From: an uncultured Gammaproteobacteria bacterium
GTDB taxonomy: Bacteria; Pseudomonadota; Gammaproteobacteria; Steroidobacterales; Woeseiaceae
Assembly: GCA_937899415.1 (NCBI GenBank)
Contig: CALBPI010000084.1
Span: 1 to 58,720, forward strand
Length of the DNA: 58,720 nucleotides
Reading direction: 5' to 3'
The notes beneath the pieces are model-generated. The model worked only from the letters and a program-made list of their open reading frames with translations. It was not told where the DNA came from and did no database searches. The translations under genes and the position numbers were made by a program. Positions 1 to 58,720 of this stretch are shown here, piece after piece; position 1 is the first letter of the stretch; every line of letters starts with the position of its first letter.

Positions 1-2167
1 GCGTGAACAAACCTGAGTAGGTGGCCGGGTTGAAACGCGGCGTGCGCCCGATGGGGCTTTGGCTGATGTCGATGACGCGGTCGAACTGCTTGAGCCCCTG
101 GATCGACCCATGCACTGCGATGTCGTGGCTCGCACGGTTGATGGTGTTGGCCGCGGCCGGGTAGAGCGTCGCGTTGATGAGCGTCGACTTGCCGCTGCCT
201 GACACGCCCGTGACACAAGTGAGTACGCCACTCGGGATGTCGACATCGACCTGCTTTAGGTTATTGCCCGCGGCGCCGCGAATCTGGATCGGCTCGCCGT
301 CGGACAGCGCGCGCCGCGCCGGCACCGCGATGATCTCGCGGCCTGACAGGAACTTGCCGGTGAGCGACGCGTCGTTGCGCATGATTTCTTCAGGCGTACC
401 GCTGGCGACGATCTCGCCGCCGTGCACGCCAGCGCCCGGTCCCAGGTCGACGACATGGTCGGCCGCGCGAATCGCGTCCTCGTCGTGTTCGACGACGATG
501 ACGGTGTTGCCAATGTCGCGCAGGTGCTGGAGCGTGCCCAGCAAACGTTCGTTGTCGCGCTGGTGCAGGCCGATCGACGGTTCGTCGAGGATGTACATGA
601 CGCCGACGAGGCCCGAGCCGATCTGGCTGGCGAGCCGGATACGTTGCGCCTCGCCGCCGGACAACGTCTCGGCGCGCCGGTCGAGCGTCAGGTAGCTCAA
701 ACCCACGTCGTCGAGGAAGCCCAGTCGGCTCGCAATCTCTTTGACGATGCGGCTTGCCACCTCGCCGCGCCAGCCGTCGAGTTCCATGGTCTCGAAGAAC
801 TGCCGCGCGCGTGCAATCGACATGGCCGTGAGTTCGGGTAGCGTGTGCTCGGCCACAAACACATTGCGGGCCGCCTTGTTGAGACGCGCGCCGCCGCAGT
901 CCGGGCAGGTCTGCACGTTGAGGTAGCGCGTGAGCTCTTCGCGCACGGCCTGCGATTCCGTTTCGCGGTAGCGCCGCTCGAGATTCGGGATGATGCCTTC
1001 GAACGCATGGCGACGCGTGACCACCTCGCCGTCGCCCGAGGTGTAGCGGAATTCGATTTTCTTGCGGCCGCTGCCGTAGAGCACGACCTGGCGCTGCTTG
1101 TCCGTGAGCGAGTTGAAGGGCGCCTCGACGTCGAAGCCGAAGTGTTCGCCCAGGCTCTGGATGATGCCGAAGTAATAGGTCGTGCGCCGGTCCCAGCCGC
1201 GGATCGCGCCGCCCGCAAGCGACAGCTCGTCGTTCAGGATCACACGCTCGGGATCGAAGAACTGTTTGACGCCCAGGCCGTCACAGGTGGGGCAGGCACC
1301 GGCCGGGTTGTTGAACGAAAACAGCCGCGGCTCGAGTTCCGTAATGCTGTAGCCGCAGACGGGGCAGGCGAATCGGTCCGAGAACACGAGCTCATCGCCG
1401 TTGGGGCCAGGTACTGTGGCCGTGCCCGCCGCACCCAGGTCCGTCTTGGCGTCCATGGGTGCGATGCGTGCGGCGCCGTCGCCTAGCTTGAGCGCCGTTT
1501 CGAAGGACTCGGCCAGGCGTTGCTGGATGTCGTCGCGCACCTTGAAGCGGTCGACGACGGCTTCGATGGTGTGCCGCTTCTTCGCATCGAGCTCGGGCGC
1601 CTCGCCCAGCGACACGACCTCGCCATCGATGCGCGCGCGCACGAAGCCCTGCGCCTGCAGCTCGCGCAGCACAGCCTGGTGCTCACCCTTGCGGTCGCTG
1701 ATGACGGGCGCCAGCAGCATGAGCCGCGTGCCTTCGGTTAGCGTCAGCACCTGATCGACCATCTGGCTCACGTTCTGCGCGTCGAGCACCTCGCTGTGAT
1801 CGGGGCAGCGCGGGATCCCCGCCCGGGCGAACAACAGGCGCAGGTAGTCGTAGATTTCGGTGACGGTGCCCACGGTCGAGCGCGGGTTGTGCGAGGTCGA
1901 CTTCTGCTCGATCGAAATCGCGGGCGACAGCCCCTCGATGTGATCGAGGTCGGGCTTTTCCATCATCGAAAGAAACTGTCGGGCGTAGGCTGATAGCGAC
2001 TCGACGTAGCGCCGCTGGCCTTCGGCGTAAATGGTGTCGAACGCGAGCGAGGACTTGCCCGAGCCGCTCAGGCCCGTCATGACAATGAGCTGCTCGCGGG
2101 GCAAACGCAGGTCGAGATTCTTGAGGTTGTGCGTACGCGCGCCTCGAAGTTCGATGTAGCGGTGCAT
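1..2167 (-). CDS. uvrA: UvrA, excinuclease ABC subunit A (5' part, runs off the window)
   Basis: Damage-recognition ATPase of UvrABC nucleotide excision repair. Translating the minus strand from the ATG at 2167 gives [20 protein letters not shown], the typical UvrA N-terminus, then the first Walker A GLSGSGKS (about residues 32-39). Two zinc-finger CxxC pairs follow (CPVCGYS...CPTCDG, and CPDCGGARL further on), the ABC signature [12 protein letters not shown], the DEPSIGLHQ Walker B region and the second Walker [10 protein letters not shown]. About 722 codons are present of a family size near 940, and the C-terminus lies beyond base 1. It is divergent from the MFS gene. I saw no clear LexA operator in the 74-base gap. 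Confidence 0.96.
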
Positions 2168-2241
2168 GTGCGACCCGGCCGGAGCGGAACAACCTGCTAA
2201 TATACGCCGCCTCGCGCTGACCGCGCAAAGCACTTCTCACC

Positions 2242-3423
2242 TTGGCACATGACACCGCGACAGCGACGCGCACGCGTCTACGCTCTGACGAACTCGGCTT
2301 TACTGCGCGCCTGAGCGGTATCGCGATTTCGCGCTTGCTGGGCCTGTTCATGGTGCTGCCTGTCATGGCGCTCTGGGCTGACGGTTTGCCCGGCGCCACG
2401 CCGCTGCTTGTCGGCGTCGCTGTGGGCGGCTACGGCGTCACGCAGGCCTTGCTGCAGATACCCTACGGCGTGTTGTCGGATCGTTTGGGCCGCAAGCCCG
2501 TGGCCGCCATCGGCTTGGCCGTGTTCCTGCTCGGCAGCGCCGTCGCCGCGGGCGCCGAGGGCATCTGGGGTGTGATCGTCGGACGACTGCTGCAGGGCGC
2601 GGGTGCCGTGTCCGCGACGCTGTCTGCCTGGCTTGCCGACCGCACGCGCGACGAAGTGCGTACGCCGGCCATGGCCATTTTCGGTGCAGCCATCGGTGCC
2701 TCGTTCCTGCTCGCGCTTGTGCTGGGTCCGTTGCTGGCCGCGGCTGTCGGTGTACGCGGCCTGTTTTGGTTGTCCGCCGGCTTCGGTGGGCTAGCCGTTT
2801 TGCTCGTGCTGACGGCGCCCGGATCAACGCCCGCAGCGCCGAGCGGTCCGCGCGACTGGTCGGGCGTCATGCGCCCCGATCTGCTGGCCATGGACGGCGC
2901 GATACTGGTGCTGCACGCCGCGCTCACAGCCTTTTTTGTCCTGGCGCCGTATCTACTCATCAACGAGATCACGCTGCCCGAGCACCGGCACTGGCAGGTG
3001 TACACAGTCACGCTCGCAGCGGCATTACCCATTGCCATTCCGCTCATCATGCGAGACGGGCGCGAAGGCAGCCGGTACATGCTGCTGGCGCTGGCTCTGC
3101 TTGCCGGTGGCTTCATTCTGATTGCGGCGGGCCGCAGCCTCTGGCTGTTCGGCGCGGGCTGCACGCTGTTTTTCGCGGGCTTCAGCTATCTCGAGGCCGC
3201 GCTGCCGGCGGCCATGTCGCGGCGCGCGCCGGCCGAGCAGCGTGGTGCGGCCCTGGGTTTGTTCTCGAGTAGCCAGTTCTTTGGTGCCTTTGTCGGTGGT
3301 ACGGCTGCGGGCGCCATCGTGGGCACCTTGGGTGCCGTGGCAGGCGCTATGGGTGTGGCGGCCGTGCTGGGTGGCTGGCTGCTGCTGGCGGCCTTCAATT
3401 CCCAGTCGAAACACGCCGATTAG
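2242..3423 (+). CDS. Major facilitator superfamily transporter, YajR-like
   Basis: 393-residue MFS permease with about 12 hydrophobic segments. The N-terminal half has the MFS motif A region (YGVLSDRLGRKP, near residues 75-86) and the tract GRLLQGAGAVSATLSAWLAD, as in YajR-type multidrug or sugar exporters. The usual YajR C-terminal YAM domain is not present, because the protein ends soon after the last membrane helix. I use the TTG at 2242, since the first ATG downstream is out of frame. Substrate is unknown. The neighbouring uvrA-MFS-ssb arrangement is common in gammaproteobacteria, which supports a housekeeping location rather than an accessory one. Confidence 0.8.
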   Translation: MAHDTATATRTRLRSDELGFTARLSGIAISRLLGLFMVLPVMALWADGLPGATPLLVGVAVGGYGVTQALLQIPYGVLSDRLGRKPVAAIGLAVFLLGSAVAAGAEGIWGVIVGRLLQGAGAVSATLSAWLADRTRDEVRTPAMAIFGAAIGASFLLALVLGPLLAAAVGVRGLFWLSAGFGGLAVLLVLTAPGSTPAAPSGPRDWSGVMRPDLLAMDGAILVLHAALTAFFVLAPYLLINEITLPEHRHWQVYTVTLAAALPIAIPLIMRDGREGSRYMLLALALLAGGFILIAAGRSLWLFGAGCTLFFAGFSYLEAALPAAMSRRAPAEQRGAALGLFSSSQFFGAFVGGTAAGAIVGTLGAVAGAMGVAAVLGGWLLLAAFNSQSKHAD

Positions 3424-3424
3424 C

Positions 3425-3454
3425 GCTGGCAATTGGCCCGCCAGCATTTACAAT
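3425..3454 (+). promoter_or_regulatory. Candidate sigma70 promoter of ssb
   Basis: A -10 hexamer TACAAT (3449-3454) is preceded at 18 bases by a weak -35, CTGGCA (3425-3430), just after the MFS stop codon and about 40 bases upstream of the ssb ATG. This is a by-eye match. Confidence 0.4.
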
Positions 3455-3491
3455 CTAGGGTCGCTTCACGCAGTTTTTCAGGGGTTTTTCC

Positions 3492-3947
3492 ATGGCGCGC
3501 GGTATCAACAAGGTCATTCTCGTCGGCAACCTGGGCCAGGACCCGGAGACGCGCTACATGCCCAGCGGGGGCGCGGTGACGAACCTGCGCATCGCCACGA
3601 GCGAAAGCTGGAAAGATAAGCAATCGGGCGAGCAGCAGGAGCGCACGGAATGGCACAGCGTGGCCATGTTCAACCGCCTGGCCGAGATCGCTGCTGAGTA
3701 CCTGCGCAAGGGCTCGCAGGTCTACATCGAAGGCAAGCTGCGCACGCGCAAGTGGCAGGACAAGGAAGGCCGCGACCGCTACACGACGGAAGTCATCGCC
3801 GACGAAATGCAGATGCTGGGTGGCCGCGGTGGCGCAGGCTCGCCTATGGCCGGCGGCGGCGGTGGTGGCCAGCAGCGCCCGCAGAGCGCACCGGCGTCGC
3901 AGCCCGCGGCGGCCGTCAACGACTTCGACGACGACATCCCGTTCTAA
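3492..3947 (+). CDS. ssb: Single-stranded DNA-binding protein
   Basis: 151 residues. The N-terminal OB-fold starts [19 protein letters not shown] and carries the usual SSB segments ([49 protein letters not shown]). A Gly/Gln-rich flexible linker covers about residues 113-140, and the acidic C-terminal tip DFDDDIPF is the docking tail for RecQ, PriA, exonuclease I and other partners. SSB protects single-stranded DNA in replication and repair. It has its own promoter and a good intrinsic terminator downstream. Confidence 0.97.
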
Positions 3948-3957
3948 GGGTCTTTCG

Positions 3958-4902
3958 TTGTCGAACGCTGCAAAAAAGCCCGCCCTGGTGCGCGCTTTTT
4001 TGTGGGCGTCTTGTAGTGTGTTCCTCTTGGCGCTGTCGAGTGGGGTGTCAGCGACGGATTTTCGCCAACGCGTAGACGACATCGTCGCGACACCGCAGCA
4101 GTACGATGGAGAGATCATTGACAGTCTCGTTGATCTCGGCGTGGAGGCCGTTCCAGCGATTGGCGATGCGTTACTCCGATCCGACTATGCGTTTCCCCTG
4201 GTATTTGTCATTGCCCTGGGTGAACTCGGTCACCCTGACGCGTCATCGTGGCTCATCGCCTATCTGGACCGTCGCCCTGCGTTGTTCGTCAATGATTCAC
4301 GGGCGTTAAGCGTACTCGACTCGCTGGGAAAGACGCGGGGTGAGCAGGCTCGGGCACGTCTCGAACACGTGTTTAGCACGCAGGACTATCACATCGACGC
4401 GCGGTTGCTTGCCGCTCAGAGCTTGCAGGCGTTTGAGGGCACAACGGCACGAGATGCGGCCGCGCTGTTTCTTGATCAGTCCTACCGAGAGGCACATTCG
4501 GGCGACCCGGCACACGCGCTCGATATAGGTTCGCGTAGGCACTTGTTCGAAGCGCTGATGTCAACCGACACGCCGCTGTCCTATGAGGTTGCGGTCGCTG
4601 CCATGCGGGGCGACAGTGAGCTGGGCTGGGCGATGGCGCCGGTTGTGGCGCGTGTGAGCCGCGAAGGTCGTGAAGATGGTTGGGCACTGTTAGCAGAAGT
4701 CGCCAGTAGCGCTGACGCTTATGACCCCTACTATCGTTTGGCCGCGGCCCATGCCTTAGTCGAGGCGGGCGTCGCGTCCGCCTGGTTGTCGCACGAGGTA
4801 GGCGAGACGCTGGTTACCGAGATGTCAGCACCCCACTGGCCGGATGATCTGCGCGCCAAAGCGCGCGCGGTGGCTAAGGCCACCGCTCGATCGGAGCATT
4901 AG
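3958..4902 (+). CDS. Exported HEAT-repeat-like protein of unknown function
   Basis: About 314 residues from a TTG at 3958. The N-terminus reads as a signal peptide with the hydrophobic core FLWASCSVFLLALSSG and a likely cleavage after VSA. The rest is made of short alpha-helical units rich in Ala, Leu and Asp (for example VDLGVEAVPAIGDALL, VIALGELGHPDASSWLIAYL), which suggests HEAT or PBS-lyase-type repeats. No catalytic motif is visible. The ssb terminator hairpin lies across codons 5-15 of this start, so a later start (GTG 3988 or TTG 4000) and a separate promoter are possible. Function unknown; probably a periplasmic protein-interaction scaffold. Confidence 0.6.
   Translation: MSNAAKKPALVRAFLWASCSVFLLALSSGVSATDFRQRVDDIVATPQQYDGEIIDSLVDLGVEAVPAIGDALLRSDYAFPLVFVIALGELGHPDASSWLIAYLDRRPALFVNDSRALSVLDSLGKTRGEQARARLEHVFSTQDYHIDARLLAAQSLQAFEGTTARDAAALFLDQSYREAHSGDPAHALDIGSRRHLFEALMSTDTPLSYEVAVAAMRGDSELGWAMAPVVARVSREGREDGWALLAEVASSADAYDPYYRLAAAHALVEAGVASAWLSHEVGETLVTEMSAPHWPDDLRAKARAVAKATARSEH
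3972..4001 (+). terminator. Intrinsic terminator of ssb
   Basis: The arms AAAAAAGC (3972-3979) and GCTTTTTT (3994-4001) pair. A C/C mismatch follows, then three more G-C pairs (3981-3983 with 3990-3992) around a 6-base loop. The hairpin has a T6 run at its 3' end. It overlaps the first codons of the next open frame, which makes that gene's start uncertain. Confidence 0.7.
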
Positions 4903-4921
4903 GATCTGCTGCAAGGATCAG

Positions 4922-5593
4922 CTAGGTGCCAGGATTCTCGATGACAAAGCCGTTGGCGCTTTGATCGGTGGCGAAAATCATCCTGCGTTCGATTAGGCCG
5001 GGCGAATCGATGCGATCGTACACATTTCTCGATAGCACCTGGCCTTCCGACGCATCGGCGACCGCCTGAACGTAGGACTCCAGTGCCTCCTGGTTCGGAC
5101 CATAGATGCGCAGCGCGCACACCTTCTCGCCGCTGGCGAGGCTGTCCACAGCATTCCCGTGGGCGCCCGTCCTCGTTTAAAACAGCGGCAGCAATGCGTC
5201 CTGGCGCTCAAGCCCCACGAGATCGCTGTCCATCGCTCCGATGAGCTCATCAAAATGCAGGTGATCCATGAGCGTATTCGTCATTTCGAAACGCATGCCG
5301 TTTTCGGACAGCACGAGGGCTTGCTCGGCACCCGCGCCCAGGCTTCGGATGGTGGCCAGTGTCTCGGGGACCGCGGGGTCTGATGACGACGTCTCGGCAA
5401 CAGCGGCCAAGGTGTCGACAGATTCCGGTTGCGAGACGGTGGGCGGTGTCGCTTGCGTTGGTGTCATCGCAACCGGCTTCGCGGGTTGGGCAATGGGTGC
5501 TGATGCGGCTTCCGGTCTCTCGTACCACGCGAACGCAACAAGGGCCGCTATGGCAACGCCCGCGAAGAGAAACGGAAGCCTGGGTGTACCCAT
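4922..5593 (-). pseudogene. Hypothetical membrane-anchored protein split by an in-frame stop
   Basis: Two minus-strand frames share one reading frame and are separated by a single TAA (5177-5179). The upstream part (138 codons) starts MGTPRLPFLFAGVAIAALVA, a membrane anchor, followed by a Pro/Ala/Thr-rich linker and a helical segment ending ERQDALLPLF. The downstream part contains SGEKVCALRIYGPNQEALES and ends at 4922. Read through the stop, it would be about 223 residues. Either this is a recent pseudogene or sequencing error, or the downstream part is translated on its own from the GTG at 5149. I do not recognise the family. It is convergent with the HEAT-like gene. Confidence 0.5.
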
Positions 5594-5688
5594 CGATCCC
5601 TCCCGCAGCGAGCCTGACCAGACGTTTCCGGCGATAGCCCGCAGCCTATGCTGAAGGCTACACTAGCTTCCGGGACGAGGAGAGCGAG

Positions 5689-6081
5689 ATGGCGAAAGTA
5701 ACCGGCCTGGGCGGCGTGTTTTTCAAGAGCCCCGACCCCGAGGCGCTCTGCGCGTGGTACGCCGAGCACTTGGGCATGACGATTGGACCCGACTTCAACG
5801 GTGCCGTGTTCCATGCGAACACGCAGCCGAGTGAGGGCTACTCGGTCTGGAGTCCCTTCAAGGACGACACGACGTACTTCGCGCCTTCCGACCAGGCCTT
5901 CATGATCAATCTCATCGTCGACGATCTCGACGGAGCGCTCGCGCAGGTGGCTGCGGCCGGTGCCACGCTGCACGGCGAGCCCGAGCGCAGCGAGTTCGGT
6001 GCCTTCGGTTGGTTCACCGACCCAGCCGGCAACAAGGTCGAGCTGTGGCAGCCCGACGGTGGCGATGCAGCCGAGTCGTAG
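5689..6081 (+). CDS. Glyoxalase/bleomycin-resistance-fold (VOC) protein
   Basis: 130 residues starting MAKVTGLGGVFFKSPDPEAL, one vicinal-oxygen-chelate domain. Typical elements are the WYAEHLGM helix near residues 23-30 and the C-terminal GWFTDPAGNKVELWQP strand with its Glu metal ligand. VOC proteins include lyases, dioxygenases and resistance proteins, and the substrate cannot be read from the sequence. It overlaps the next gene by 17 bases, so the two are probably co-transcribed. Confidence 0.8.
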   Translation: MAKVTGLGGVFFKSPDPEALCAWYAEHLGMTIGPDFNGAVFHANTQPSEGYSVWSPFKDDTTYFAPSDQAFMINLIVDDLDGALAQVAAAGATLHGEPERSEFGAFGWFTDPAGNKVELWQPDGGDAAES

Positions 6082-6814
6082 CAGGGCACTTGGGTTAGCG
6101 CTGGTCGGCCTGGCACTCGTGGCAGCACCAACGCAGGCGTCGGAACCGCCGGCACAGCCTGAAGTGGGTGGGACGGTGGTCTTGCTACACGGCCTCGCAC
6201 GCAGCGCCAAGTCGATGCGGCGCATGGCGTCGTCGCTCGAGTCGACGGGCTACGCCGTGTGCAACATCGACTACCCGTCCACGGATCACGCCATCGAGGT
6301 GTTGGCCAAAGACCATGTGTTGCCCGCCATCGAAACCTGCGTGGCCGACGCGGAGCCCGTGCATTTCGTCACGCATTCCATGGGTGGCATCATCGTGCGC
6401 TACCTCGCCACACTCGATACGGCGCCTGTCATTGGTCGCGTCGTCATGCTGGGACCGCCTAACGCCGGCAGCGAGGTCGTCGACCGCATTGGCGACTGGG
6501 CTGCATTTGACAAGCTCAATGGCCCTGCCGGGCAGCAACTGGGCACCGATGCCGAGAGCCTGCCCAATCAGCTTGGGCCCGCGACCTTTGAGGTCGGCGT
6601 CATCGCGGGGCGGCGTTCGATCAACTGGATCAATTCGACAATGATCGACGGGCGCGATGACGGCAAGGTGTCAGTCAAGAGCGCGCAGCTCGAAGGTATG
6701 GCCGATTTCCTGATCCTGCCCGTGACGCACCCGATGATGATGCGCAGCCGACGTGTGATTCGGGAGACGCAACACTTCCTGCAGCACGGCAAATTTGGAG
6801 CCGAGGGCGAGTAG
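6065..6814 (+). CDS. Exported alpha/beta hydrolase (lipase/PGAP1-like)
   Basis: 249 residues from the ATG at 6065. A signal peptide (core ALGLALVGLALVAAP, likely cleavage TQA/SEP near residue 24) precedes an alpha/beta hydrolase with the oxyanion motif VVLLHGLARSAKSM, the nucleophile elbow THSMGGIIVRYL, an Asp-rich loop (DGRDDGKVSV) and a late His (PVTHPMMM) suitable as the catalytic base. The GTP-less HSMGG elbow and the YPSTDH segment resemble secreted triacylglycerol lipases and PGAP1-like esterases. Probably periplasmic. Four bases separate it from the following cupin gene. Confidence 0.78.
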   Translation: MQPSRSRALGLALVGLALVAAPTQASEPPAQPEVGGTVVLLHGLARSAKSMRRMASSLESTGYAVCNIDYPSTDHAIEVLAKDHVLPAIETCVADAEPVHFVTHSMGGIIVRYLATLDTAPVIGRVVMLGPPNAGSEVVDRIGDWAAFDKLNGPAGQQLGTDAESLPNQLGPATFEVGVIAGRRSINWINSTMIDGRDDGKVSVKSAQLEGMADFLILPVTHPMMMRSRRVIRETQHFLQHGKFGAEGE

Positions 6815-6817
6815 GGC

Positions 6818-7831
6818 ATGACGACGCTGACCGACTACGGTGCGATCGATCACGCCACGTTTCAGGACAGCGTGATGGGTGGAGATCAGCCGGCACTCAT
6901 GCGCGGTCTTGTTGCGGACTGGCCGCTCGTCGTGGCCGCTGGCGATGCCGAGTCATTCACGCGCGCCGTCGTGGCCGGCGATGCCGCGCATCGTGTGCAG
7001 GCCTTTGTCGCCGCGCCTGACGTTGGCGGGCGCTACTTCTACAACGACAATTTCACGGGTTTCAATTTCGAGCGTCGGCAGATGGCGTTAGGCGCGTTGT
7101 TCGAGCGTGTGTACGCGCTGCGCGACAATGACAATCCCGAGGGTATATACGCGGGCGCGATTCCGCTGACGGGGCCTATGGCCCGCGTCGCCAACGCATT
7201 ATCCATGCCGCTGCTCGACGGCATCGACGACCGACTCGTGTCGCTCTGGTTCGGCAACCGCGGCCAGACCGCGATTCACTGGGACTTGCCGCAGAACATT
7301 GCCTGCGTCGTGGCTGGCAAGCGGCGCTTCACGTTGTTCCCACCCGACCAGCTCGAGAATCTCTACATGGGGCCTGTCGACGTGACGCTGGCCGGTCAGC
7401 CTGTGAGTCTGGTTGATCCGCTGAAGCCGGATCTCGAACGCTTCCCGCGGTACGCAGACGCGGAGAAGTACAAAATCGTCGCGACACTTGAGCCCGGTGA
7501 CGCGCTGTATTTGCCGAGCCTCTGGTTTCACCACGTCGAGTCTCTGGAACCCGTCGGCGCGCTCGTCAATTACTGGTGGCGCGACGCGGCGGCACACATG
7601 GTCACGCCCTTGTTCACGCTGCTGCACGCCATGCTCACGCTCAAGGACCTGCCGGAGAACGAGCTCACCAACTGGCGCCGCCTGTTCGACCACTACGTGT
7701 TCGAGCGGGATGCAGACCCGCTCGCCCACCTGCCCGAGCACGCGCGCGGGTTCCTCGGCGAGACCACACCAGAACGCGCGCAGAGACTGCGAGCCTTTCT
7801 GGCCCGCAGCCTCGGCGTGCGACCGCGTTAA
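6818..7831 (+). CDS. Cupin-like JmjC-domain protein (putative Fe(II)/2-oxoglutarate hydroxylase)
   Basis: 337 residues of the cupin_8/JmjC-like class. The HxD metal pair is in TAIHWDLPQNIACVVAGKRR (about residues 150-170), followed by FTLFPPDQLENLYMGP, and the distal His is in LEPGDALYLPSLWFHHVESL. Homologues are 2-oxoglutarate oxygenases hydroxylating proteins or small molecules; the substrate here is unknown. It lies four bases after the exported hydrolase and probably belongs to the same transcript as the VOC gene. Confidence 0.75.
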   Translation: MTTLTDYGAIDHATFQDSVMGGDQPALMRGLVADWPLVVAAGDAESFTRAVVAGDAAHRVQAFVAAPDVGGRYFYNDNFTGFNFERRQMALGALFERVYALRDNDNPEGIYAGAIPLTGPMARVANALSMPLLDGIDDRLVSLWFGNRGQTAIHWDLPQNIACVVAGKRRFTLFPPDQLENLYMGPVDVTLAGQPVSLVDPLKPDLERFPRYADAEKYKIVATLEPGDALYLPSLWFHHVESLEPVGALVNYWWRDAAAHMVTPLFTLLHAMLTLKDLPENELTNWRRLFDHYVFERDADPLAHLPEHARGFLGETTPERAQRLRAFLARSLGVRPR

Positions 7832-8052
7832 CCCGGCGACGCTGGCTCTCGCAGCACCACCGGCCCAGGCCTACACGGCATCGGCCTCGTAAGAGATGCG
7901 CGCAACGCGCTCTCCCTGACCGTCCACTGTCACGGCGCCCAGTCCTATCTCCCCCAAAACGCGAGGTGCGATAACCGCATGTTTCGCAGCAGTGTTCGGT
8001 TGGTGGCTGAAGGGACTCGCTAAGCAACCTGCCTGTTACAAGGAGTACCGCC

Positions 8053-9438
8053 ATGTCTCGATGTCACCACGGGATGGTCGAGGGCCGCGGCTGCGCGCAC
8101 CTCAAACTGGGCCACTTCGGCCGACTGTTCCCCCACCTGGAACCGCTTTTTTCACACGACTCGCTACTCGAAGCGCTGGGAAAGCCCGGCGGGATCATGG
8201 ACGGCGACCGCACACCCGATAGCAATATCCCCGCCGGCTATACGTTTTTCGCGCAGTTCGTCGACCACGACGTCACGCTCGACACGAAGACCAAGCTCGA
8301 CAGCGATCAGGTCCAGGACCCCAACAAGGTCCCAAACTTTCGCTCGCCAAGCCTCGACCTCGATTGCGTGTACGGCTTCGGTCCGGAGGCCTCGGCGCAC
8401 CTTTACGAAGGCAGCACCGAGAAGGTCATCACGGGCACGGCCGCCAATCCCGAAGATCTCGCACGCGCCAAGGACGGCACCGCACTCATCGGTGATCCGC
8501 GCAACGACGAGAACATCTTTGTCAACCAGATGCACAACCTGTTCATCAAGCTGCACAACAAGTTCATCGACTCGGGCTACGAGTTTGAGGAAGCGCAGCG
8601 CGAGAGCCGCTACCACTACCAGTACATCGTGCTGCACGATTTCCTGAAGCGGGTTTGCGACCCCGTGATCTACAAGTTTGCGCTGGAGCGTCTTTACCGG
8701 CGCGAGTTCCCGCTCTGCTACGAGCCCGACGACCACGGCGGCTTGTTTATGCCCGTCGAGTTCAGTGTGGCGGCCTACCGGTTTGGCCATTCGATGGTGC
8801 GCAGCCAGTACCGCGTTCGCAATACGGCCAGCGGCCGGATCCGTCGCGTCGAACTCTTCGACGAAACGCTCATGGCGGGCGGCTTCACGGCGCTGCCGCC
8901 CGAGATCACGCTCGACTGGCGCTTGCTGCTCGACATTGACGGCTCACGCCCCGATGCGAGCAAGGCGGTCGACGCGCGGCTGGCCACGGAGCTCAACAAC
9001 CTGCCGTTCCTTGAGGCCGGTGAACCGAACCCGAATCGCCGCTCACTGGCGTTTCGCAACCTGCTGCGCGGACGCAGCCTGGGCCTGCCCTCGGGACAGG
9101 CCGTGGCCGAGGCACTCGCGGACTGCGGCTACCCGATCGAGCCCGAAGTGCTGTCGCTGCCCGCGCGTCGCTTCCCGGGCGTCGGTGCGTTGTCGGCCAA
9201 GGACAAGCACGCGCTGCAGCACGAGACGCCGCTGTTCTTCTATCTGCTGGCTGAGGGTGGCGACAACGATCACCTGGGCCCGACGGGCAGCGCGATCCTC
9301 ATGGAGGTCTTCGGCGGCATGCTGACCTTCTGTAAGGGCACATTCCTCAGTGATCTGTCCTGGTCGCCTGACAACGACATTGTCTCGTCGGATCACAACC
9401 TGACGCTGGGTGACATCGCGCGCTACGTGTCAAGCTGA
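8053..9438 (+). CDS. Animal-type heme peroxidase (peroxidase-cyclooxygenase superfamily)
   Basis: 461 residues. Family hallmarks are the distal-His region IPAGYTFFAQFVDHDVTLD (about residues 57-75), the segment DENIFVNQMHNLFIKLHNKF, and the proximal-His region FSVAAYRFGHSMVRSQYRV. Bacterial members (peroxicins) oxidise halides, phenols or lipids with H2O2. No signal peptide or RTX repeats are visible, so it may be cytoplasmic or use another export route. The 221 bases upstream hold no recognisable gene. A strong hairpin terminator follows it. Confidence 0.82.
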   Translation: MSRCHHGMVEGRGCAHLKLGHFGRLFPHLEPLFSHDSLLEALGKPGGIMDGDRTPDSNIPAGYTFFAQFVDHDVTLDTKTKLDSDQVQDPNKVPNFRSPSLDLDCVYGFGPEASAHLYEGSTEKVITGTAANPEDLARAKDGTALIGDPRNDENIFVNQMHNLFIKLHNKFIDSGYEFEEAQRESRYHYQYIVLHDFLKRVCDPVIYKFALERLYRREFPLCYEPDDHGGLFMPVEFSVAAYRFGHSMVRSQYRVRNTASGRIRRVELFDETLMAGGFTALPPEITLDWRLLLDIDGSRPDASKAVDARLATELNNLPFLEAGEPNPNRRSLAFRNLLRGRSLGLPSGQAVAEALADCGYPIEPEVLSLPARRFPGVGALSAKDKHALQHETPLFFYLLAEGGDNDHLGPTGSAILMEVFGGMLTFCKGTFLSDLSWSPDNDIVSSDHNLTLGDIARYVSS

Positions 9439-9444
9439 CCTGCA

Positions 9445-9483
9445 CCGGCCCCGGGGTGCTGCTTTGCCCGGGGCCGGTTTCTT
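9445..9483 (+). terminator. Intrinsic terminator of the heme peroxidase gene
   Basis: A perfect 11-bp GC stem (9445-9455 with 9467-9477) encloses an 11-base loop and is followed by TTTCTT. It begins six bases after the stop codon. Confidence 0.8.
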
Positions 9484-9513
9484 GCGAGGCCCCCGCTGCG
9501 TTAAACTGGCGTG

Positions 9514-10857
9514 ATGTCCGGAAAGCTCTACATCAGTACCTACGGCTGCCAGATGAACGAGTACGACTCGTCCAAGATGGCGGACGTGCTCGCCGAGTCG
9601 CACGGCATGACGCTTACGCAAACGCCCGAAGAGGCCGATGTGCTGCTCGTGAACACCTGCTCGATTCGTGAGAAGGCTGCCGAGAAGGTGTTCTCGGAGC
9701 TCGGCCGCTGGAAGCCCTACAAGCTCGCCAAGCCCGGCACGCTCATTGGCGTGGGTGGTTGTGTCGCGAGCCAGGAAGGCGAGGCCATCACCAAGCGCGC
9801 GCCGTTCGTGGACATCGTGTTTGGCCCGCAGACGCTGCACCGTCTGCCGGAGCTCGTGGAATCGGCGCGTGCCGATAAGAAGAGCGTCGTCGACATCTCG
9901 TTCCCGGAGATCGAGAAGTTTGATCGGCTGCCAGAGCCGCGCGCCGAAGGGCCGACGGCCTTCGTGTCGGTCATGGAAGGCTGCAGCAAGTACTGCTCGT
10001 TCTGCGTGGTGCCTTACACGCGCGGCGAAGAAATCAGCCGGCCATTTGACGACGTGATCGTCGAATGCGCACAACTGGCCGAGAAGGGCGTCCGCGAAAT
10101 CAACCTGCTTGGGCAAAACGTCAATGCCTACCGCGGCCCCATGTACGGTGGCGAGCTGTCGGATCTCGCGACGCTGATTCACTACGTGGCACAGATCGAC
10201 GGGATCGAACGTATCCGCTTTACGACCTCACACCCCGTCGAGTTCACGGACAGCCTCATCGAGGCCTACGCCAACGTGCCCAAGCTTGCGAACTACCTGC
10301 ACCTGCCCGTGCAATCCGGGTCCGACCGCACGCTGGCGCGCATGAAGCGTGGGCACACGGCGCTCGAGTACAAGCAGAAGATCCGCAAGCTGCGCGAAGC
10401 GCGCCCGGATATCAGCTTGTCGTCGGATTTCATCGTGGGCTTTCCTGGTGAAACCGATCGCGACTTTGAAGCAACGATGAACCTGATTGCGGACATCGGC
10501 TTCGATCAGTCCTTCAGCTTCATCTATTCGGCGCGCCCCGGTACACCCGCGGCGGCGCTGCCCGACGAAGTGCCCATGGCCGTCAAGAAAGAACGCCTCA
10601 AGCTGTTGCAGCAACGCATCATTCAACAGGCCGCGGCAATCAGTCGCGGCATGGTGGGTCGCGTCGAACGCGTGCTGGTCGAAAAGCCCTCGCGCAAGGA
10701 TCCCAACCAGCTCTCGGGTCGCACCGAGAATATGCGCTGGGTCAATTTTGACGGGCCGGCCTCACTCATCGGCGATTTCGCCGATGTGGTCATTACCGAA
10801 GCGTTGCCCAACTCGCTGCGCGGCCGGCTTGTGACGGATACAGCTGAGGCCGTGTGA
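9514..10857 (+). CDS. miaB: tRNA-2-methylthio-N6-isopentenyladenosine-37 synthase MiaB
   Basis: 447 residues from the ATG at 9514 (a GTG directly in front is also possible). The UPF0004 domain starts with [14 protein letters not shown] and contains NTCSIREKA. The radical-SAM cluster motif is CSKYCSFC in [18 protein letters not shown], and a TRAM domain ends the protein ([11 protein letters not shown]...). MiaB methylthiolates i6A37 of tRNAs reading UNN codons using two Fe-S clusters. It starts the conserved block miaB-phoH-ybeY-corC-lnt. Confidence 0.97.
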
Positions 10858-10984
10858 CCAGACGCGTGGATGCCTTGAGTGTGCTGGATTTCGGTGCGGT
10901 GACCCATTTTGGGGCTTGGCGAGGCGCGATTCGTGGCGTAGGCTCAGGCTTCCCTGGCAGGAAACTCAAGGTGCGCGAGACACT

Positions 10985-11980
10985 TTGACCGACGTCACAG
11001 TCAGCCGCGATCTGGTACTCGAGCCCGAGGACAATGCCCGGCTCGCCAACTTAAGCGGCCAATTCGACGAACATCTCCGCCAGATCGAGCGCAGGCTCGA
11101 TATCGAAATCGCTAACCGCGGTAATCACTTCAGAGTCGTCGGCGCAGAAAGCGCCGCTCGCAAAGGCGAGCACGTGTTGCGTCAGCTGTTTGAGCTGACC
11201 AATCGCGAGCGCCTCGATCCCGAACACATCCACATTTGCCTACAGGAGTCAGGTATGCAGCCAGCCCCCGGTGACAAACCGAATCTTGCCGTCGCAGACG
11301 CGCCAGACGAACTCGTTATTCGAACCCGTCGCAAACTGATTCGGCCCCGAGGCGGCAACCAGCATGGCTACCTGGCGCACATCCGTGCCAACGACTTGTC
11401 GTTTGGTATCGGCCCCGCGGGCACGGGCAAGACCTACCTGGCCGTCGCGGCTGCGGTTGAGGCGCTCGAAACCGATCGCGTGCGTCGCATCGTGCTCGTA
11501 CGTCCCGCCGTCGAGGCCGGCGAACGTCTGGGCTTCCTGCCGGGCGACCTGACACAAAAGGTCGACCCGTACTTGCGCCCGATGTACGACGCGCTCTACG
11601 AAATGATGGGCTACGAAACCGTCGGCAAGCTGCTCGAACGCAATATCATCGAGGTGGCGCCGCTCGCCTTCATGCGTGGCCGGTCGCTCAATGAGTCGTT
11701 CATCATTCTCGATGAAGCGCAGAACACAACCGTGGCGCAGATGAAGATGTTCCTGACGCGCATTGGCTTCGGTTCAACGGCCGTGGTCACGGGTGACGTG
11801 ACCCAGATCGACTTGCCCGCGGGCCAGCTTTCGGGGCTCAAGCACGTGTTGCGGGTGTTATCCGAAGTGCCCGGCGTGGGCATGTCTCAGTTTGGTGCGA
11901 AGGATGTGGTCCGCCACCCGCTCGTGCAGAAGATTGTCGACGCCTACGACACGTTCGAGCGGGACGCCCACGAGGACTGA
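10985..11980 (+). CDS. ybeZ: PhoH-like ATPase (YbeZ)
   Basis: 331 residues from the TTG at 10985. The upstream in-frame extension to 10916 reads as low-quality sequence and is probably not coding. An N-terminal KH-like region is followed by Walker A GPAGTGKTYLA and the Walker B-type FIILDEAQN. PhoH-family proteins work with YbeY in rRNA processing and ribosome quality control. Its stop codon overlaps the ybeY start (TGATGG), so the two are translationally coupled. Confidence 0.93.
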   Translation: MTDVTVSRDLVLEPEDNARLANLSGQFDEHLRQIERRLDIEIANRGNHFRVVGAESAARKGEHVLRQLFELTNRERLDPEHIHICLQESGMQPAPGDKPNLAVADAPDELVIRTRRKLIRPRGGNQHGYLAHIRANDLSFGIGPAGTGKTYLAVAAAVEALETDRVRRIVLVRPAVEAGERLGFLPGDLTQKVDPYLRPMYDALYEMMGYETVGKLLERNIIEVAPLAFMRGRSLNESFIILDEAQNTTVAQMKMFLTRIGFGSTAVVTGDVTQIDLPAGQLSGLKHVLRVLSEVPGVGMSQFGAKDVVRHPLVQKIVDAYDTFERDAHED

Positions 11981-12474
11981 TGGCGGCGACACTGGGCGTC
12001 AACGTCCTCAAGACAGACACCAACGATGGCGTCCCCGACGACGCCTTTCTGCATCGCGCCGCGGTGACCGCCGCGGCGGCGGCAGAGGCCGATCAGGCCG
12101 GCTTTTCGGGTCCGCGCGAGGTCGCCATCAGCATCGTGGCCGTTGACGAAAGTCAGGCGCTCAACGCGCAGTGGCGGGACAAGGACACGCCGCCCAACGT
12201 GCTCGCCTTTCCGGCCCCGGACATGCCCGGCCCGCCTGGCGCACCGGTTCCCGCGGGCGATATCGTGATTTGTGCGGAGATTGTAAGCCGCGAGGCCCGG
12301 GACCAGGGCAAGGCGCCTGCGGCACATTGGGCGCACATGGTCGTGCATGGGACCTTGCATCTCATGGGTTACGACCATATTGAGGAAGAAGATGCCGCGG
12401 TCATGGAGGCCGCGGAGCGTCGGGCGCTGGCCGCGCTGGGATTCGAGGATCCCTACGCGGTTCACGATACCTGA
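11980..12474 (+). CDS. ybeY: Endoribonuclease YbeY
   Basis: 164 residues. The zinc motif HGTLHLMGYDHIEEED near the C-terminus supplies the three His ligands, and LNAQWRDKDTPPNVLAFP is the family's other conserved block. YbeY processes the 16S rRNA 3' end and takes part in ribosome quality control. It is coupled to phoH upstream. Confidence 0.95.
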   Translation: MAATLGVNVLKTDTNDGVPDDAFLHRAAVTAAAAAEADQAGFSGPREVAISIVAVDESQALNAQWRDKDTPPNVLAFPAPDMPGPPGAPVPAGDIVICAEIVSREARDQGKAPAAHWAHMVVHGTLHLMGYDHIEEEDAAVMEAAERRALAALGFEDPYAVHDT

Positions 12475-12522
12475 TGGTTTTTGTTGCTATTATCGAGTTC
12501 CAGAACGGACTCCCACACCGGA

Positions 12523-13378
12523 ATGAGCGAAGACAAACCTCCGAGTAGGCCGGGCTCGACAGCGGGCGTCTGGCAGCGTTTGCTGGCAGTGTTTCGTAGC
12601 GAGCCCCGCACACGCGAAGAAGTCCTCGAGATGATCGAGGAAGCCGGCGAACAGCTGCTGTTCGACGAGGACGAGCGGTCCATGCTTACGGGCGTTCTGG
12701 AAGTCTCCGAGACCCAGGTTCGCGACGTCATGGTGCCCCGCTCGCAGATGGTGGTACTCGAGGACGGCGTACCGTTTGGTGAGATTCTCAAGACCATCAT
12801 TGACTCGGGCCACTCCCGCTTCCCGCTGCATGGCGGCGAGCGCGACGAGATCATCGGCATTCTGCTCGCCAAGGACCTGCTCAATTGCCTGGGCGCACCC
12901 ATGGACCAGCCGCTCGATGTGTCGCGCTGGCTGCGGCCTGTCGTATTCATCCCCGAGACCAAGCGACTCAATACGCTGCTCAAGGAATTCCGGGCCAGCC
13001 ACAATCACATGGCCGTCGTCGTCGACGAGTACGGTGGTGTGTCGGGGCTGCTCACGATCGAGGACGTGCTCGAGGAAATCGTCGGCGAGATCGACGACGA
13101 GCACGACCCCGAGGAAGATGCCTGGATCCGGCCTGACGGAGAACGCGACGGTGAGCCCTTATACGCCGTGCGCGCGCTAACCCGCATCGACGAGTTCAAC
13201 GAGTACTTCTCGTCTGAGCTCACCGACGAGCAGTACGACACCGTAGGTGGCCTGGTTATGTGCGAGCTCGGCCGAATGCCGCGGCGCGGCGAAGTCATCG
13301 AGCACGGCGGCTTCCGCTTCGTCGTGGTCCGCGCCGACCGGCGCCGCATTGACCTGTTGCAAGTGATGCGCGCCGGCA

Positions 13379-13401
<23 letters not shown>
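12523..13401 (+). CDS. corC: CorC/HlyC-family CBS-domain protein
   Basis: 292 residues from the ATG at 12523. Two CBS domains (around DVMVPRSQMVVLEDGVP and FRASHNHMAVVVDEYGGVSG) are followed by a CorC_HlyC domain (GGLVMCELGRMPRRGE...). It lacks the DUF21 membrane domain, as in E. coli CorC (YbeX). It is linked to Mg2+/Co2+ homeostasis and, by its constant neighbourhood, to ribosome assembly. The gene overlaps lnt by 23 bases. Confidence 0.92.
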
Positions 13402-17916
<4,515 letters not shown>

Positions 17917-17917
<1 letters not shown>

Positions 17918-18393
17918 TGCTCACGATCGGCGCGCTGGCCGACCGGCAGGCGCTTCGGCACGCGCTCGACGACTGGCTCACGCGTCATGGCCTGGCGCTT
18001 GTCCATCATCACCCGGATGATGCGCTGCCCGGCAGCTACTGGGGTGCGCCAGAGGCCGGTGTTCGGGGCGCGACGCTTCATGTGCGTGACGACACACCGC
18101 TGCACTCGCTGCTGCATGAGGCTTGCCACGTAGTCTGTTCGCGGGCCGCGGGCCGCGGTAACTTTGATCGCAATGCCGGCGGAGACGACGCCGAGGAGAC
18201 GGCCGTTTGCGCGCTGCAGTTGCTGGTTGCAGAAGCGCTGCCTGGTCTGGGTTGGCGGCGGCTCGCGCGTGATATGGATGCGTGGGGCTATCGCTTCGTT
18301 GTCGGCAGCACGACCGCATGGTTTCGACGGGATGTCGTGGACGCGCGTTCATGGCTCGTGCGACGCGGTCTCACCCCGGCAGGTTGCGCATGA
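17917..18393 (+). CDS. Small HExxH protein, putative gluzincin-like metalloprotein
   Basis: 158 residues, not assigned to a named family. The segment HSLLHEACHVVCSR holds an HExxH zinc motif (near residues 65-75). About 27 residues later comes DDAEETAVCALQLLVAEAL, a Glu-containing helix placed as in ImmA/IrrE and other gluzincins, where it would give the third ligand. An alternative is a distant relative of the EF-P hydroxylase EpmC, which also has an LHExxH core. The start overlaps the lptE stop (TGATG), so it is probably co-transcribed with lptE. Confidence 0.5.
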
Positions 18394-19106
18394 CAACGCG
18401 TCGCTTGCTTGCGTATGTCGCCGGACTCGCGCTGATGACATTCGCGCTGGTCGCCATCGAGCGCTTCACCGAAACGGGGCTCCGAATGCTTGTGGCAAGT
18501 CCTTTGGCCGCAACGCTCGGGACCAGCGAGTACTCGGTTGTTGAGTGGCTGCAAATCGTGCTGTTGGTTGTAGTTGCGGGCTTGTCCTGGTGGGCGGCGC
18601 AGCTGTCACGTATCCAGCGTACCCTGGCGACGCTGGGATTCGCCGTCGCGTGCGCCGCGATCATCCGTGAGTTCGACCTGTTTCTCGATCGCTTTCTCTT
18701 CGATCACGCCTGGCAACTGCTCGTCGCAATCGTCGGCGTTGCTGCCATTGTTTCGGCTGTCCGACATCGGCGCGCGCTGGTTGCGGGTTGGACGCGTGCG
18801 CTCGGCGAACCCGGCCTTGGTCTCATTGTCCTCGGCATCAGCATCGTGACGGTGTTCGCCAACGCGCTCGGCAACGAAGGCCTGTGGCAATCGCTCATGG
18901 GCGACGACTATGTGCGCGTCGCCAAGGTCGCAACCGAAGAGCTCACAGAGCTTGCGGGTTACTGGCTCTGGCTCGTCGGACAGATCGAATTCACGCTCAG
19001 TTGCAAGACGCAGCACCGCGTGTCGCGCGACGGGTCGGACCGGCGGCGCAGTGAGCGCCGACGGCGGCGCGACAAGTCACGCGGCCCGGGTGGATTCACT
19101 AAATGA
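18390..19106 (+). CDS. Polytopic membrane protein of unknown function
   Basis: 238 residues from the ATG at 18390, overlapping the previous stop by 4 bases. About six hydrophobic segments are visible (for example LLAYVAGLALMTFALVAIE, WLQIVLLVVVAGLSWWAAQL, LGLIVLGISIVTVFANALG). The strongly basic tail after residue 205 (DRRRSERRRRRDK) should be cytoplasmic. No known family recognised. The stop codon lies inside the Fur box of the next gene. Confidence 0.65.
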   Translation: MTTRRLLAYVAGLALMTFALVAIERFTETGLRMLVASPLAATLGTSEYSVVEWLQIVLLVVVAGLSWWAAQLSRIQRTLATLGFAVACAAIIREFDLFLDRFLFDHAWQLLVAIVGVAAIVSAVRHRRALVAGWTRALGEPGLGLIVLGISIVTVFANALGNEGLWQSLMGDDYVRVAKVATEELTELAGYWLWLVGQIEFTLSCKTQHRVSRDGSDRRRSERRRRRDKSRGPGGFTK

Positions 19107-19120
19107 GAATTATTATCATT
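19102..19120 (+). promoter_or_regulatory. Fur box (iron-responsive operator)
   Basis: The 19-base stretch AATGAGAATTATTATCATT is a near-ideal Fur site (inverted GATAAT/ATTATC hexamer pattern) 38 bases upstream of the lipoprotein start at 19158. It predicts iron repression of the downstream gene. Confidence 0.85.
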
Positions 19121-19157
19121 TCTGCTGGCAAGCCGGTTCGGCATGGGGATACCAGAC

Positions 19158-19898
19158 ATGAATCGTAAAATAGTAAGTATGGTCGTAGCCGCGCTCGTGG
19201 CAGGGCTTGCAGGTTGCGGCCAGAAAGAGCCTGCGGCGACGGAGCCTGCCGACACCGCCGCGCTGGCGCCCCCGGAACCGACTGCCGAAACCGAGGCGCA
19301 CGGCGATATCGGCTCGCAGCCGCTGCCGTTGCGTCTGGCTTTCATGTCCGGACACGTTGAAGCCGGGCTTGCGTTGTACAAAGCGGGCGCGCCTGAAATG
19401 GCGGCCAAGCACCTGCTGCACCCGGTCTCGGAAAGCTACGCTGAGGAACGAGCGGGCCTCGATGCTCTGGGCTTCGATCCGGCCCTGTTTGAGACCGTAT
19501 CGACGGCACTCGAAGCCGGTCGCACGGCCGACGACGTTGCAGCACAATTGGCGGCTGCAGAGGCGCACCTCGCCGAAATTGCAGATCGCGCGGGCGGCGA
19601 TGCCGCAGAGATCATCGCGTTTCTCATGGACACCGTCATTGATGAGTATGGCGAAGGCGTCGCAGACGGTGTGGTCGTGAATGCGGGTGAGTACCAGGAC
19701 GCGTTTGGGTTCACGGTCGTGGCAATTCAACGGGTACCGGGTTTGCCTGATGCGCAGCAGGGGCCGGTGCTAGAGGCGCTCGAGGCGTTACGCGGATTGT
19801 GGCCCGAGGCGCCTCTGCCGCCCGAGCTCGCATCCCCCGTGGCGGATGTGAACGCGGCGGCAGAGAAGGTAGCCGCACTCGTTGCGTCGTCACCCTGA
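19158..19898 (+). CDS. Iron-regulated (Fur) lipoprotein of unknown function
   Basis: 246 residues from the ATG at 19158, which has GGGGAT about nine bases upstream. A start at 19143 would add five residues. The signal peptide ends in the lipobox GLAGC. A Pro/Ala/Glu-rich linker (about residues 18-50) leads into a helical domain (LRLAFMSGHVEAGLALYKAG, MAAKHLLHPVSESYAEERAG, and later FLMDTVIDEYGEGVADG). Conserved His/Glu positions such as SGHVEAG and LLHPVSES could bind metal. Residue +2 after the Cys is Gly, so outer-membrane localisation is likely. No family recognised. The Fur box implies a role in iron limitation. Confidence 0.7.
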   Translation: MNRKIVSMVVAALVAGLAGCGQKEPAATEPADTAALAPPEPTAETEAHGDIGSQPLPLRLAFMSGHVEAGLALYKAGAPEMAAKHLLHPVSESYAEERAGLDALGFDPALFETVSTALEAGRTADDVAAQLAAAEAHLAEIADRAGGDAAEIIAFLMDTVIDEYGEGVADGVVVNAGEYQDAFGFTVVAIQRVPGLPDAQQGPVLEALEALRGLWPEAPLPPELASPVADVNAAAEKVAALVASSP

Positions 19899-19913
19899 TC
19901 GCGTTGTAACGCT

Positions 19914-19933
19914 GCCGCCGGGAATCCGGCGGC
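19914..19933. terminator. Hairpin between convergent lipoprotein and tspO genes
   Basis: A perfect 8-bp GC stem (19914-19921 with 19926-19933) with a GAAT loop lies in the 41-base convergent gap. No long T run follows on either strand, so termination is likely but not certain. Confidence 0.5.
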
Positions 19934-19939
19934 GTTGTC

Positions 19940-20434
19940 TCACGCCCCGAACGGACCGTTGAGACTGACGATGGCGATATTGAGCACGGTTGCGAAGGTC
20001 ACCCAACCCAAATAGGGCGCCAACAGCCAGCGTGAGATTGGTGCAAGTGCGCCAACTGCGAGCATGATCGACAACACGGAAAGCCAGAGCGCGACGGCAT
20101 CGAACACCGCCAGGTCGGGTCGCTGGATAAAAAAGAACAAATAGCTCCAGCCCAGGTTGAACCCGATATTGATGGCAAACAGCGTCACGACGAGCGTGCG
20201 CGCCTTGCCCGGCGCGGCTGCCCGCCAAAGTCGATGGGCGGCGTAGGCGGATAGCAGGAAGATCGTGGTCCAGGCCGGGCCAAACAGCCAGTCGGGCGGC
20301 TGAAATTCGGGCTTCTCGAGCGCGCGGTACCAGGGGCCCAACGGCGTGAGCCGGCCACCCAACGCGCCCGTGGAAAAGGCAACTGCGAGCGCCACCCACA
20401 GCGAGGGCGCGCGCAGCGATTGGGCGAAGGTCAC
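19940..20434 (-). CDS. tspO: TspO/MBR family tryptophan-rich sensory protein
   Basis: 164 residues with five membrane helices and the family motifs FQPPDWLFGPAWTTIF and GFNLGWSYLFF. TspO binds porphyrins and, in Rhodobacter sphaeroides, lowers photosynthesis gene expression in response to oxygen. Its start overlaps the bchP stop by 4 bases (ATGA), so it is the last gene of the bchG-pucC-like-bchP transcript and is produced together with bacteriochlorophyll tail enzymes. Confidence 0.92.
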   Translation of the reverse strand: MTFAQSLRAPSLWVALAVAFSTGALGGRLTPLGPWYRALEKPEFQPPDWLFGPAWTTIFLLSAYAAHRLWRAAAPGKARTLVVTLFAINIGFNLGWSYLFFFIQRPDLAVFDAVALWLSVLSIMLAVGALAPISRWLLAPYLGWVTFATVLNIAIVSLNGPFGA

Positions 20435-21606
20435 CTTGGCGCCAAACCTACGAGGTGGGCCAGATCCTTAAAGAAGATCCGCACGTGCGCGACCGGTTTG
20501 GCGCGCACGAGCTTCTTGTTCATGTAGGCCTCCCACGTCAGGTGCTGGACGTCGGGGTCGCGGCAGATCTTCACGAATTTTTCGCGCCGCTTGTCACTCG
20601 AGTACCAAAATTTCTGCAGGATGCCGAGAATGAAAAACACGCGGCCGTGCGCTTTACGGAATCGCTTGCGAGCCAGTCGCAGTGCGCGAGCGTCGCCTGT
20701 GTCGAGCGCCTCGGATACAGCCTCTGCAGCGAAGCGACCCGTGCACATCGCGTAGTAGATACCTTCGCCTGACGCCGGCGCGACGACGCCGGCAGCGTCG
20801 CCTGCAACCACGACGTCGCGGCCGTTGTCCCAGCGTTTGAGCGGCCGCAACGGGATCGGTGCCCCTTCGGTGCGAACCGTTTCCGCGCCGGAGAGTCCCG
20901 CCCGGTCGCGAAGCATCGAGGTGGCTGCACGCAGTGAATAACCCTGGTTCGCCGTACCCATGCCGATACTCGTTCGTTCACCGTGCGGAAACACCCAGCC
21001 GTAGAAGTCTGGCGAGACATCGCCCTGGTAGTACACGTCGCACCGCGTCGGTTCGAAATCACCCGTACCGCGCTCCGGCGATTTTACAATTTCGTGGTAG
21101 GCGAACACGTGCGGAATCTTGTCGGCACCGGGAATGCACTGGCGTGCGACCCGGGAACGCGCTCCGTCGGCGCCGATCACGTAGTTCGCACGTACCTCGC
21201 AGGTGTCGCCGGTGGCGTTGTCCCGATAGCGCACGATCGCGCCTTCATCGGTCGAGGTGACCTTCTGGAACATGGCATCGATACGGGTCGCACCCGCATC
21301 GGCGGCACGCTGGCGCAGCCACTCGTCGAAGACTTCGCGGTCCACCATGCCAACCCACCCGCCGACGCTCATGTCGACCTTTTCATTGGCGGGTGAAATC
21401 ATTCTCGCGTCGGTGACCTTCGCTTCGAGCTGAGAGTCAGGAATGTTGAATTCGCGCACGAGCACCGGCGGCACCGCGCCGCCGCAAGGCTTGATGCGGC
21501 CCCGACGGTCCAGCAACAGAACGGTTCGGCCTGCTGTGGCTAAATCGTGTGCCGCAGTGGCGCCTGTGGGGCCGCCGCCGACGACGATGACGTCATAGTG
21601 GTTCAT
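20431..21606 (-). CDS. bchP: Geranylgeranyl reductase BchP
   Basis: 391 residues from the ATG at 21606, which has GGGAG about nine bases upstream. An upstream ATG touches that Shine-Dalgarno and is less likely. The FAD-binding motif is YDVIVVGGGPTGATAA (residues 4-19), with the second flavin motif VVAGDAAGVVAPASGEGIYY. BchP reduces the geranylgeranyl tail to phytyl on bacteriochlorophyll a or on its diphosphate precursor. The start overlaps the upstream PucC-family gene. Confidence 0.95.
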   Translation of the reverse strand: MNHYDVIVVGGGPTGATAAHDLATAGRTVLLLDRRGRIKPCGGAVPPVLVREFNIPDSQLEAKVTDARMISPANEKVDMSVGGWVGMVDREVFDEWLRQRAADAGATRIDAMFQKVTSTDEGAIVRYRDNATGDTCEVRANYVIGADGARSRVARQCIPGADKIPHVFAYHEIVKSPERGTGDFEPTRCDVYYQGDVSPDFYGWVFPHGERTSIGMGTANQGYSLRAATSMLRDRAGLSGAETVRTEGAPIPLRPLKRWDNGRDVVVAGDAAGVVAPASGEGIYYAMCTGRFAAEAVSEALDTGDARALRLARKRFRKAHGRVFFILGILQKFWYSSDKRREKFVKICRDPDVQHLTWEAYMNKKLVRAKPVAHVRIFFKDLAHLVGLAPR

Positions 21607-22948
21607 GTGCCGCATCTCCCCGCGGATCGATGAGCGCCGCCGCAGCTGCACTCGTAGTGTTCTGATTCGGCCGGCGCCGACTGATGTGCGCGGCCAGAAT
21701 GGCGGCCGAGACGAAGAGCGCGGCCTGTGCTGCAAAGACGAGTGAATAGGCGATGCTGACCTCACCGGTCGCAAACCGGATGATGTCGATCGCGACAGTT
21801 CCGAGGATACCGCCGAGTCCGAACGCGATCGCCTGGGCTGCGCCCCACACACCCATACGGACGCCATCACGACCGCGGCTGCCTTCACTAACGAGATGCA
21901 TCATGCTGCCGATGGCGGCCACCGCGAATACACCGTTCGCCGCCCCCAATGCAAACACGTTAGCGGCCAGCGGCCAGCCAGGTCCGACCTGCCCCGATAA
22001 CGCCAGGCTGGCGAGCAGCACGGCTGACATCAGGCAGCCGCCGATCATGCACTGGCGCAGGGCGCCGGGCGCGCGTGCCCCGATGATAGCCACGGCGATC
22101 ATGCCGATGAGCACACCGCCGTGTTGCAGGCCGCCCAGCTGTGTCGAGTCGCCGGGCGTGAAACCAAATACCGCACCGGCGAAGGGTTCGAGCACAAGGT
22201 CTTGCGCGCTGTAGGCCAGCATCGAAATGAACACGAACAAGCCGAAGCGTCGCGTGTGTCGCTCGGCGAGGACCTCGCGTACGGCTGCCATGAACGCACC
22301 CGGTTTCTGTGATGCATCGGATGCAGGTGCGGCGACGCCCGAACGGGGTTCGATGCCCCATACGGCGACGATTGTCACGGTCAGTGCGATCGCAGCGACC
22401 GCTGCGGTGACTGCGAGCAGGCGCTGCATGGAAAACGGATCGAGCAGTGCGCCGGCGACCCCAGCGGTGACGGCGAAGCCCGTGATCATCATGAGCCAGG
22501 TGATTGTCGCTGCGGGTGCGCGGCGGTTCGGCGTTGTGAGTGCTGCCAGCAGCACCAGTAATGAGGTCCCGGCGGCACCGACACCAGCACCGATGAGCGA
22601 AAACGCCACCACGGCGAGCGCGATACCCGCCACGGTGTGGTCCGCCATGATTAGTGTGGCCAGACTGGCGAGAACGCCGCCCGCGCCGAGCACCGCGATT
22701 CCGCCGATAATCCAGGGTGTGCGCCGACCACCGACGTCGGAACCATGACCGAAGCGTGGGCGCATGATCTGGATCATGTAGTGCAGTGCCACCAGAGCGC
22801 CGGGCAGGGCCGCGAGCAGGCCGAGCTCGACGACCATGACGCGATTGAGCGTTGATGTCGTCAGCACGACGATGGCGCCCAGGGCAGTTTGCACGAAGCC
22901 AAGCCGGACGATACCGAGCCACCCCAGCCCCGTACCGGCCGTATTCAC
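21593..22948 (-). CDS. PucC/Bch2-family MFS protein (Orf428 type)
   Basis: 451 residues, 12 predicted helices, the PucC branch of the major facilitator superfamily. Shared marks are LTTSTLNRVMVVELGLLAAL at the N-terminus and YSAQDLVLEPFAGAVFGFTPG mid-protein, which also occur in LhaA. In Rhodobacter the homologue between bchG and bchP (Orf428) is thought to help pigment delivery or light-harvesting assembly. It is sandwiched by overlaps with bchG (4 bases) and bchP (14 bases). It is the second PucC-family gene of the window; the other is lhaA. Confidence 0.88.
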   Translation of the reverse strand: MNTAGTGLGWLGIVRLGFVQTALGAIVVLTTSTLNRVMVVELGLLAALPGALVALHYMIQIMRPRFGHGSDVGGRRTPWIIGGIAVLGAGGVLASLATLIMADHTVAGIALAVVAFSLIGAGVGAAGTSLLVLLAALTTPNRRAPAATITWLMMITGFAVTAGVAGALLDPFSMQRLLAVTAAVAAIALTVTIVAVWGIEPRSGVAAPASDASQKPGAFMAAVREVLAERHTRRFGLFVFISMLAYSAQDLVLEPFAGAVFGFTPGDSTQLGGLQHGGVLIGMIAVAIIGARAPGALRQCMIGGCLMSAVLLASLALSGQVGPGWPLAANVFALGAANGVFAVAAIGSMMHLVSEGSRGRDGVRMGVWGAAQAIAFGLGGILGTVAIDIIRFATGEVSIAYSLVFAAQAALFVSAAILAAHISRRRPNQNTTSAAAAALIDPRGDAAHEPL

Positions 22949-23844
22949 ACGAGCCCCCTCAGTGCGAATGCGGTGATCATCATGCCGCTGACGTACAGGA
23001 CGATCCCCGTGCCGTTGTACCAGGGTGCAAATCGTTCGGGGTCACTGAGCAGCCGCGGCATGAGCACGATCTGGCCCATCAGGACACCGAACACGGCTAA
23101 GGCATGGGTCGGCTGTTGCCATTGCAACAGCAGACTGACGACGACCATCTGCGGCACCGCCATCACGATACAGGCCAGCCGTGCAGCGCGATCCGGGCCC
23201 ATGGCTGCGGGCAGAGACCGAAGTCCCATGGCACGGTCGCCGGCAATCGACTTGAAGTCGTTGAGTGTCATGATGCCGTGCGCACCCAGACCGTACAGCA
23301 GGGCGATCGCGATCAGGCCGGGCTCAGGCAGGCTGCCGGTCATGGCGGCCGCGGCTGTGAACCACGGTAAAGACTCGTAGCACAGGCCGACCGCCGCATT
23401 GCCCCACCAGCCGTTACGCTTGAGGCGGAAGGGTGGTGCGCTGTACGCCCAGGCCAGGGCAAGACCGAGAGCGCTAGCGACGAATACCCAGGTGCCAAGC
23501 ATGGCAGCCAACAGCATCGACAGCACCGACCATCCCACGGCCATGTGCAGCCCCATTCTTCCCGGGATACGTCCCGACGGAATCGGTCTTTCAGGTTGAT
23601 TGAGTGCGTCGACGTGGCGGTCGAACCAGTCGTTCACGATCTGGCTGGTACCGCAGAGGAACGGGCCTGCCAGGAGTACGCCGCCGATGAGGAACTGCAG
23701 ACGACTCGTGACGACGACACCCGACGCGATCACACCGCAGGCAAAAGCCCACATCGGCGGAAACCAGGTGACGGGTTTCAGCAGCTCGATGACGGACAGC
23801 CAAAAGGGCGGCTGTCCCAGGCGGGCGACGCGAATCTCAGGCAT
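22945..23844 (-). CDS. bchG: Bacteriochlorophyll synthase BchG
   Basis: 299 residues, UbiA-type polyprenyltransferase. The first Asp-rich motif is NDWFDRHVDA (71-80), followed by NQPERPIPSG, and the second is DFKSIAGD (196-203). It esterifies bacteriochlorophyllide a with geranylgeranyl or phytyl diphosphate in the inner membrane. It is the first gene of the minus-strand set bchG, PucC-like, bchP, tspO and starts right after two PpsR-like boxes. Confidence 0.96.
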   Translation of the reverse strand: MPEIRVARLGQPPFWLSVIELLKPVTWFPPMWAFACGVIASGVVVTSRLQFLIGGVLLAGPFLCGTSQIVNDWFDRHVDALNQPERPIPSGRIPGRMGLHMAVGWSVLSMLLAAMLGTWVFVASALGLALAWAYSAPPFRLKRNGWWGNAAVGLCYESLPWFTAAAAMTGSLPEPGLIAIALLYGLGAHGIMTLNDFKSIAGDRAMGLRSLPAAMGPDRAARLACIVMAVPQMVVVSLLLQWQQPTHALAVFGVLMGQIVLMPRLLSDPERFAPWYNGTGIVLYVSGMMITAFALRGLV

Positions 23845-23850
23845 ACCTCA

Positions 23851-23879
23851 AAGGTAGCCCGCGACCCGGCAGGCGTCAA
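23851..23879 (-). promoter_or_regulatory. Candidate leaderless sigma70 promoter of bchG
   Basis: On the minus strand TTGACG (23879-23874), a 17-base spacer and TACCTT (23856-23851) lie so close to the ATG at 23844 that transcription would start at or next to it. The -35 is the right end of the nearer PpsR-like box. Confidence 0.4.
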
Positions 23880-23915
23880 TCTAAATTGACAGCATTTCGT
23901 CAGTTATGATTGACA
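23874..23915. promoter_or_regulatory. Tandem PpsR-like boxes upstream of bchG
   Basis: Two near-matches to TGT-N12-ACA, each reading CGT-N12-ACA on the plus strand (TGT-N12-ACG on the minus), lie at 23874-23891 and 23898-23915. Start-to-start distance is 24 bases. They lie between the ppsR stop and the bchG start. Confidence 0.65.
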
Positions 23916-23962
23916 CCGTGGTGCCAACTGACAGGGAATGCAGGAATCGGACAGTCGAAGTG

Positions 23963-25387
23963 TCAGGATTTCTTGTCAGAATCGTCGCCGGCGAGCCCGT
24001 AACGACGCAATTTGACGTAGAGGCTCTGGCGGCTGAGCCCCAGCATTTCTGCCGCCGACGCACGGTTGCCGCCTGTGGTGCGCAACGCCGCCTCGATGCA
24101 GAGTCGCTCGAGGATGTCGGTGGTTTCACGGATGAGCTCTTTCAGGGGAACGCGACCCACGAGCTCGGTCATCTGTTCCACGGAACGCGGTAGAGAGCTT
24201 TCGGCCTCGATGCGTTTGGCAGCCTCGACGGGCCGCAAAGACTGGCGCAGCACAAAGCCATAGCGCGCCTCGCCTTGTGCCTCGAAGGCAACGGCCGACA
24301 GGTCTACATCGACGGGCTGTCCGTACTCGACATTCACGACCGTCGAGAACTGTCGCAACGAGCCGTGCTGTTGCAGGTTCTTGCGAATGACATTGATATC
24401 GACGCCGGGGCGGCCGATCCACTGGTCGAGCGGCTGCTCGCGCAACTGCGCTTCAGACGCCACCTGACACAGATCGGTAAAGGCGCTGTTCGCTGACTGG
24501 ATTTGACCCGCAGCGTCCGTAATCACGAGCGCGTCGGGCGTGTCTTCCGCCAGCGCGAGCAACAGACGTTCATGTACGTCGCGATTGCCTTCGCTGGCCA
24601 CGCCTTCATCGGTGAGCCGCAACATGAGTAGTCGTGTCGACTCGCGCAACAGCGGCACGGCCGCAATCTTCACGTCAGCTTCGCGTCCGGCAAGCGTCGC
24701 TGTGGCGCGATGTTGTTTGCCGGTTGCGGAGACCTTGGTCAGCATGTCGTTGAGCGCGTCACGCGACCCGTCGGCAAGCAGCTTGTGCAAGTTACGCCCG
24801 ATGAGCCGTGTCTGCTTGTCGCCAAGCACGAGCGCCGCGGCCGGGTTCACCTCAACAATGCGGCCCGTTCCAGGTTCCGCGATGACGATGGCTTCGGCCG
24901 TGGTCTGGAACAACAGCCGATAGCGCGACTCGGCCTGCTGCAGGCGAGCGTATTCGCTCTCAATCGACTGCTGCATCTCGAGCAGCTGCTGCTGCATCTC
25001 CGAGATTGCCCGCAGGTCTTTGCCGATGGCCAGTGTCAGGTCGCTGTCACCCGCGCGTACGGCGAGGTAAAGGATCGGCAGATCGGCCCGATCATCTACC
25101 GGGTGGTTGACCTGGCGCCAACGCCGCACGCCTGTGTCGGTAGCCGCATCTTCAAGCAGGCGCTCGATTTTGCCGCGGCTTTCGTCGGTGACGGTTTCCA
25201 CCCAGGCCTTGCCAATCCAGCCGTCCGCGACGCGGTCCAGCGGCCGGTCTGCGCCGAAGGCGATATCCACGATGATGCCCTCGTCGTTGACGAGCAGTGT
25301 GATGTCGTGGGAGGCGCCAATGAGCTGCGCTATCGAATCGTGGCTCAGCTCGCGAAGTGCGTCCTGCGTGGACTTGAAGGGAATCAT
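23963..25387 (-). CDS. ppsR: PpsR/CrtJ, redox-responsive repressor of photosynthesis genes
   Basis: 474 residues with an N-terminal PAS-like domain (about 10-125), a Gln/Met-rich helical linker (128-152), two PAS domains (about 155-260 and 270-385) and a C-terminal Fis-type HTH (ERLCIEAALRTTGGNRASAA, then LGLSRQSLYVKLRRYGL). It binds TGT-N12-ACA palindromes and represses bch, crt and puf genes under oxygen. Cys430 in the HTH corresponds to the redox-active Cys424 of R. sphaeroides PpsR and Cys420 of CrtJ. The only other Cys is Cys307 in the second PAS region. It is transcribed with ppaA, 54 bases downstream of it. Confidence 0.96.
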   Translation of the reverse strand: MIPFKSTQDALRELSHDSIAQLIGASHDITLLVNDEGIIVDIAFGADRPLDRVADGWIGKAWVETVTDESRGKIERLLEDAATDTGVRRWRQVNHPVDDRADLPILYLAVRAGDSDLTLAIGKDLRAISEMQQQLLEMQQSIESEYARLQQAESRYRLLFQTTAEAIVIAEPGTGRIVEVNPAAALVLGDKQTRLIGRNLHKLLADGSRDALNDMLTKVSATGKQHRATATLAGREADVKIAAVPLLRESTRLLMLRLTDEGVASEGNRDVHERLLLALAEDTPDALVITDAAGQIQSANSAFTDLCQVASEAQLREQPLDQWIGRPGVDINVIRKNLQQHGSLRQFSTVVNVEYGQPVDVDLSAVAFEAQGEARYGFVLRQSLRPVEAAKRIEAESSLPRSVEQMTELVGRVPLKELIRETTDILERLCIEAALRTTGGNRASAAEMLGLSRQSLYVKLRRYGLAGDDSDKKS

Positions 25388-25441
25388 GTCGCGCGCCTCG
25401 CTCTGATCCGCCGCTTCCGGATGGCGATGAGCGTGGCCATG

Positions 25442-26323
25442 TCAGTCGGATCGAAGCCGTCGGTGCGGAACCAGTTCCGCCACCTGACGCAATGTGTGAT
25501 TCAGCTCGCCCGCGATGAGGTCGACATTGAGCGCCTCGAGTTTGTCAGTGGTATGCGCGGCAATGCCGCCCCCGATGACGATCTTGACGCCGTCATTAAT
25601 TGACGCGCGGCGCGCATCGACAATGGCTTCCGCGAGGACTGACAAATTGCGGTTGGCGCTGATCGACAGCCCGATGACGTCATAGTGTTCCTGGGCGACG
25701 AGATCGATGAGCTCGCTCGTCGAGCGCGGCATGCCGGACCACACTGTCCAGCCTTCGGAGCGGAAGGACTCGACGGCCAGGTGCAGCCCCATCGTGTGCT
25801 GTTCGCCCGGTACGGTCGTGATGAGAATGCTTGGCGCCTCGCGCCCTTCTTCCTCAAAACTATGGATCGGGAACAGCGGCGCCGTCGCGATGGCCATGTG
25901 GCGCATTTTGGTCACGGCGATGGTGACGTCAGCGAAATTGCACTCGTCCCGTTCCCACATCTCCCCAAGCCGCTGCGCGGCAGGGCCCAGAAGGTGGCGA
26001 TAAATCTGAATCAGATCGTGGTCGGTGTCGCGGAGGTCCTCAATGAACGAGAACGCTGCCTCGACATCGCCGGAGCGCAATACGGTCAAAAACCGTTCAA
26101 CGTCGTACTCGGGCCGCGCGGTGGTGGCGACCTCGTCGACGTCGGGGGTGGGGCTCGGGAAGGTCATTTGCAGCCGTGGAATGATCTCTTGGTCGATAAC
26201 CAGCGAGAGATGCGAAATCTCCGCCTCGGTAGCGGTTTTCGAATGACCCAACAGCCGTCTGCTGCTTTCCATCAGACGAAAGAAGATCCCAGTGATCCCC
26301 GCCTCGGCGTGATCCGACGTCAT
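25442..26323 (-). CDS. ppaA: Cobalamin-binding photosynthesis regulator, PpaA/AerR family
   Basis: 293 residues. A helical B12-binding module (about 75-150, with GEMWERDECNFADVT at 120-134) precedes a Rossmann-like cobalamin domain (165-285: ITTVPGEQHTMGLHL at 169-182, LSISANRNLS, IVIGGGIAAH). AerR and PpaA bind hydroxocobalamin in a light-dependent way and antagonise CrtJ/PpsR. His176 or His181 could be the cobalt ligand equivalent to AerR His145. It is divergent from bchF with a shared control region, and ppsR follows it. Confidence 0.88.
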   Translation of the reverse strand: MTSDHAEAGITGIFFRLMESSRRLLGHSKTATEAEISHLSLVIDQEIIPRLQMTFPSPTPDVDEVATTARPEYDVERFLTVLRSGDVEAAFSFIEDLRDTDHDLIQIYRHLLGPAAQRLGEMWERDECNFADVTIAVTKMRHMAIATAPLFPIHSFEEEGREAPSILITTVPGEQHTMGLHLAVESFRSEGWTVWSGMPRSTSELIDLVAQEHYDVIGLSISANRNLSVLAEAIVDARRASINDGVKIVIGGGIAAHTTDKLEALNVDLIAGELNHTLRQVAELVPHRRLRSD

Positions 26324-26402
26324 TGCTTGATGTCCCCAGAGCGCCGCGCGTCTGCGCGCGCGAATACCGGGATTTTAGCACTGTCGGACCCGTCCGCCTC
26401 AT

Positions 26403-26431
26403 AGTAGACACAACCTAGACCGATATGTCAA
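26403..26431 (-). promoter_or_regulatory. Candidate sigma70 promoter of ppaA-ppsR
   Basis: On the minus strand TTGACA (26431-26426), a 17-base spacer and TCTACT (26408-26403) form a plausible promoter. The -35 lies inside the left PpsR-like box. Confidence 0.5.
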
Positions 26432-26459
26432 TCGACCTTGACGTAGCGTAAAGTTGACA
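26426..26459. promoter_or_regulatory. Tandem PpsR-like boxes between ppaA and bchF
   Basis: TGT-N12-ACG (26426-26443) and CGT-N12-ACA (26442-26459) abut with a 2-base overlap. Each covers the -35 of one of the two divergent promoters, so one PpsR assembly could control both directions. Confidence 0.7.
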
Positions 26460-26482
26460 CTTTCTGGGGTGGCTCGTACATT
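26454..26482 (+). promoter_or_regulatory. Sigma70 promoter of the bchF superoperon
   Basis: A perfect -35 TTGACA (26454-26459), a 17-base spacer and the -10 TACATT (26477-26482) would give a leader of about 70 bases before bchF. The -35 is the right end of a PpsR-like box. Confidence 0.65.
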
Positions 26483-26558
26483 TGGTTTGAGCGTCAGCGC
26501 TGTCGGGCCATTCAGCCGGCCCGCGCCTTCGCCAGACTGTGGGAGTCCTCGATCCGCT

Positions 26559-30843
<4,285 letters not shown>

Positions 30844-30844
<1 letters not shown>

Positions 30845-31560
30845 TGGCGGACACCACCTACAGCGATACGCGCAGGAAACTGACGACGTACTTTGACCAG
30901 ACCGCGGCAGAGAACTGGGCCAGGCTGACCTCGGACGCGCCCGTGGGGCGCGTTCGCGCGACCGTGCGCGCCGGTCGCGATCTCATGCGCGATACGCTGT
31001 TGAGCTGGATGCCGCAAGACCTCTCGGGCAAGCGCATTCTTGACGCGGGCTGCGGTACCGGCGCACTGGCGCTGATCGCGGCGCAGCGTGGTGCCGATGT
31101 GGTTGCCGTCGACGTCTCAGCCACGCTCGTCGAGTTGGCGGACGAGCGGGCCGCTGAGCAGCTCGCGCAGGATGGCGGTGGCGGCAGCATCGATTTTCGC
31201 GTTGGCGATATGCTCGACGCATCGCTGGGTGAGTTCGACTACGTCGTGGCCATGGACTCGCTGATCCACTATCGCGGTGATGATATAGCGCGCACACTCG
31301 CGGTGCTCTCGGAGCGCACGCGACAGGCGATTGCGTTCACGTTCGCGCCGCGTACACCGGCGCTGGCCATGATGCACGTCGTCGGTCGACTGATCCCGAA
31401 TCTGCAACATCGTGCCCCCGCAATTGTCCCGGTTGGTGAGCATCGTCTGGCAAGCCATCTCGGCGATGAGGCGCTGCTCGATCAGTTCACCATCGGGCGC
31501 GGTCGGCGAATCAGCAGTGGCTTTTACAAATCGCAGGCCATGGAGCTCGTGCGACGATGA
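30844..31560 (+). CDS. bchM: Mg-protoporphyrin IX O-methyltransferase BchM
   Basis: 238 residues. The SAM-binding motif is ILDAGCGTGALAL (65-77), with the acidic loop VVAVDVSATLVE. It methylates the ring-C propionate of Mg-protoporphyrin IX, giving the substrate of AcsF. In Rhodobacter it is stimulated by BchH, which is missing from this cluster. Confidence 0.95.
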
Positions 31561-31570
31561 GGCGACTGCC

Positions 31571-33001
31571 GTGAACCCGTTTGCAGAGCGCATCGCGCAG
31601 CGGTGGCGGGACGTTGCGCCGGCTCTATTGCCGTTCGCCGATGCCGCAAGCGACAGTCTGTCGCTAGCCCGGCTCATGCGTCTGTCCCTGTTCCAGGTCA
31701 CGGTCGGGATGGCCGTGGTGTTGCTGAACGGCACGCTGAATCGGGTGATGATCGTAGAGCTAGGCGTGCCCGCGGCACTCGTGGCCGTCATGATTGCATT
31801 GCCGCTGGTGTTTGCACCGCTGCGTGCCCTGATCGGTTTTCGATCGGATCACTTTGTCTCCGCCATCGGCTGGCGCCGCGTCCCCTTTGTTTGGGTCGGC
31901 ACGCTGCTCATGTTCGGCGGCTTCTCGTTTATGCCCTTCGCCCTGCTGGTCATGTCGGGCGATACGCAGGGTCCTGTGCTGACGGGTCAGTTGTTCGCTG
32001 GACTGTCATTCCTGCTGATAGGCGCCGGCATGCACACGGTGCAAACCGCCGGGCTTGCACTTGCCACCGATATCGCGCCTGAGGAAACGCGGCCGCGCGT
32101 CGTCGCGCTTTTGTTTGTCATGCTGCTCATCGGCATGCTGGTGAGTTCACTCGTCTTTGGCTGGCTGCTCGAGGACTTCAGTCAGATCAGACTCATCGAA
32201 GTGCTGCAGGGTACGGCGCTGGTCGCGCTGGTGCTTAACGTGGTGGCGCTGTGGAAGCAGGAAACCGTTGACCCCGAAAAAACAGCCGAGCCCGAGACGC
32301 GTGCTCGGTTCGGCCCTGCCTGGGCGCGTCTGCGCCAGGACCCGCGCACTGGGCGTCTATTACTGGCACTGGGTATCGGAACCGCGGGCTTCACCATGCA
32401 GGACATTTTGCTGGAGCCGTTCGGGGCCCAGGTCCTGGGGATGGACGTTGCGGCAACGACGCGTCTCACCGCCTTGCTCGCCTTTGGCACTCTCATTGCG
32501 TTCGGCTTGTCGGCGCGCTGGCTCAATCGCGGTACCGATCCCCATCGTCTGGCAGGCTTCGGAGCGCTGATCGGGGCGGTCGCGTTTGTGATTGTCAGCA
32601 TCATCGCGGCAATTAAGTCGCAGGTCTTGTTCGGCGCCGGTGTTCTGTTCATTGGCTTTGGCGCCGGTTTGTTCAGCGTTGGCACGCTCGTCGCCGCCAT
32701 GGATCTGGCTCGCGTCGCTGGCAGTGGGCTGGCACTGGGTGCCTGGGGTGCCGTCCAGGCCACCGCGACAGGTATTGGTATCGGCATCGGCGGCGCGCTG
32801 CGCGACACCATCAGTTACTGGATTGATCGTGGCTGGCTCGGACCGGCGTTCGACGCCATGAGCGACAGCTACACCCTCGTTTATCAATTGGAAGTGTTTC
32901 TACTCTTCGTCACGTTGGCCGTCATCGGTCCGCTGGCGAAGTTCGCCCGCGAGGCAGGCGATCACGACGGCCGCATCGGCCTGAGTGAGTTTCCGCGCTA
33001 G
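31571..33001 (+). CDS. lhaA: Light-harvesting 1 assembly protein LhaA (PucC family)
   Basis: 476 residues from the GTG at 31571, ten bases after bchM. The listed frame begins inside bchM and is not used. Twelve membrane helices are visible, with VVLLNGTLNRVMIVELGVPA and GFTMQDILLEPFGAQVLGMD, the PucC-family marks. LhaA assists LH1 assembly in the inner membrane. Its place just before puhA is standard in purple bacteria. Spacing to puhA is 20 bases. Confidence 0.92.
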   Translation: MNPFAERIAQRWRDVAPALLPFADAASDSLSLARLMRLSLFQVTVGMAVVLLNGTLNRVMIVELGVPAALVAVMIALPLVFAPLRALIGFRSDHFVSAIGWRRVPFVWVGTLLMFGGFSFMPFALLVMSGDTQGPVLTGQLFAGLSFLLIGAGMHTVQTAGLALATDIAPEETRPRVVALLFVMLLIGMLVSSLVFGWLLEDFSQIRLIEVLQGTALVALVLNVVALWKQETVDPEKTAEPETRARFGPAWARLRQDPRTGRLLLALGIGTAGFTMQDILLEPFGAQVLGMDVAATTRLTALLAFGTLIAFGLSARWLNRGTDPHRLAGFGALIGAVAFVIVSIIAAIKSQVLFGAGVLFIGFGAGLFSVGTLVAAMDLARVAGSGLALGAWGAVQATATGIGIGIGGALRDTISYWIDRGWLGPAFDAMSDSYTLVYQLEVFLLFVTLAVIGPLAKFAREAGDHDGRIGLSEFPR

Positions 33002-33021
33002 CCTCAAATTGGAGTTCTATC

Positions 33022-33798
33022 ATGCCTAACAACATCGTCGGCAGCATTGACTTCGTGGAGATCGTCTTCACGCTGTTCTGGTTGTTTTTCGGCGTGCTGG
33101 TCTTGTACCTGCATCGTGAAAGCAAGCGCGAAGGCTACCCGCTTGATTCACCGCATCGCGGCGGTGATGTCGTCGTGCGCGGCTTTCCTTCGGAGCCACG
33201 CCAGAAGACCTACCTGACGCCGCATCACGGCAAAGTCTCGGTACCACGCCAGGATCCCGACCGCGAACTTGCAGCCGAGCCTGTGGGCGACTTTCCCGGT
33301 GCGCCTCTGGTACCCACTGGCGACCCGCTGGTTGATGGCATCGGGCCGGCAGCCTGGTCTGATCGCGCGGATACGCCGGATCTGACCCTGCATGGCGAGC
33401 CACGTATCGTGCCGATGCGAAACCATGACGAATACGGCATCGATGAGCGCGACGCAGACCCACGCGGTATGGACGTGGTTGCGGCGGACGGTAAGTCGGT
33501 GGGCAAGGTCATCGACAACTGGGTCGATATCCCGGAACCGATGATTGTCTACATCGAGATTGCACTCGATCCCAGCGTTGGCAGCGGTAACGTGCTCATG
33601 CCCTTTGCATTTGTCGACAAGATCGATCGCGACGCGGGTGAGCTGCACGCCAATGCATTGCTGTCTGAGCAGTACGGTCGCGTGCCGCGTACCAGGGACA
33701 GCGACACGATCACGCTGCTCGAGGAAGACAAGGTCATGGCCTACTTCGGTGGCGGCAAGCTGCTCGCAGAACCGTCGCGTTCGGAACCGCTGATATGA
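33022..33798 (+). CDS. puhA: Photosynthetic reaction centre H subunit
   Basis: 258 residues. One N-terminal membrane helix (IVFTLFWLFFGVLVLYLHRE, about 13-32) is followed by a PRC-barrel cytoplasmic domain with DPRGMDVVAADGKSVGKVID and the proton-delivery region near QB. The length is normal. A good Shine-Dalgarno (GGAG) precedes it. It overlaps puhB by 4 bases. Confidence 0.96.
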   Translation: MPNNIVGSIDFVEIVFTLFWLFFGVLVLYLHRESKREGYPLDSPHRGGDVVVRGFPSEPRQKTYLTPHHGKVSVPRQDPDRELAAEPVGDFPGAPLVPTGDPLVDGIGPAAWSDRADTPDLTLHGEPRIVPMRNHDEYGIDERDADPRGMDVVAADGKSVGKVIDNWVDIPEPMIVYIEIALDPSVGSGNVLMPFAFVDKIDRDAGELHANALLSEQYGRVPRTRDSDTITLLEEDKVMAYFGGGKLLAEPSRSEPLI

Positions 33799-34433
33799 GC
33801 CGCGCGGGGCTGACGCTCGCACAGGCAATGCCCGGTGAGCTGCCGCGCGGGGAGCGGGTGTTGTGGTGCGGCGGGCCCGACGCTACGGCCTTGACCCGCT
33901 ATGCCATGCACACGCGCAAGGTTGCGGTGTACTTCGCGCTGTTGCTGGTCTGGCGGCAGGTTGGGATCTGGCAGAGCGGCCTTGGCTTTGACGCTGCGTT
34001 GACGTCTGCCATGACGACACTGCTGCTTGCGGCATTGGCGATTGGGATCCTGATGTTGTACGGACGCTCGGCCGCGCGCCAGACGCTCTACACCATTACC
34101 AATCGCCGCGTGGTCATTCGCAGTGGCGTGGCGCTGTCTATCGCGGTGAATCTGCCGTTCAGCAAAATCGAGCGCGTCGATGTGAAACGTCGCGAGGATG
34201 GCGGCGGCGATATTGCGCTGACGCTGGCCAGGGACGCGCGCGCAGGTTACGCCGTGTTATGGCCGAGCGCTAGACCGCTTCGGATTTTGCGACCGGTGCC
34301 GTTGTTACGCGCGCTGGCGGATGTCGATCCTGTTGCGAAAGTGCTCGGCGAGGCACTGCAGCAGGACAATCAAGCCGCGGAACACAGCGCGGCTCATGAT
34401 GCTGCCAATGGCGAGGCATTGGCGGCCAGCTAA
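33795..34433 (+). CDS. puhB: Photosynthetic complex assembly protein PuhB
   Basis: 212 residues, PH-domain-like with two membrane helices (around YFALLLVWRQVGIW and LLLAALAIGILML) and the bacterial PH motif TLYTITNRRVVIRSG. In Rhodobacter PuhB is needed for efficient RC assembly. It lies in the conserved order puhA-B-C. Confidence 0.9.
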   Translation: MSRAGLTLAQAMPGELPRGERVLWCGGPDATALTRYAMHTRKVAVYFALLLVWRQVGIWQSGLGFDAALTSAMTTLLLAALAIGILMLYGRSAARQTLYTITNRRVVIRSGVALSIAVNLPFSKIERVDVKRREDGGGDIALTLARDARAGYAVLWPSARPLRILRPVPLLRALADVDPVAKVLGEALQQDNQAAEHSAAHDAANGEALAAS

Positions 34434-34444
34434 GGAGCAGGCAG

Positions 34445-34996
34445 ATGGGGACACATCATGCCCATGGTCACCATCACCATCATCATGGTGACGGCGACCC
34501 TTACCATGGCCATGGTCACAGCCACGAGAACCTGGCACCGCGAGTACCGTTGTTGCTTGCGGCCGGTCTGGTCCTGGTTACAGCGCTGGGCGTTGCCTGG
34601 CAGCAACTGGTCGTCAATCCGGGGGCCGAATCGGCGCCTGCGGTTGTGGTCGTTGCCGAGCAGCACTTGCAGTTTCTGGACGCGCCCAACGGCGTGGTGG
34701 AAGTGATCGAGCTGCCATCGGGTGAGCGGATCGACGTGATCGGTCCTGGCGAAGGCAGCTTTGTGCGCAGCACGCTGCGCGGTCTGGTGCGCGACCGGCG
34801 TCTGAAAGGGGCTTCCATGGTGCCTGGTTTTTCAGTTCAGCGGCTGGCCGATGGTGCGCCGATCCTGACGGACCTCGCCACCGGTACCACGGTGTATTTG
34901 CGTGCCTTCGGGCAGGTGAATGCCGATGCGTTCACCAAGTACTTGCCGGAGTCCACCGCGACAAGCGGCGTGCCAACGGCCCAGATGGAGGAGTAG
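34445..34996 (+). CDS. puhC: Photosynthetic complex assembly protein PuhC with a His-rich N-terminus
   Basis: 183 residues. The cytoplasmic N-terminus has 13 His among its first 27 residues, including six in a row (9-14). One membrane helix follows ([20 protein letters not shown]), then a periplasmic beta domain with the family's [20 protein letters not shown]-like region. PuhC is needed for RC-LH1 assembly or reorganisation. His-containing N-termini occur in the family, but this one looks unusually dense and might bind metal or heme. Confidence 0.88.
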
Positions 34997-35000
34997 GGGG

Positions 35001-36068
35001 ATGGCAGCTGCAGCATCAGATGTCGGTCAGGTTAATGACGCCACGCGCGGTGCCATGGAGGAAACCGTGCTCACGCCGCGATTCTACACGACGGACTTCG
35101 ACGCCATGAATGCCATGGATATGTCGCCCGTTCGCGAGGAGTGGGACGCACTCATGGCGGAGTTCGAGAACGACACGAACAAGAATCACTTCAAGAGAGA
35201 CGAGACGTTTCGTGATGAGATTCGCGAGTTGTCGCCGGCGCTCTTCGATGAGTTCATGGGCTTCCTCGCGTCGTCGGCCACCTCTGAGTATTCAGGCTGC
35301 GCCTTGTACGCGGACATCAAAAAAGCCGTCGACAATCCGGACATGAAGAAGGTCATGGCCTACATGGCCCGTGACGAGGCCAGGCACGCGAGCTTTATCA
35401 ACCGGTCACTTGAGGACTTTGGTCGCCCCGTCGACCTCAATTTTCTGCGTCGGCAAAAGAAGTACACCTTCTTTAAGCCCAAATACATTCTCTACGCGAC
35501 GTACTTGTCCGAGAAAATCGGTTATGCGCGTTACATCCGAATTTTTAGACAGCTTGAGAAACACCCCGAGCGACGCTTTCACCCGATCTTTCGCTGGTTT
35601 GAGCGTTGGTGCAATGACGAGTTCCGGCACGGCGAAGTGTTCGCGCTGATGATGAAGGCAGACCCAAAATTGCTGCGCGGCGGCAACAAGTTGTGGATTC
35701 GCTTTTTCCTGCTGGCCGTGTTTGCCACGATGTACGTGCGCGATCACGACCGACCCGAAATGCACGCTGCCTTCGGAGTGTCGCCGACGGAATACGATCG
35801 AGATGTTCTACACATCACCTCGGAGATTACCAAGCAGGTGTTTCCGTTCACCCTCAACCTGGATGACCCTAGGTTCTGGCGTGGCCTCGATCGCCTCTGC
35901 GAAATTTCCCACCGCGCTGAAGCGGCATCAAAGCGCGGCGGCGTGCTGGGCGCGTTGCGCAAAGCGGGCTGTGGGATCGCTGCCGCCGCCGTCTTCGTCA
36001 GGCTCTACACACTGCCCGTAAGGCGGCATCCAGCGCCTGAGCAAACGCGCCTGGCGCCAAGCTGGTAG
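35001..36068 (+). CDS. acsF: Aerobic Mg-protoporphyrin IX monomethyl ester cyclase AcsF
   Basis: 355 residues from the ATG at 35001, four bases after puhC. Diiron ligands are visible in [16 protein letters not shown] (near 123-138) and [16 protein letters not shown]. It makes the isocyclic ring E using O2. No gene for the O2-independent cyclase BchE was seen, so ring E formation here points to aerobic or microaerobic synthesis. The place within puhC-acsF-puhE is known from aerobic anoxygenic phototrophs and purple bacteria. Confidence 0.96.
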
Positions 36069-36091
36069 GTGTAGCGACCGAGCTGACTGTC

Positions 36092-36901
36092 ATGGACCTC
36101 CTGCTGCCGCTTACGTTTGCCGTCGGGCTGTGGTGGCTTTCGACGATCCTGTTGCTGTGGCGTATGCGCATGGCTTCCGGTTCCTTTGCCGTCACCATGT
36201 CCATCGCCACGCTGACGGCCGTCGTCGCCATGACCGGTTTCTGGTTCAGTCTCGAGCGCGACACAGTGATCGGGGCCTACATCGCTTTCAGTAGCGCGGT
36301 CGGGCTTTGGGCTTGGCATGAAACCAGTTACTACCTCGGATACGTGACAGGTCCGAGGCCGCGACCTTGCCCTGCAGGCGTTTCGCAGTGGCAACGTTTC
36401 GTCTATGGCGTACGCGCGAGTCTCTATCACGAGCTTGCGATCATCGCGACCGCTGTGGCGTTGTTGTGGCTGAGCGCTGATGCAGCCAACAAAATCGCAG
36501 CACAGGCATTCACGGTCATGTGGCTGATGCGCTGGAGCACGAAGCTCAATCTATTCTTCGGTGTCAGCAATCTGCATGAGAATTTCTGGCCCGACCGCTT
36601 GCGCTATCTCACGAGTTACATGCGCGAGCGCAGCGGCAGCGCCTTTTTCCTGATTTCGGCGGTGCTTGTTGTAGCGCTGGCATTTTGGATCGGTCAGCCG
36701 CTGCTGGGTGGCTTCATTGGTGACTTCACAGCGGCGGGTGCGCTGTTGGTCTTGACGCTGTTGGGACTGGCCTGCCTCGAGCACCTGTTCCTGATGCTGC
36801 CCATCTCGGACGAGGTCCTCTGGCGATGGGGACTGGGCGCACCGGCGACGGCGGGTGCTAAACACCTCGACACCACGCCAGAACACAGAACAACACAATA
36901 A
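36092..36901 (+). CDS. puhE: Photosynthetic complex assembly protein PuhE
   Basis: 269 residues, about seven membrane helices, DUF3623 family. Recognisable stretches are GLWAWHETSYYLGYVTGPRP and SNLHENFWPDRLRYLTSYM. The family is always found near puh genes and affects RC-LH1 assembly and bacteriochlorophyll production in Rhodobacter. Confidence 0.9.
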   Translation: MDLLLPLTFAVGLWWLSTILLLWRMRMASGSFAVTMSIATLTAVVAMTGFWFSLERDTVIGAYIAFSSAVGLWAWHETSYYLGYVTGPRPRPCPAGVSQWQRFVYGVRASLYHELAIIATAVALLWLSADAANKIAAQAFTVMWLMRWSTKLNLFFGVSNLHENFWPDRLRYLTSYMRERSGSAFFLISAVLVVALAFWIGQPLLGGFIGDFTAAGALLVLTLLGLACLEHLFLMLPISDEVLWRWGLGAPATAGAKHLDTTPEHRTTQ

Positions 36902-36927
36902 CTTCTGGACCAGCGGAGAGACGCGTT

Positions 36928-37956
36928 TTGGCGGCCCGAAAACCGTTCCCATTTACAGCCATCGTCGGCCAGGACGATATGAAGCGTGCCATTCTCATTG
37001 CGGCCGTCGACCTGAGTGTGGGCGGCGTGCTGGTTTTTGGGGATCGCGGTACGGGTAAATCAACAGCGGTACGCGCACTCGCGTCTCTGTTGCCCAAGAT
37101 GGCGGTGGTCGAGGACTGCCCTTACAACGGGAGCCCGGACGATACGCGCTGTCAGTGCGCGGTGTGCCGGAGCCACCGGCGTAAGCCGAGAACCGTACGG
37201 CAAGTGCCCGTACCGGTTATCGACTTGCCGCTGGGCGCGACCGAAGATCGCGTTGTAGGCGCACTGGACCTGGAGCGCGCCCTCGGGCACGGCGAGAAGG
37301 CCTTTGAGCCGGGTTTGCTGGCACGCGCCAACCGCGGCTTTCTTTACATCGACGAAGTCAATTTGCTCGAGGATCATCTCGTTGATCTGTTGCTCGACGT
37401 GGCGGCCTCTGGCGAGAATCTCGTGGAACGGGAGGGGCTCAGCGTGCGACATCCCGCACGCTTCGTGCTCGTTGGCAGCGGCAACCCCGAAGAGGGGGAG
37501 CTGCGCCCGCAGCTGCTGGATCGCTTCGGCCTATCCGTCGATGTGCGCACCCCCACCGAGCTCAGCATGCGGGTCGAAGTGGTCAAGCGTCGCGATGCCT
37601 ACGAGCAGGATGCGGTGGCATTCAACCGACGCTGGTCCCGCAAGGACGGCGCCGTTCGACGGCAGATTGCCAAGGCGCGTGAGCAACTCGGCGATGTGAG
37701 CGTGCCCGACGACGTGCTCGAAGCTGCTGCGCGCTTGTGCATGCATCTCGGTACGGATGGTCTGCGTGGTGAGTTGACGCTGGTTCGTGCCGCACGGGCG
37801 CATGCCGCACTGCAGGGGCGTGACGTGGTGTCGATGTCGCATCTCGCCGATATCGCACCGATCTGCCTGCGTCATCGGCTGAGACGTAATCCGCTTGACG
37901 ATACCGACGCGGGTGTTCGCGTGCAGCGAGCCGTCACCGAGGTTCTGGAGGCATGA
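36928..37956 (+). CDS. bchI: Magnesium chelatase ATPase subunit I
   Basis: 342 residues from a TTG at 36928, supported by GGAGAG eight bases upstream. The AAA+ motifs are GDRGTGKST (38-46) and FLYIDEVNLLEDHLVD. BchI hexamers with BchD drive Mg2+ insertion into protoporphyrin held by BchH. The stop overlaps the bchD start (ATGA). Confidence 0.96.
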   Translation: MAARKPFPFTAIVGQDDMKRAILIAAVDLSVGGVLVFGDRGTGKSTAVRALASLLPKMAVVEDCPYNGSPDDTRCQCAVCRSHRRKPRTVRQVPVPVIDLPLGATEDRVVGALDLERALGHGEKAFEPGLLARANRGFLYIDEVNLLEDHLVDLLLDVAASGENLVEREGLSVRHPARFVLVGSGNPEEGELRPQLLDRFGLSVDVRTPTELSMRVEVVKRRDAYEQDAVAFNRRWSRKDGAVRRQIAKAREQLGDVSVPDDVLEAAARLCMHLGTDGLRGELTLVRAARAHAALQGRDVVSMSHLADIAPICLRHRLRRNPLDDTDAGVRVQRAVTEVLEA

Positions 37957-39725
37957 CCGAGTCGGCCACTTCGGCCGAGATGTTACCTGGGCTCGCTGCC
38001 GCGGTGCTCGCTGTTGCCGGGCCAAGCATTGGCGGCGTCGTTTTATCGGGCCCGTCTGGCCCGGGTCGTGACGCCTGGCTACAGGGTTTGTTACAGCACC
38101 TTGATCCCGCGCGCCCCTGGATACGCGTACCGATCTCAGTGACCGACGAGCGCTTACTGGGCGGTCTCGATCTGGGTGCCACCTTAAGTTCCGGCAAACC
38201 GGTCTTCAGTAGCGGATTGCTGGCGCAGGCCGATGGCGGTCTTCTCGAACTGCGCATGGCAGAACGCCAGTCACCGGCCACTTGTGCCGCAGTTGCTGCC
38301 GTCCTCGACGAAGGCTGCGTGCGTGTCGAACGAGACGGACTCACGCGCGTCGAGCCAGCGCGGTTCACCGTCGCGGCGCTCGATGAGGCAGTCGAAGACG
38401 ATGCACCGCTGGATCTCGCGCTGCGCGACCGCCTGGGACTGACGATTGAGACTGCGCAGCTCGGTGATGGCCCGCTGCTGTCAGGATTCGATGCCGAGGA
38501 CTGTCGTGTCGCACGAGCGCGCATGGCCCAAGTCGCTGTTGCCGATGCCGACTACGATCGCGTGTGCAGCACCAGCGATGCGCTCGGAATCTCGTCGCCC
38601 CGCGCGGCGCTGCAGACGATTGCGGCGGCGCGAGCGTTGGCGGCGCTGGGTGGTGCGGGCCATGTCGATGATACGGCGCTCGCCACTGCGACCTTGCTCG
38701 TACTCGTGCTGCGTATCCCAGGTGCGCTGGAGATGCTGGGGGCGGAGCCGCCCGCGGAAGACGCGCCCGACATGCCGGAGGACGCGGCACCGGAGCCGCC
38801 GTCGGGCTCACCCGAGTCCGCGCCAGATGCTCAGCAAAACGACAGCGTTGCCGACGGGCAGCGGCCTGACACCGTGGATGACGCCGATACGGCCAGCCTG
38901 CCTTCCGGTCTGCTGGCCTCACTGGCGCAGCTCGCCGCAAGTCAGCGCCAGCGCGTTCCGGCCGGCCGCGCGGGCGCCCGGGCACGAGCGCGCCACCGCG
39001 GCCGTCCCATTGGCAATCGCGCCGGCCTGCCGGTCGATGGTAATCGACTCGATGTGCCCGCGACGCTCAAGGCAGCGGCACCATTGCAGCGGCTTCGCCA
39101 ACGGCGCGCGACAGCTCCGGTCGCTGTGCGCGCCGACGATTTGCGCGTTCGTGTGTTCCAGCAGAAACGCAGCACCACGACGCTGTTCGTTGTCGACGCG
39201 TCGGGCTCTGCGGCGATCCAACGTCTCGCCGAAACCAAAGGTGCCGTCGAGCTGCTGCTTGCAGAATGCTATGTGCGTCGAGATCAGGTCGCGCTGATTG
39301 CGTTTCGCAACGAGCACGCCGAATTGCTGTTGCCGCCGACGCGTTCCCTGGTTCGCGCCAAGCGTGCCCTGTCTTCGTTGCCGGGCGGCGGCGCAACGCC
39401 ACTGGCCCATGGTCTGGCGATGGCGCGCGACGTTTCTGACGCCTGCAGCGAACGCGGAGAGCAGCCGCTCATCGTGGTCATGACCGACGCGCGGGCCAAT
39501 GTCGATCTCGATGGTGTTCGTGGTGGTCCCGATGCGTTCGAACAGGCCCTGGCCATTGCGCGCGATATTGCGACGCGTGGGCATACCGTCCTGTCGATTG
39601 ATACCGGCCGTCGGCCCGGGCAGCGCGCGCAACAACTGGCAGACGCGCTGCAGGCGCGTTACCTGCCCTTACCGTTCGCCGATGCGCACACGGTGTGTGC
39701 TGCAGTGCGGGGCGCGGCGGCATGA
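37953..39725 (+). CDS. bchD: Magnesium chelatase subunit D
   Basis: 590 residues with a degenerate AAA+ domain (about 1-260), an acidic Pro-rich linker (about 268-330, APEPPSGSPESAPDA), a basic segment and a C-terminal integrin-I (von Willebrand) domain with the MIDAS motif VVDASGSAAIQ. BchD is the platform linking BchI and BchH. The stop overlaps the bchO start. Confidence 0.95.
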   Translation: MTESATSAEMLPGLAAAVLAVAGPSIGGVVLSGPSGPGRDAWLQGLLQHLDPARPWIRVPISVTDERLLGGLDLGATLSSGKPVFSSGLLAQADGGLLELRMAERQSPATCAAVAAVLDEGCVRVERDGLTRVEPARFTVAALDEAVEDDAPLDLALRDRLGLTIETAQLGDGPLLSGFDAEDCRVARARMAQVAVADADYDRVCSTSDALGISSPRAALQTIAAARALAALGGAGHVDDTALATATLLVLVLRIPGALEMLGAEPPAEDAPDMPEDAAPEPPSGSPESAPDAQQNDSVADGQRPDTVDDADTASLPSGLLASLAQLAASQRQRVPAGRAGARARARHRGRPIGNRAGLPVDGNRLDVPATLKAAAPLQRLRQRRATAPVAVRADDLRVRVFQQKRSTTTLFVVDASGSAAIQRLAETKGAVELLLAECYVRRDQVALIAFRNEHAELLLPPTRSLVRAKRALSSLPGGGATPLAHGLAMARDVSDACSERGEQPLIVVMTDARANVDLDGVRGGPDAFEQALAIARDIATRGHTVLSIDTGRRPGQRAQQLADALQARYLPLPFADAHTVCAAVRGAAA

Positions 39726-40642
39726 GTGTCGCGCGCGAGCACATCGCCGCAGATCGATGCGCAGTGGCGGCCTCGGTACCGTCAGACTGGCCGGGTGCGT
39801 CGAACAGTCGTAGTGCGGTGGCGGCAGGCGTGCAGTGGCACGTGCAGGTTCAGGGTACCGGTCCCGTGGCAGTGTTGCTGCACGGTGCCGGTGCATCGTC
39901 GCACAGCATGTTGCCGCTTGCGCAAGAGCTCAACGGGGCGTATTGCTGCATCGGCATTGACCTGCCCGGGCATGGCTTCACAAGCTCGTATCCGCAGGGT
40001 GATTACACACTGCGGCGAACCGCTCGAGCACTCGATGCACTGTTTGACGCACTGGAGATCACGCCGGCACTCATCATCGGGCATTCTGCGGGTGCTGCGA
40101 TTGCCCTGCGTTGGCTGCTCGATCAGGACGCAGCCGCTGCGGCCCCCCAGCCCTTGCTCGTTGCGATCAACCCGGCGCTCGAACCCTTTGGCGGCGCGGC
40201 ACGCTTCGCGTTTCCGGCATTGGCGCGGCTGGCGGCTGGTAGCGCGAGTCTCGCGTCCTTCATGGCGCGACAGGCTCGCGGCAGACGCCAGGTGGAACGG
40301 CTCATCGAGAGCACGGGTTCTCAGGTTCCTGAGCCGATGCTGGACTGCTATCAGGCGCTGTTTCAACGCGACGCCCACGTGCGCGCTGTGCTGTCGATGA
40401 TGGCGGGCTGGCAACTCGAGGGCCTCGTCGACGCAGTGTGCGCCCGCGATCCTGAACTGCATGTCGTTGTAGGCGACCGGGATCGCGCCATCGCGCCGGG
40501 ACGCACGCTGTCGGTATTGCGGCGGCTGAGCCGGGCGACACTCTCACGGCTGCCCGATTACGGGCATCTTGTACATGAAACCGCACCGGCGCAGGTGGCG
40601 CGTGCCGTGCGAGACGCGATCGATCAGAGAGCACAACTATGA
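39722..40642 (+). CDS. bchO: BchO, alpha/beta hydrolase of the Mg-chelatase operon
   Basis: 306 residues from the ATG at 39722 (overlaps bchD by 4 bases). Alpha/beta hydrolase with the oxyanion region VAVLLHGAGASSHSM, the nucleophile elbow IIGHSAGAAIALR (Ser) and a C-terminal His (LPDYGHLVHE). BchO always follows bchID. Its reaction is not settled; a role linked to Mg chelation has been proposed. It overlaps crtB by 4 bases. Confidence 0.9.
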   Translation: MSVAREHIAADRCAVAASVPSDWPGASNSRSAVAAGVQWHVQVQGTGPVAVLLHGAGASSHSMLPLAQELNGAYCCIGIDLPGHGFTSSYPQGDYTLRRTARALDALFDALEITPALIIGHSAGAAIALRWLLDQDAAAAAPQPLLVAINPALEPFGGAARFAFPALARLAAGSASLASFMARQARGRRQVERLIESTGSQVPEPMLDCYQALFQRDAHVRAVLSMMAGWQLEGLVDAVCARDPELHVVVGDRDRAIAPGRTLSVLRRLSRATLSRLPDYGHLVHETAPAQVARAVRDAIDQRAQL

Positions 40643-41619
40643 CAACGCAATACGATTACTCGTGGCTCGAGGCGGGTGAGTCCGACCTTGCGATCTGCCG
40701 ACAAATGCTGCGAGAGGGGTCGCACTCGTTCTATGCGGCTTCATTGCTGCTGCCCTGGGAGTTTCGGGAGCCCGCGTGCGCCCTTTATGCGTTTTGCCGA
40801 CTGTCTGATGATGCGATTGATGATGGCGAGGGTGACGAAGCGGCACTTGCGCGGCTCGCGGCACGACTCGACTACATCTATGCGGGAACGCCTTTCGATC
40901 ATCCGGCCGATCGCGCCATGGTTCAGATTGCTGATGTTTACGGTTTGCCCAAAGCGCTGCCAGAAGCTTTGCTTGATGGATTTCGCTGGGATATCGAAGG
41001 CCGGACCTACGAGACCATCGACGACTTGTTGGGCTACTGCGCCCGGGTCGCCGGCAGTGTCGGGGCCATGATGGCCGTGATCATGGGTGTACGCGATCCC
41101 AGTACGCTGGCGCGTGCCTGTGATCTGGGGACTGCCATGCAACTCACGAACATCGCAAGGGATGTCGGTGAGGACGCGCGCAATGGCCGTATCTACCTGC
41201 CGCTGGAATGGCTGCGTGAGGCGGGCATCGATCCCGCAGCCTGGCTGCAGTCGCCGCAGCACAGCGACGCATTGGCGGGCGTCGTTGCGCGTTTGCTCAA
41301 GGAAGCGGATCAGCTCTATTTGCGTGCTCGTACAGGCATTCCGAAGCTGCCTGTGGGCTGCCGTCCGGGCATCTACGCGGCGATGCGAATCTACCGTGAG
41401 ATTGGCGTTGTGGTGCGACACAACAAGCATAATTCGGTAGACGATCGGGCGTACGTGCGGCGTGGCCGTAAGTCGTTTTTGCTGGGCTACGCCATGCTGT
41501 CGACACTGCGACCGCAGCCGCTGGACACGGCGCCGCCGTTGGCAGCCAACGCGTTTCTCGTCGACGCCGTCAAACAGGCCAAGAGACCCAAGACGGTCGC
41601 AGAACGCTGGTTCGCCTGA
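40639..41619 (+). CDS. crtB: Phytoene synthase CrtB
   Basis: 326 residues. The Asp-rich motifs are LSDDAIDDGEGD (near 55-66) and NIARDVGEDARNGRIYLP. It joins two geranylgeranyl diphosphates to phytoene. In other purple bacteria crtI stands directly in front of crtB; here bchO does. It is coupled to bchO by a 4-base overlap and followed after four bases by a 30-codon ORF. Confidence 0.95.
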   Translation: MTTQYDYSWLEAGESDLAICRQMLREGSHSFYAASLLLPWEFREPACALYAFCRLSDDAIDDGEGDEAALARLAARLDYIYAGTPFDHPADRAMVQIADVYGLPKALPEALLDGFRWDIEGRTYETIDDLLGYCARVAGSVGAMMAVIMGVRDPSTLARACDLGTAMQLTNIARDVGEDARNGRIYLPLEWLREAGIDPAAWLQSPQHSDALAGVVARLLKEADQLYLRARTGIPKLPVGCRPGIYAAMRIYREIGVVVRHNKHNSVDDRAYVRRGRKSFLLGYAMLSTLRPQPLDTAPPLAANAFLVDAVKQAKRPKTVAERWFA

Positions 41620-41623
41620 GCGC

Positions 41624-41716
41624 ATGTCGGGCCCTGGCTACTTCTGGCTATACCTGCCCATACTGGCTTTTCTGATTTGGCAGATCTGGTCTGTGCGGCG
41701 CAAGGACGGAGACTGA
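41624..41716 (+). CDS. 30-residue single-pass membrane protein at the end of the superoperon
   Basis: ATG at 41624, four bases after the crtB stop, TGA at 41714-41716. The protein begins MSGPGYFWLYLPILAFLIWQ and ends IWSVRRKDGD: one hydrophobic segment (residues 6-23) and a positively charged C-terminus, topology N-out/C-in. No strong Shine-Dalgarno, so translation would be coupled to crtB. I know no named family. It may be a small assembly or carotenoid-enzyme partner, or a small subunit of the photosynthetic complex. It ends three bases before the crtC stop on the other strand. Confidence 0.55.
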   Translation: MSGPGYFWLYLPILAFLIWQIWSVRRKDGD

Positions 41717-41719
41717 CGA

Positions 41720-42715
41720 CTAGCGTGATGCTGTGTTCCTGCGTGGCATCCGGAACGGCAGCAGAAACTGGACCCAACGACTCTCAAACCGCGTTAGCGA
41801 CAGGCTTTCATGCATGAGTGTCGATGAGGGATCGCCACCCGTGCGTATCAGGGAGCGCGCGTAGAACGGCGTGTCCTCGAGCGTGCGCACATCGGTAATG
41901 GGTTCGTCGTTGCGCGCATGACGACTCACGCGCCAGCCGGATCGCGGCAGCCGCTGCGCGATCGGAGGACGCGTTTGGGTGAGTAGCCCGTCCGGGGCCA
42001 GCGCCAGTGCCAGTGTGTGCTCATGGCCGTCGCGTTGCACCACGTGGTAGGTGAGCGCAGGCGTGGCGTCGCCGGGCTCAGGTGACTCGGCACGTGTCCA
42101 GTCCCAGTAGATGAATCCCTGCTCGAGGCTTTCTTCACCAAAGTTGGTATCGATGTAGCCGCTGCCCGAAAACGACACATCGGGTTGTTCCAGGTGAACC
42201 TCGGCGCGTGCTCGCGGTGCGATCGGCCACCAATGATGCCGGGCGTTGCTGTGCAGCGTGTAGGCATCGTGTTGCAGCTGATCGGGCTCGATTCGGATCC
42301 GACCGCGAAGGCGTCGCGGCCAGGGCGTACAGACTTCATCAATGTGCGCTTCGAGTGTGTCGCCCGACCAGGTCAACGCGCTGGGGCCCACGGCGATGCC
42401 CTGGGCATCGCCCGACAGTTGATCGCCGGTGCGTTCGGTCATCGCCCAGCGCTTGCTGCGGGGCCCATACAAAATGGCGTTGATCGAACAGTGTGCATAG
42501 GGGTCGCCCGATCCGCGACGCCGCGCCCGGGCGTAGTAGGGCGAGAACACACTGCCAATAAACCCGATGACGACCATGCTGTATTGGCCGCAGTCACTCA
42601 CGACATCGAGATACCACCAGCGGTAGCCGCCGGGTACGACGCGGGTATTGAAATACCGGTCCCTTGACCGCCCAGGGGCGTGCTCGGATGCCGATTCTGC
42701 AGGTGGCGTCTGCAA
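41720..42715 (-). CDS. crtC: Carotenoid 1,2-hydratase CrtC
   Basis: About 331 residues from a TTG at 42715, which has GGGAG seven bases upstream. The open frame reaches 42883 but would then run through the promoter region and into crtE. Family blocks are PGGYRWWYLDVVSDCGQYSM and FSPYYARARRRG near the N-terminus and YIDTNFGEESLEQGFIYWDW. It hydrates the 1,2 double bond of neurosporene or lycopene derivatives on the way to spheroidene or spirilloxanthin. crtD, its usual upstream neighbour, is absent. Confidence 0.9.
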   Translation of the reverse strand: MQTPPAESASEHAPGRSRDRYFNTRVVPGGYRWWYLDVVSDCGQYSMVVIGFIGSVFSPYYARARRRGSGDPYAHCSINAILYGPRSKRWAMTERTGDQLSGDAQGIAVGPSALTWSGDTLEAHIDEVCTPWPRRLRGRIRIEPDQLQHDAYTLHSNARHHWWPIAPRARAEVHLEQPDVSFSGSGYIDTNFGEESLEQGFIYWDWTRAESPEPGDATPALTYHVVQRDGHEHTLALALAPDGLLTQTRPPIAQRLPRSGWRVSRHARNDEPITDVRTLEDTPFYARSLIRTGGDPSSTLMHESLSLTRFESRWVQFLLPFRMPRRNTASR

Positions 42716-42748
42716 CCCGTACTCCCGGTCGTCGGAACGTCCGGCCGG

Positions 42749-42777
42749 TTGACGCGCTCCAGACGACTGTCTATTCT
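42749..42777 (+). promoter_or_regulatory. Candidate sigma70 promoter of crtE-crtF
   Basis: TTGACG (42749-42754), a 17-base spacer and TATTCT (42772-42777). The -10 lies inside the left PpsR box, so PpsR binding would block it. The leader would be about 55 bases. Confidence 0.5.
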
Positions 42778-42810
42778 CAATGACACTAATAATGTCATAA
42801 AAATCTGACA
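42768..42810. promoter_or_regulatory. Two perfect PpsR boxes between crtC and crtE
   Basis: TGT-N12-ACA at 42768-42785 and again at 42793-42810, exact matches to the PpsR/CrtJ consensus, 25 bases apart start to start. They lie in the AT-rich gap between the divergent crtC and crtE starts. Confidence 0.85.
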
Positions 42811-42836
42811 ACTGTTGAGTAGTTGGAGGACGCGGG

Positions 42837-43709
42837 ATGGCGACGGCGGCAAGAATAGAGCTGGCAATCGAGGGTGCGCTCACAGCACACCTCTCCGAAG
42901 ACTGTCCACCGCGGCTCGCGGCGGCGGTGCGTTACGCGGTGTCTCCGGGTGGCGCACGCATTCGTCCGCGTTTGTGTTGTGCCGTGGCCGCGGCCTGTGC
43001 CGCAGACAACCCGCATATTGTCGATGCGGCAGCCGTATCGATCGAGCTTCTGCATTGTGCCTCGCTGGTCCACGATGACCTGCCGTGTTTCGACAACGCG
43101 GACCTGCGTCGCGGCAAGCCCACCGTCCACATCGCTTTCGATGAACGTCTCGCGCTGCTCTGTGGTGACGAGCTGATCGTCATGGCCTTCGAAGTGCTGG
43201 CGGCGGGCGCCGGGTCGAGTCCCGAGCGGCTGCAGGCACTGATGCGCGTGGTTGGTCGATCGGTCGGTGCACCGAATGGCATCATTGCCGGGCAGGCCTA
43301 TGAGTGCGAACCCGGCGTCGATCTGCGTGCCTACCAACAGGCCAAGACCGGCGCGCTGTTCGCCGCAGCAACGGAGGCCGGCGCTGCTGCGGCCGGTGAG
43401 CCGGCGTCTGCGTGGCGGCAGCTGGGCTCGCGACTCGGTGAGGCTTATCAGGTCGCTGACGATCTGCTCGACGTCTGTGGTCATGTTGGCGATATCGGCA
43501 AGCCGACGGGCCAGGATCGCCTGCATGATCGTCCTAGCGCTGTACAGGCGCTGGGATTCGATGGCGCGATGTCACGTCTCGCAACGCTTATCGACAATGC
43601 CTGCGAGTCTATTCCCGACTGTGTTGGCAGGGAGCCGCTTGCAAGGCTGGTGCGCGCTGAGGCCGATCAGCTCGAGTCCCGACTGCGCAGGCTCAGAGCC
43701 GCAGCCTGA
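42837..43709 (+). CDS. crtE: Geranylgeranyl diphosphate synthase CrtE
   Basis: 290 residues from the ATG at 42837 with GGAGG about seven bases upstream. Prenyltransferase Asp motifs are LVHDDLPCFDNADLRRGKPT (first) and QVADDLLDVCG (second). It supplies the C20 diphosphate for carotenoids and for the bacteriochlorophyll tail. Confidence 0.95.
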   Translation: MATAARIELAIEGALTAHLSEDCPPRLAAAVRYAVSPGGARIRPRLCCAVAAACAADNPHIVDAAAVSIELLHCASLVHDDLPCFDNADLRRGKPTVHIAFDERLALLCGDELIVMAFEVLAAGAGSSPERLQALMRVVGRSVGAPNGIIAGQAYECEPGVDLRAYQQAKTGALFAAATEAGAAAAGEPASAWRQLGSRLGEAYQVADDLLDVCGHVGDIGKPTGQDRLHDRPSAVQALGFDGAMSRLATLIDNACESIPDCVGREPLARLVRAEADQLESRLRRLRAAA

Positions 43710-43735
43710 GCACCCGGTCGGGCCTTGTTTCGGGC

Positions 43736-44827
43736 GTGCGTGCCCGGATAGCGGACTGGCGCAACCGACTGCTGGCCAATCCCCGTTTTCGCGCTTCTGC
43801 GGGCAGAATCTGGCCTTTTCGCCTGCTGGCGCGACGTCGCGCGCGGCAATTGTTCGATATTTCCGCAGGCTTCGTATACAGCCAGGTCCTCATGAGCTGT
43901 ATTGAGGTTGGCTGGTTCGACAAGCTCGCAGCGGGCCCCAGATCTCTGGCGTCGCTGGCACAGGACGCCGACCTCGAGGTGGCCGCGGCGCGTCGGCTGG
44001 CGCGTGCGGCAGCGTCGCTTGAATTACTGGAACTGCGTGCCGATGCGGGCGTCGCGCTGGGTTCACTGGGTGCAGCACTTGTGGGTGATCCGGGCATTAC
44101 AGCGATGGCGAGGCACCACGAGATGTTGTACGCCGATATGGCGAAGCCACTCGCGTTGCTGCGGGGTGAGCGTGACCACACGGCGCTGGGCGAATTCTGG
44201 GGCTACGCCACAAGTGACGCGCCAGACCAACTGGCGGCAGCACGAGTCGCGGCCTATAGCCGGCTGATGGCGGCCTCACAGCCGATGATTGCCGAGCAGG
44301 TACTCGCCGCCTACGACTTTTCCAAGCACCGTCACCTGCTGGATGTCGGGGGCGGTACCGGTGCCTTTGTCGGTGCGGTGCGTGCGCGCTATCCCGATCT
44401 CGAGTACACCGTTTTTGATTTGCCGGGTGTCGTGGCGGGTATCGATGCGACATCGGACGCTGCGCCCAATGTGGCGCCCGGCAGTTTCCGGTCCGACCCG
44501 CTGCCCCGAGGCGCTGATCTCATTTCTTTGGTTCGCATCGTGCACGACCACGATGACGACGTGGTGCTTGGGCTACTGCGCCGCGTCCGCGAGGCGCTCC
44601 CCGACCATGGGACGCTGGTCATTGCCGAGCCCATGGCCGGTATCGCTGGTGCGGAACCCATTGGGGACGCCTACTTTGGCTTCTATCTGTTGGCGATGGG
44701 GAGTGGTCGGGCGCGCACACGTGACGAGATCGACGGGCTTCTGAAACAGTGCGGTTTCGGGCCCTCGCGATGGCACGCAACGCCCATTCCCATGATATGC
44801 AGCGTAATCTCCACCTGCCCAATCTAG
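43736..44827 (+). CDS. crtF: Demethylspheroidene O-methyltransferase CrtF
   Basis: 363 residues from a GTG at 43736, 26 bases after crtE. An N-terminal dimerisation domain is followed by a SAM-binding domain (HLLDVGGGTGAFVGAV near 205-220, and VRIVHDHDDDVVLGLL with the HDHDD catalytic region). It methylates the 1-hydroxyl made by CrtC. Together with crtC it implies methoxylated carotenoids, though the needed desaturases are not in this window. Confidence 0.93.
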   Translation: MRARIADWRNRLLANPRFRASAGRIWPFRLLARRRARQLFDISAGFVYSQVLMSCIEVGWFDKLAAGPRSLASLAQDADLEVAAARRLARAAASLELLELRADAGVALGSLGAALVGDPGITAMARHHEMLYADMAKPLALLRGERDHTALGEFWGYATSDAPDQLAAARVAAYSRLMAASQPMIAEQVLAAYDFSKHRHLLDVGGGTGAFVGAVRARYPDLEYTVFDLPGVVAGIDATSDAAPNVAPGSFRSDPLPRGADLISLVRIVHDHDDDVVLGLLRRVREALPDHGTLVIAEPMAGIAGAEPIGDAYFGFYLLAMGSGRARTRDEIDGLLKQCGFGPSRWHATPIPMICSVISTCPI

Positions 44828-44841
44828 TTGACAGAAAAAAC

Positions 44842-44879
44842 TGTCTATTCTTCTTGACAGTTGTCTAGTCACGCGTACA
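44842..44879. promoter_or_regulatory. Two perfect PpsR boxes upstream of bchC
   Basis: TGT-N12-ACA at 44842-44859 and 44862-44879, both exact, 20 bases start to start. The left one ends exactly at the end of the -35 and the right one covers the spacer and most of the -10 of the bchC promoter. Confidence 0.85.
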
Positions 44880-44881
44880 CT
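44854..44881 (+). promoter_or_regulatory. Sigma70 promoter of bchC-XYZ-puf
   Basis: A perfect -35 TTGACA (44854-44859), a 16-base spacer and TACACT (44876-44881), about 58 bases before the bchC ATG once the start site is allowed for. Expected to drive the whole bchC-puf superoperon. Confidence 0.65.
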
Positions 44882-44946
44882 CAAAGTCATCAATTTGATG
44901 CTCCGGCGAACCGCGACGCCAGTGCATCCGGGGGAGACTGGATCAC

Positions 44947-45885
44947 ATGGATACAGTTGCGGTAGTCATGCGCGAGCCCGGTGCCGTTGCGCTCAGTCGT
45001 CTCGGGCTGCCCGAGCTCGATAAGGGTGAACTCATCGTGCGGGTGGATTGGAGCGGTATCAGCACCGGTACCGAGCGCCTGCTTTGGGACGGCACCATGC
45101 CGTCCTTCCCCGGTATGGGTTATCCCCTGGTTCCAGGATACGAGACCGTCGGTCGTGTGATTCAGGCCGCCCCTGGCCTGGAGTCTCGCCTCGGTGAATT
45201 CGTGTTCGTCTCCGGTGCGCACTGTTACGGCGACATTCGCGGCCTGTTTGGTGGTGCGGCTTCCCATATCGTCTGCAAGAGCGCCAAAGCGCACGTCATT
45301 CCCGAGCGCCTGGGGCCGGACGGAACGCTTATGGCGCTGGCAGCGACGGCGCACCACGCGCTGTGCGTCGGCGCAGACGCGCCAGAGCTTGTGGTCGGGC
45401 ACGGTGTGCTTGGCAGACTGCTTGCCCGCGTCACCATCGCCGCGGGTTATCCCGCCCCTGTGGTGTGGGAGGTTAACGAAACCCGGCGCGCAGGCGCCGC
45501 CGGATACGAGGTGTTGCACCCTGACGAAGACCCCTCGCACGACTACCGGCAGATTTGTGATGTGAGCGGTGACGCCGGTGTTCTCGATTCGCTCGTGGAG
45601 CGGCTTGCGCCGGGCGGTGAGGTCACGCTGGCCGGGTTCTACTCGCAGGCGCTGAATTTCAGTTTCGCGCCGGCCTTCATGCGCGAGGCGCGCTTCGTCA
45701 TCGCTGCCGAATGGCAGCCGGAAGACTTGTCCGAAGTGATTGCGCTGTGCGCCAGCATGAAGCTCGACCTGGGTCAGCTCATTAGCCACAGCGTCGCCGC
45801 AGACGACGCCCACAGCGCCTACAACACGGCATTCGGAGACCCGGAATGCCTGAAGATGATTCTCGACTGGAGAGATCTCCCTTGA
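44947..45885 (+). CDS. bchC: 3-hydroxyethyl bacteriochlorophyllide a dehydrogenase BchC
   Basis: 312 residues, MDR alcohol-dehydrogenase-like. The catalytic N-terminal part has WSGISTGTERLLWDGTMPSF and the nucleotide-binding part starts VVGHGVLGRLLARV. It oxidises the 3-hydroxyethyl group from BchF to the 3-acetyl of bacteriochlorophyll a. The stop overlaps the bchX TTG start. Confidence 0.94.
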   Translation: MDTVAVVMREPGAVALSRLGLPELDKGELIVRVDWSGISTGTERLLWDGTMPSFPGMGYPLVPGYETVGRVIQAAPGLESRLGEFVFVSGAHCYGDIRGLFGGAASHIVCKSAKAHVIPERLGPDGTLMALAATAHHALCVGADAPELVVGHGVLGRLLARVTIAAGYPAPVVWEVNETRRAGAAGYEVLHPDEDPSHDYRQICDVSGDAGVLDSLVERLAPGGEVTLAGFYSQALNFSFAPAFMREARFVIAAEWQPEDLSEVIALCASMKLDLGQLISHSVAADDAHSAYNTAFGDPECLKMILDWRDLP

Positions 45886-46904
45886 GCAATAAAGACAAAG
45901 TCACGGAGATCCGTGTCGACCCACAGATCCGTATGCGCGACGCGTTGCGGGTGGAAGCCAAGAGTGAGCCCGCGCCTGTTCCGGCCGGAGAGGTCACAAA
46001 GGAAACCCAGATCATTGCCATCTACGGCAAGGGCGGCATCGGCAAGAGTTTCACGCTGTCGAATCTGTCCTACATGATGGCGCAGCAGGGCAAGAAGGTT
46101 CTGCTCATCGGTTGTGACCCGAAGAGCGACACCACGTCGCTGCTGTTCGGCGGGAAGAGCTGTCCGACCATCATCGAAACGTCATCGCGCAAGAAGGCGG
46201 CTGGCGAAGAAGTCGAGATCGGTGACGTGTGCTTCAAGCGTGATGGCGTGTATGCGATGGAGCTGGGTGGCCCTGAGGTAGGCCGCGGTTGCGGCGGTCG
46301 CGGGATCATTCACGGCTTCGAGCTGCTCGAGAAGCTCGGCTTTCACGAGTGGGATTTCGACTACGTATTGCTCGACTTTCTTGGCGATGTCGTCTGCGGC
46401 GGATTCGGACTGCCGATCGCCCGTGACATGTGTCAGAAGGTCATCGTTGTGGGCTCCAACGACCTGCAGTCGCTGTATGTGGCCAACAACGTGTGTTCAG
46501 CGGTTGAGTACTTCCGCAAGCTTGGCGGCAACGTCGGCGTCGCGGGCATGTGCATCAACAAGGACGATGGTACGGGCGAGGCGGCAGCATTCGCCGATGC
46601 CGTCGGTATCCCGGTCCTGGCAGCTATTCCCGCCGACGAGGACATTCGTCGCAAGAGCGCCAATTACGAGATCGTCGGCATTCCCGGCGGACAGTGGGGC
46701 GGTCTGTTCGAAGGCCTTGCAGAGCAAGTGGCCGATGCGCCGCCGCAGCAGCCGAACCCGCTCGACCAGGACGGGCTGCTTGGCCTGTTCTCCAGCGATG
46801 AAACAGGGCGCGATGTGGTCCTGCAGCCAGCGTCCGCTTCCGACATGCGGGGCGCTGACTACGCACCGCGCGAGTCGCTCGAGGTGATCTACGACGCCGT
46901 CTGA
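45882..46904 (+). CDS. bchX: Chlorophyllide reductase iron protein BchX
   Basis: 340 residues from a TTG at 45882 preceded by GGAGAG. An in-frame ATG 36 bases earlier lies inside bchC and is less likely. NifH-like with Walker [15 protein letters not shown] (48-61) and Cys ligands in GRGCGGRGIIHG and [12 protein letters not shown]. It donates electrons to BchYZ for ring B reduction. Confidence 0.96.
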   Translation: MSNKDKVTEIRVDPQIRMRDALRVEAKSEPAPVPAGEVTKETQIIAIYGKGGIGKSFTLSNLSYMMAQQGKKVLLIGCDPKSDTTSLLFGGKSCPTIIETSSRKKAAGEEVEIGDVCFKRDGVYAMELGGPEVGRGCGGRGIIHGFELLEKLGFHEWDFDYVLLDFLGDVVCGGFGLPIARDMCQKVIVVGSNDLQSLYVANNVCSAVEYFRKLGGNVGVAGMCINKDDGTGEAAAFADAVGIPVLAAIPADEDIRRKSANYEIVGIPGGQWGGLFEGLAEQVADAPPQQPNPLDQDGLLGLFSSDETGRDVVLQPASASDMRGADYAPRESLEVIYDAV

Positions 46905-46923
46905 CGGCGTCGACGGATTTCCA

Positions 46924-48423
46924 ATGGCAGACGGTGGCAAAAAACCTGCTGACGCGGCGGTTGATGGCAAGGGCTGTCACGCGAAGGACGAGATGCGTGA
47001 GGCAGCCGCCAAGGCGGGCAAGGCCGAGGTGCTCGAGCGTTATGCGGCTGACTACCCCATGGGCCCGCACGACCAGCCGCAAAGTATGTGTCCCGCATTC
47101 GGGTCGCTGCGCGTGGGCCTGCGCATGCGTCGCACCGCGACGATCCTCTCCGGGTCGGCGTGCTGCGTATACGGCCTGACCTTTACGTCTCATTTTTACG
47201 GCGCGCGGCGCACGGTCGGGTACGTCCCGTTCAACTCCGAAACGCTCGTCACAGGCAAGCTCTACGAAGATATTCGTGACGCGGTGGAGGAGGTCGCCGA
47301 TCCGGCGGATTACGACGCCGTGATTGTGACCAACCTGTGCGTCCCCACGGCATCCGGTGTTCCGCTGCAGATGCTGCCCAAAGAGATCAACGGCGTGCGG
47401 ATCATCGGCATCGATGTGCCTGGCTTCGGCATTCCGACGCATGCCGAGGCTAAGGATGTTCTGGCCGGTGCGATGTTGAAATACGCGCGCACTGAGGCCG
47501 AACTCGGCCCTGTAGCGCCCATGCAGGACCGGCACGATGACGGCCGGCCGCAAATCGCGCTGCTCGGTGAAATGTTCCCTGCAGACCCGGTGAGCATCGA
47601 TCAATTGCTGGAGCCGATGGGTGTCGCTGCCGGCCCCGTCGTACCGACACGCGAATGGCGGGAGCTCTATGCGGCACTGGACTGCGCTGCGGTTGCGGCC
47701 ATCCATCCGTTCTACACCGCGTGCGTAAGAGAATTTGAGGCTGCCGGCCGCCCTGTGTTTGGTTCGGCGCCGATCGGTCAGGAAGGCACAGCCGCCTGGC
47801 TCGAGCAGGTGGGCAAGACCCTCGATGTTCGGGAAGAGGCCATTGCGCGTGCCAAAAATAAAGTGCTGCCGATCCTGAGCGGCGCGATTGCACAGTCTCC
47901 GATCAAGGGTCGGATCACGATGTCTGGTTACGAAGGCTCGGAGCTGCTCGTTGCCCGTTTGCTGGTCGAGTGCGGCGCAGACCTGCGTTACGTCGGTTCA
48001 GCCTGTCCCAAGACCAAGTGGTCCGAAGCAGATCGTGAGTGGCTGGAGTCGAAGGGCGTGCACGTTCAATACCGCGCGTCGCTCGAGCAGGATCTTGCGG
48101 CAATTGAGGAATTCGATCCCGATCTCGCGATCGGAACGACACCGGTGGTGCAGAAGGCCAAAGAGCAGTCGCGGCCGGCGATGTATTTCACTAACCTCAT
48201 ATCGGCACGTCCGCTTATGGGTATTCCCGGGCCGGGCGCGTTATCTGCCGTGATCAATGCCGCCATCGCGCAGAAGTCGCGCTTCGATGAGATGACCGAA
48301 TTCTTCGAGGGTGTTGGCAAGGGCCATACGGCAGGTGTCTGGCAGGACAAACCGAAACCGCCGCCCAAGCCACGGCGCAAGCGGCCGCCGCCAAAGAAAG
48401 ATGTCGCGGAGTCGATTGTCTGA
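46924..48423 (+). CDS. bchY: Chlorophyllide reductase subunit Y
   Basis: 499 residues, the NifD-like subunit. Cys ligands are visible in [22 protein letters not shown] and [11 protein letters not shown]. With BchZ and BchX it reduces ring B of chlorophyllide to give a bacteriochlorin. The last 25 residues form a Pro/Lys/Arg-rich tail ([16 protein letters not shown]), longer than I recall for the family. It overlaps bchZ by one base. Confidence 0.95.
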
Positions 48424-49871
48424 TGTTGGTGCTCGATCACGATCGTGCGGGTGGCTACTGGGGTTCTGTGTATGTGTTCACGGCAGTCAAGGGACTGCAG
48501 GTGATCATCGACGGTCCCGTGGGTTGCGAAAACTTGCCTGTGACGTCGGTGCTGCATTACACCGACGGGCTGCCGCCGCATGAATTGCCCATCGTTGTGA
48601 CCGGACTCGGTGAAGACGAGCTCGGCAAGGTGGGTACTGAAGCCGCGATGAAACGCGCGCATGAGACGCTCGACCCGGATCAGCCCGCGGTGGTGGTGAC
48701 CGGCTCGATCGCCGAGATGATCGGTGGCGGTGTGACGCCCGAGGGCACCGGCATCAAACGCTTCCTGCCGCGTACCATCGACGAAGACCAGTGGCAGAGC
48801 GCCGACCGTGCCCTGGCCTGGTTGTGGAAAGAGTTTGGTCCCAAGAAAGTCCGTGCGCCGCGCAAACGTGCTGATGACGCCAAACCGCGTGTCAATATCA
48901 TCGGTCCCGCTTACGGCCACTTCAACATGCCGTCAGATCTGGCCGAGATCACCCGCCTTGTCGAAGGCATGGGTGCCGAGATCAACATGGTGTTCCCGCT
49001 GGGTTCGCATATCAGCGAGATTGCCAAACTCAGCAATGCGGATGTCAATGTCTGCATGTACCGCGAGTTTGGTCGTCTGCTGTGTGAGTCATTGGAGCGC
49101 CCGTATCTACAGGCGCCGATCGGTCTGCACTCGACCACGGCCTTCCTGCGTGAGCTGGGCCGCCTGCTCGACATCGATCCTGAGCCCTTCATCGAGCGCG
49201 AGAAACACACGACGATCAAGCCGCTCTGGGACTTGTGGCGGTCCGTCACCCAGGATTTCTTTGGCACCGCGAGTTTCGCTGTTGTCGCCAATGAGACCTA
49301 CACGCGGGGCTTGAGAAACTTCCTCGAGAACGACATGGGTTTGCCCTGTTCGTTTGCCGTTGCGCGATGCCCGGGCGCCAAGACCGACAACGCGGACATT
49401 CGGGATCTCGTGCACAACAAGACACCGCTCGTGATGTTTGGCAGCTACAACGAGCGAATGTATCTGGCTGAGGCCGGATCAAAAGCCATGTACATCCCGG
49501 CGTCGTTTCCGGGCGCCGTGATTCGACGCCACACGGGCACGCCGTTCATGGGGTATTCGGGCGCGACCTATGTTGTGCAGGAAGTCTGCAATGCGCTGTT
49601 CGACGCGTTGTTCCACATCCTGCCGCTGGGTACGAGTCTCGATAATGCGGATCAGACGCCCGCGCGGATCGATGGGCAAACACACTGGAGTGAGGCCGCC
49701 AAGGCTGCCTTCGATCGCAAGATCGAGGAACAACCGATCCTGGTCCGCATTTCCGCCGCCAAACGCCTGCGCGACGCGGTCGATGCGGATGCACGATCGC
49801 GCGGTGCACAGAACGTCGATGAGCAAGACGTCGAGCGCGTATCAAAACGAGAGCGACACGCTGCAGCGTGA
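48423..49871 (+). CDS. bchZ: Chlorophyllide reductase subunit Z
   Basis: 482 residues, NifK-like partner of BchY. The N-terminal segment [20 protein letters not shown] gives the Cys ligand, and the C-terminus has the PCP_red-like helix domain ([20 protein letters not shown]). In purple bacteria the puf promoter and the start of pufQ lie around its 3' end, and pufQ follows here after 20 bases. Confidence 0.95.
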
Positions 49872-49891
49872 ATCGCCTTTAGGAGAGAAGC

Positions 49892-50119
49892 ATGAGAGTG
49901 ACCACAACACACCACGCTCGCAGCAGCCACGAGTCTGCCGCGCACTTCAAGATCCTGGCCGGCGTGTGCTTTGTCGGCATGTTGCCCGTCGCCCTTGTGG
50001 CCAGCCTGTCCCGCTGGCGTTGGCAGCCATGGCCGCCGGGTCGCAATGGCTACCGCTCAGCCTGGTGGGAAGCAAAAAACGCGGCGAAAACAGCGGCAGC
50101 GATTGCTGTTTCCGTCTAG
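49892..50119 (+). CDS. pufQ: PufQ, bacteriochlorophyll-related small membrane protein
   Basis: 75 residues with a strong Shine-Dalgarno (TAGGAGAG). One membrane segment (HFKILAGVCFVGMLPVALVA, 18-37) and a C-terminal helix RSAWWEAKNAAKTAAAIAV that matches the PufQ pattern of a short helix after the membrane span. PufQ promotes bacteriochlorophyll delivery or early pathway flux in Rhodobacter. The assignment rests on position (bchZ-pufQ-pufB) and overall pattern, not close identity. Confidence 0.75.
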   Translation: MRVTTTHHARSSHESAAHFKILAGVCFVGMLPVALVASLSRWRWQPWPPGRNGYRSAWWEAKNAAKTAAAIAVSV

Positions 50120-50127
50120 AGAGGTTC

Positions 50128-50153
50128 CGCATTGCTGGCGCGCCAGCAATGCG
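50128..50153. repeat. 26-bp perfect palindrome between pufQ and pufB
   Basis: The arms CGCATTGCTGGCG (50128-50140) and CGCCAGCAATGCG (50141-50153) are exact reverse complements with no spacer. In RNA this would form a stable hairpin just after pufQ. A second, smaller hairpin (CCGTGC/GCACGG, 50164-50182) follows. In Rhodobacter the pufQ-pufB region is an mRNA processing and stabilisation site. Confidence 0.8.
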
Positions 50154-50248
50154 AAACACCCTGCCGTGCGGGATTGGCACGGTAACGAAGCCACACGGTT
50201 AGTCTTTTTGAGTCCTGACCCGCTGTGGCTGACAACCTGGGAGGTTCT

Positions 50249-50449
50249 ATGTCAGGCCTGACCCAAAACGGAGCCAAAGAATTCCATCGTATGTTCATGA
50301 TGGGAATCCTTGGCTACACCGTTATCGCGATCATCGCCCACTTCCTCGTTTGGCAGTGGCGTCCTTGGTTCCCTGGAGAAGGCGGCTACGCCTCACTTTC
50401 CGGTGCCATGGATTCGGTGGTCTCGGTAGCAACCATGCTGCTTGGATAG
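50249..50449 (+). CDS. pufB: Light-harvesting 1 beta subunit with a C-terminal extension
   Basis: 66 residues from the ATG at 50249 (GGGAGG six bases upstream). A GTG at 50225 would add eight residues. Typical LH1 beta: SGLTQNGAKEFHRMFMMGIL, the bacteriochlorophyll-ligating His in AIIAHFLVWQWRPWF. Most LH1 beta chains end within a few residues of WRPW. This one continues about 23 residues (GEGGYASLSGAMDSVVSVAT...), enough for an extra periplasmic helix. Confidence 0.94.
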   Translation: MSGLTQNGAKEFHRMFMMGILGYTVIAIIAHFLVWQWRPWFPGEGGYASLSGAMDSVVSVATMLLG

Positions 50450-50461
50450 GAGGAGACGACT

Positions 50462-50671
50462 ATGTGGCGAATTTGGTTAATGTTCGACCCGCGACGGTCG
50501 ATTGTCGCACTCGTTGTCTTCCTCGCTGTTCTGGCGTTCTCGATCCATTTCATTGTTCTGTCAACAGACAGATTCAATTGGATCGAAGGACCCAGCGCAT
50601 CCGTGATCGAGCTCGATACAGAGCAAGCGGTCGCCCAAAGGGCGCCGACAGCTCTGGACGCGCTCGTCTAA
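50462..50671 (+). CDS. pufA: Light-harvesting 1 alpha subunit
   Basis: 69 residues. The N-terminal MWRIWLMFDPRRSIVALVVF is classic LH1 alpha. The His ligand is in LAFSIHFIVLSTDRFNW, and FNW is the aromatic motif that tunes absorption. The Shine-Dalgarno AGGAGG lies just upstream, 12 bases after pufB. Confidence 0.95.
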   Translation: MWRIWLMFDPRRSIVALVVFLAVLAFSIHFIVLSTDRFNWIEGPSASVIELDTEQAVAQRAPTALDALV

Positions 50672-50691
50672 GGCAGTGGTCCATAGCCCGG

Positions 50692-50734
50692 CTGTCTCCT
50701 GGCGTTACCCGCCGGGGCAGTTGCCAGGAGGCAG
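50692..50734 (+). ncRNA. pufA-pufL intercistronic mRNA hairpin
   Basis: Arms CTGTCTCCTGGC (50692-50703) and GCCAGGAGGCAG (50723-50734) form a 12-bp stem with one G-U pair and a 19-base loop, in the 162-base gap between pufA and pufL. There is no T run, so it is not a terminator. The same position in Rhodobacter holds hairpins that protect the pufBA segment from 3' decay, giving more LH1 than RC. Confidence 0.8.
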
Positions 50735-50833
50735 TCGGACTATTTCTTTGACGGTGGGTAAGACAGGCCGGCATCAACTCGCAGGTAACGGTGCCATGCA
50801 ACGCCGCGACGGGGCGCTGCTGAGGACAACAAC

Positions 50834-51658
50834 ATGTCAATGCTAAGTTTTGAAAAAAAGTACAGGATCAAGGGAGGTACGCTGATCGGCGGCGACCTGT
50901 TTGATTTCTGGGCTGGCCCCTTCTACGTGGGCTTCTTTGGTGTCGCGGGCGCATTTTTCACGCTGCTCGGGGTAGCAATGATTTTCTTTGCAATCTCGCA
51001 GGGCCCTACTTGGGGCATCTGGGCGATTCACATTCCGCCACCGGACATCAGTTACGGGTTGTCATTGGCGCCCTTGCAGGACGGGGGGCTCTGGCAGCTG
51101 ATCACCGTCTGTGCCACGGGGGCCTTTGTGTGCTGGGCACTGCGCGAAGTGGAGATCTGCAGAAAGCTTGGGATCGGCTATCACGTCCCTGTGGCCTTCG
51201 GCACGGCGATCTTCGCTTACGTCACACTCGTCATCATCCGGCCGATCCTGATGGGCGCGTGGGGCTATGCGTTCCCCTACGGCATCATGTCGCACCTCGA
51301 TTGGGTCGCGAGCGTGGGTTACCAGTATGTGAATTTCCACTACAACCCGGCGCACATGATCGCGGTGACGTTCTTCTTCACGACGACACTGGCGCTCGCA
51401 CTGCACGGCGGTGCGATTCTGTCCGGCTCAAATCCGAAGAAAGGCAACACCGTCCGGACGGCCGAGCACGAAAACTCGTTCTTCCGTGATTCGATCGGTT
51501 ACTCGATCGGCTCACTGGGCATTCACCGCCTCGGCCTGTTCCTTGCGATCAATGCGGGGTTCTGGAGCGCGATCTGCATCGTGATCAGCGGCCCGCTCTG
51601 GGATAAGAGCTGGCCGGAATTCTGGGAATTCTGGCGTCAGATCCCGATCTGGAGTTAA
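50834..51658 (+). CDS. pufL: Photosynthetic reaction centre L subunit
   Basis: 274 residues, five membrane helices. Conserved ligands are His154 ([11 protein letters not shown], accessory BChl), His174 (YNPAHMI, special pair), His191 (LALHGGAIL, Fe) and His231 (LGIHRLG, Fe), which fit Rhodobacter numbering plus one. It binds the special pair, QB site and non-heme iron with PufM. Confidence 0.98.
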
Positions 51659-51661
51659 GTC

Positions 51662-52582
51662 ATGGCTGAGTACCAAAACCTCTTTTCCCGCGTACACGTG
51701 ACGGCGCCACCGGATGCTGGTGGACCGATCGATGAGTCCATGTTCAAGCGCGGCAAGCCGCGCATGAGCTACTGGCTGCAGAAGATCGGTGATGCCCAGA
51801 TCGGCCCGTTCTATCTCGGCGGACTGGGTCTGGCGTCTTTGATCTGTGGCTTCATCGCTTTCGAGATCATCGGCTTCAACTACCTGGCACAGGTGAACTG
51901 GGATCCCCTGGTATTCCTGAGGGAATTGCCCTGGTTGTCGCTCGAGCCGCCAAAAGCGGAATATGGATTGAGTATTCCGCCACTCAATGAGGGTGGCTGG
52001 TGGCTTCTCGCCGGGTTCTTCCTCACGCTTTCCGTGATGCTCTGGTGGCTGCGCATGTACCGTCGCGCCCGCGCATTGGGCATGGGTACCCACGTCGCCT
52101 GGGCGTTTCTCTCGGCGATCTGGTTGTTCCTCGTACTGGGCTTTTTCCGCCCGCTGGCGATGGGCACGTGGTCTGAGGCGGTGCCCTTCGGCATCTTCTC
52201 GCACCTCGACTGGACGCAGAACTTCTCGTTGCGCTACGGCAACCTGTTCTACAACCCGTTCCACATGCTCTCGATTGCGTTCCTGTACGGTTCGGCACTG
52301 CTGTTCGCCATGCACGGCGGTACGATCCTTGCCACGGACCGCTATGGTGCGCACCGCGAGATCGAGCAGATTGTTGATCGCGGCACGGCGTCCGAGCGCG
52401 GCGCCTTGTTCTGGCGCTGGACCATGGGCTTCAACGCAAGCATGGAGTCGATTCACCGTTGGGCCTGGTGGTTTGCGGTATTGACCACGCTCACAGGTGG
52501 CATAGGTATCCTCCTGACAGGGACCGTGGTGGACAACTGGTACCTGTGGGGTGTCGAGCACAACATCGCGCCGGCGTATTGA
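51662..52582 (+). CDS. pufM: Photosynthetic reaction centre M subunit
   Basis: 306 residues, five membrane helices. Ligands are His181 ([10 protein letters not shown]), His201 (YNPFHMLS, special pair), His218 (FAMHGGTIL, Fe), Glu233 ([10 protein letters not shown], Fe) and His265 (SIHRWAWW, Fe), with Tyr209 near the special pair. The length is that of RCs lacking the C-terminal cytochrome contact extension. No pufC follows. Confidence 0.98.
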
Positions 52583-52611
52583 CGGCGCGTGCGTGCAGAC
52601 GCTGATACGCT

Positions 52612-52761
52612 GTGGACGACTTTCGCAGAAAGCTGATGGCACTCATGACGTTGGTCGTGGCATCGGCGGCCTGCATGGCGACGCCAAAAAGCCTTGCTGA
52701 CGACGGTGTGTCAGAGGGAGTCGAACGTGCTGCAGTGATCCAGCAACAGATACGGGACTAG
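52612..52761 (+). CDS. Small exported or membrane ORF after pufM
   Basis: 49 codons from a GTG at 52612, or 41 from the ATG at 52636. The N-terminus MDDFRRKLMALMTLVVASAA has a basic start and a hydrophobic core. It goes on to a possible signal cleavage (KSLA/DD) and a short polar tail ending VIQQQIRD. It lies 29 bases after pufM and before the operon terminator, where Rhodobacter has pufX and many purple bacteria have pufC. It could be a PufX/PufW-like small subunit, a remnant of the pufC 5' end, or chance. The ribosome site is weak. Confidence 0.4.
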   Translation: MDDFRRKLMALMTLVVASAACMATPKSLADDGVSEGVERAAVIQQQIRD

Positions 52762-52796
52762 ACGAACCAGGGAAGGGTCAACGTACGACAAGGACC

Positions 52797-52830
52797 AAAA
52801 GACCGGGCATCGCTGCCCGGTCTTTTTTTT
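52797..52830 (+). terminator. Intrinsic terminator of the puf superoperon
   Basis: Stem GACCGGGC (52801-52808) with GCCCGGTC (52815-52822), a 6-base loop and a run of eight T. A strong end for the bchC-puf transcript. Confidence 0.92.
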
Positions 52831-52834
52831 GGGC

Positions 52835-52872
52835 AAAAAAAAGCTGCACCACCTGCTGGCGGCGCAGCTTTG
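52835..52872 (-). terminator. Intrinsic terminator of the azurin gene
   Basis: On the minus strand, a GC-rich stem (AAAGCTGC, 52871-52864, with GCAGCTTT, 52847-52840) is followed by a run of eight T. It sits back to back with the puf terminator. Confidence 0.85.
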
Positions 52873-52894
52873 TCGCGAGCAACAGACCGGCGGC

Positions 52895-53653
52895 CTAGCC
52901 GATCGTGAAGCTGCCGCGCATGATCGACCAGTGGCCCGGGAACGTGCAGATGAATGCGTATTCCGTGTCGGCGTCAAGCACGCTCATGTCGACCGTCGTG
53001 GACGAGGTTTCCCCGCCGCCGATGAGCTGCGTGGCCGCGATGATGCGGTCGTCGCCAACGGGGACGTAGCTGTTGTCGATACCGGCGGTCATGCCCGCGG
53101 CGCCAACAGCATCGAGATCACTCTTCTTGACCAGGACCCAATTGTGGCCCATGGCGTTCTTGGGCAGCTTGCCCGTGTGCACGAGCGTAACAGTGACTTC
53201 ACTGCAAGACGCAGCGGCCGTGAGGCTGTCCGTGTTGTAACCGAGTCGGTCGCCTGCTTCGATAGTCAGCGCGCAGTCGCCGGAGGCGGCTGGCGCATCG
53301 CTGTCACCTGCAACCGTGGCCGCAGCGTCGTCGACCATGTCAGACACGGTCTCTTCGGCGTCAGCCATGGTGTCTTTCATATCATCGGCAGCGTCCGCCA
53401 TCGCGTCAGCGGCGTCGTCGGCCGCGTCTGCCACAGCGTCAGCCGCGTCATCGATTGCGTCCGTGGCAGCATCGGCGGCGTCTTCGACGACGTCCTGTGC
53501 GTCTTCGGCGACGGTATCTGCAGCGTCGTTAGCCGCCTCGGTTGCAGCTTCAGCAGCTGCCGAGCTGGGCGTCGCGTCGTCGCCCGAACCGCAGGCCACC
53601 AAAGTCATGCTCGCCGCCAATACCAGAAACGCAGGTATATTCTTGGTCAACAT
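52895..53653 (-). CDS. Lipoprotein azurin: blue copper domain on a long Ala/Asp-rich linker
   Basis: 252 residues. The signal peptide ends in the lipobox LVAC (Cys21); residue +2 is Gly, so outer-membrane sorting is expected. Residues 22-124 are a low-complexity Ala/Asp/Glu linker with repeats such as DAADAVADAADDAADAMADA, likely a long amphipathic helix. Residues 125-252 are a full azurin domain. Copper ligands fall at His170, Cys236, His241 and Met245, the same spacing as His46, Cys112, His117 and Met121 of Pseudomonas azurin, and the disulfide Cys127/Cys150 matches Cys3/Cys26. Convergent with the puf operon, it is a candidate electron donor to the reaction centre or respiratory carrier. 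Confidence 0.93.
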   Translation of the reverse strand: MLTKNIPAFLVLAASMTLVACGSGDDATPSSAAAEAATEAANDAADTVAEDAQDVVEDAADAATDAIDDAADAVADAADDAADAMADAADDMKDTMADAEETVSDMVDDAAATVAGDSDAPAASGDCALTIEAGDRLGYNTDSLTAAASCSEVTVTLVHTGKLPKNAMGHNWVLVKKSDLDAVGAAGMTAGIDNSYVPVGDDRIIAATQLIGGGETSSTTVDMSVLDADTEYAFICTFPGHWSIMRGSFTIG

Positions 53654-53722
53654 GGTTTGTGATCCTCAAAAAATCCAACAAAAACAAAAACCTGTTACCG
53701 GCCCCACGGTCCCAGCCGCGCG

Positions 53723-53737
53723 ATTATCGCACGAAAC
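53723..53737 (-). promoter_or_regulatory. Candidate extended -10 promoter of the azurin gene
   Basis: On the minus strand TGC followed by GATAAT (53728-53723) gives an extended -10, about 65 bases upstream of the azurin ATG. No good -35 is visible. Confidence 0.35.
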
Positions 53738-53781
53738 CGGGCCTTGCGGCAGTGTGCCGGCATTCGGGGACGGCGGGTTGC

Positions 53782-54276
53782 TTACAGCTGCGTCGGGTTC
53801 GGTGCGTCGCCGTAGACTTCGACGGGGTCAAAGACCTTCTCGGCCTCGGTGAAGGCCAGCTCGACGTGACCCTCGCGCTGTTCACGTGCGTAGTCTTTAC
53901 CGACAGGCACGCTGCGGTAGAAGCATGAGCGGTAGCCTACGTGGCAGCTGGCGCCGCCGCCGGCCACATCGACGCGTAACCAGACACAGTCCTGGTCATC
54001 GTCGATCAGTAACTCCCGCACCGTCTGCACGAGACCACTCGTGGCGCCCTTGTGCCACATGACCTGGCGGCTGCGGCTGAAATAGTGGGCCTCGCCCGTC
54101 ACGATCGTGCGTTGCAGGGCATCGGCATTCATGTAGCCCTGCATGAGCACCTCGCCCGATTCGAAGTCGGTGGTGACGACAGGGATGAGCCCGTTCTCGT
54201 CGAACTTGGGTGCGAGCTCGTGGCCTTCCTCGACCTGCTCAACGGTTTGTCGGGCTGCGAAGCGTGGCGAATCCAT
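53782..54276 (-). CDS. hisI: Phosphoribosyl-AMP cyclohydrolase HisI
   Basis: 164 residues. Family motifs are [38 protein letters not shown] and the metal site around [21 protein letters not shown]. It catalyses the third step of histidine biosynthesis. The hisE-type domain is absent, so it is a monofunctional enzyme. It is transcribed away from cysS. Confidence 0.95.
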
Positions 54277-54323
54277 GGTGGGAGGCCTCTTGCGGGCGTG
54301 ACCGGGCCCGCTAGTATAGCGAA

Positions 54324-55706
54324 ATGGTACTCAATCTCTACGACACCCAAATAGGCCGGAAACGGCCCTTTGAGCCGATAGATCCGGAGCGTGTGACGCT
54401 CTACGTCTGTGGGCCCACGGTGTACAACTTTGCGCATATCGGCAACGCGCGCCCCGCGGTTGTGTTCGATGTGCTGGCGCGCGTGCTGCGCCGTGAGTAC
54501 GGACTCGTCTACGCGCGCAACATCACGGATGTCGACGACAAGATCAACCAGGCCGCGCTCGAGACAGGCCGCAGCATCGGTGACATCACGGCCGAATACA
54601 CAGCTGCCTATCTCGAGGACATGGGCGCCCTTGGGGTGTTGCCGCCAGACGTGGCGCCGCGCGCCACAGACCACATCGAAGAGATGTGCACGATGATCGA
54701 GCGGCTCATCGAGGCCGGGCACGCCTACGCGGCCGAGGGTCACGTGCTGTTCGATGTTGCGAGCTATGACGCGTACGGCGCACTCTCGAACCGCTCACTC
54801 GAGGACATGATCGCGGGTGCACGCGTTGAGGTGGCGCCCTACAAGCGCAACCCGGCAGATTTCGTGCTCTGGAAACCTTCGACGCCCGAACTGCCGGGCT
54901 GGGATAGCCCCTGGGGCCGCGGTCGGCCCGGCTGGCACCTTGAGTGCTCGGCCATGATCGAGAAGCACCTGGGCGATACGATCGACATCCACGGCGGCGG
55001 GCAGGACCTGGTCTTCCCCCACCATGAGAATGAGATTGCGCAGAGCACCTGTGCTCACGACGGCCGACCGTTCGTCAATTTCTGGATGCACAACGGTTTT
55101 CTAAACGTCGACGCGACCAAGATGTCCAAGTCGCTGGGCAACGTGCTGCTGGTGCGTCAGCTCCGCGACCAGGCCGACGGCGAGGCCATTCGGCTGGCGC
55201 TCATTTCCGCGCATTACCGCCAGCCACTCGACTGGACCGACGAGACGCTTGTGGAGGCCACGCGCAAGCTCGACCGTCTGTATGGTGCGTTGCGCGGCAA
55301 TCTCGTGGACGGGGTCGGCGCCGACATTGACCCCGATGTGCTCGCGGCACTGCACGACGACCTCAACACGCCGCAGGCCATTGCGGCGTTGTTTGGGCTG
55401 GCTCGCGAAATCAACCGCAGTGACGACGCCGATGAGCGTGCGCGTCTTGCGGCCCGCCTGCAGGCATCTGGCATCCTCATCGGATTGCTGGAGCGTCCGG
55501 CGGAAGACTGGTTTGCGCGTGGCGATGCCGCTGAAGCCGCTGCCATCGATGCGGCTATCGCAGCGCGCGCGGCGGCCAAGGCCGCTCGCGACTTTGCCGA
55601 GGCCGACAGGATACGGGACGACCTGCTCGCAAAAGGCATCCAACTCAGCGACGGCGCCGAAGGTACCACCTGGCGCCGCGTGCAGGCCGCCGAGGCAAAC
55701 GGATGA
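54324..55706 (+). CDS. cysS: Cysteinyl-tRNA synthetase
   Basis: 460 residues, usual length. Signatures are [17 protein letters not shown] (HIGH-like) and [13 protein letters not shown] (KMSKS). Zinc ligands include [15 protein letters not shown] and HHENEIAQ. It overlaps sufE by 4 bases. Confidence 0.98.
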
Positions 55707-56128
55707 CCAACACGATCCCGGAACGTGAAGCAGAGCTCGTCGACGAGTTCTCGATGTTCGACAACTGGATGGACCGCTACCAGTATCTCATCGAGCTGGG
55801 GCGCGGACTCCCCGACTACCCCGAGGCAGAACGCGCTGACATCGACAAGGTCGCGGGCTGCCAGTCGCAGGTCTGGCTGCAGTCGCGCCGTGATGCGGTG
55901 GGCCATCTTCGGTTTCGTGCGATCAGCGATGCCGCCATCGTGTCGGGACTCATCGCCGTGCTCATGCGGCTTTACGACGATGCGCCACCACAGGCGGTCA
56001 TCGACTACGAGCCGGCCTTCGTATCTGCGCTCGGGCTCGACAAGCACCTGAGCCAGAACCGGGCCAACGGGCGCTACGCGATGCTGGAACGGATTCGTGC
56101 CGAGGCTGCCGCGGCCACTGCGGCATGA
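55703..56128 (+). CDS. sufE: SufE-family cysteine desulfurase activator
   Basis: 141 residues. The sulfur-accepting Cys is in DKVAGCQSQVWLQS (near residue 53), with DWMDRYQYLIELGRGLP-like N-terminal family sequence. It takes persulfide sulfur from SufS or CsdA for Fe-S assembly. Fe-S supply is relevant to BchNBL and BchXYZ nearby, but this is a general housekeeping gene. Confidence 0.92.
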   Translation: MTNTIPEREAELVDEFSMFDNWMDRYQYLIELGRGLPDYPEAERADIDKVAGCQSQVWLQSRRDAVGHLRFRAISDAAIVSGLIAVLMRLYDDAPPQAVIDYEPAFVSALGLDKHLSQNRANGRYAMLERIRAEAAAATAA

Positions 56129-56376
56129 CGCTGGCACGACGCGTCATGATTCGCGTCGTGCGTGCCTATCAGGTGCTGCTGTCGCCGCTGCTGGGCAACA
56201 ACTGCCGATTCCAGCCCACCTGTTCTCAATACTGTATCGAAGCGATCGAGCGGCACGGCGTGTGGCGTGGCTGCTGGCTGGCAGCCCGGCGAATCGGGCG
56301 TTGCCACCCCTGGGGTGGCAGCGGTTACGACCCGGTTCCCGGTAACCCTGACGAGCACGAGACACGCACACCGTGA
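56125..56376 (+). CDS. yidD: Membrane protein insertion efficiency factor YidD
   Basis: 83 residues with the family core NNCRFQPTCSQYCIEAIERH and GRCHPWGGSGYDPVP. It is a short amphipathic membrane-associated protein acting with YidC. It usually sits with rnpA and yidC near oriC; here it is in the cysS-sufE group. It overlaps both neighbours by 4 bases. Confidence 0.94.
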   Translation: MTLARRVMIRVVRAYQVLLSPLLGNNCRFQPTCSQYCIEAIERHGVWRGCWLAARRIGRCHPWGGSGYDPVPGNPDEHETRTP

Positions 56377-57440
56377 CCGAACGCATCGATGCGATGCCCA
56401 TCGGGGCGTTTCTGCAACGCACGGTGCACGTGGCACTCGACACGGCACTGCTCATCTTTGCAGCGCTCATTGGTTTCCTCATGTACTTCGGGATCAACGC
56501 GCTGCAGAGCCCGATCACGTTTGTCCCCGGGGTGCTGGTACTCGTCTATACCACTTCGGCTTTGACCAAATACGCCACGCTGATCACACGGGCCGTCGCA
56601 CTCGGCTACGACGTACCCGCCGCCGACAACGCCGTTTTCGACTACTTTCGCAACCTCTGGGCCTTTACGCCCTGGCTGGCGCTCTGCGCCCTGGGTGGCC
56701 TGGGCTGGGTGATCAATATGGGGCTGGGGGCGGTCGCGCTCGCCGTCTACTTGCTGCTCGTGCTGCCTGTATTGCCTGCGATCATCGCTGTGATCTCTGT
56801 GAATGCGAGCCTGCTCACACTGTTTCGCGTCGGCGAACTGACACGCTTCATTCGCATCCTTGGTCTCGACTACCTGAAGATCCTCGGCAGCTGGTTTGTG
56901 ATCCTCTCTCTGGACGTCGTTCTGCCCATCTCGGGATACCTGTCAGTGCTCCTGTTCTGCCTGCAGATCCTCTGGCTGTTCTCATCGACAGGCGTCGTGC
57001 TCTACCACCACTACCTGCCGCTTGGGATTCCCGTGGAACGTCTGCCCGCGGACGAGCGCCAGCAACAGCGTGACGATGCGGCACTGAATCGCGAACGCCA
57101 GTCGGCGCTCGACGAAGCCTATGGCTACTTCAGCCGCGGCAATGAGGTGGGCGGCTTGCAGCGGCTGCGCGGCTACCTTAGCGCGCATGACGATTACGAC
57201 GCCTGGGCCTGGTTTCTCGACCGGATGCGGGGCTGGGAGTCACCAAGACCCTTCGTGCTCGTGGCGCAGAATCAATTTCCCCGCCTGCTCGAGGCCGGAG
57301 ACCGCGGGGCTGCATTGTCATTGCTCGTGGAGTGTATGCAGCGCGATGCAGACTTCTCGCCGCGACCCGAAAACCGCGCAAGCCTGCGCGAGTTGCTGGA
57401 GGGGCATCCCTTTGCGGAACGCGCGGCGCGCTGGCGCTGA
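56373..57440 (+). CDS. Polytopic membrane protein with a C-terminal soluble domain, unknown
   Basis: 355 residues from a GTG at 56373 overlapping the yidD stop. About five or six membrane segments occupy residues 25-215 (for example LGWVINMGLGAVALAVYLLL, LSVLLFCLQILWLFSS). A cytoplasmic helical part follows, including RQSALDEAYGYFSRGNEVGG and YDAWAWFLDRMRGW, possibly TPR-like. No family recognised. It is convergent with the MerC-like gene, one base apart. Confidence 0.7.
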   Translation: MTERIDAMPIGAFLQRTVHVALDTALLIFAALIGFLMYFGINALQSPITFVPGVLVLVYTTSALTKYATLITRAVALGYDVPAADNAVFDYFRNLWAFTPWLALCALGGLGWVINMGLGAVALAVYLLLVLPVLPAIIAVISVNASLLTLFRVGELTRFIRILGLDYLKILGSWFVILSLDVVLPISGYLSVLLFCLQILWLFSSTGVVLYHHYLPLGIPVERLPADERQQQRDDAALNRERQSALDEAYGYFSRGNEVGGLQRLRGYLSAHDDYDAWAWFLDRMRGWESPRPFVLVAQNQFPRLLEAGDRGAALSLLVECMQRDADFSPRPENRASLRELLEGHPFAERAARWR

Positions 57441-57441
57441 C

Positions 57442-57921
57442 TCAGGCCTGGCCCGCAGCCGCGGTGCGGGGTGAGTCGCCGTGAGAGCAGCTGCAATCGC
57501 GGTTGCGCCAGTGGGCGACAGCCAGCAACGCGCCGCCTGCCGTCGTGACGAGTGCATCGGCGGTCTTGCCGAAGTACGGGTGCAATACGAACGCGGCCAG
57601 AGCCAGCAGTGCGACACCCAGAGTGCCCAGCGCGAGGACCTGCATCCGGCGGTGCCGAATCCAGCCGCCCACAAATGCAATCGCGCTAATGGGCACGACG
57701 ATCGCGAGCAGCACAACGTGCGTCCATTCGCTGTCGAGGCCCGTAACTGCGCCACCGACGCCAAAGGCGATCAGCACGGGCAGCAGCAGGCAGTGCAGCA
57801 TGCAGATGGCAGACAGCAGCAGGCCCAGCGCGTCTGCGCGGGTATGCGCTTGAGATTGGGAGATGGCCACGGTCGGGGCCCCGAGCGGGAAAAAACAGGT
57901 CAAAACGATATAACATTGCAT
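57442..57921 (-). CDS. MerC-domain membrane protein
   Basis: About 159 residues from the ATG at 57921; a later GTG (near 57870) would start MAISQSQ and remove an odd hydrophobic N-terminus. Four membrane helices with the Cys-containing first helix ALGLLLSAICMLHCLLLPVL, the MerC metal pair (CxxxC-like, CMLHC), and a Cys-rich tail (RDCSCSHGDS). MerC-like proteins carry heavy metals; outside mer operons the role is unclear, and zinc or other metal import has been proposed for some. Confidence 0.8.
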   Translation of the reverse strand: MQCYIVLTCFFPLGAPTVAISQSQAHTRADALGLLLSAICMLHCLLLPVLIAFGVGGAVTGLDSEWTHVVLLAIVVPISAIAFVGGWIRHRRMQVLALGTLGVALLALAAFVLHPYFGKTADALVTTAGGALLAVAHWRNRDCSCSHGDSPRTAAAGQA

Positions 57922-57996
57922 TATTCGCGGCAAGGAACCTGGTCTTGTGTGGCCAAGCCACTGGCGCCTTTCTCCGATGTTCGCGACAATTCGGGG

Positions 57997-58251
57997 ATGA
58001 ATGAACGGCTCCTCGACATCACCTGTTGCCCTGTCACGCACCAACCGCTGCGCAAGGCGGACCGACCCCTGCTCGAGTCGCTCAATGCGCAGGTCGCGGA
58101 TGGTTCACTCAAAAACGCTGCGGGCGAGCCGCAGCGCACGCCCCTGACGCAGGCGCTCGTGACCCGCGATGGGCAGCGGGTCTACCCGGTTCGCGACGGC
58201 CTTGTCGTTCTCATGGCCGACGCTGCCATCGTGGTCGAGGACGGCCGCTGA
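57997..58251 (+). CDS. Trm112-family protein (YcaR-like)
   Basis: 84 residues from the ATG at 57997. MNERLLDITCCPVTHQPLRK at the start and RDGQRVYPVRDGLVVLMADA near the end are the Trm112/UPF0434 pattern. In bacteria its role is uncertain, and it usually lies near lpxK/kdsB. One of the usual four zinc Cys pairs is kept as CCP only. Confidence 0.82.
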   Translation: MNERLLDITCCPVTHQPLRKADRPLLESLNAQVADGSLKNAAGEPQRTPLTQALVTRDGQRVYPVRDGLVVLMADAAIVVEDGR

Positions 58252-58308
58252 ACACCGACGTCCTGGTAAGGGAATACCCTGGCCAGGTCAGGGCCTGACA
58301 CTGATCCT

Positions 58309-58720
58309 GTGAAGATTCGACTCCCAGACCTGCAACGCCATTTGGAGCGCGAGCTCACGCCCGTGTGGCTGGTCAGTGGCGATGAGCCGTTGCTCGTGAA
58401 CGAGGCCACGGATGCCATTCGCAAGACGGCGCGGGCGCAAGGCTACGAGACTCGTGACCTGTATGTCGCCGAGCGCGGTTTTGACTGGGACCGCCTGGCC
58501 GAGGCGGGCCACTCGCTGTCGCTGTTCAGCGAGCGCCGCATTCTCGACGTGCGGCTGCCTACCGGAAAGCCCGGCGAGAAGGGCGGGCGCATGATCGCGA
58601 GCCTTGCCGAGACACCGCCAGAAGACACGCTGCTGCTTGTGACGGCACCCAAAATCGACAAACGCGGTGCGAACGCAAAATGGGTCAAGAGCATCGATGC
58701 CGCGGGCATGATGCTGCAGA
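58309..58720 (+). CDS. holA: DNA polymerase III delta subunit HolA (5' part, runs off the window)
   Basis: About 137 codons from the GTG at 58309: MKIRLPDLQRHLERELTPVW, then LVSGDEPLLVNEATDAIRK, the typical clamp-loader delta N-terminus, and LLLVTAPKIDKR further on. HolA opens the beta clamp. In most gammaproteobacteria holA directly follows lptE, which here is at 17.4-17.9 kb. Confidence 0.93.
   Translation, partial: MKIRLPDLQRHLERELTPVWLVSGDEPLLVNEATDAIRKTARAQGYETRDLYVAERGFDWDRLAEAGHSLSLFSERRILDVRLPTGKPGEKGGRMIASLAETPPEDTLLLVTAPKIDKRGANAKWVKSIDAAGMMLQ

Follow-up and report, generated by a model that had tools for sequence, protein, structure and literature searches.

An azurin gene whose product is predicted to be lipid anchored and to carry a long Ala/Asp-rich helical tether adjoins a photosynthetic reaction center operon without pufC in an uncultured gammaproteobacterium of the family Woeseiaceae. 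Judging from sequence comparisons, we lean toward the reading that this mobile, membrane-confined, lipid-anchored azurin re-reduces the special pair of the PufC-less reaction center, replacing the HiPIP-to-PufC route. The window is the whole 58,720-nucleotide stretch of contig CALBPI010000084.1; its genome (3.94 Mb, 98.4% complete) is hereafter referred to as G000.

The tethered azurin gene and its puf locus

The azurin gene had been described as facing the puf operon, and its coordinates confirm that it is convergent with pufL and pufM, so that the two belong to separate transcription units. The features of the locus are as follows.

50834-51658, plus strand: pufL (TIGR01157, 421.7 bits)
51662-52582, plus strand: pufM, with no pufC behind it (TIGR01115, 530.8 bits; no PF02276 match in the genome)
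52612-52761, plus strand: 49-codon ORF behind pufM with a GTG start, a signal-peptide-like beginning, and SAAC; examined as a possible pufC relic
52800-52830, plus strand: hairpin with a 10-pair stem (52800-52823) followed by seven T, a puf-side terminator by eye
52840-52871, minus strand: putative terminator of the azurin gene, with a 14-pair stem and a T-run (terminator scan)
52895-53653, minus strand: tethered azurin lipoprotein gene, 252 amino acids (ORF; TIGR02695 azurin, 168 bits; PF00127)
52898-53281, minus strand: azurin domain, residues 125-252, with copper ligands and disulfide (profile, alignment, AlphaFold)
53282-53590, minus strand: Ala/Asp tether, residues 22-124 (composition, AlphaFold)
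53591-53653, minus strand: type II signal peptide, residues 1-21, with lipobox LVAC and Gly at +2 (read from the sequence)

Upstream of pufL, pufB- and pufA-like reading frames were read by eye; puhA, bch, and crt genes also lie within the window, and a hisI-like gene and cysS lie beyond the azurin gene. The terminator-like site of the azurin gene and its opposite orientation indicate that it is not co-transcribed with puf. The hairpin on the puf side was recognized by eye and is missing from the terminator scan output. The 49-codon ORF is at most a possible pufC relic: when it was compared with eight PufC N-termini, between 1 and 239 of 500 shuffles reached its score. Matches of PufC frames to the window by tblastn, with E values down to 3e-16, were discounted as evidence for a relic, because the query frames reached back beyond the PufC start and covered pufM sequence.

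The proposed azurin identity of the C-terminal 128 residues held up. They scored 168.1 bits against the NCBIfam azurin equivalog TIGR02695 (curated cut-off, 105.1 bits), the Pfam PF00127 match of the protein reached 63.7 bits, and the top PDB match was Alcaligenes azurin (2h3x_C; E 1.5e-41), on which the domain of the AlphaFold model superposed at 0.8 Å over 126 columns. In a 10-row alignment, the predicted copper-ligand positions (G169, H170, C236, H241, and M245) and the predicted disulfide pair C127-C150 were invariant or at least 90% conserved. We take the former to be azurin G45, H46, C112, H117, and M121, and the latter to be the azurin C3-C26 disulfide. The lipobox is present in the ORF translation as previously noted, with LVA preceding Cys21 and Gly following it. 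By the E. coli sorting rule, Gly at +2 (no Asp) would presumably direct the protein to the outer membrane. For the tethered azurin, we infer lipidation, the membrane of residence, the redox partners, and the direction of electron flow.

A residue count bore out the 103-residue Ala/Asp linker (residues 22-124). Counted from Cys21 on, the tether has 104 residues, including 38 Ala and 26 Asp, with 32 acidic residues against a single basic one. The AlphaFold model contains one helix of 84 residues (residues 31-114), which corresponds to ~126 Å at 1.5 Å per residue; block pLDDT was 84-96 up to residue 100 and then 65 and 48, and residues 116-124 form a low-confidence stretch. The preliminary description had envisaged a helix of ~150 Å. 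A single helix is indeed predicted, but it is shorter than that and weakly predicted beyond about residue 100. The further idea of a donor swinging between the two membranes did not gain support: outer-membrane sorting was assigned by the +2 rule, and the predicted helix spans ~126 Å. Taken at face value, the model suggests that an 84-residue helix with flexible ends plus the azurin domain could permit an approach across the periplasm; an inner-membrane anchor would be the simpler way for the protein to do the proposed donor job.

Hydrophobicity along the tether peaked at 98 degrees, which corresponds to an 11-residue amphipathic repeat, and none of 2,000 permutations gave as strong a signal. 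The best identity lag within the tether was also 11 (lags 3-29 tried). A weak Pfam apolipoprotein match, below the cut-off, agrees with an amphipathic helix. Tether-only matches (query positions ~8-112), which are low-complexity matches, occurred in many genomes of family f1, and at locus L315 a small stand-alone Asp/Ala lipoprotein resembling the azurin tether was observed; together these suggest fusion as the source of the tether. When a script was used to extract such stand-alone lipoproteins at eight loci (L308-L315), only L315 gave a clear case, and a stricter script gave none.

PufC losses and the distribution of tethered azurins

The puf operon had been described as lacking PufC, and this was confirmed genome-wide: PF02276 (PufC) had no match in G000, and as a positive control it matched in 50 of the 55 PF00124-positive genomes of the order. 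The five genomes without a match were G000, G004, G022, G098, and G149. The PF00124 match of G098 (L159:2655-3554) is psbA (TIGR01151, 639 bits), so that G098 was excluded as a puf genome; the gene probably entered the bin as a cyanobacterial or phage contaminant. In G149, pufM runs off the contig end, and one count of PufC against HiPIP omits this genome. The remaining tally is 54 puf genomes with three clear PufC losses (G000, G004, and G022). The puf neighborhoods were read directly for part of the 55 genomes and by match coordinates for the remainder.

A second case of the arrangement was found in G004, which belongs to a different family of the order (three genomes of that family were examined, one with puf). 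In that genome, pufM is followed 1.3 kb downstream by a tethered azurin gene in the same orientation (L137:12012-12704); a PEP-CTERM-like gene separates the two, and the PF02276 profile search found no PufC match in G004. Among the matches listed, the next-closest azurins to pufM were ~19 kb (G054) and ~24 kb (G122) away. The search for the architecture beside other puf operons that the preliminary description had called for found it in PufC-less G004, but the PufLM of G004 is sister to that of G000 (99/93; tree of 42 rows), so PufC loss and azurin adjacency may be one event. PufLM divergence between the two genomes is ~23%, and that tree joins the pair (94/95) to genus g2 of the window's family, which carries PufC.

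A tree of 36 rows places the tethered azurins of G000, G004, and G109 together in one clade (98/98). G000 and G004 also encode plain azurins, which fall outside it. The amphipathic helical period recurs, at 98-99 degrees and at an equal level, in segments selected from the tethers of G004 and G109, and the residue at +2 of the lipobox Cys is Gly in G004 and Ser in G109. G109, whose tethered azurin gene lies away from puf, has both PufC and HiPIP. The simplest history is that the tethered azurin preceded PufC loss, which then occurred once, in the puf lineage of G000 and G004. The azurins of family f2, with Pro/Ala/Glu linkers, fall apart from this clade. With the f2 group separate in the tree, a single origin of all tethered azurins was not retained, although the AU test did not reject it (p 0.116).

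PufC loss is not always paired with a tethered azurin, as indicated by G022 and by G513, the latter a phototroph of the same class but a different order. In G022, bch-like genes adjoin pufM, PufC is missing, and the only azurin is a plain one away from puf. For G513, the 19.9 kb covered shows no pufC next to pufM and no azurin. Both puf operons (L157 in G022 and L257 in G513) have no pufC behind pufM and no tethered azurin adjoining. A sample of the class contained, besides the window's genome, 368 genomes, six of them with puf; in five of these six, PufC lies behind pufM. We also looked for an altered PufC-docking surface on PufL/M and detected no shift of the periplasmic surface: G000 and G004 share two residues that are rare in the other sequences, one of the two lying in a periplasmic stretch (p 0.48), against 1-13 for nine other sister pairs.

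The window protein was searched against 396 genomes of the order (54 with puf and 342 others), and a scripted lipobox pattern was used to sort 125 azurin loci, which came from 103 genomes; the tethered class was defined as a lipobox with a linker of at least 28 residues counted from the Cys. A few fragments (e.g., G093:C13 and G358) stayed unsorted, as did matches lacking the azurin domain and matches weaker than those listed. At least two loci (L232 and L248) were sorted although they are cut and their N-terminus is unseen, and the azurins of the non-phototrophs G385 and G220, which have a lipobox-like Cys eight residues before the domain, were counted as plain.

Tethered azurins were found in eight of the 54 puf genomes and in none of the 342 others (Fisher 7e-8, kinship ignored). 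The preliminary description had named equal occurrence in non-phototrophic relatives as an observation that would speak against it; in the genomes of the order searched, the tethered form was found in no such relative. Linker lengths, counted from the Cys, were 104 residues in G000, 67 in G109, 65 in G004, 55 in G017, 52 in G001, 51 in G031, 44-50 in G043, and 28 in G054. Azurin of any kind had no link with phototrophy (17/54 puf genomes versus 86/342 others; p 0.32). Among azurin-bearing genomes, the tethered form was present in eight of 17 with puf versus none of 86 without. In six of the eight genomes, the tethered azurin gene does not adjoin puf, and both PufC and HiPIP are present.

In 73 named loci from a separate scan, the 250 residues preceding the azurin-like domain contained no lipobox, and the available flanks contained no puf gene. 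Nine loci (L006, L015, L020, L172, L176, L183, L194, L198, and L211), all from one genus (f13 g24) and none of them in a puf genome, encode azurins behind an apparent uncleaved N-terminal transmembrane helix and a linker of ~50-60 residues; azurin anchoring by other means is thus not peculiar to phototrophs. All five f2 g13 phototrophs examined (L139, L154, L156, L165, and L173) encode Laz-like lipobox azurins with Pro/Ala/Glu-rich linkers, and PufC is present in them too.

Candidate donors to the special pair

A genome search gave no HiPIP match in G000 and none in G004. In a first set, 30 of 32 puf genomes had HiPIP, and the two lacking it were G000 and G004. Across the order, HiPIP was found in 291 of 396 genomes and, by reading of the list, in 49 of the 54 puf genomes; the view that it is absent only from G000 and G004 fell, since G152, G261, and G394 are puf genomes without HiPIP but with PufC. 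The association of PufC loss with HiPIP loss over 53 puf genomes (p 0.021) rests on two related genomes. HiPIP is not confined to phototrophs, and it is present in the other two genomes examined of the G004 family, both without puf. In G022, the HiPIP match contains two stop codons. A missing HiPIP in a draft genome carries less weight than a missing PufC at a locus covered by continuous sequence.

In the mechanism that we propose, the tethered azurin would be reduced at the periplasmic face by the cytochrome bc1 complex, which we assume here, and the lipid and helix would keep it near the membrane. It would then reduce P+ directly where PufC is absent and would reduce PufC where PufC is present. 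We suggest tentatively, from the genome comparisons, that the protein may be the physiological direct donor to the special pair, taking the place of both HiPIP and the tetraheme subunit, and may feed PufC elsewhere; the modeled tether would then either confine the carrier to the reaction center membrane or reach from the outer membrane. The donor role put forward in the preliminary description came through three tests, namely restriction to puf genomes among the genomes of the order searched, recurrence in G004, and no HiPIP match in either genome, and it is still a role that we infer.

HiPIP is the usual proteobacterial donor. The HiPIP/PufC donor side of gammaproteobacterial phototrophs has the same proposed job, re-reduction of P+, but neither component was found in the window's genome. 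Donors to purple reaction centers are described as c-type cytochromes or HiPIP, with auracyanin for tetraheme-bearing centers (available text of sources including PMC10991045). In a Rubrivivax pufC mutant, HiPIP or c8 reduces P+ directly at almost wild-type speed (available text of PMC10991045), and plastocyanin can replace cytochrome c2 in vivo as donor to the PufC-less reaction center of Rhodobacter sphaeroides and sustain phototrophy there (available text of PMC12493188). These two cases make a copper protein in the donor seat feasible. Among the titles and beginnings of abstracts listed from the open literature, none concerned an azurin donor to a purple reaction center.

Three known systems resemble the one proposed. 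The architecture of Laz consists of a lipobox, a low-complexity Ala-rich linker that is shorter than the one here, and azurin. The tethered azurin has this layout. Neisseria Laz is lipid modified, located mainly in the cell envelope, and periplasm facing (available text of PMC6277709), as is predicted for the tethered azurin; Neisseria, however, is a non-phototroph, whereas the window's protein has a helix-forming Ala/Asp 11-residue repeat and is encoded beside puf. Cytochrome cy of Rhodobacter capsulatus is likewise a mobile carrier held at the membrane, in its case through a long linker and a transmembrane rather than a lipid anchor, and it carries heme in contrast to the copper here. Auracyanins form a cupredoxin subfamily different from azurin, and the tethered azurin classifies with the azurin equivalog, with no auracyanin among 60 of its 91 PDB matches. 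The auracyanin of Chloroflexus and Roseiflexus is comparable as a type I copper protein and proposed carrier to a type II reaction center, proposed as such in Chloroflexus, and auracyanin B is membrane tethered (available text of PMC3150298). It differs in working with alternative complex III, and Chloroflexus has pufC whereas the window's genome is without PufC; the available text of PMC3150298 does not describe auracyanin genes as lying beside puf, which the tethered azurin gene adjoins. A tethered cupredoxin donor akin to auracyanin, cytochrome cy, and Laz would be the best reading of these comparisons.

The resemblance to Laz also underlies an alternative that we regard as unlikely, in which the protein is a lipoprotein of the general periplasmic chain, serving a peroxidase, reductase, or oxidase and helping against oxidative stress, with its adjacency to puf incidental. 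Enrichment of the tethered form in phototrophs would then be explained by their exposure to light and oxygen. Neisseria Laz, a lipid-modified azurin of a non-phototroph, is a donor to cytochrome c peroxidase (available text of PMC6277709), and its structure (3ay2) is among the PDB matches of the tethered azurin. The gene contexts of two relatives point the same way, since the f2 azurin of G017 is encoded near a SCO1/SenC gene and, by ORF reading, that of G109 lies among genes unrelated to photosynthesis. A general role would nevertheless leave two results to be accounted for: the tethered form was found in none of the 86 azurin-bearing non-phototrophs of the order, and the two genomes with neither PufC nor HiPIP matches both carry it adjoining puf.

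The donor could instead be a cytochrome, with the azurin auxiliary or alternative to it. In G000 and in G004 there is a monoheme c5-like cytochrome (L277 on contig C88 and L283 on contig C23, respectively) whose N-terminal transmembrane-like stretch and linker give it a layout like that of cytochrome cy; both genomes also encode diheme c4-like cytochromes, those of G004 possibly split in part (all named by reading). Membrane-anchored c-type cytochromes are among the known mobile donors (available text of PMC10991045), and the anchored c5-like protein would be the likeliest candidate, the c4-like one being another; yet no cytochrome gene was recognized beside pufM in either genome, the place that the azurin gene occupies in both, and we judge a cytochrome donor to be rather improbable. 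We give hardly any credence to chance, that is, to a common small Asp/Ala lipoprotein that fused with azurin and landed beside a decaying puf operon. The tether-only matches in f1 genomes and the stand-alone lipoprotein at L315 would provide the raw material, and the losses of PufC and HiPIP could be signs of a phototrophy in decay. However, pufL and pufM are intact and score above their family cut-offs, photosynthesis genes (puhA and bch/crt) accompany them in the window, and the arrangement recurs in G004 despite the PufLM divergence.

If the proposed donor role is true, the tethered azurin would be a natural azurin donor, and it would show that the donor side of type II reaction centers can switch metal and also be tethered. 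The Rhodobacter engineered to run on plastocyanin (available text of PMC12493188) would then have a counterpart in nature.
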